Positions 1 through 64,000 of a stretch of 64,000 nucleotides of DNA are shown in pieces. Source of the DNA: Strigamia acuminata (taxonomy: Eukaryota; Arthropoda; Chilopoda; Geophilomorpha; Linotaeniidae); assembly GCA_949358305.1 (NCBI GenBank), contig OX442320.1, positions 10,680,259 through 10,744,258 on the forward strand, in the 5' to 3' direction. Numbering within the stretch: the stretch's first letter is position 1; every line of letters begins with the position of its first letter. A program made the position numbers and the translations under genes. The notes under the pieces were generated by a model that was not told the origin of the DNA, ran no database searches, and saw only the letters and a list, made by a program, of their open reading frames with translations.

Positions 1-13
1 TTTTGGGGTTTAC

Positions 14-570
14 CTTCTAGTGCAGCTCTGATTTCGATTAATTTGTTTTCTTTTGTGACGAGCAACACATTGCCCAATTCTCTAAACGTATAAACGATGA
101 TTTCGTGGTCCCTGTCACCACTTTTACTACGAATTTGTTTAATCTCAAACAATGGGAGGTTCTTGGACGTCTCAACACTCACAACTTTACCTGCAGGACT
201 AAAAAATACAAACAAACAAAAAATAATCAAAAATTTAGGAAATTTTACAAATATATTTTTAAAAAATAAATTTTTTTTACGTTTTTTTGTATAAACTTGA
301 ATTGGCTAAAAAATCCTCAAGTTTTAAAAAGGAGTTCCATTGAAGTGGATTTTTAAAAACAATAGCCGCTTCCTGTGAAGAAAACACATGTAAAAATGCT
401 CCGTTTGACATCCCGTGTATACTTACATCCGGGTGTTTATTTTTAAACTCCTCGACAAATCTGCCGATGGAATTGAGAATCGCCTCGTTCAAAGGAGTAA
501 ATTCTAATTTCCCTTTACCAACTTCGGTCGCCCGAGTCCACTGGGCAGCCCTGAACAACGTTTGCCCCAT
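14..570 (-). CDS. Unrecognised protein, 5' part (two exons, runs off left edge)
   Basis: I do not recognise this protein. Exon 297-570 starts at the first in-frame ATG (MGQTLFRAAQW...) and is open to a GT donor just below 297. A second exon, about 14-190, joins in phase 1 after an AG acceptor and ends at a GT donor near the window edge, so the gene continues leftwards. The 150 or so residues visible are mixed helix and strand with charged stretches (for example FVEEFKNKHPDV and VLLVTKENKLIEIR). No signal peptide or membrane segment is seen. GMSNG resembles a hydrolase nucleophile elbow, but nothing else supports a hydrolase, so I give it no weight. The frame stays open upstream to about 759 without another ATG, so an additional upstream exon is possible. 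A promoter candidate lies at 1,091-1,245. Confidence 0.6.
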
Positions 571-1090
571 GTTTAAGCCCGATTCAAACGGTTTGAAACG
601 GAAAAAACATCGGATGAAACCAACTAGGCTTAAAACAGTCCGGCCCGTATCGCGTTGTTTACAATGGTTGCTCTTGGCAACGCCATCGAAACACGAGCAA
701 ATAAGCGAAAAAACGTCGAATTTAACACGAAAATAAAAAATAAAGGCAAGAAAAATCAAAATTTATCAATAAATTTTAATTAAAAATATTTTTTTTAATA
801 TTAAATTTAAAAAAATTACCAAAATAGCATTTTTACTTTTATTTTATAAAATTGTCACTAGATGGCGCAATTTGCTCGTGTTTGACATAAACAAGATGAA
901 TAAAAGTGTTATTTGAGTGTTTAAATCAAATTAACACGCAAATAAATCCATAAAACGACACCGTTTTGATATATTTTCCTTGTAAACATTATTTGTTTTG
1001 AATTCGTTCATTTATTGTCACATTATCCTCGTTTTATTTCATTATTTGATAGTAAATCGAGGCAGTTATCGATCGAATGACGCACTCGCT

Positions 1091-1245
1091 TGACGTCATC
1101 GAGCGAGACGGCCAAGCGCTGGCACTGCGGTCGCCGTGGCAACGGTGACGTTTCACGCTGGCCCGAGTTGTGTCAACTCACAGTGATTTCCCTGTTGCTT
1201 CTCGTAGTTGCGATACGCGAACTGTAACGTGGATTTGTGTATTTC
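1091..1245. promoter_or_regulatory. CRE and X-box-like promoter segment
   Basis: A GC-richer island in AT-rich DNA contains a full CRE (TGACGTCA, 1,091-1,098), an RFX X-box-like dyad GTCGCCGTGGCAAC (1,130-1,143) and a second CRE-like GGTGACGTTT directly after it. It lies 0.5 kb upstream of the minus-strand gene and far upstream of NR4A, so it could serve either. The motifs are seen; promoter function is inferred. Confidence 0.45.
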
Positions 1246-1419
1246 TGTTCGTTCTACGCTCTCCAAATGTCGCCCGGAATTTGTGGCGTTTTTGTGGAAT
1301 TTCCAAGTGAAAAAACTCGAAAAAATGAGCTAATCCGAGTGGTTGGTCGTCGTCTAGTGGGATACTCGAACAGGACGACGAGAGAAATGCGGGAATTCAT
1401 TTGAATAGGAAAAGGTATC

Positions 1420-1800
1420 ACAAATGGCGTGTTGAGTTTGGGGCTTTTGGGGGGTTTTCGGGGGTTTTGGGGGTGGATTTGGGTGGGAATTGGGTCTGGG
1501 GTGTTCGGGGGGGTTTGGTTTTGGGGGATTTGGGGTTTTTTGGTAGTTTTTTGGGGGGATTTTGGGTTTTTTGGGATTTTTTGAGGGGATTTTGGGTTTT
1601 TTGGGATTTTTTGGGGGGATTTTGGGTTTTTTGGGTGTTTTTTTATTTGTTTTTGTGGGTTTTTTAAAGGTTTTTTGGTAGTTTTGGCACTTTTGGGGTT
1701 GGAAATTAGTTCGGGGATGTTGTTTGGGTTTTTTTTGGGTTGGTTTTGGGTTTTTTTGGGGGATTTTTGGGTTTTTTGAGCGTTTTTGGTGCGAGTTTGG
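1420..1800. repeat. G/T-rich low-complexity tract
   Basis: Degenerate direct repeats of TTTTGGGTTTTTTGGG and similar words make spurious open frames on both strands (lysine/proline-rich on minus, glycine/phenylalanine-rich on plus). No splice or start context supports coding. Confidence 0.8.
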
Positions 1801-1859
1801 GGGAATTTGTTTGGGAGTTTTATCGTGTCGGCCTTTGACATTTCGCTCTGTTTTGGCAA

Positions 1860-3600
1860 AGATCAGAGCTAAAAATAACTCGATGGTTTGCGCTATTCCA
1901 AATTGTACAAAATTACGTGATTTTGTATTTTTTTTTTTTTTTTTTTGTTTTTTTGTAAAAAAAAATATTTTTTTTTATTTTAAATTTTCTAATTAAAATT
2001 TTTTTTTTTTTATAATTTACTTTAATTAAATTCCAAAATAAATTAAACAGTTTTAATAGGAGACTTTATCGAATTTTAATGTTAAATTAAATTTTATTTC
2101 ATTAAAATTTTCTACGTTTTGAAATCAAATCTATTTTTTACGAATCTCCAAACCGTAAACAAATCGATGCGACGTTATCATCCTGCATCGCACGATTCTA
2201 TCCACAGATGGCAGCACCACTCCAACCAAAAACTAAAAACACAAACAAAACAAACTACTAAACAAAACTTTATTCCCCCAACAAAAACAACCAAAAAAAA
2301 AAACCAAAAACTAAAAAAAAAAAAAAATATCAACCGGTCGCGACCGGTCCCAAACATCGATTTTCCACCCTAAAACTTTCTCTACCCAACAATTAACCTA
2401 ATTTTTTCCCACCCAGTGCACCCTGGGTAGTAAAAATACATACATGATTGAAAAAAGTATAAAAATTACACAAGTCGCATCTAAATATTTTGAATTGTGT
2501 TTCAGAAATGCTTGGTTCGTCCCTTTCTCCGGTTTGGATTAGGCCCGTGACATTTACCTGTTGCCTCCTCCGCAGATTTTGTTTACTACTATCTGCAACG
2601 CGAAATGAAGAACAATATATTGCTTTTACGTTTGGACAAATGCCATCGCTTTTAATGCGTTTTTCCTATTGATCCGTGCAATTATGAGTCTGAATCGCGA
2701 CTGACTTGCCCTACTTGTACTATGGGTTAGTATCGGCTGTTTATACACGCTGCTTGTGCACGTTTGTTTATATTTTAGTTTTCTTTTTTTTCTGTTTTTT
2801 CTTTAGATTTGGACTGCGACTGGAATCGGAATCACAGAATTGAGATCTGGTAGGTGGAAAACGTGAGATTTGATGTTGTTTTAACGGCGGTGCTGCTGTT
2901 TTTGTGTGGTTTGTGAGTAGGCAACGATGCATATTCGGAATCAGCTCGCTGAGACGAACAAAATGAGCATATATTTATTAAGGGCCAGCAATATAAGCAT
3001 TATGCCCATATTAGGCCTGTGATATTGCAATGTATCCTGTGTGATTTTTGGATTTTTGTGTCGCATGTTTGTATCGCAATGAGATGTCGCAACGAGGTTT
3101 TGCAGAATTGCGATAAGCATGGTCGGTTAACGTGATTGTTTTACCGATTTGTTAAGGTTTGGTGTTGACTGGTAACGTTAGAATAGCGTTTATGATGCTT
3201 TACATTATAAATCAGCAAACGTGGCATTTTTCTTAAAAAATAATAAATAAAAAAAGAGAGAATTAACCTAGAACGATTGAAACTGGTCAAAATAGCATGA
3301 ACGATACGTGCACAATACGTGCATACGTTTTGACGTCAAATTGAATTGTTTTAAATTTCGGAACACGTGAAACGTGCGAAGAAAATAGTAAAACGTAAAT
3401 TGATGGATTTTATAAAACCTGATAAAATTAAAACGGAAATTTTGATTTCAGACACATTCAATTTTGGATAGATCTGGTTGCCCGATATAGATGATTAAAC
3501 TACATGTAGTCATTCTGTCATTCGGTCATTATGATCGGTTTTGGCCGTTCTAGGTAGGGGGAAATTACGGCCGTTCTAGTGTTCATCGATTTTTATGTGA
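1860..3600. other. Intergenic, no gene seen
   Basis: AT-rich sequence with poly-A and poly-T runs. Apart from a TGACGTCA at 3,331-3,338 and nearby ATACGTGCA repeats I see no gene or ordered element. Confidence 0.5.
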
Positions 3601-3626
3601 TTTTATGGCGATATTGCAATGTGATA

Positions 3627-3810
3627 CAGTCGAAACTCTTTATAACGAATCGCAAGGAACTCGAAAAATCGATTCGTTATAACGAGAATTCGTCATATCG
3701 AAATTTTTTAACACGGTGTTCTATGGCCAGCCAACCAAACCGGCCATTTTTAGGTATTTGTTGTATCGATAATTCTTGATATCGCGATTTGTTATAAAGA
3801 GTTTCAACTG
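3627..3810. mobile_element. TA-flanked MITE, Tc1/mariner or pogo type
   Basis: Terminal inverted repeats of about 26 bp (CAGTCGAAACTCTTTATAAC... against CAGTTGAAACTCTTTATAAC...) bound a 184-bp element that is flanked on both sides by TA. Size, TA duplication and CAGT termini fit a non-autonomous Tc1/mariner-superfamily element. It has no coding capacity. Confidence 0.8.
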
Positions 3811-4002
3811 TATATTGCAGCCAAGTGAATATGATTGCAGTATCATATTTATATAAGCTTGGAGAAATAATTGCACAGGCCTACTGAGAATTGAACTAGA
3901 AAGAGGTGAAAGATTAGGTGGAAATTGTAATTGCTTCTTTGACTTATAGAAGTGACTTATTTCTTTGGCACCTGCTGTTGGATATTGTTACCGCATGTTG
4001 TA

Positions 4003-4080
4003 GGTGGCCATCAATCAAGAATTGACTTCTTTAAGGGGTTTAAGGGGACGTGAGTTTGTCTTTTGATGATTGAATGCACC
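4003..4080. mobile_element. Tiny palindromic TA-flanked MITE (78 bp)
   Basis: A near-palindrome beginning GGTGGCCATCAATC and ending GATTGAATGCACC, with TA on each side. Its ends match elements at 53,475 and 56,792 (consensus terminus GGTGCGTTCAAT). Confidence 0.55.
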
Positions 4081-5515
4081 TATAATGTAGCGAAGTATTT
4101 TTGAATTCCAAGAAACAACTCTGGAAGATTCGGTGAAAATTGGGAAAATTTTTAACATTTTTTTTTTAAATTTACGTTTCGTCATGAGGTTTGTAAACAG
4201 CTTTGTTTTCTTCTTTTGTATCCCATTTTACGGTTGGTTGGGGCGTGTGGCTACATTCAGAATTGTCGAATTGCACAAACGCAAAACTCTTCGATTGAAT
4301 TTGACGGCATCAAAAAAAATTGATTTTGCGCAACGATTAAATTTTGCTATACTCCAAACCGGTACAACGTTGTCCAAACTATTAGAGGCCTGCGGACAAT
4401 TTAAACCCAACATCGGCCAGTCGGCAACGAAAAACACCTAAAAGTGTGACAATTGAGACGTTTTCCATACGTTTCGGTAATTTTCTGTCAAAACATATGC
4501 AAAACATGTCATTTGTCATCCTTTTTTGGCACATTTCGGGCCTCCAATTGTGCACCTGCGCGCAATTCGAGGCCCGCGCGTTATTGGCAAAAATAAAATT
4601 TGCCCCGCGCACAATTCGTGGTCTGCGGGCTATTAGAGGCCCGCGTAGTAATCGATAATATACAGTAAGCATGTTTGTTACCTGTTGCCATCCCAGAATA
4701 CATTGCGGCTACATATTATGTGGCGCCATCGGTGGCAAAACACTGAACATGTTATCCTAGCGTTCATGATCATACGTTTAACAAAACCCTCGGATTATTA
4801 GTGATCGAGATTTTTGTAATTTCTGTGATTTATATTAAAATAAAGTTTATTTTAAAAATTATCATCATCACCCCATTACTTTCTGGGCCCCTCGTGTCGG
4901 CCATTTTTAGACAGTTAATACTTTCCCACGCGCTCAGGGTTTTATTTAGCATTTAAATGTTGTTACATCAAGGTTTTCTCGTCGGCCATTTTTTCTCGCG
5001 GTGCGTGAAAACATTGACAATTTAACGAGACGACTCCTGACGTTGCATAACAAACGCTCTTCCCGTTATGGACGCCAACAGCTTCCATATAAGGAAACGA
5101 CCTTGGCAACATCTTCGATGACGACCGCCAGCTCGTAGTGGAAAGTGGCGTCCACTGGTGACAAAAACCCCAAACGTTCTTTATTACTAATCGATTCTGT
5201 GACGCCAAACGAAACCTTGGCAACGACAGCGTCACTGTGCAGTCCTGGCACAAACAGTGGATGATCGTCTCGCCTTAAAACTGCTACGAGATTAGATGGT
5301 AGTAAACAACAAATTCTTTTTTCTTTTTTTTTTAGTCACGGGACTTAATCAGCTGTTTTTGGCGCGTGAGGGGATATTTCGGTACAGACATGGGAAACGA
5401 AGCTAAAAATAAAGAGGAATCCCAGTCACGAGCGACTCTTAAGACGTTGAATGAATTATTTCGGTACGCGGAGTCGGGACACGAGTTCCCGCGACCTTCT
5501 CACGTGGTAGTCATT
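4081..5515. other. Intergenic with scattered repeat fragments
   Basis: No gene is seen. A segment around 4,355-4,400 (TACAACGTTGTCCAAACT) recurs twice in inverted orientation at 23.45 and 23.8 kb. A CCCAGAATACATTGCGG word at about 4,693 resembles a ZNF143/Staf site, but no transcript structure around it supports a promoter. Confidence 0.4.
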
Positions 5516-5519
5516 CGCT

Positions 5520-6190
5520 ATAAATCTCGTGGTGATATTTAGCCGTAGGTGGAGTTTAACGACGACGTCGACTAAGTTTTCGTCGTTCGGTCGTACAAGG
5601 AGAGTAGCGTAGTATTTCACGCAACTTGTACTTTGTTATCGATCTCGTGGTGATATTTAGCGTAGGTGGAGTTTAATGACCAGAACGAATAAGTTTTTGT
5701 CGTTTGGTTACGTCGTGGTGTGGGTTTTCGTGTAACTTTCCACGTTCGTTATCCATGTCGTGGTGATACTTAGGCGTAGGTGGAGTTTAATGACGAAAAC
5801 AACCATTTTGGGATGCTTTTCGTCATTCGGTTAAGTGCAAGGATGGGTTTTCTATCACAGTGCTCATTCGCTGTCGATATTGTGGTGATATTTAGACGTA
5901 GAACGATTAGTAGCGTAGTATTTGTACTTGTACTTGTTCGTTATCGATCTCGTGGTGATATTTAATCGTAGGTGGAGTTTAATGACGAGAACGTCCAAGA
6001 ATTATGTGGTTTTTGGACGGTTTTTGTCGTTCAGTTGTGTGTAAGCAGCGTGGGTAGGTTTTCCACGTAACTTTCTCTCACGATGCTCGTTAACTATCGA
6101 TCTCGTGGTGATATTTAGGCGTAGGTGGAGTTTAACGACTAGAAGGATTAAGTTTTCGTCGTTTGGTTATGTAAGGAGTGTGGTATGGTC
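5520..6190. repeat. Minisatellite, about six units of roughly 115 bp
   Basis: Units start near 5,520, 5,637, 5,752, 5,876, 5,945 and 6,095. Each carries the core TCGTGGTGATATTTAG followed by GTAGGTGGAGTTTAA and then TCGTCGTT. One unit (5,876) is internally truncated and one (5,945) is expanded to about 150 bp. Confidence 0.8.
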
Positions 6191-6385
6191 TTTCGGGAAG
6201 CGGTGTGTGCGATTCAGCCATGTTTGAGCCTCGAATCGGCCTTGACGAATTTGTTTCCTGGTATTTCAGGTTTTTTTTTTTTTTTTTGGTGTTGTTGATG
6301 TCGAGTTATTTTTATCCGTGATCATGTGGCTAAATCTCCTCCCCCGCGAGCAGTGGCCGAGTCTCGCACTGCAGACGACGCCCAT

Positions 6386-6450
6386 TGACGTCAATTGACG
6401 TCAATAGCGCGAATCGATTGCTACGTCAATTGTGACGTAGTCGTGACGTA
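6386..6450. promoter_or_regulatory. Clustered CRE sites
   Basis: Two exact TGACGTCA sites lie 10 bp apart (6,386 and 6,396). They are followed by TACGTCA, GTGACGTAG and GTGACGTAC within 50 bp, next to an ACTGCAG-rich segment. This resembles a CREB-responsive element array and belongs to the wider CRE cluster upstream of NR4A. No TATA box is adjacent. Confidence 0.5.
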
Positions 6451-7149
6451 CTGCGACTAATGTGCGGGCACAGCGCCGATGTGGAACGGCGGTGTAAACA
6501 AAAATAAATTAATACAACGATTTTCATAATGGGAAATTGCGCGGCCAAGTCACGTGGTTTTTTTTGTTATTTATTAATTATAAAAAAAAATATATTTTTT
6601 TTTTCAATATATTTTTTTATGAATGAAATTTTTCGATGAATGAAAGTGAGTGGGATGAATTGCACCTGTACGTACAGACGTAATTTGTTTGCCGTTAGAT
6701 AACCGAGTGAATTCGTACACCCCCGCAATTTGTGCACCTGAAGCTGGTGTCTGCGTCGAGGCTCGTTAACCAGCTGCGAGAGTGGTGTAGCTGGCAGAGA
6801 AACGCGTGAGTGGAAGAGAAGAAGTGCTGATTGCTGAGGAATCGCTATTCCGGATGCCTGTTGTATTAACAAGCTTGTATTTTGCCAATAAAGATGGGAA
6901 GCCAGGAAAATGGTTTCTTTAACTGGAAAAATGGTTGCATTGAGCCTAAAAATGGTTAATTTAAACGGAAAAATGGTTAATTTTGTTGTGTCTTTCTGTG
7001 CTTGTTGTTGTTGTGTTTTGTTGTGTAATTGTAAATAGAAATGGAGAGAGGTTTTTAGATCTACCACCTGACTGTTTTATTGCCTATTTTTTTTACAAGG
7101 AGTGCCCCACATATGGTGGCCGCACAGATAACATAAACAAACTGTAGAC

Positions 7150-8260
7150 ACATGTGAAAGTTGGGGGTAAAGAACACCCCAAATTTAACCGAAAAATGGT
7201 TAATTTAAGCGGAAAAATGGTTTATTTATGCACAAAAAGGGTTAGATAAGCACAAAAATGCTTTAATTAGGCACAAAAGTGGCTGTGTGTAAATAAGCAC
7301 AAAAGTGAGTTATTTTGCGCAAAAGTGAGTTATTTAAGAATAAAGAGGCTTTTTTAAGAACAAAAATAGCTTAATCAAGCACAAAAATGCGTTAATCAAG
7401 CAGAAAATGCTTTATTTAAGTTTGAAAATTCTTTATTTAAACACCAAATGCTTTATGTTAAGCACAAAAATGTTTTATTTCAGCACTAAAATGCTTTAAT
7501 TAAGCACAAAAATGCTATATTTAAGTTTGAAAATGCTTTATTTCAGCACAAAATGCTTTATTTAAGCACAAAAATGCTATATTTAACCACAAAATGCTTT
7601 ATTTAAGCACTAAAATGCCTTATTTAAGCACAAAAATGCTTTAATTAAGCACAAAAATACTTTATTTAAGCACGAAAATACTTTATTTAAGCACGAAAAT
7701 ACTTTAATGAAGCACAAAAATGCTATATTTAAGTTTGAAAATGCTTTATTTAAGAACAAAATGCTATATTTAAGTACTAAAATGCTTTAAAATGCTATAT
7801 TTAAGCACAAAATGCTTTATTTAAGCACTAAAATGCCTTATTTAAGCACAAAAATGCTTTAATTAAGCACAAAAATGCTTTAATTAAGCACAAAAATGCT
7901 TTAATTAAGCACAAAAATGCTTTGTGTACACACAAAAATGCTTTATTTAAGCACGAAAATACTTTAATGAAACACAAAATGCTATATTTAAGCACTAAAA
8001 TGCTTTATTTAAGCACTAAAATACTTTAATGAAGCACAAAATGCTTTATTTAAGTTTGAAAATGCTTTATTTAAGCACAAAATGCTTTATTTAAGCACAA
8101 AATGCTATATTAAGCACTAAAATGCTTTATTTAAGCACTAAAATGCTTTATTTAAGCACTAAAATGCTTTATTTAAGCACTAAAATGCTTTATTTAAGCA
8201 CTAAAATGCTTTATTTAAGCACTAAAATGTTTTATTTAAGCACAAAAATGCTTTTTACGC
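7150..8260. repeat. 19-21 bp AT-rich minisatellite (AAGCACTAAAATGCTTTATTT)
   Basis: More than 50 degenerate units make up this 1.1-kb array; the most homogeneous part is 8,110-8,240. TGCTTTATTTAAGCA within the unit is self-complementary (TGCTT-N5-AAGCA), so the array could form serial short hairpins. Open frames across it are repeat artefacts. Confidence 0.85.
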
Positions 8261-8879
8261 TCTCAAAGACAGACATTTGGAGATTTAAAAAAAAAATCCT
8301 TTTGACTGATGTCACGCCTCGAATTGCCCCTGGTTGGCTGCACCCAACGCACCACACCGGTCGATATTGACCACCTATCGGCACGGCTCTTCCCCTAGCT
8401 AAGAATAGACGGCGATCGTCCTCTAAGTTATCTTTACGCGCGGATTCTAATTTTGGTGTCAAGGGGTTCACCATCTGACTCGGTTTGGACGTTCTCCAAC
8501 AATGTCATGTGCGTTGCCCGTTCCTTGAGCCTGCCGTGACGTGAAACGCTGATCCGGCCGCTTCACGTGACTACTTAAAATAAAGGCAACAAGGGGGTGT
8601 CGAAGCCGATCAGCAACTCGTGATCGCCGGGTTATCAGTCGAACCGGAAATGGAATTTTTAAAATTCTTAATCTCGCCTATTTTTTCCTACGTCTTTGTT
8701 TCGATTAAAACTTCTGTTTCCGCGTTCGCCGATTGCGGCCAGTGATTGACAAGAAAGTGCGATAATTGGTCAAGGACACTCGGGGAACACGCGGCGGCGG
8801 GTCGGGGCCCGCGCGTGCAGTGAGTGGGCTCCATGGTTTGGTGTTTGCAATTGGATTTGTTTGGATTTTTTGGTTTTTG

Positions 8880-9790
8880 GGGCCCCAAAAATTATTTTTG
8901 AGCTGTTGGGGCCCAAAAGTGTAATTTTTTTTTAATTTTTTATTTTTTGGGGCCCCAAAGTGTTTTTTTTTTTAATTTTTAATTTTTTGGGATCCCAAAA
9001 CTTATTTTTTAGCTGTTGGGGGGCCCCAAAGTGTATTTTTTTTTAATTTTTTATTTTTGGGGCCCCAAAAGATTTTTTAAAACGGTCCAAAATTGATTAA
9101 TTTTCTGGGCCCTAAAAAATATTCTTGAAAGGGCCCAAAATTGTAAAAATGATATTTTAGGGCCTAAAAAACTTAAAAAGGCCCCAAAACTGTAATTAAT
9201 TATTTTGGGCTCCAAAAATTCATTTTTCAAAAAGCCCAGAAACACTAATGATTTTTTCTGGGCCCCAAAAAGCCCCAAAACTGATGTATTTATTTTTCTG
9301 GGCCCCAAAAACGCCCAAAACTGATGTATTTCTTTATCTGGGCCCCAAAAAATCATTTTAAAAAAGCCCAAAACTCCCATTATTGCTCTGGGCCCCAAAA
9401 AAATCATTTTCTTTACTATTTCAGGGCCCCTAAAACTCGATTCTTCATTTATTTCTAAAGGGCCCACAAAAAAATCATTTTCTTAACTATTTTTTGACAA
9501 TTTTTGGGCCCCAAAAACTTGATGTTTCATTAATTTTTTTAGGGCCCTGAAAAAAACATCTTTAAAGGGCCCCAAAATTAATCCCCATCGTTTCGGGCCC
9601 CAAAATTAATCCCCATCATTTCGGGCCCCAAAATTAATCCCCATCATTTCGGGCCCAAAATTAATCCCCATCGTTTCGGGCCCCAAAACTATTCCCCATC
9701 GTTTCGGGCCCCAAAATTAATCCCCATCGTTTCGGGCCCCAAAATTAATCCCCATCGTTTCGGGCCCCAAAACTGCACGCTCGCATTTCG
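8880..9790. repeat. GGGCCCCAAAA tandem repeat array
   Basis: Degenerate units centred on the palindrome GGGCCC become regular near the end. From about 9,590 to 9,770 a 28-bp unit (GGGCCCCAAAATTAATCCCC followed by ATCRTTTC) recurs about seven times. Confidence 0.85.
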
Positions 9791-10205
9791 GGCCCCACAT
9801 TAAAGCGTCCAATTCCTTCGGCAAACGACAAAACTCGCCCTGTTTTGAAACGTCATAATGACGCAATCATTATTTAGTTTCTGTGAACGATCGCATTGTT
9901 CGACGAACAAGCGCCCGCAGTTGAATACCGCTCCTTAATTTCCTTCGTTCGAATCGCAATGTCGGATCAAATATCCTCGCGTTTTGATTTTCTATTTTCA
10001 TCAAATCCGTGACGTCTCCGATTCAACCAAACGACACCTGTTGCGCGGGCGTGTGTGTGTGTTCCGTCGTCGTCCCGGCATCTATTCACGAATTACGTCA
10101 CCGAACCGATTCGATTTTCGCTCATTCTTTAATTAGAAAGCTTTACCGTCGTCATGGAAACTGAAATCCAATTCTAAAGATCCTTTTCTCGAGCATTTTC
10201 GAGCT

Positions 10206-10249
10206 TATAAATAGCCGGACGTTTTTATTTTCGGCTTCATTTGACGTCA
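10206..10249 (+). promoter_or_regulatory. Candidate TATA promoter with CRE
   Basis: TATAAATA at 10,206-10,213 is followed 28 bp later by an exact CRE (10,242-10,249) and then a GC-rich segment. This fits an upstream NR4A start site, but I could not identify a supported first exon with a splice donor. Confidence 0.35.
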
Positions 10250-10721
10250 TTTGCGAGCGACGGACGAACGGGCGCTGCCAGGCGGGGCGAGGTCCACCCT
10301 CTGCCGCAGCGCGGGTTAGAAATCTCCGGCGATTTGAAGTCGGGCAAAGTTCGTTTAAAAAATGGACTTGGTTCGAAATTAATATTTAAAAACATGTGAC
10401 GTAAGGAAATTAATATTTTATATGAATTAGAATTATCGGCAAATGCGTCCATAAACTGCGAAACAACGTCGGTTTATTGGTAAACAACACGTCATCCGCC
10501 ATTGACGGATTTGTGGGATTTTTCGCGAGAAATTTTGTAATTTATTCCGAAATTTCGACGGATTTAATTTGATATTTGTTTGGGCGATTAAAGGTGACGA
10601 TAATAACATGTAAACGCGTTAAATGTCAGGTGAAATGGAGTCGAATGGAGGTGTTCAACTGGTTTGTAATTTGCATGTGGCGAAGCCCGCTTCGAGCCCC
10701 TGGATGTATCGATCCGTGTTG

Positions 10722-11152
10722 TGACGTCAACGGCGAGGTGACGTTGCGAGGAGAGATGCACCGATCGATTGGTTACACTCAGGTGTGGATGACGTCACAA
10801 CTGCAGTCGTTTTTTCGAATAGCCGAATGTTTTTCGCTTTTATTTCGGTTTTGGACCACTTTTGACGTGACGTGACGTGACGTCGTGGTGACGTATTTTT
10901 TTTTTTTGGTTTTTTTGGTGTTTTTGGGGGTTTTTGGGTTTTTTTTGGAGGGGGTTCCTTGAAGTTGGTGGTCGGAAGTGGACAAAAGAGAACTTCCCAC
11001 GCAGTATGAGCATAACGCGCTGGTTAATCGTGGAAACACCCCCGCAAAACAACATTCCATTTTGCACTCCTTTGATGACTAAATCACTTTATTAAGAACC
11101 AGGAGGAAGAAAAAAATCTTCCCGAGTTTGACTCGGGGCAATTGTGACGTCA
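10722..11152. promoter_or_regulatory. Three CRE sites upstream of NR4A
   Basis: Exact TGACGTCA occurs at 10,722, 10,790 and 11,145, with TGACGTGACGTGACGTCG close by at about 10,864. It is a continuation of the CRE cluster; an enhancer role is inferred. Confidence 0.45.
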
Positions 11153-11289
11153 ATTTGACGTGTTGCGGTTTGAATCATGAATTAGCGCTTTGTTTTGGGT
11201 CATGATTTCTCAAAATAAGACGACAAAACGAGATTTTTAACCATTTTTTTTTTAAAACCTAGGTTTGGTGTTTTCAGACATTTTTTGAC

Positions 11290-11850
11290 CAATTTTAACT
11301 GATTTTTACCATTTTTGAATTAATTTTAACTGATTTTGATCATATTTTAATCAATTTTGACCATTTTTAAATCAAATTTAACTATTTTTGGTCATTTTAT
11401 GACCAATTCTAACCATTTTTGGTCATTTTATGACCAATTCTAACCATTTTTGGTCATTTTGCGACTTATTTTAAATCATTACACTACCAATTTTGACCAC
11501 TTTTGATAATTTTGACCATTTTTAAATCAATTTTAACCATTTTTGGTCATTTTTAAATCAATTTTAACCATTTTTGGTCATTTTGTGACCAATTTTAACC
11601 AATTTTAATCAATTTTAAGCATTTTTGACCATTTCATGACCAATTTTAACCATTTCATGACCAATTTTAACCATTTCATGACCAATTTTAACCATTTCAT
11701 GACCAATTTTAACCATTTTTGGTCATTTTGTGACTAGTTTTAAATATTTTAAATCATTACACGACTAATTTTGATAATTTTGACCATTTCTAAATCAATT
11801 TTAACCATTTTTGATCATTTCCAACCAATTTAAACAATTTCTTTCAATGA
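11290..11850. repeat. ACCAATTTTAACCATTTTTGGTCATTT array
   Basis: Degenerate 20-30 bp units. The same family reappears at 17,480-17,690 inside an NR4A intron, one of the few cases where two arrays in this window share a unit. Confidence 0.8.
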
Positions 11851-12089
11851 TTTTTTAATCAATCCTCACACCTTAAAGCCTTATCACCACCAACAGATAA
11901 ATAACTACTAATAATCAGTTAAAAAAATCCAAAAATAAACCACCCATTCATAAATCGGTAACGATAACGCCGAATCTCCCCAACCCTCGACGCCAAACCA
12001 AAAAACCTACAAATCGTTATCACGAAAAACGCAAAAACCAGCGAAAATACTACGGAGGAATCCCTCGTTGATCGCGCACTCGCGCCTGG

Positions 12090-12508
12090 CCTCGCCGCGT
12101 GACGTCGCGCATCCCAGCACGCGCGCGTGACGTCGCCGCCGCCGATTGGCCCGCCGCGGCGACGCATGGGGCGTGACGTGCGCGCTGACGTCACGCTACT
12201 CACTCGTGCCTGTTTGAAGATAAACGGCGAGTTGTGAGTGTTGTAGCTTCAGTTGACGGATCCGCAGCGACACACAGATGGGCACTGGTCACCCCCGAGT
12301 CTCCACGCGGATATCCGGTCGCGGGCAGCGCCGTTACTTGGATTATTGCTCTTGTTGTTGATTGGATGAGGGCGTGGACGTGTCGTGGACGTTGTTGTGC
12401 ACTCGTTCGATTTTTTGCACATTCCTCTTCGTGGCGTTGGTCGGACGCCGTCGCGTGCCGGGGAACGTTTCCCTGACCGCTCTAGCGTTGTCTTCGCCCC
12501 ACACTCAA
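12090..12508 (+). promoter_or_regulatory. GC-rich CRE promoter and probable NR4A 5' UTR exon
   Basis: A strongly GC-rich stretch contains GTGACGTCGC, an inverted CCAAT box (GATTGG, about 12,144), GTGACGTGCG and an exact CRE (12,186-12,193). The following 300 bp end at a good donor (CTCAAC|GTAAGT) at about 12,508. I read this as a distal NR4A promoter with an untranslated first exon. Transcripts spliced from here to the exon at 16,192 could start at the internal ATG at about 16,328 (MLVLPPQ). No cDNA evidence is available. Confidence 0.45.
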
Positions 12509-12949
12509 CGTAAGTACCGTGCTGCGGCTAGCCGATTATTTTTTGGGACTCACTTGTTGATGATTTGGTCGTCATGGTGATGGCAGCATCATTTGTTGTT
12601 ATGGGGATGGGATTTGTTTGTGTTTTTGAGGGTTTTGGGGTTTTTTGGGGGGGTTTGGGGGGGCGGGTGGGTCGGGGGGTGTTTTGGGGGTTGTTTGGGG
12701 TCGTTTGGGAGGGAATTCCGCGTTTGTGCGTGGACGAGAATAGCGCTTTTGCGCGTGGTGTTCGTGCGTCATATTTGCGTCACATGTGTTGGAAGTGGGC
12801 CAAGTCGGCCTTGGTGGTTGTTACGTCAGGGAGTGGGAGGCGCGTGCGTGACGTGAATGCGGTAACGGTACGGCGGGAGGAGGGGGAGGAGTGAGAGTCG
12901 ATTTTAGTGGGTTTTGGGGTTCGATTTTTGGAAGACAAATATCGGTTTT

Positions 12950-13540
12950 GGATGGATGAGATCGATTTTTTGGTGAAAAATTTGATTTTCGGGTGAAAAA
13001 AATCGATTTTTAGAAGGAAAATAGAAGTTTAAATGGAAAATTTGATTTTAGGGTGAAAAAAATCGATTTGTGGATGGAAAAATCGACTTGTAGACAAAAA
13101 AATTGAATTATAGATGGAAAAATATTGGTTTAGAATGGAAGAAATCGATTTTTTGTTGGAAAATTTGATTTTCGGGTGATAAAATCGATTTGTGGATGGA
13201 AAAATCGACTTGTAGAGGGAAAAATTGAATTGTAAAGAGAAAAATCGAATTGTAGATGGGAAAATCGACTTGTAGAGGAAAAAAATTGAATTGTAGATGA
13301 AAAAATCGACTTATAAATGGAAAAATCGAATTGTAGATGGAAAAAACTACTTGTAGATGGAAAAAACTACTTGTAGAGGGAAAAATCGAATTTTAGATGG
13401 AAAAATCGAATTGTAGACAAAAAAAATTGAATTATTGATGGAAAAATATCGATTTTTGACGAAATAAATTGATTTTTACAAGGAAAATAGAATTTTAGAT
13501 GGGAAAGTCGATTTTTGGTGGAAAAATCGATTTTTAGAAA
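12950..13540. repeat. GATGGAAAAATCGAATTGTA array
   Basis: Degenerate 20-bp A-rich units between two NR4A promoter candidates, with no coding signal. The flanking 13,540-14,640 holds only low-complexity DNA and a CGCCATCTAGTGGCGCG palindrome near 13,803. Confidence 0.75.
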
Positions 13541-14639
13541 GAAAAATGAAGAAGAAAAAATCATTTTTTGATTGATTTTTGGGTCGGAAATTTGAGATTT
13601 TGATGAAGAATTCGATTTTAGACGGATAAATCGATATTTAAATGGTTTAAATGCAAAAAACGTCGGTTTTATTGAAAAACAAATTTAAAAACGAATTTCC
13701 CGGGTGTTTATTTAATTATTTTCACCTTTTTTTCGTTTTTTCTCCGTGTTTTTGTTTTGGCACGTCTTCGAGCGCGGACTCGTGTTGTGAATTGTGTTTT
13801 GGCGCCATCTAGTGGCGCGAAAGTTAACGACAAAGTGAGTTGAGACGGCCAAAGTGGAGTGCACTTTGTTTGTGCGTAACAATGGAGTCGGTGAATCGAG
13901 ACGGAGCAGGGAAATTGAAAAAAGATGGAGCCGAAATGTCATTGGCTTGAATGCTCTCCAGAGAGTTGGCGTTTGATGGCGGAGACGCCCGCGTGTGGCC
14001 TCATTTGTCGAGCACCTCGCGCTCAAAGTCAGACTTTCTTTCATGTCCTCTGACTGCTTTTTCCTACCAGGTAACTCACAAAAACAACAAAAATATCCAA
14101 AAATTCCACAAAAATTCCGCAGAAAAAATTTATTTTTATTTTTTAAGAAATTTTTTGGGATTTTTAGATTTTTTTGTTTTTTTTGTTTTTTTAATATTCT
14201 AATGAGATAGATGCCCTTTGGAATGTAAAAATTACACATCCTGTGGATGGGAATTAATGGTTTGTTTAACCTTTTTAGAAATTATTTTTTTTTTATTATT
14301 TTTTTTTTTTATTTTATTTTTTTTTTAAATTTATCGTTGAATTGGAGAAAAGGCAAAGTGAGGTTTTGTTGAGGTCCGGAAAGAACTGTTATCGTGAGAA
14401 AACACATCCTGGCAGTTTATTTGCTGTGAATGGTTCGATTTGTTGAGGTTTTTGGTGCGAATTTTGCATTTTTTCGCGCTTTTTCACGCTTTTTCACGCG
14501 AGATGTGACGGTTTTTAACTTTTTTTAGGCGGGAATTGTAAAAAGCGGTTGTTTTTATTCGTTTTTTGTGTGTTTTTATACGTAATTTGATGTTTTTGGA
14601 GTGGATTTGTGTGGAATGAAGGCAAAGTTTGGTTGAAAA

Positions 14640-14900
14640 AGGAAAAGTTATGAAATTTTGAAAAGAAATTTGAAAAAATTGAAGAAAATTCAAAATAATT
14701 CAAAATAATTCAAAAAAATTCAAAAAATTCAAAATAATTCAAAAAAATTCACGAAAAATCAAGAAAAATCTAAAAAATTCAACAAAATTCAACAAAATTC
14801 AACAAAATTTAACAAAATTCAACAAAATTCAACAAAATTCAACAAAATTCAACAAAATTTAAGAAAATTTAACAAAATTCAAAATAATTCAAAAAAAAAT
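14640..14900. repeat. AATTCAACAAAATTC short tandem array
   Basis: Units of 10-11 bp (AACAAAATTC), more than twenty in a row with small changes. Confidence 0.8.
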
Positions 14901-15244
14901 TTTAAAATAATTTTAAAATTTCTAATGTGATGGAATTATGACCCGAGAATGAAAACGAAAGATGGAAAACAGTCAAATTAATAATTTATTTAAAAAATTT
15001 TATTTTTAAAAAATAAATTTATTAACGACTGTCGCCATTTTAGGGATCATTTTGAATGACATCGGTCAACTTCTTTTTCACCCAATCAGCGTCGATGCGA
15101 AAAATCGGTGAGTAAAAGCCACCAAAAGTGGAAGAAAAAAAATTAAAAATTTAAAAAAAAAAATCGAATTTTTTCGAATTTTTCAAAAAAATTTCAATTT
15201 TGAAATGCCCGCCTTGTGGGCGGCTTTTCTGCAGCGCGCGGGCA

Positions 15245-15554
15245 GCGATTAGCGCTTCCGGATGGAGATTGAGATGAAAGCGGAAGTTGGGGATGTAAGG
15301 TGACTTCCGGATCTTGTCCTTGGTCTTGAGGGCGGATGTAGTTTACCGGAAGTTTGGCTGGAAGGGAGGGAGGAGTCGGGATGGATAAGAAACAACAAGT
15401 TGCTCAATGGATCCTCCAAACTCGAACTTTTCATTGAAATAAATAAACAGAAAAAAAAAATTAAAAACGCTAAAATACACTGCGCATGCGTGGCAATATT
15501 TTTGTGTATATAAGTGCGAGCGAGGGATTGGCCATCGAAACCGAGTTTCGAAAA
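15245..15554 (+). promoter_or_regulatory. Proximal NR4A promoter: ETS sites, NRF1 site, TATA box
   Basis: Several ETS-type words (CTTCCGG at about 15,256 and 15,304; CCGGAAG at about 15,343) precede a palindromic NRF1 site TGCGCATGCG (15,481-15,490). A TATA box, TGTATATAAG, follows at 15,505-15,514. The start codon of the first NR4A coding exon is 41 bp after the TATA box, so the leader would be only about 10-20 nt. The motifs are seen; promoter activity is inferred but well supported by the downstream phase-compatible exon. Confidence 0.6.
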
Positions 15555-22716
<7,162 letters not shown>

Positions 22717-24860
22717 AAGAAACCAGACAATTACATCATCCTTTATTATTTCATCATTTATTGTGTTCACTTTAGCGTTGCTGGATGGGAGGTGGATGGA
22801 TTCTTTGATGACATGTTGTGTGTAGATTTTATTTTTCAACTTGTTTATGTTTTTATATGTTGAATGTCATGTCGTCCACAGTATTTTTTTTCTATTAGCT
22901 TTTTTTTGTGTTTTATCTTTTGTTTTTTTCTCTGCTAGTCACTTTATCTCGCTAAAGTTTACTTAATTCCTCTTGTATATATTGTATACATATATTAAGT
23001 GCTCCGGACTTAAATAGGGTTGCCAGATTTCCTCAACGAAAACTTTAAGTTCGGTTCGGAACCTTTTCGGAGTCCGGAATTCCGTATGTTCTCAGATTAT
23101 TTTCTCGCACCCCGGTGGAAAATGCGATCAGTTTTCTTTCATATATTGTCACGCGTACAGACCGTCCCGATCAACACCCGATATGTACCGCGCGATTTGA
23201 CTTTTTAAGTGTTTAAGTTGTTCGTTGTGGTAAAAAGACCTGACGATGTCGGATAAACCCTAACGCAATGGTTCCCAAACCTTTTTGGTTCATCAATCGG
23301 GACGCCAATGGTTCGAAAAACTCGATGAGACTTTACGAGAACCTGTAGGTGGTCATGGTGCATTTCTCCTGCAAGTAGACCAGCCGTGGCGCACAGCTTG
23401 GGAACCATTGGTCTAACATAACCAATATACAGCGAATTCTCACTACGCTCCAAACCGATACAACGTTGTCCTAACTACTATTGGTTGAGCCGTATCATTG
23501 GTGTAGTGGCACAAAAAAGTAGCGCATAAACCAGAATTGTAATCTTAACTAGGCTAAACAACTAATAAAAAACAAAACCTTCGTTTACCTGCCAAAAGAA
23601 ACCAACAAACTATGCTAACATTGTTTGATTGATTAAAAGGGGAAAAGTAGATTTAGCAAATTTAATAAACATTTTATTACCAAATAAATAAAATTTATCT
23701 TTTTAATCACTTTTTACACTGAAATTCATTGAAAATAAACAGAACCACTTGTCCGCGTAGTAGAGCACAGTCCACAGTTAGGCGTAATCCGGCTCAACCA
23801 ATAGGAGTTTGGACAACGTTGTATTGGTGTGAATACGGCATTAGGTCATGCAAACCACGATCTGTGGGACAACTTTCTTGAGGACTTGACCTGGGTTAGG
23901 TTATATCGTATGTCTTCGACAGTGTTCCAGCAGTGTCAGGAACGGGCAGATTCCGGAAAGCCGGCCGATGTCTGGCAACCCTAAACATAACCCTTTTTAA
24001 CTCTTGATATTCTGTCTCTTTCCTGTCTTCACCATGTTTAAGGAGATTGTAAACGATTCACACCTTTAGCTAACCAATGCAAACATTTTCTCTCTTAAAT
24101 TTGATGTAAATTTTTATTTTTATTTTTATTTTCAATTGTGCCAAATATTTGGTTCTGTTTTTATTACAAATTTAGTAGCAATTTTACACAGAGAAAAAGG
24201 AAAAATTGCTTTAAGTTTGGTAGCTATTTTGTTTTGTTTTGTTTTTTTAATGTTAGATGATATAAAAGAAAGATAAAAAGAAAGAAAATGTGCCTCATGT
24301 CCAAACTAAAGAGAAATTTGCATTATTTTTTGAATCATGTGAAAAGAGGAAACAAATTGCAAAGGCAAGAAAAAATCTTAAAGAGATAAAGAAATGTATA
24401 TTATATTTGTCGATGTCAACAAAATGTGTTTGTCTTTTTAATTTGGCACTTGCTACACTTGATTTTTACTGTTTTAATTTAAATAAGGAAGAAAAAAAGA
24501 AATAAAGAAAAGATTTTTATATTATATCAAATTATAGGTCTATATAAATATTATATATATTATATATATATTATATATGACAATAATATAACCCAAAAAT
24601 TCTCATTTTTGCCATTTTTCTGTGATAGAAAAATCATTTTTATTTTTATTTTTATTTTTATTTAGACAACTGAAGTTTGAAATCCTTGATTAATCTTTTT
24701 TGTTCGTACTTTCGTTTTTTCAAAGAAAAAATGAAACCATTCCATTAAAACAATTGAGCATTCATTGTCAAGTTTAGCTCTGTTCATTTTATTCTTGTGC
24801 CACATTTTCCCTACATTTGGGTATTATATTCTTGTTAATAAAATTTAAAAGAAAAAAATA
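22717..24860 (+). other. NR4A 3' untranslated region and repeats
   Basis: There is no further coding exon before STX17. T-rich and AU-rich stretches with ATTTA-like words fit an unstable immediate-early 3' UTR. An AATAAA at about 24,837 is a plausible poly(A) signal. Inside lie inverted-repeat elements: outer ends TAGGGTTGCCAGA (about 23,016) and TCTGGCAACCCTA (about 23,983), an inner inverted pair at about 23,446 and 23,835, and a hAT-like MITE at 23,266. The true transcript end is not visible. Confidence 0.4.
23266..23410. mobile_element. 145-bp hAT-like MITE
   Basis: Termini CAATGGTTCCCAAACC and GCTTGGGAACCATTG are inverted copies and of a widespread hAT type. The flanking octamers share five of eight bases. 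It sits inside a larger inverted-repeat segment (about 23,016-23,983). Confidence 0.6.
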
Positions 24861-25206
24861 ACTGCGACTCCATTATTTATCAATAATCTCTCTTTGCGAA
24901 CAACTGTTTGAATTTGAAAACAACAGTTCGAACTACGCGCCGTTGTAGTTGCACTCAACAACCACCAGATGTCGCCTGAAATGAAATAAACAAATAAATA
25001 AAATACCAACTTAAACCTAATAAATATATCTTTTTATTTCTTCTAAATATTTATAAAAAATCTCACTATTTTTATTATGCTGTTTAAAATCAACTTTATT
25101 TATTTGTTTTCGTCATGTGATTTCCAATTTATGCGCCATGCGCATGACCTGCATCCCTCGACATCGGCACTAATCGATAGTTTTCTGTCTTTTAGGAGTT
25201 CAAAGG

Positions 25207-26865
25207 ATGTTTAATACTGTCAAACAACCATCGGTCGACGAACATAGTTCAAATGATGTAAAGAAATTGCCTTTGAAGCGGTTCGACGTCGCTTTTCATA
25301 AGTGCGCGCAAGTCGCCATTCCCATGCATTTAGATTTGTTAAAAAAGCACAGCAGTAACATAACTAAGGTAGAAATAGAATTAAAACTAAAAATAAGAAT
25401 AAAAAATAGAAATAAATTAATTTGGCGTGTTTTTCTTGTTTATTTCAGTACGAATCGCTACGTGAATGGGACAAAGTGCACCGCGAACAAGTGAATGCGT
25501 CGAGGACGGTGCAGCAATTGACGGCCGACATTTGGGAAATCGAACGATTAAGGAACCAAATTCGGACGGAAGATTTGTCGCAGTTTGATACAAAGTTGGC
25601 GCCACTTAAAACGGAGACTTTGAATGCGATTAGCGAATTTTTAAGTAGGTTTTTCGTGCGTAAATTGTCGCTGGAGGAGGGTTTTTGATGTTTTTTTGTT
25701 TTGTTTTAGGCGAGCATAAAGAGGTTGGAAATCCAGTTTCGTTGTTGAAATCGAATTGTTCGAGCGTGGAAGAGAAGGGGGATGAAGAGGAGATGAGGAT
25801 GGAGAGAGTGGATTTGATGCAGAGTGAAGTTTTGTCGAGTAGAAGTGTGAAATCGTCGTGGAGGTTGCTGTATAATGTGAGATTGGGTTAGGTTTTGGTT
25901 GGTTTTGGTTGTTTTAATTTGTTTTCTTTTGATTTCAGGAATTGCTAGGTTTGAATAAATTAATACTGCAGTTTTCTAGTGCTGCGAAGGTGAGAAAATC
26001 GGTATTTAAGTGGCGAAATGAGTGAATTTTTGTGAAAAACGTCTAATTTTTGATGTTTTGAAGACGGTGGACGAAATTGTGATAAATTTGGAAGTAATTT
26101 AACGAGTTTTTATGAAAATTTGGTAGAAAATTAACGAGCTTTTGACAAATTTTGATGAAAATGAACAAATTTTTGACAAATTTTCATGAAATTGAACGAT
26201 TTTTCAACAAATTTTGATGAAATTGAACAATTTTTCAACAAATTTTGATTAAATTGACCGAATTTTCAACAAATTTTGATGAAATTAAACAATTTTTCAA
26301 CAAATTTTGATTAATTTGACCGAATTTTCAACAAATTTTGATGAAATTGAACGAATTTGCAACAAATTTTCATGAAATTGACTATGTTTTCACAAATTTT
26401 AACAAAATTGGAATTATTTTCCACAAATTTCTCCCAAATTTTATTAATTTTCCACAAATTTCTCCCAAATTTCATTAATTTTCCACAAATTTCTCCCAAA
26501 TTCAAACTAAAACACAACCATTTTCACTCTTCCAGGACCAGCAACCCCAGGTGGACCAAATCCAAAACAACCTGGACAACACCGAAGACAACCTCCACCA
26601 AGGCACACAACACTTAACCAAAGCCGTCAAATACCGAACAGTCCTCTACCCACTGACCGGAGCCCTCATCGGCTGCTGTGCCGGCCCCGTCGGACTAATG
26701 ATAGGCCTAAAAGTCGGCATCGCCGCCGCTGTCGGCGGTTCCGTCCTCGGCTACGCGGGCGGCAAATACATCAAAAAACGCAACGAAAACGCCGTAATGG
26801 ACGTCCCAGCGATCGAACTCGACAACCTATCCAAAGACAAACCGGAAGTGGACTTTCCGCAGTGA
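25207..26865 (+). CDS. STX17: Syntaxin-17 (autophagosomal Qa-SNARE), complete
   Basis: Qa-SNARE that in animals drives autophagosome-lysosome fusion and acts at ER-mitochondria contacts. Exons 25,207-25,368, 25,449-25,644, 25,710-25,876, 25,939-25,989 and 26,536-26,865 join in consistent phase to give 301 aa, against 302 in human. The N-terminal part keeps family words such as WDKVHREQVNASRTVQQL. The SNARE motif spans roughly residues 175-235, with the QQPQVDQI segment where family members carry the zero-layer Gln. The C terminus has the diagnostic glycine-rich double hydrophobic hairpin (GALIGCCAGPVGLMIGLKVG then GGSVLGYAGGKYIKKR). A splice-like AG precedes the ATG at 25,195, so an upstream leader exon is possible. 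AATAAA near 26,962 follows the stop. A partial copy of the 3' end lies at 38.3 kb. Confidence 0.95.
26090..26520. repeat. CAACAAATTTTGATGAAATT array in STX17 intron 4
   Basis: Degenerate 24-30 bp AT-rich units, then four of CCACAAATTTCTCCCAAATT. Confidence 0.8.
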
Positions 26866-29296
26866 TTTCCGAGTGAACTTTTTAATTTATTCGCTTATAT
26901 AATGATTTATATAAATTTTGGCACACAATTCATACTTTTTATTATTATTATAATTATATAAATAAATTATTTTAAAAAAGAAAGATGAAATTATATATAA
27001 AATATAAACAAAATCGACTCAAATTGTTCAAAAACGGATCAAGCGGGAGAATTTACAATTTGTTTTCTTCTTGTTTTTTATACATAATCGATTAATACTT
27101 TCCAACACAGACAGCACTGAAGCGCTCCATTTATTCCCCACCGATGGAAAAGTGAGAAATAAAAATAAAAATCATTAAAATAATCTAGGAAATATGTCCC
27201 ACCTGTCAGGTATAGTTTTTTATTTTTATGTTTTTTATTTTAAAATTTTAAAAAATATTTGAATTTTAGACTCACCGACAGTGGCAATGGGTTTTGGGAT
27301 TTTTTTCATGCCTGCGCCATTTTTGGGTCTAAAAGACTGACTATTCAATCGTTTTTCGTGGATTTGACAGTGAGTTTTGTGATTTTTTATCAAACTGGCG
27401 AAAATGCCGAAAATTAATAGTTTTGATTGATTTTGACCAATATTTGAGAAAATCGCTGAAAAAATGCCGAAAAATTGACATTTTTTTACTAAATATCGAG
27501 AGAATATTGAGAAAATATCCAAAAATTAATAATTTTGATTCTGATTTTGGCCAATGTTTCAGGAAATATTGTACAGAAATTGTTAAAAATTAATAGTTTG
27601 ATTGATTTTGACCAAACATTTTTAAAAAATGTCGAAAAATTAATATTTTTGATTGATTTCATCAAAAAATGGAGGAAATATTGGTAAAAAAAATTTCAAA
27701 AATTGATTTATTTGATTTATTTGATTTATTTGATGAAAATTTGATTACATATTGCAAAAATCGTGATTCTTTGTATTTTTCAGCTAAATTTGTACGCACG
27801 TTTGGCAGTCAAGTGTGGATTTATTCTTTACGACATTCAAATAATTATTGCTAGACGTCGCTCGGGTGTTAGAGACTTTATTTGGTGAGTTGACCCGTTT
27901 TCTTTAGTAATTTGTGCAATTTAAACGAATGTTGGTCCCTCTATAAATTTTTGTGATTTTTTTTGGCGGGTTGATATATTTTTTATTATTTCTGTCACAT
28001 TGTTTATGTGTTTATTGAGTTAACAAATGTCAATTCTCGTGTCTCGTGTGTCGTGTCTCGCTCGTACTGTTGTCGGCCATTGTTCACTTTGGTTCTTCTT
28101 CTTCTTCTTGACTTGGTCTTATCAACTCATCGTTCTAGTTCCATTTTGATGATTTTAAATTGTATTCCAATCATCCTAGGATTCATCTAAGGACCACAGT
28201 TAATTTCTCGTAGGATCGTTGGTTCATTTCTCGTAAGATCGATCGTTCATTTCTTGCAAATTCCGGTGTTGAATCTAGGCCTAATGACTGAATGGAACAG
28301 AATACACAGTTGATTTTTTCTTTTTTCTATTTCTCTGGTTGAATTTCTAATTCTGTGGTTGGAATTGTAAATCAGTTGCATCTGTTTTGCTGGTTTTTAT
28401 TTGATTTTGTTTTGTGCAGCTGATTACTTGGTTCCAGTTTCTTGCCCTTGTTTGCCAGCTATATTTTGTAATTCATTATTATCCTTTTTAAACATGAGTT
28501 TTTTCTGTCCAGAAAATATTTATTTTGTGCATTGTGTAACACAACCTGTCACCTAATTCTAACCTCGTGTTTATTCCTGAGTTTTCTGCCATATCTTTTT
28601 CCTCTTTTGCTTATCTCTTAACCTTTTCATTTGAACTATATCTATTCGACCTGTTCTTGCCTACGATTGATGGAACTACACCATTAGCTAACACATAAAC
28701 GTGGGATTTGATTTCTGAAACCTGGATTTTATTTTCAACGTGACCATTGGCTCAGGATGGTCATATACTTCAAAAATGATATTTTTAAGCAAAGAAATGT
28801 ACTGTCAGATGGAAAGAACATATTTTAAAATGGAAAAAAAATGCTTTTTTAGATGGAAAAAATGCATTTGCAGAAAAAAAAATGCTTTTTTAGATGGAAA
28901 AAATGCATTTGCAGAAAAGAAAATGCATTTGCACATGGAAAAATACATTTTCAGACGGAAAAATGCATTGGTTGATGGCTTTTGCAGTTTGCAATTTTGT
29001 GTTTGATTCTCTTATTTCTGTATACGAATTTCTATTTCTTGAGTAGTAGTAGTATGAAGAATATTTTGAGGCAAAAAATTGGGGTATAGTTCGGCTTTCC
29101 AATCTTATAAAAGTGACTTATCTCTTCTTTGACTTATAAAAGTGACTTACAATTAACTTCCTAGTAATAATAATAAACTGAAGCAATTAAAGTAAAATTG
29201 CTAAAAATTGCTAAATTTCTATGGAAAAAAACGTGGAATTTTAATGAAAAAATTTAAATTCCAATTGTGGGGGTGTTTATTTCAAGACCCGAAAAG

Positions 29297-29660
29297 TTAA
29301 GTTGAGTCTAACGTTTTCTGCTCAAAATATGAATGACAGATTTCATTCAGCAGCTTTGTAAATGTAATGTTTTGCTTAAATTTATATCTGTAGTAATCGA
29401 AAAGTGCATAGTGCATTAATAAGTTTGAAGTTGCTGGGCTGTTAATATAAAAAAAACATGAAAATCAATCAATAATATAAGATAAATCAAATAAATTACC
29501 CCGTCAAGTTAGATATAATATTTAAAACCAAAAAATAGAAATTAATAGTAGGTGGGAATTTAAGAAATTACTTTTACTATTGATGAAATTGTGTGTCTGT
29601 TATAACTTGCGTGCTCAAATGAACCTCCCAATGTACGAGGAATAGCGCTTTGCTCCTTGG
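29297..29660 (-). CDS. Unknown family, copy A 3' exons
   Basis: Exon 29,578-29,660 begins after an AG acceptor, reads KALFLVHWEVHLSTQVITDT and ends in phase 2 at TA|GTAAAAG. Exon 29,297-29,438 follows in the right phase, with NLLMHYALFDYYRYKFKQN, ITFTKLLNEICHSYFEQKT and a stop. The same reading frames recur in copy B (LCIWVVQFRTQVLTDT near 35,510; NLLIHYALFDFYKQEF at 35,232-35,340; a near-identical exon at 34,578-34,719). Amino-acid pattern conserved despite nucleotide change suggests coding. Function unknown; no relative recognised. Confidence 0.5.
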
Positions 29661-30427
29661 CTGGTTTTACCGGTGATACTGATGGAGTTTACTTGGATAC
29701 AACGGGGTTTACTGTCCGTGGTATCTTTGTAGGTTTTGTTGGTTCCTTCATTGTTTCTTTGAAGGTTTTGTTGGTTCCTTCATTGTTTCTTTCGTTTTTT
29801 TTGTTGGCAATTCTTTCAGTCGTCGTGGCAACTTATATATTCCATAAAAATATTCTTTATTTTTATTTAAATTCTGAGCTTTAATAATTAACACTTCTAC
29901 TAAAACCCAAAATCTACTATTTCGGTTGCCACACCGGGTCTTACAAATTCTAAAACTCAAATGAATCTTTCAATGAATAGAATTGATTGCCTCGATTATA
30001 CAATTAAGACGAGCAATTCAGGTTAATAAACTCAATAAACAAACTTAGTTGTGTTAAATTCAAATTGACAAATGCTTTAATCTTGGCTCAGATTAATTCT
30101 GATAAAATACATATTAAAAACAAATAACAAATAATATAAAAAGGTAGAAATGAAATGATAAAAGTAACAATTCGCGCTGAAATAGAAAACGTGGCGGAGG
30201 GTTATATCCATTGGATTATGGACTGGTGGTGGTGGGTCTTCGGCTTCGTCCCGAGTTGCTTGTCCAAACAGCTTTATGATAGAAGGAAACATTTTAATAC
30301 AAAATTTAATTTTGAGCACAAATAAAATAAAAAAAAAAAATGTGAGATTTCTAATAACAAAACAGTAGTCTAACTTGTAAGAGAAAATTCTAAACCATAA
30401 AATAAATAATAATAAATAATTGTCGTA

Positions 30428-31344
30428 CTGTGGATTTAGTTTTCCATTTCCCAAAATGTCAGATACCGAGTCTTCCTCATCTTTAAAACTCTCTTTAATT
30501 TTGAATTGGTCGATTATTAGTTTAACAAGTTCCCGTAAGATCAACCCTTTTGCATGACAATGTCTTCGAGGGTGAAGGTCCGTTTGGGTTCATTTGACAA
30601 ACCACCACATCCGACAAATTTCAGAAGGCTGATAAATAAATATATAAAATATATAAATATAAAAAACATCAAATCAATCGATAACATTAAATAAATGAAA
30701 TAAATTACTTTGTTAACGAAAATTTAGCCTTCAAAGTGTCATATGACAAAGTAACAATGGGCTAAAAGCATAAAATAAAAATTACTAACAAAAAATTGAT
30801 TAAAATTGCTTTTACATCAGGAAAAGTTATCTAAATTTATTTAAAATACATGATTAAAACAACCGTGGTGAAGTTTCTCACCTCTTTGTTCTCTCTGTCC
30901 CAGCAATCAATGTGGGTGATTGTGATCTTTCTCCTCTTGTGAATAAAGTACCAAAAATATACTCCTTCCTTTTTTGATGTCTGACAGTGAAAGCGGATTT
31001 GTTTGTCCAGCTCTCGGCGTAATTTGTTGAAATACTTAATGTTTTGCTCGAGATTTAATATTGAGGTGCTGTTAAAAGATAAAAAACATGAAAATTAAAC
31101 AAGAAAACAAATAAATCAAATACTGGTAAATTACTTTGTTAAATTCTCTTTTGATTTCCAATCAGAAAAACATACTTCTGGCTAAAGCCACAAAATAAAC
31201 ATTAATAACAAAAAAAAATTATAAAAATTAATTTTACTTTGGACGTTCCGATGTGCCGGATTTACCTTTTTAGATTTTGGTTTTGCTGCTTTTTGTTGTG
31301 TGCAATTTGAAGTTATGTTAGAACGAAGGACAATGTTTAAGGAA
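30428..31344 (-). pseudogene. Unknown family, copy A 5' exons, one frameshift
   Basis: Exons on the minus strand: 31,266-31,344 (LNIVLRSNITSNCTQQKAAK...), 31,135-31,181 (PEVCFSDWKSKENLT), 30,882-31,068 (SILNLEQNIKYFNKL then KEGVYFWYFIHKRRKITITH), 30,709-30,761 (PIVTLSYDTLKAKFSLT) and about 30,428-30,628 (LLKFVGCGGLSNEPKR, TFTLEDIVMQKG). Phases alternate 2-0-2-0 as in copy B. At about 30,537 the frame after MQKG breaks. One extra base in the AAAAGGG run would continue it into ILRELVKLIIDQFKIKESF, which resembles copy B VIVKKFFEIFKINDTQ. An upstream small exon at about 31,550 has an 11-base deletion. The copy is therefore a decaying gene, or the sequence has a homopolymer error. Confidence 0.5.
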
Positions 31345-31684
31345 CTAGTGATAATTTATTCAACAATAGTTGGGGGGTTATATACCCCGAATAATCACTT
31401 CTTTGACTTATAAAAGTGACTTTTCTCTTCTTTAAAATAATATAAATATATAAAATATATAGATAAATAAAATAAATAAATAAAAAAAATATATATAAAA
31501 AACATCAAAATCAATCTATAACATTAAATCAATCAAATAAATTACTTTGTTAACGAAAATAGTGTCATATGGCAAAGTAACAATGGGCTAAAACCATAAA
31601 ATAAAAATTAATAACAAAAAAAATTGATTAAAATGATTAAACGCGTGTGCCTTGCAGTAACTTTGCTGATGTTAAATGTTGTTG

Positions 31685-32067
31685 TTAACTCCGCTGCAAT
31701 TTCTCCAAGCAATAGGCCCTCTTTTTGTGTAATTTGGACAGAATGCCAAAAATATCGTCAAATGTTATGGATTTCGCATCCTTTTCTGTGGGTGGTTTAA
31801 TTTCAATATTCTTGTGCCGGATGTACTTGGCACCTTAGAAATCAAACAGGCAGTTGTTTTTTTGCTCTTCTGTTCCTCTCAGGGTTGATTAAATAATATT
31901 TTTGATCTGCTTTACGTGTACGAATGATGATCTTGGTTCGACCTGTTTTCACTAACTTCAATATTCGTTTTTCAAACATTAAAGCATCTTCACTGATTGT
32001 GATCAAAACTTTGGTGATATTCTTCAACACTGTTCTTTTTTTGCCCATGTTGGAAAACATGTTTAAG
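31685..32067 (-). CDS. Unknown family, further exons between the two blocks
   Basis: Exon 31,842-32,067 starts after TTTTCAG and reads LNMFSNMGKKRTVLKNITKV, then ALMFEKRILKLVKTGRTKII and YYLINPERNRRAKK before a stop. It loosely resembles the KYF...YFVDPRKK exon of copy B. A second frame, 31,685-31,833, gives IEIKPPTEKDAKSITFDDIF and ends LEKLQRS-stop; copy B keeps KPPTEKDPKAITFNDI near 37,290. How these join to the neighbouring exons is unclear. Confidence 0.35.
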
Positions 32068-32361
32068 CTGAAAATTTACAATTTACAAAATATAATGATA
32101 ATAAATTGAAATAAATAAACTGCTTTCTAACAAGAAATAATAAATATTTTAAAAACGCAGAAATTTACTCAAATTTAAACGGAAGACTGACAAATTTATA
32201 CTATGGCCGGAAGTACGTGGCAACCGCTTGTTATGTTTCTTGCTGTGTCTTTCCAATCTTAGTTGTGGATTATTTCCTCAGCCTTATCCAGTTTCAAGGT
32301 TTCACTAATCTTTTGTGGCTAATCCATTCGAGTAGCCAACATAGCCTTATTCATTCTATCC

Positions 32362-32545
32362 TCAGGGAAATGAACCGTAGTAAACTCTTTCTTCGGAATG
32401 CTGATAGAACAGGATATGTGAATCTGAATAGTGAATTTCACTCGTTTCTGTGATAATTGTGAAAAGATCTTTTTGACTGTAATGTTGTGAGTACCAATTG
32501 AACAATTTCATATTTGTCTCTAAATTTTGATGTGACGTACCGTTA
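32362..32545 (-). pseudogene. Unknown family, exon with lost splice acceptor
   Basis: The frame NLETNMKLFNWYSQHYSQKD, HILFYQHSEERVYYGSFP then stop aligns with the SILNLEQNIKYF exon of copy A. Where copies A and B have TTTTAACAG, this copy has TTTTAACGG, so the AG acceptor is missing. A QIVTLSFDRSNAEFASPTK segment just upstream (about 32,590-32,645) matches the PIVTLSYD exon. Confidence 0.4.
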
Positions 32546-34577
32546 AAATATATAAAAAAAACATCAAAATCAAATAAATTGCTTAGTTGGTGATGCAAAT
32601 TCGGCATTAGACCTGTCAAAAGACAAAGTAACAATTTGAGGATGAGAAGAAAGCGTTGGTTGGTACTCAACATTTGGTTATTTTAGATTTTATTTTGGGT
32701 TTTGGATGGAAGTTGATTGTTTTTCGTTGGTTTGTTGGGAAGTTTTGCTGTTTTTCGACGTGTTAGTGGCGTTTTGTAGGAAATAATTATAATTTGGGTT
32801 TACTTGCAATTGGGGAAATTGATGGTTTTTCGTGGGATTTGTGATTTTTTTCATGCCGGTGCCATTTTTGGGTCTAAAAAGACGACTATTTAATCGTTTT
32901 CGTGGATTTAACAGTTAGTTATGTGATTTTTATCAAACTGGCAAAAATGCGGAAAAATTGACATTTTTTACCTATTGTCGAGGGAATATTGGGAAAAAAT
33001 GCCTAAAAATGAATGATTTTGATTGATTTTGGGCAATATTTGAGGAAATATTGTACAGAAATTGTTAAAAATTAATAGTTTTGATTGATTTTGACCAAAA
33101 ATTTTTAAAAAATATTGAAAAATTAATATTTGTGACTAATAATTCAACGAAACATTGAGATAAAAATGTGAAAAACTGAATAATTTTGATTAATTTCAAC
33201 AAAAAGATGAGGAAATATTCGTAAAAAATTGATATATTTGATGGATTTTGATGAATATTTGACTACATATTGCAAAAATCATAACTCTCTTTGTATTTTT
33301 CAGCTCAATTTGTGTGAATTTATTCTCTACGATACTCAAATACAAGTCGCATGGGTGATAGTAACTTTATTTGGTGAATTGACCCGTTTTCTTTAGTAAA
33401 TTTGTGCAATTTAACCTATAAATTTTTGTGATTGTTTTTGGCGGGTTGATATATTTTTTATTATTTCTGTCACATTGTTTATTGTGTTTATTGAGTTAAC
33501 AAATGTCACTCCCCGGGCTCGTGTCTCGTGTCTCGCTCGTACTGTTGTCGGCCATTGTTCACTTTGGTTTTTCTCCTCCTTGACTTGGTCTTATCTCATC
33601 GTTCTTCTATTTCCATTTTGATAATTTAAAATTGTGCAAGTCTAAATACGTACTAATCGTATTCAATTCACCCTAGGATTCGTGTAAGGACCACAGTTCA
33701 CTTCTCGTAAGATCGTTCTCGTTCGGTTGTTCATTTCTTGCAAATTCCGGTGTCGAATCGTAGGCCTAATGACCGAATGGAACAGAATACATGGTTGATT
33801 TTTTTCTTTTTTTCTATTTCTCTGGTTGAATTTCTAATTCTGCGGTTGGAATTGTAAATCAGTTGGATCTGTTTTGCTGGTTTTTATTTGATTTTGCACT
33901 ACGTATGGATTTTTTGTGCAGCTGATTACTTGGTTCCAGTTTCTTGACCTTGTTTGCCCGCTATATTTCCTAATGCATTATTATCCTTTTTAAACATGAG
34001 GTTTTTTTCTGGATTTCATGGTCAGCAATTTCTTGTCAGTTGTGTGGTCAAAACCTTTTGTCTCTTGCCTTCAACGTGTGTAATGTTGGTGCTAAGACTG
34101 ATAACACACAGCTCATTTGTTGTAAAGCTTTACCCGAAGCGGATTTAGTTTGAGCAATGATAAACTTATGTAGCAATCCTACGAAATCGAGATTTCCTTT
34201 CCTCAAGCCTTTCTTTCCTCCTTGTCGTAATCCTGAAATTTAATTCTGGGCATTTGAACTATATCTGTTTGATCTGTTGTTGCCTATGATTGATGAAACT
34301 ACACTAAGACATAAACGTGGGATTTGATTTCTGAAACTTGGTTTTTATTTTCAAAGTGATCAGTGGCTCGGGATGGTTATAAAAACAATATTTTATAGCA
34401 AAAAAAAATGCATTTCTAGATGAAAAAAATGCATTTCCCGATGAAAAAAATGCATTTGCAGATGGAAAAAATGCATTTACAGTTTCATATTGCTAAATTT
34501 CAATGGAAAAAAAGTGGAATTTTAATGAAAAAATTGAAATTCCAATTGTGGGGGTGTTTATTTCAAGACCCGAAAAG

Positions 34578-35846
34578 TTAAGTTGAGTCTAACGTTTTCT
34601 GCTCAAAATACGAATGACAAATTTCATTCAGCAGCTTTGTAAATGTAATGTTTTGCTTAAATTTATATCTGTAGTAATCGAAAAGTGCATAGTGCATTAA
34701 TAAGTTTAAAGCTGCTATGCTGTTAAAATATAAAAAAAAAAAAAGCAAGAGGTCAAATTGTGATGCCAGTTTGAAAATTAATAGAAATTAACGAGAAAAG
34801 ATTAGTGGATGTAAATAATAAGTCTCACTTTGACAGGCACAATTCTAATTGTCCAATATCAATTTTTTGTTTGATTCACTTATTTCTTATTTCTTGGCCT
34901 GTCCTTGTGCCAATTTTGACGCAGTCTATGTGAACTATCATTCCCTTGTGCTGAAAATACTACGTGCACGTGATACTTGCATTAGTTATTGGATTTTTCG
35001 AACTTTTCTTGAACTTTTTTCCTTATAAAACTGACTTATAAAAGTGACTTCTCTCTTCTTTGACTTATAAAAGTGACTTGAAATGCCAATGGAAGATCTA
35101 CCTAAAATCATTAATTTATTTTAGTCTAAAATAAACAAATAATTAAATAAATAAACCTCAATGAAATGTTTCGGCTCTTTGGTGAATCTGTGACAAATCA
35201 TGTCTATTTTCTTTCCGTCACGCTCAAAACGCTAATGGCAAATTTTGTCTACTACCTTTATAAATTCAATCGTTTGTAGAAATTCCTGTTTGTAGAAATC
35301 AAAAAGTGCATAATGTATCAGTAAGTTTGATCTTGCTTGGCTGTTAATATAAAAAAAACATGAAAATCAATCAATAATACAAGATAAATCAAATAAATTA
35401 GACTGTCAAGTTAGGTAGAATATTTAAAGCAGTAATCCATAAAGTCACAACCGGCTAAAACCACAAAATAAAAATTAATAACAAGTGGGAATTTAACAAA
35501 TTACTTTAACTTTTGAGGAAATTGTGTCTGTAAGAACTTGGGTCCTGAACTGAACCACCCAAATACACAAGGAATAGGGCCTGACATCCACTCCTTCGTT
35601 GGGGATTCTGATCTTTTTGTTGCTGATTCTTATCTTCTTACGGGTGATTCGTTGCGTGACGGTTTCTTGCTGAATTTGTTTTTTTTTTAGCTGCGTGTCA
35701 TTTATCTTGAATATTTCAAAAAATTTCTTGACGATTACGCCAATCACCGCCCCTTTCTTATCCAAAAGTGCCAAGATGAATAAAACATGCTCGAGCGTTA
35801 CTGAATTCAGCGACAGTTTGAACAAATTTTGAACTGCCTGAAACAT
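34578..35846 (-). CDS. Unknown family, copy B 3' gene segment
   Basis: An exon beginning exactly after TTTTTAG at 35,846 reads MFQAVQNLFKLSLNSVTLEH, ILALLDKKGAVIGVIVKKFF and EIFKINDTQLKKKQ, then a Lys/Arg-rich stretch, LCIWVVQFRTQVLTDTISSK and a stop at 35,493. A donor at AAAA|GTTAAAG (about 35,513) could splice to 35,232-35,340 (NLLIHYALFDFYKQEF...ICH-stop) or 34,578-34,719 (NLLMHYALFDYYRYKFKQN...), but that donor is phase 0 and these exons need phase 2. Either the 117-residue single-exon ending is used or the copy is frameshifted. The central LDKKGAVIGVIVKKF helix-like part matches copy A. Function unknown. Confidence 0.45.
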
Positions 35847-36341
35847 CTAAAAATGAAATAAAATAATAAATCAATAATCCAAACAAAGTTTGTTAATTAT
35901 GGTATGTGCAATTTGACGTTATGTTAGAACGAAGGACAATGTTTAAAGTACAACTGATAATTTATTCAACAATAGTTTTGGGATAATATACCCGGAATAA
36001 TCACTTCTTTGACTTATAAAGTGACTTTTCTCTTCTTTAAAATAATATAAATATATAAAATATATAGATAAATAAAATAAATATACAAAATATATAAATA
36101 TAAAAAACATCACAATCAATCTATAACATTAAATAAATGAAATAAATTACTTTGTTAACGAAAATTTAGCCTTCAAAGTGTCATATGACAAAGTAACAAT
36201 GGGCTAAAACCATAAAATAAAAATTAATAACAAAAAATTGATTAAAATTGCTTTTACGTCAGGAAAAGTTATCTAAAATATCAGTTTTAATTTAAAATAA
36301 AGAAATAAATAAATAAACCAACCGTGGTGAAGTTTCTCACC

Positions 36342-37257
36342 TTATTGGTAATTTTGTCTTAAAAATGAATTGTGCGTGATTGGGATTTTTTTTCTTGGGT
36401 CAACAAAATACCAAGTATATTCTTTATTTTTTGGTGTCTGTCTGTGAAATATAATCTTTTTGCCGAGATTTCGCTTGCATTTTAAAAAGTACTTTATATT
36501 TTCGTTTAGATGAGATATTGAGGCGCTGTTAAAAGATAAAAAAACATGAAAATTAAACAAGAAAACAAATAAATCAAATACTGGTAAATTACTTGGTTAA
36601 ATTCTCTTTTGATTTCCAATCAGAAAAATATACTTCTGGCTAAAGCCGCAAAATAAACATTAATAACAAAAAAAAACTTATAAAAATTAATTTTACTTTG
36701 GACGTTCCGATGTGCCGGATCTACCTTTTTAGATTTTGGTTTTGCTGCTTTTTGTTCTGTGCAATATGAAGTTATGTTAGAACGAAGGACAATGTTTAAA
36801 GAACAACTGATAATTTATTCAACAATAGTTGACTTATAAAAGTGACTTTTCTCTTCTTTAAAGTAATGTAAATATATAAAATATATAAATAAAATAAATA
36901 AAAAAATAAAAAATATATATATATAAAACATCAAAATCAATCTATAACATTAAATCAATCAAATAAATTACTTTGTTAACGAAAATTTAGCCTTCAAAGT
37001 GTCGTATGACAAAGTAACAATGGGCTAGAACTACAAAATAAAAATTAATAACAAAAAATTGATTAAAATTACTTTTACATCGGATGGGCCTAATGTAATT
37101 TGGTGGGGTTTCGAGGGCCCCGCTGCTTGTGGTCTTCTTTTCCTTTCCTGCTTTGCAATCTTAGATAAATAATTAATTTTACTTTGAATGTACCGGATTT
37201 ACTTGGCACCTTTTTAGATTTTGATTGATTGCTTCTGATGCTGATGTTAAATGTCAT
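36342..37257 (-). CDS. Unknown 164-aa protein from six tiny exons (copy B)
   Basis: Six minus-strand exons join with perfect phase: 37,210-37,257 (MTFNISIRSNQSKSKK), 37,079-37,159 (IAKQERKRRPQAAGPSKPHQ...), 36,972-37,024 (PIVTLSYDTLKAKFSLT), 36,725-36,806 (SLNIVLRSNITSYCTEQKAA...), 36,593-36,639 (PEVYFSDWKSKENLT) and 36,342-36,535 (ISHLNENIKYFLKCKRN...YTWYFVDPRKKIPITH...stop). Exon lengths are 48, 81, 53, 82, 47 and 194 nt. The product is basic, with no signal peptide or membrane span. The KYF...I.F..Q T.K...Y.WYFV(I) pattern is shared with copy A. The start is the first ATG giving a complete chain; a KPPTEKDPKAITFNDI frame just upstream may be a decayed exon. No known family recognised. A CRE (37,611-37,618) lies 350 bp upstream. 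Confidence 0.5.
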
Positions 37258-37329
37258 TAAATGTTATGGCTTTCGGATCCTTTTCTGTGGGTGGTTTTGT
37301 AACAAGAGTTTTCTTGCTTCCAAAAAAAT

Positions 37330-37866
37330 AAAATAAAATAATAAATCAATAATCCAAAAAAATTAAAAACGTTTTAATTACCCGTCCAAATATGTGAGGA
37401 TATTTAAAACATGGAGACTAATTGTAGGATCCTACGAAAATTTATTATTAGTTCTTTTGAACCTATACACTTGCAACAAATAGCAAATTGGAATATTTAC
37501 TGAATATTAAAATCCCAATAACCTAACAGTGTTGTCAAATTTGGAAAAAGAATTTTGTAGCTCTTAAATGAAGCCAAGCCCATGCTAAAAAGCTGCTTGT
37601 TTGTCGCCGATGACGTCATAAATAGCGCCACCAACGGCAACTTTTGGAAACTTTCGAAAACTAAAAATGGAGGACATTTGAGAATTTTCAAACGTTTAAA
37701 CGAACGATATAACACTCTCGAAACAATTGAACACGTTTCAACAATGGATTTGGTCTAATAATGACACAAACAATCTTCTCCTCAATTTTTATTTTTCTCT
37801 TCCCATGACCTTTAAACGCCCACCGTGCAAACTAAACAGAAAGTAAACTTCAGTTGGTGATTTCAG
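37330..37866. promoter_or_regulatory. Possible promoter of the minus-strand unknown gene
   Basis: No gene is seen. The segment contains TGACGTCA (37,611-37,618) in a short GC-richer island (CCGATGACGTCATAAATAGC). As the nearest upstream sequence of the 36,342-37,257 gene it could be its promoter. Confidence 0.3.
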
Positions 37867-38663
37867 TACAGGTGTGTGCAAATTAGTCAATTTTTTGCCG
37901 ATTTTTCGCCGATTTTGGGCACGGAAACGAACCGAAACGATAGTTTAGACCTTTTTATACCTCTTGGCGACGTTTAAATGCGGAAAAAAAATGTTTTTCG
38001 GACGATTTTTATGAATTTTAATTGAATTTCAATTGAATTTCAGAGCGGAATTGTGAGGAATTGTCAAAGTATGTGCGAAATTTGTAATTTCGTGTTTCAT
38101 AGCGTTGGGATTCGTTCTGCGGTTAGAGCGCGCGAAAAGGTTGCCGGGAAGCCAGAGACCCACTCGCCAAACCACCGGAGTTGTGTTTTGTCAGTGATAC
38201 GAATTTAGAAGATTATATTTCGGATGGAGGGCGATATTCGGACGAACCGAGTGGACGTCGGTCAACGAAAATGGACGAACGATGCGGCTGAGACGGCGGA
38301 ACGGAAACGAAACGAATCGAAGCGAGAGGCCGCAAATACATCAAAAAACGTAACGAAAACGCCGTAATGGACGTCCCAGCGATCGAACTCTACAACCTAT
38401 CCAAAGACAAACCGGAAGTGGACTTTCCGCAGTGATTTCCGAGTGAACTTTTTAATTTATTCGCTTATATAATGATTTATATAAATTTTGGCACACAATT
38501 CATACTTTTTATTATTATAATTATTATATAAATAAATTATTTTAAAAAAGAAAGATGAAATTATATATAAAATATAAACAAAATCGACTCAAATTGTACA
38601 AAAATGGATCAAGCGGGAGAATTTACATTGTTTTCTTCTTGTTTTTTTTATACATAATCGATT
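37867..38663 (+). pseudogene. Chimeric duplicate: CACNB 5' region fused to STX17 3' end
   Basis: Three source segments are joined in one orientation. 37,867-38,061 copies 46,549-46,763 (CACNB intron and start of its second exon), 38,060-38,334 copies about 47,665-47,963, and 38,332-38,663 copies 26,762-27,093 (end of the last STX17 exon, stop and 3' UTR). The intervening 0.9 kb of CACNB is missing. The second join falls at GCCGCA/GGCGGCA, a short microhomology. The CACNB part keeps an intron, so this is a DNA rearrangement and not a retrocopy. One Asp-to-Tyr change occurs in the STX17 tail. No start or intact gene is present. Confidence 0.85.
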
Positions 38664-38768
38664 GATTTCTATTTCTAGTCTAGTTTGGAATTATTTTTAA
38701 AAAATATCCGTTGAGTTTGTATTTTGATGAATATGTTTGGATTTGTGGTCGATTGTCGAGCATTAGTG

Positions 38769-41700
38769 TCATCTGTCGGCGGAGTCTGAGGCGTCGCCGA
38801 GGAGGATGTGTTGTTCCGGGGTGAGGACAGGTGCGGGTCTGTTTGGATTGGCGTCCACGTCTTCGGTGTAGTATTGCGCGGTGTTTAGGTAGTCTTTGAG
38901 GCGTTTGGGGAGGGGGAGTTGAGTGATTAGGTCGCGGCGCACGGCTTTTAGGATGACGAACCTGCGGGTAGAGTAAGAGTTGTTTTAGTTTTGGTTTATT
39001 TATTTATTTTATTTTATTTTATTTTTTTTTTAGGGTTGCCAGTTTGGTTTTGTTTGGTGGATGATTCGGTGGAGTTAGGGAGGAAAATTGTGTTTTGGTG
39101 GTATGGTATTAAGTTTCTTTTTTTTTTTTTTTGATTTGGATTGGGTTTGGAAAAAGAATTTATTAATTTTTTTTTCTGTTAGAAAATTGGTTTTTGATGG
39201 TTTTTTTTCCATTAAAATTCGATTTTGCTGTTTTTGCCTTTAAAAGTTGCAATTTTGCTGTTTTTGCCTTTAAAAGTTGTAATTTTGCTGTTTTTGCCTT
39301 TAAAAGTTGCAATTTTGCTGTTTTTGCCTTTAGCAGTTGCAAATTCCAATTTTTCCAATTTTTTCCTTTAAAAATTTTTTTCCTTAAAAATTCCACTTTT
39401 TCCAATTTTTTTCCTTAAAAAATTCCGATTTTTCAAATTTTTTCCTTTCAAAATTCAATTTTTTTAATTTTTTCCTTTCAAAATTCAATTTTTCAAATTT
39501 TTCAAATTTTTTTCCTTAAAAATTCCACTTTTTCCAATTTTTTTCCTTAAAAAATTCCAATTTTTCCAATTTTTTCCTTTCAAAATTCAATTTTTCCAAT
39601 TTTTCCAATTTTTTTTCTTAAAAATTCCACTTTTTCCAATTTTTTTCCTTAAAAAATTCAAATTTTTCTACATTTTTTTCCTTCAAAAATTCAATTTTTT
39701 CTACACATCCACCGAACCAAAACTTGCAACTCCACACGAATCGCAATCGCAATCCCAAACAAACCAATCCCGCCAATCAATTTCCTTAACCTGCACATGT
39801 GCTGCAGCGACTGCACCTGCTTGAACCGCGACACGGGATGCAAAAGCTGCACCCGCATCGGGCCTAACAACGGCCGCCGATGAAGGAAAAATAAATAACG
39901 TCCACTCCGCGAGTGTTCCACCGCGTTCTCGATGAACCCCACGATCGTATGGCTCCGGAAATTAGTAAAAGTACCAAAACTAAAATTACCTAAACAAAAA
40001 ACAAACAAAAGTCATCAAAATCTGACCGAAAAATGCAAATTTCTGCGCACCTTGGTCGTGTTCTATTCGCACGTGGCGCACGAGCCCGTTGAGCTTAAAC
40101 GTCAAACTGAAGATGTAATGTTCGTCCGAACTGTCGCGAACGATGAAGGAGCCGTCGGGTTCGTTGGCGAGTAATTTCTCAGCTGCTTCGCCGCTTATCG
40201 GACCCCAGTACCAGCCGTACTGTAAACCAATTGGATTCCATTAATTCATTTTGTTTCAATTTGTTTGTTAGGAGGAATTTTACGTCTTTGACTTTGTGGA
40301 TACTCGAGGTGAAGTCGGCTGGTTCGGAAGATTGCACGCTGTAGTCCTCGTTTTCTGCAATTTTCAATTTTTCAGGTGAAAATGTCAATTTTTGAGGTGA
40401 AAATGTAAATTTTTAAGTGAAAATTTCAGTTTTTAAGTGAAAATTTCAATTTTTAAGTGAAAATTTCAATTTTTAAGTGAAAATTTCAATTTTTGAGGTG
40501 AAAATGTCAATTTTTGAGGTGAAAATGTCAATTTTTAAGTGAAAATGTCAATTTTTGAGGTGAAAATGTCAATTTTTGAGGTGAAAATTTCATTTTTTGA
40601 GGTGAAAATTTCAATTTTTAAGTGAAAATTTCAATTTTTGAGATGAAAATTCCAATTTTTAAGTGAAAATTTCAATCTTTGAGGTGAAAATATCAATTTC
40701 CGTCGCAAAAAAAAACATTAGGTGCGTTCAATTTGCGAAATAAAAGTCAAATCGTTCCTTTTCTCCCTTTTGGGTTAGTTACACGATCTGCACATGCACA
40801 CGAAACATGCAAAACATTCCCTTTCACGAAGAAAACGTTTGTTCCTACAATAAAAACGAACATTTTGAACAAAACCCGATTGCCACTTTCCTTTCAGAAT
40901 GTTTTTACCTCATTTCCAGTGACCAAAACCAAGAAACCAAAACATTTCTCTTTCCTTTCTCAAATTCAACGCACCCAAACAAAACCACAGCGTCATATCT
41001 CGTTCACTAAATTCTCAACGCGTTCAAGTTAACATTCCCTAAAATTTTTTTCAAAGTGAACCAACTTCAAGTCCATTCACATTAATTCTCCAAATTTTTT
41101 TTTAAAAAAATTAAAATCTTTTTTCTTACATTTTCTTACACTTTTAAGTAAAACAGTCGTTTTCATGGCTCTTTTCCTTGCAAAAACTGATCACAAACCA
41201 ACGTTTTGATGACGAAAACGCCACCCAAACATCTAAATAACATCTTTGCAACGTTTTCATCATCAAACATGGTGAACGTGAACTTCGTTCAAGTTACAAC
41301 ACTCAACGCACCCGAATCAACGCCCGCATCCAGCCCGTTCTCCACCTCCGCCTCCCCCATCGGCAACTCCGGCAGCGCCCTGTTCGCGAACGGACTCAAA
41401 CTCGGAATACTCTGACTCGGCGTATTAACCAAATTCGACGCCCCATCCTCCCTCTCGTCATCGCTCACGTGCCTCGAACTCAACTCCTCGCTCGACTTGG
41501 AATGCACCACCGCGCAACTCGCGCCTCCTTTCTTAAACCACCCCCTCAGCGTCTGCTTCAACGCCGACGGAAAACTCTTCCTCTGAACACTCCTCTCCTT
41601 CACGTCCATCAACTCCCCGCTCTCCTTCCTATTCCTCCGCCTCATCTGCATAAACGGCGCCTTCTTCGCTGCCCCCGCCGCCTCTCCGTTGTTGTTCTCG

Positions 41701-42224
41701 TTCGTATTCGCGCCGTAGAGACGCTGCAACGAGATTTTAACCTCCTCGAGAGTCATGTGGATCGGCTCCGACGACGTTTCGTGTCGGTGCCGATAGGGGG
41801 TCGCCAATCCGTCGTAGTAAAACGCCGCGCGCGTGTTTTTGTCGACGTTTTCGTCTAAATTTGCGTCGGAATCGGCGTTTGCGCTCGTTTTTGATATGTT
41901 TTCGGCTTGTTTGGAGCGTTCCTGGGTGAAACTCCACGTGGAGATTTCGTAGTCGTCGGTGGAGTCTTCGCCGGAAGTGGCTCCGGCGTTTTCCGGGGTG
42001 TTTTCCGTCGAGTTTTCCGCCTCGGTTTGCAGGAGGAAGTTCTTGCAGCTCACCATGAGCAGCACGCCGTCGTTTTCCTCGTCGGAGATCGTGTGGGAGA
42101 CGTTGCCGTTGCCGTCGATTTTGTGGTTGGAGAGTTTGATCGGGTGGTTGTCGTTCGGCGACGTTTTTCCGGCCATTTCCGACGGGTTTATTACGGCGCT
42201 GCTCGGTGCGTTCGTTTCGTTCAT
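38769..42224 (-). CDS. SOCS6/7: SOCS6/SOCS7-type SH2 and SOCS-box adaptor, complete
   Basis: Substrate receptor of a Cullin-5 ubiquitin ligase that binds phosphotyrosine proteins, known in animals as a negative regulator of receptor signalling. Coding exons: 41,312-42,224, 40,284-40,354, 40,051-40,219, 39,791-39,989 and 38,769-38,961; phases agree and give 514 aa. The long N-terminal region is acidic and Ser/Asn-rich with a basic patch (GWFKKGG). The SH2 domain starts near residue 329 (YGWYWGPISG); its phosphotyrosine-binding Arg is in GSFIVRDSSD (about residue 356). The SOCS box follows PVSRF...SLQHMCR with FVILKAVRRDLITQLPLP. GWYWGP, SRF and LPLP wording is shared by SOCS6 and SOCS7, so I do not choose between them. 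A splice acceptor at 42,239 shows a non-coding first exon upstream. The promoter is shared with NOP58. Confidence 0.92.
39170..39690. repeat. Two T-rich arrays in SOCS6/7 last intron
   Basis: TTTTGCTGTTTTTGCCTTTAAAAGTTGCAA in four units of about 30 bp (39,225-39,345), followed by degenerate TTCCAATTTTTTTCCTTAAAAA units. Confidence 0.8.
40370..40700. repeat. GAAAATTTCAATTTTTAAGT array in SOCS6/7 intron
   Basis: About sixteen 20-21 bp units, alternating AGGTGAAAATGTCAATTTTTG and the AAGTGAAAATTTC variant. Confidence 0.9.
40721..41311. mobile_element. Inverted-repeat element whose end overlaps a splice donor
   Basis: Ends GGTGCGTTCAAT (40,721) and ACTCAACGCACC (to 41,311/41,312) are inverted copies. 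The left end is preceded by TA, as in elements at 53,475 and 56,792. On the minus strand the right end is the first bases of the SOCS6/7 intron: G|GTGCGTTGAG is the donor of exon 41,312-42,224. The part near 41,205-41,300 is shared, inverted, with 20,560-20,680. Confidence 0.5.
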
Positions 42225-42238
42225 TTCGCGGAGGTTTT

Positions 42239-42579
42239 CTGTGGGGAGATTGAGGATAAATGTTAGATCGGAGCGATTTAGGGTTAGAAATTGATTTTGG
42301 ATGGTTTTTACGACCTTTGAGACGGTTTTTCTGCGGTTTTTCTACATGATATGTTACGTAATGTTTGGGATCGGAGACACGGAGTAGTCTACTTGGGTGT
42401 TATTAAACGACGGCCATCTTGTGTGTTGTGATTGGTTGGTTGGAGAAGGAAGCTGGTTGGTTGGTTGGTGCGGGGTTTTGGCGCTAGGTGGTAGTTAGGT
42501 GGTAGCGGCCATGGTTTTGAAAGCGGGCTTGTAGTTTGCGTGGTTTAGTGTTTCGGTTTTTTCGATTTTTCGCGTCGAA
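42239..42579. promoter_or_regulatory. Divergent promoter of SOCS6/7 and NOP58
   Basis: The 340 bp between the two start codons contain an inverted CCAAT box (GATTGG, about 42,430) and two YY1-type words, ACGGCCATCTTG (about 42,410) and GCGGCCATGG (about 42,506). TTACGTAA occurs near 42,355. No TATA box is seen. The spacing supports a shared bidirectional promoter. Confidence 0.6.
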
Positions 42580-45500
42580 ATGTTGGTTTTATTCGAGACA
42601 GCGGCGGGATATGCTGTTTTTAAGGTTTGTGGTTGTTTTTTATGGGTGTTTTGGGTGGGTTTACGGGGAGGTTTGAGCGGGTTTGGGGGATTTTTGGTTA
42701 GGCCTATTTTGGTGGTACCACGTGTTGTGTATTGTATTTGATTTTTTTTTTCGTTTTTTTTTGCAGCTGTTGAATGAGAAGAAATTACAGAAGACTGATA
42801 ATCTGTACAAGGAATTCCAAACGCCCGCAGATGCCAGTAAAATGTAAGAAAAATCGTTTAAATCTTTGATTTTTGTCAAAATTTGTCCATTTTTTTGCGA
42901 ATTTTGTTGATTTTTTTGTCAAATATTGTCGATTTTTGTCAAATTTTTTCATTTTTGTCAAATTATTTCGGTTTTGTCATTTTTTTTCGATTTTTTTTGT
43001 CAAATTTTGTATTTTTGTCAAATTATTTCGGTTTTTGTCACTTTTTTTTCGATTTTTTTCTAATTTTTCTTTGTTTTTTCAGCATCAAAATGAAACATTT
43101 TGAAAAATTCAACGACATGACGGAAGCCCTAGCATGCACCACAGCAGGAATCGAAGGCAAAATGAACAAACGCCTGAAAAAAATGCTGAAAAAAGTCGTC
43201 TTAAAGGAACCTGGCGAGCAATTAGCCGTCGCCGACGCCAAACTAGGCAACATAATCAAGGTCAACCATCACAAAAAACCCCAAAACCTCCGATTCTAAC
43301 CATTCAACCACTCTTACAGGACAAACTCAACATCTCCTGCGTCTTCAACACACAAATCGCCGAACTAATGCGGTGTATTCGCTCGCAATTGGACAGTTTG
43401 GTGACCGGATTCCCACAAAAAGAAATGACCGCGATGGCTCTTGGTCTAGCACACAGGTACGCAACACAAAAATCGATTTTAATCGACTAAACTCAATTTT
43501 AATTCGATTTTTTCAGTTTATCGCGATACAAACTCAAATTCAGTCCCGATAAAGTGGACACGATGATCGTGCAAGCCGTGTGTACGTTTTATTTGTCGTT
43601 TTTTAACGTTTTAAATCGATTTTAGCCAATGATGCATGTAATTAATTTGATTATCACGTGATAAATATTAATTTACTATTCGTCACTACCTCTGAGGCTT
43701 TTTTGAACGTTTTTCTTGAGTTTTTCGACGTGGGATTTGGATTTTTGTTGATTGTTTGCGTGTTTTTGCAGCTTTGTTGCAAGATTTGGACAAGGAGTTG
43801 AATAATTACGTGATGCGGTGCAGGGAGTGGTACGGGTGGCATTTTCCGGAACTCGGGAAGATCGTGACGGATAGTTTGACTTATGCTAAGACGATTAAGG
43901 TTTTAGGTAAGTTGGTCGATTTGGTTTGTTGGTTTTTTGGGTTTGGTTTGTTTATTTGTGGTTTTTGTTGCAGGGATTCGAGAAAACGCTTCGAAAACTG
44001 ATTTAACCGATGTTGTGACGGAAGATATTGCGTCGAGTATCAAGGAACAGGCGGAAATATCAATGGGAACGGAGATATCGGTGGAAGATATTACAAATAT
44101 CGTGTTGTTATGCGATCAGGTAATTAATTTCGTATGTTGGTTTATGATTTTACGAAGATTTAACGATTTAAAGCGATTGAATTGACTATTTAAACTGTTT
44201 AATACTATTGATTTGATGTGTTTAATGGTCTAAAACGATTGATTTGATGTGTTTAATGGTCTAAAATGATTATTTTCATGATTTAAACGCTTTAAAACGA
44301 TTGAATTGACAATTTAAACTGTTTAAAACGATTGATTTTATTATTTAAATGCTTTAAAACGATTGAATTGACAATTTAAACTGTTTAAAACGATTGATTT
44401 TATTATTTAAATGTTTTAAAACGATTGAATTGACAATTTAAACGCTTTAGAACGATTGAATTGACAATTTAAACGCTTTAAAACGATTGAAATGACAATT
44501 TAAACGCTTTAAAATTATTGAATTGACAATTTAAACGCTTTAAAACGATTGAATTGACAATTTAAACGCTTTGAAACGATTTGAATTGACAATTTAAACG
44601 CTTTAGAACGATTGAATTGACAATTTAAACTGTTGAAAACGATTAATTTGATGTGTTTAATGGTCTAAAACGATTGATTTGATGATTTAAATGCTTTAGA
44701 ACGATTGAATTGACAATTTAAACTGTTTAAAACGATTGATTTTATTATTTAAATGCTCTAAAACGATCGTTTGGTGATTTAAATGCTTTAAAACGATTAT
44801 TTTGATGATTTAAATGCTTTAAAACGATTATTTTGATGATTTAAATGCTTTAAAACGATTATTTGTAGGTGATTGAAATGACGCAATACAGGAACCAGTT
44901 ATTCGAATATCTGAAGAACCGAATGTTGGCAATCGCGCCGAACCTGACCATCCTAGTGGGAGAACTGGTGGGCGCGAAACTAATCGCACACGCCGGCTCA
45001 CTTCTCAATCTTGCCAAACACCCGGCGTCGACCGTTCAAATATTAGGCGCCGAAAAAGCGCTGTTTCGTGCCATCAAAACGAAACACGCCACGCCCAAAT
45101 ACGGCATTCTTTACCACTCGCAACTCGTCGGTCAAGCCGGCGCCCAACTCAAAGGAAAAGTGAGTGAAACTCGTTTAAATTTAATTTAAATAAAAATTAA
45201 TTGAATTAAATTAATTTTGTTAGGTTGCGCGAATGTTAGCGGCCAAAGCGGCGCTCGCTTGCAGAGTCGATGCGTTGGCGGACGAAACGTCGACGGATGT
45301 GGGCCTCGAATCGATGGCCAAGCTGGAAACGAGAATAAAAATGCTCGAGGAAGGAACCGTGAGTTTAAAATCGACGAATTTTGTTGATTTTTGTCGTTTG
45401 TTTGACAATTTTCGACGTTTTTTTGTCAATTTTTGACGGGTTTTTGTCAATTTTTGACGTTTTTTGTCGTTTTTTTGTCAATTTTTGACGTTTTTTGTCA

Positions 45501-46065
45501 ATTTTTGACGTTTTTTTGTCAATTTTTGACGGCTTTTGACATTTTTGACGGTTTTTTGACGTTTTTTTGTCATTTTTGACGGTTTTTTGTCTATTTTGAC
45601 GGTTTTTTTGACGGTTTTTTGTCAATTTTTGACGTTTTTTGTATATTTTTCTCGTTTTTTGATTATTTTTCTCTTTTTTAGATGCGACGGGTGAGCGGGA
45701 CCGGGAAAATGAGAGCGAAAATGGAGAAATATGACTCTAAGAGTGAAATTCAACAATATTCGGCGGCGGCCGACGTGTCCCGGAAGCGGAAATTCGTGCA
45801 AGAAGTGGACGAAGGCGGGGACAGCGGTGCGCCCACGAAGAAAGCGAAGACGGAGTCGGGCGAGGGAAGCGCGCCCGCCAGTGAGAAGAAGAAGAAGAAA
45901 AAGAAGGCGAAATTGGTGGAGGAAGTTGTGGCAGAGAGTCCGAAGAAGAAGATGAAGGTGAAACCGGAAGTGGAGGCGGAAGAGGTGGCCGAAAGTGCGG
46001 TGAAACAGAAAAAGGGGAAGAAAAACGACGACAGTCCCAAGAAAAAGAAAAAGAAATCGAAATGA
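42580..46065 (+). CDS. NOP58: NOP58, box C/D snoRNP core protein, complete
   Basis: Core component of box C/D snoRNPs, which guide 2'-O-methylation and processing of rRNA in the nucleolus. Coding exons: 42,580-42,624; 42,767-42,843; 43,083-43,260; 43,320-43,456; 43,517-43,581; 43,772-43,906; 43,974-44,119; 44,869-45,159; 45,224-45,358; 45,682-46,065. Phases agree and give 530 aa, against 529 in human. It opens [15 protein letters not shown]. The coiled-coil and Nop domain carry [34 protein letters not shown], then [20 protein letters not shown] and [20 protein letters not shown]. The tail is a long Lys/Glu run with KKKKKK blocks, as in other animals. Intron 5 contains a C/D snoRNA. TGA at 46,063-46,065; no clear AATAAA follows. 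Confidence 0.96.
42870..43080. repeat. TTTTTGTCAAATTATTTCGG array in NOP58 intron 2
   Basis: Degenerate 15-30 bp T-rich units fill the intron. Confidence 0.75.
43624..43699 (+). ncRNA. Intronic C/D-box snoRNA targeting 18S rRNA
   Basis: A 76-nt element in a NOP58 intron has box C ATGATGC (43,629-43,635), box D CTGA (43,692-43,695) and a closing stem AGCC/GGCT on either side. A C'-like GTGATAA lies at 43,658. The 13 nt directly before box D, TTCGTCACTACCT, are the exact complement of the universally conserved 18S segment AGGTAGTGACGAA. Counting five nucleotides up from box D (T at 43,687) predicts methylation of the A in AGGTAGTGAC. Human NOP58 introns host SNORD11 and SNORD70, which to my recollection modify this same 18S stretch (G509 and A512). 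This is therefore the counterpart in the same host gene. Confidence 0.85.
44150..44860. repeat. AACGATTGAATTGACAATTT array in NOP58 intron 7
   Basis: More than twenty units of about 32 bp (AAACGCTTTAAAACGATTGA plus ATTGACAATTT) make up nearly the whole intron. Confidence 0.9.
45400..45660. repeat. TTTTTTGTCAATTTTTGACG array in NOP58 intron 9
   Basis: About twelve units of 19-21 bp; GTCAATTTTTGAC is itself an inverted repeat. Confidence 0.85.
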
Positions 46066-46493
46066 ATTCGTTTATATTTTGTCATTTAGTTTGTAGTTTA
46101 TTTTAATCGATTTGTTTCATCGTCATTGTAAAAATTGTTTCTTAATTAAAAAGGATCTAACGAATGAAAAGGGTTTTTATCGGTTTGTTTACATCCATTT
46201 TCGAGCTGCAATGGCGCTTTACGACTATCGCCATCTGGGGGGATGTTTCGGAAAGAACGACCACCTGCCGACCAATGGCAGCGGAGATATTTGGGGCACG
46301 TGAGTCGAACCGACCAATGAGGGAAGCCATTTCGGATTATGGGAAAATTGATAATGGCTGCCTGTGTAGTGCAGAAAACACCGAAGTAGACGTGGATATT
46401 TCGCTTAGAAATAGTCGTTTTTTCTTTGGTTTTTTCTTTTAAAAACCAGCATGGAGCTGCTGGATTTGAGCTAACAAGTGCGCGAAATGCGCC

Positions 46494-63965
<17,472 letters not shown>

Positions 63966-64000
63966 TAACAACTGAATTCAATTTTTGACTGAAATTTTAT

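Follow-up and report, generated by a model that had tools for sequence, protein, structure and literature searches.

Intron 5 of the NOP58 gene of Strigamia acuminata contains a box C/D small nucleolar RNA (snoRNA) gene, at positions 43624-43699 of the 64,000-nucleotide stretch of DNA that we analysed (the window), which we assign with high confidence to SNORD70, as an orthologue or at least as a functional homologue. Judged by its letters, the RNA very probably marks one rRNA site, and the predicted target nucleotide is the equivalent of human A512 in 18S rRNA, the regular SNORD70 site. A SNORD70-family RNA hosted by NOP58 is also found in chicken NOP58, and the arrangement, as read from sequence, is an ordinary but deeply conserved one. 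The predicted RNA adds a new member to a known snoRNA family and has its host gene and its target in common with chicken.

Anatomy of the snoRNA gene

The element is 76 nt long and reads AGCC-A-ATGATGC ... TTCGTCACTACCT-CTGA-GGCT (Table 1). Its 13-nt guide abuts box D directly and matches the reverse complement of AGGTAGTGACGAA at every letter, the conserved 18S letters being those given in a previous, sequence-only reading of this DNA. That reading had described a box C, a box D, a closing stem and a 13-nt guide against a conserved 18S stretch, and each of these is borne out by the letters. Box D is a CUGA near the 3′-end, and box C agrees with RTGATGA at six of seven letters, the mismatch being the last base, at which the SNORD70 consensus in the Rfam alignment (AUGAUGU) likewise departs. 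The terminal stem joining the C and D boxes has 4 bp, and the same four pairs were recovered in the predicted fold, the energy of which does not stand out (z -0.89; of 200 shuffles, 33 fold equally well or better). The internal GTGATAA and TTGA, which may represent box C′ and a degenerate box D′, were picked by eye and carry one mismatch each.

Table 1. Features of the NOP58 region and its snoRNA, in window positions
Feature	Position	Strand	Basis and remarks
NOP58 gene, ten coding exons, 530 aa	42580..46065	+	Model by eye: splice signals, frame
NOP58 coding exons 1-5	42580-42624, 42767-42843, 43083-43260, 43320-43456, 43517-43581	+	
NOP58 coding exons 6-10	43772-43906, 43974-44119, 44869-45159, 45224-45358, 45682-46065	+	
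NOP58 intron 5, snoRNA host	43582..43771	+	190 nt, GTACGT...GCAG
Box C/D snoRNA gene, SNORD70 homologue	43624..43699	+	Rfam RF00575 match 43621-43707, model 1-89/89
Terminal stem, 5′ strand AGCC	43624..43627	+	Letters; pairs with GGCT 43696-43699
Box C ATGATGC	43629..43635	+	Letters; aligned to SNORD70 consensus AUGAUGU
Possible degenerate box D′ TTGA	43647..43650	+	Letters, by-eye assignment
Possible box C′ GTGATAA	43658..43664	+	Letters; its GUGAU aligned to SNORD70 GUGAU
Guide TTCGTCACTACCT	43679..43691	+	Complementary to 18S AGGTAGTGACGAA, human numbering 508-520; n+5 = A512
Box D CTGA	43692..43695	+	Letters
Terminal stem, 3′ strand GGCT	43696..43699	+	Letters
MIR395, MIR8706, H/ACA TtnuHACA13	Repeats of NOP58 intron 7		Weak Rfam matches (TtnuHACA13 E 1.8 and 8.4)
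Spd-sr37	NOP58 intron 9		Weak Rfam match, E 5
C/D family sR52	NOP58 last exon		Weak Rfam match, E 7.2

Family match and significance

A relaxed Rfam search of the 5,001 bases at 42,500-47,500 matched the element to SNORD70 (RF00575) over the full length of the model (1-89) at 43.0 bits, with an E-value of 2e-4, or 0.0025 when the whole window is searched. This is the top match in the 5-kb NOP58 region; other C/D families fall on the snoRNA with far weaker scores, among them SNORD24 (25.4 bits) and SNORD11B (22.0 bits, E 2.7). The Rfam gathering cut-off for SNORD70 is 50 bits, 7 bits above our match, which explains why a default Rfam scan misses the snoRNA and returned zero families at gathering score in the window. 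Because the gathering cut-off is a threshold set by curators and not a biological trait, a score below it moves the assignment down to that of a SNORD70 homologue without excluding it.

A score below the cut-off would also be compatible with a decayed or unexpressed copy of the snoRNA, as would a short stem of 4 bp and a box C that ends in C, not A. We regard such a pseudogene as very improbable, since the guide, the box C core and box D are all exact, the box C deviation sits where SNORD70 itself leaves the consensus, and this is the sole copy found genome-wide: a search with the 121-base snoRNA region returned only the region itself.

The alternative that intron sequence resembles a C/D snoRNA by chance gains some ground from the boxes themselves. 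Box C, box D and a 4-bp stem, taken without the guide, occur twice in the window and at a mean of 0.58 (maximum 2) in 60 shuffled windows, and this combination alone is weak evidence for a snoRNA. Against chance stands the 13-nt guide, which abuts box D within a NOP58 intron. The pattern TGATG-N25..55-TCACTACC-N1..2-CTGA has a single occurrence in the 237.5 Mb (157 contigs) of the genome and none in the reversed control, and the bare guide 13-mer is found once on both strands of the readable assembly, compared with 7+7 for its reversed control. With both strands counted, the shorter CACTACC-N0..2-CTGA occurs once in the window, and 60 dinucleotide shuffles together gave one occurrence. Moreover, the E-values are to the same family that is carried by chicken NOP58. 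Chance resemblance is thus the least credible of the alternatives that we weighed, and extremely so.

The other box C (ATGATGA) and box D (CTGA) pair of the window lies at 31924-31996 on the forward strand, with a stem of 4 bp, wobble pairs included, and with TTAAAGCATCTTCA as its upstream stretch. Rfam matched no family to it at E up to 2 in the 64-kb window and, since such pairs also arise in shuffles, it is probably due to chance.

The NOP58 host gene

All introns of the NOP58 model are GT-AG. The identity of the host gene, which had been named from the letters, was confirmed by the gene model, by the Pfam domains NOP5NT and Nop in its product and by the top solved-structure match, chain 7mq8_SB, Nucleolar protein 58 (E 1.9e-187); chain 7mq8_SA, Nucleolar protein 56, matched at 1.6e-91. 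We take 7mq8 to be a human structure. Removal of intron 5, a phase-1 intron in QAV|SLL, preserves the reading frame, and the protein letters that are joined are as in 7mq8_SB. A protein search scored 7,992 matches; among the 120 listed, those named by species are all from animals at 59-71% identity, mostly invertebrates (ticks, horseshoe crab, molluscs, insects) plus two fishes.

The snoRNA lies in sense within intron 5, separated by 42 nt from the 5′ splice site and by 72 nt from the 3′ splice site. For intronic C/D snoRNAs whose assembly accompanies splicing, a distance of ~70-80 nt to the 3′ splice site is typical, and by this general rule the position here favours splicing-dependent snoRNP assembly.

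Of the remaining introns, intron 7 is nearly all tandem array (44167-44865; 31-nt AT-rich unit, 22.6 copies, 82% matches). The Rfam search of 42,500-47,500 gave 16 matches with E up to 10, those outside the snoRNA being weak (Table 1). The miRNA and H/ACA matches in intron 7 are likely due to its repeats, and none of the weak families in the NOP58 region comes near its cut-off; they were taken as chance. A second tandem array lies at 55363-55840 (20-nt unit, 24.2 copies) and in part forms an open frame of 150 aa. The microRNA matches found at 55.5-55.8 kb fall inside this array on both strands at sub-cut-off scores and were set aside as artefacts.

Predicted target nucleotide and register

The human 18S letters named in PMC5612246 are G509, A512, T514 and C517, within a stretch in which the binding sites of snoRNAs 11, 56 and 70 overlap. 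To these letters AGGTAGTGAC fits as A508-C517, and the n+5 count, the fifth pair from box D, then falls on A512, three bases 3′ of G509. The sequence-only reading had instead placed the n+5 A one base before G509 and had suggested a shifted target. This does not hold on the letters of PMC5612246: A512 is the SNORD70 register, and there is therefore no target shift left to explain.

Chicken provides a comparison for both families, where we take HBII-234 to be SNORD70 and HBII-95 to be SNORD11. In the chicken snoRNA table (PMC2653536), introns 3 and 6 of NOP5/58 house the HBII-234 homologue GGgCD13, which is directed to 18S-A-473, and introns 8 and 9 house the HBII-95 homologue GGgCD12, which is directed to 18S-G-470. 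Chicken A473 and G470 are three nucleotides apart, as are 512 and 509. SNORD70 is presumably linked by name to A512, in agreement with the register computed here and with chicken A473. In addition, PMC4682413 mentions one small region whose annotation includes Nop58, Snord70 and RF00575.

These data bear on whether the RNA might direct modification of G509 in the manner of SNORD11, or be a guide that has shifted away from that site. SNORD11 (SNORD11B is RF01192) is likewise a C/D snoRNA that addresses an overlapping 18S stretch, and its chicken counterpart GGgCD12 is also housed in NOP5/58, by the table entries cited above; the element itself has the weak SNORD11B match. However, the SNORD70 model is ahead of SNORD11B by 21 bits, and n+5 falls on A512, three bases off the SNORD11 target G509 (chicken G470 in the same entries), which lies three nucleotides 5′. 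With 43.0 versus 22.0 bits and this register, the RNA is SNORD70-like rather than SNORD11-like, and we consider a G509 guide very unlikely. Of the label "SNORD11/SNORD70-like" under which the element had first been described, the SNORD70 part stands and the SNORD11 part falls.

A genome search with a SNORD11-like pattern listed three matches at two places, none of which contains CACTACCTCC, and a SNORD56-like pattern (for C517) gave zero matches in the genome. Both patterns are strict, so these counts do not establish the absence of those snoRNAs.

Comparison with known snoRNAs

The element and SNORD70 are both C/D snoRNAs with a guide AUUCGUCACUACC before box D, a box C AAUGAUG and a register on A512, and the NOP58 host is common to chicken in the entry for GGgCD13 (PMC2653536). 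They also differ in several respects. The RNA is shorter here, with 76 nt compared with 89 model positions and, in the same source, 95 nt in chicken; its terminal stem has 4 bp and the outer stem of the model is not formed; and the letter before box D is U, not A, so that the duplex with 18S gains a pair. One copy was found here, whereas the chicken entry has two isoforms, and the host is intron 5 here and introns 3 and 6 in that entry, which may or may not correspond. A further difference is the score, which stays under the 50-bit cut-off.

Plant snoR17 (RF01289) has a consensus, gUCACUACCU-CUGA-GGC, that coincides with the element in the final ten letters of the 13-nt guide, in box D and in the three letters that follow. 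Its own match is weak and covers another stretch (43654-43743, 22.8 bits, E 4.1). In PMC5122169, snoR17 is described as a recent gain of flowering plants, and the chicken table gives GGgCD13 no plant counterpart (PMC2653536). For these two reasons the resemblance to snoR17 is probably convergent.

The 18S rRNA of the species

A universal pattern for the 18S 3′-end was found at three places in the genome, two of them exact and one with a mismatch. Rfam recognized the 18S end and 5.8S in one of the three fetched stretches, the start of 5.8S in another and nothing in the third. Of the two loci with an 18S 3′-end, one reads N in the stretch ahead of that end and the other lacks this stretch because the contig begins there; the fetched stretches around these ends showed no copy of the target site. 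Because the assembly is partly unreadable, the missing target site is no evidence against pairing. A looser pattern for the site, with up to three mismatches, gave 610+679 genome matches, below its control (743+773), and the three places with a single mismatch held none of the other 18S motifs sought. The spacer between 18S and 5.8S (ITS1) measures ~1.2 kb in one locus (L014, 2716-3946) and ~1.0 kb in the other (L015, 223-1235); it holds a 215-nt tandem unit, the marker of which occurs four times in one locus and three times in the other.

Proposed pathway and implications

From these features we infer the following course of events. Splicing of the NOP58 pre-mRNA would release the intron-5 lariat, which would be debranched, and exonucleases would trim the intron to the C/D core bound by SNU13, NOP58, NOP56 and fibrillarin, so as to leave a stable RNA of about 76 nt. 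The guide beside box D would then pair with 13 nt of 18S rRNA, assuming that the 18S of this species has the conserved letters, and fibrillarin would add a 2′-O-methyl group at the fifth pair, on the 18S A that corresponds to human A512. NOP58 would in this manner carry the guide RNA of a particle that its own protein builds. We speculate that the nesting of SNORD70 in NOP58 predates the main bilaterian split and has been retained because the supply of a C/D core protein is thereby coupled to that of a C/D guide, for example through autoregulation in which snoRNP assembly competes with host-intron splicing, a proposal that in its entirety we hold to be rather unlikely.

No report of SNORD70 in an invertebrate NOP58 was found in the literature searched, the coverage of which was partial (including the available parts of PMC13228274, PMC8522698, PMC10234308, PMC4430873 and PMC12309372). 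The present finding extends a vertebrate snoRNA family to Strigamia acuminata, along with the host gene and the exact predicted target of that family, through a copy that goes unnoticed at the standard Rfam cut-off. We suggest a relaxed-score search of the introns of NOP58, and of NOP56, as a means to recover the guide across animals; such a survey would tell an inherited linkage of guide and host gene from one that was re-acquired.
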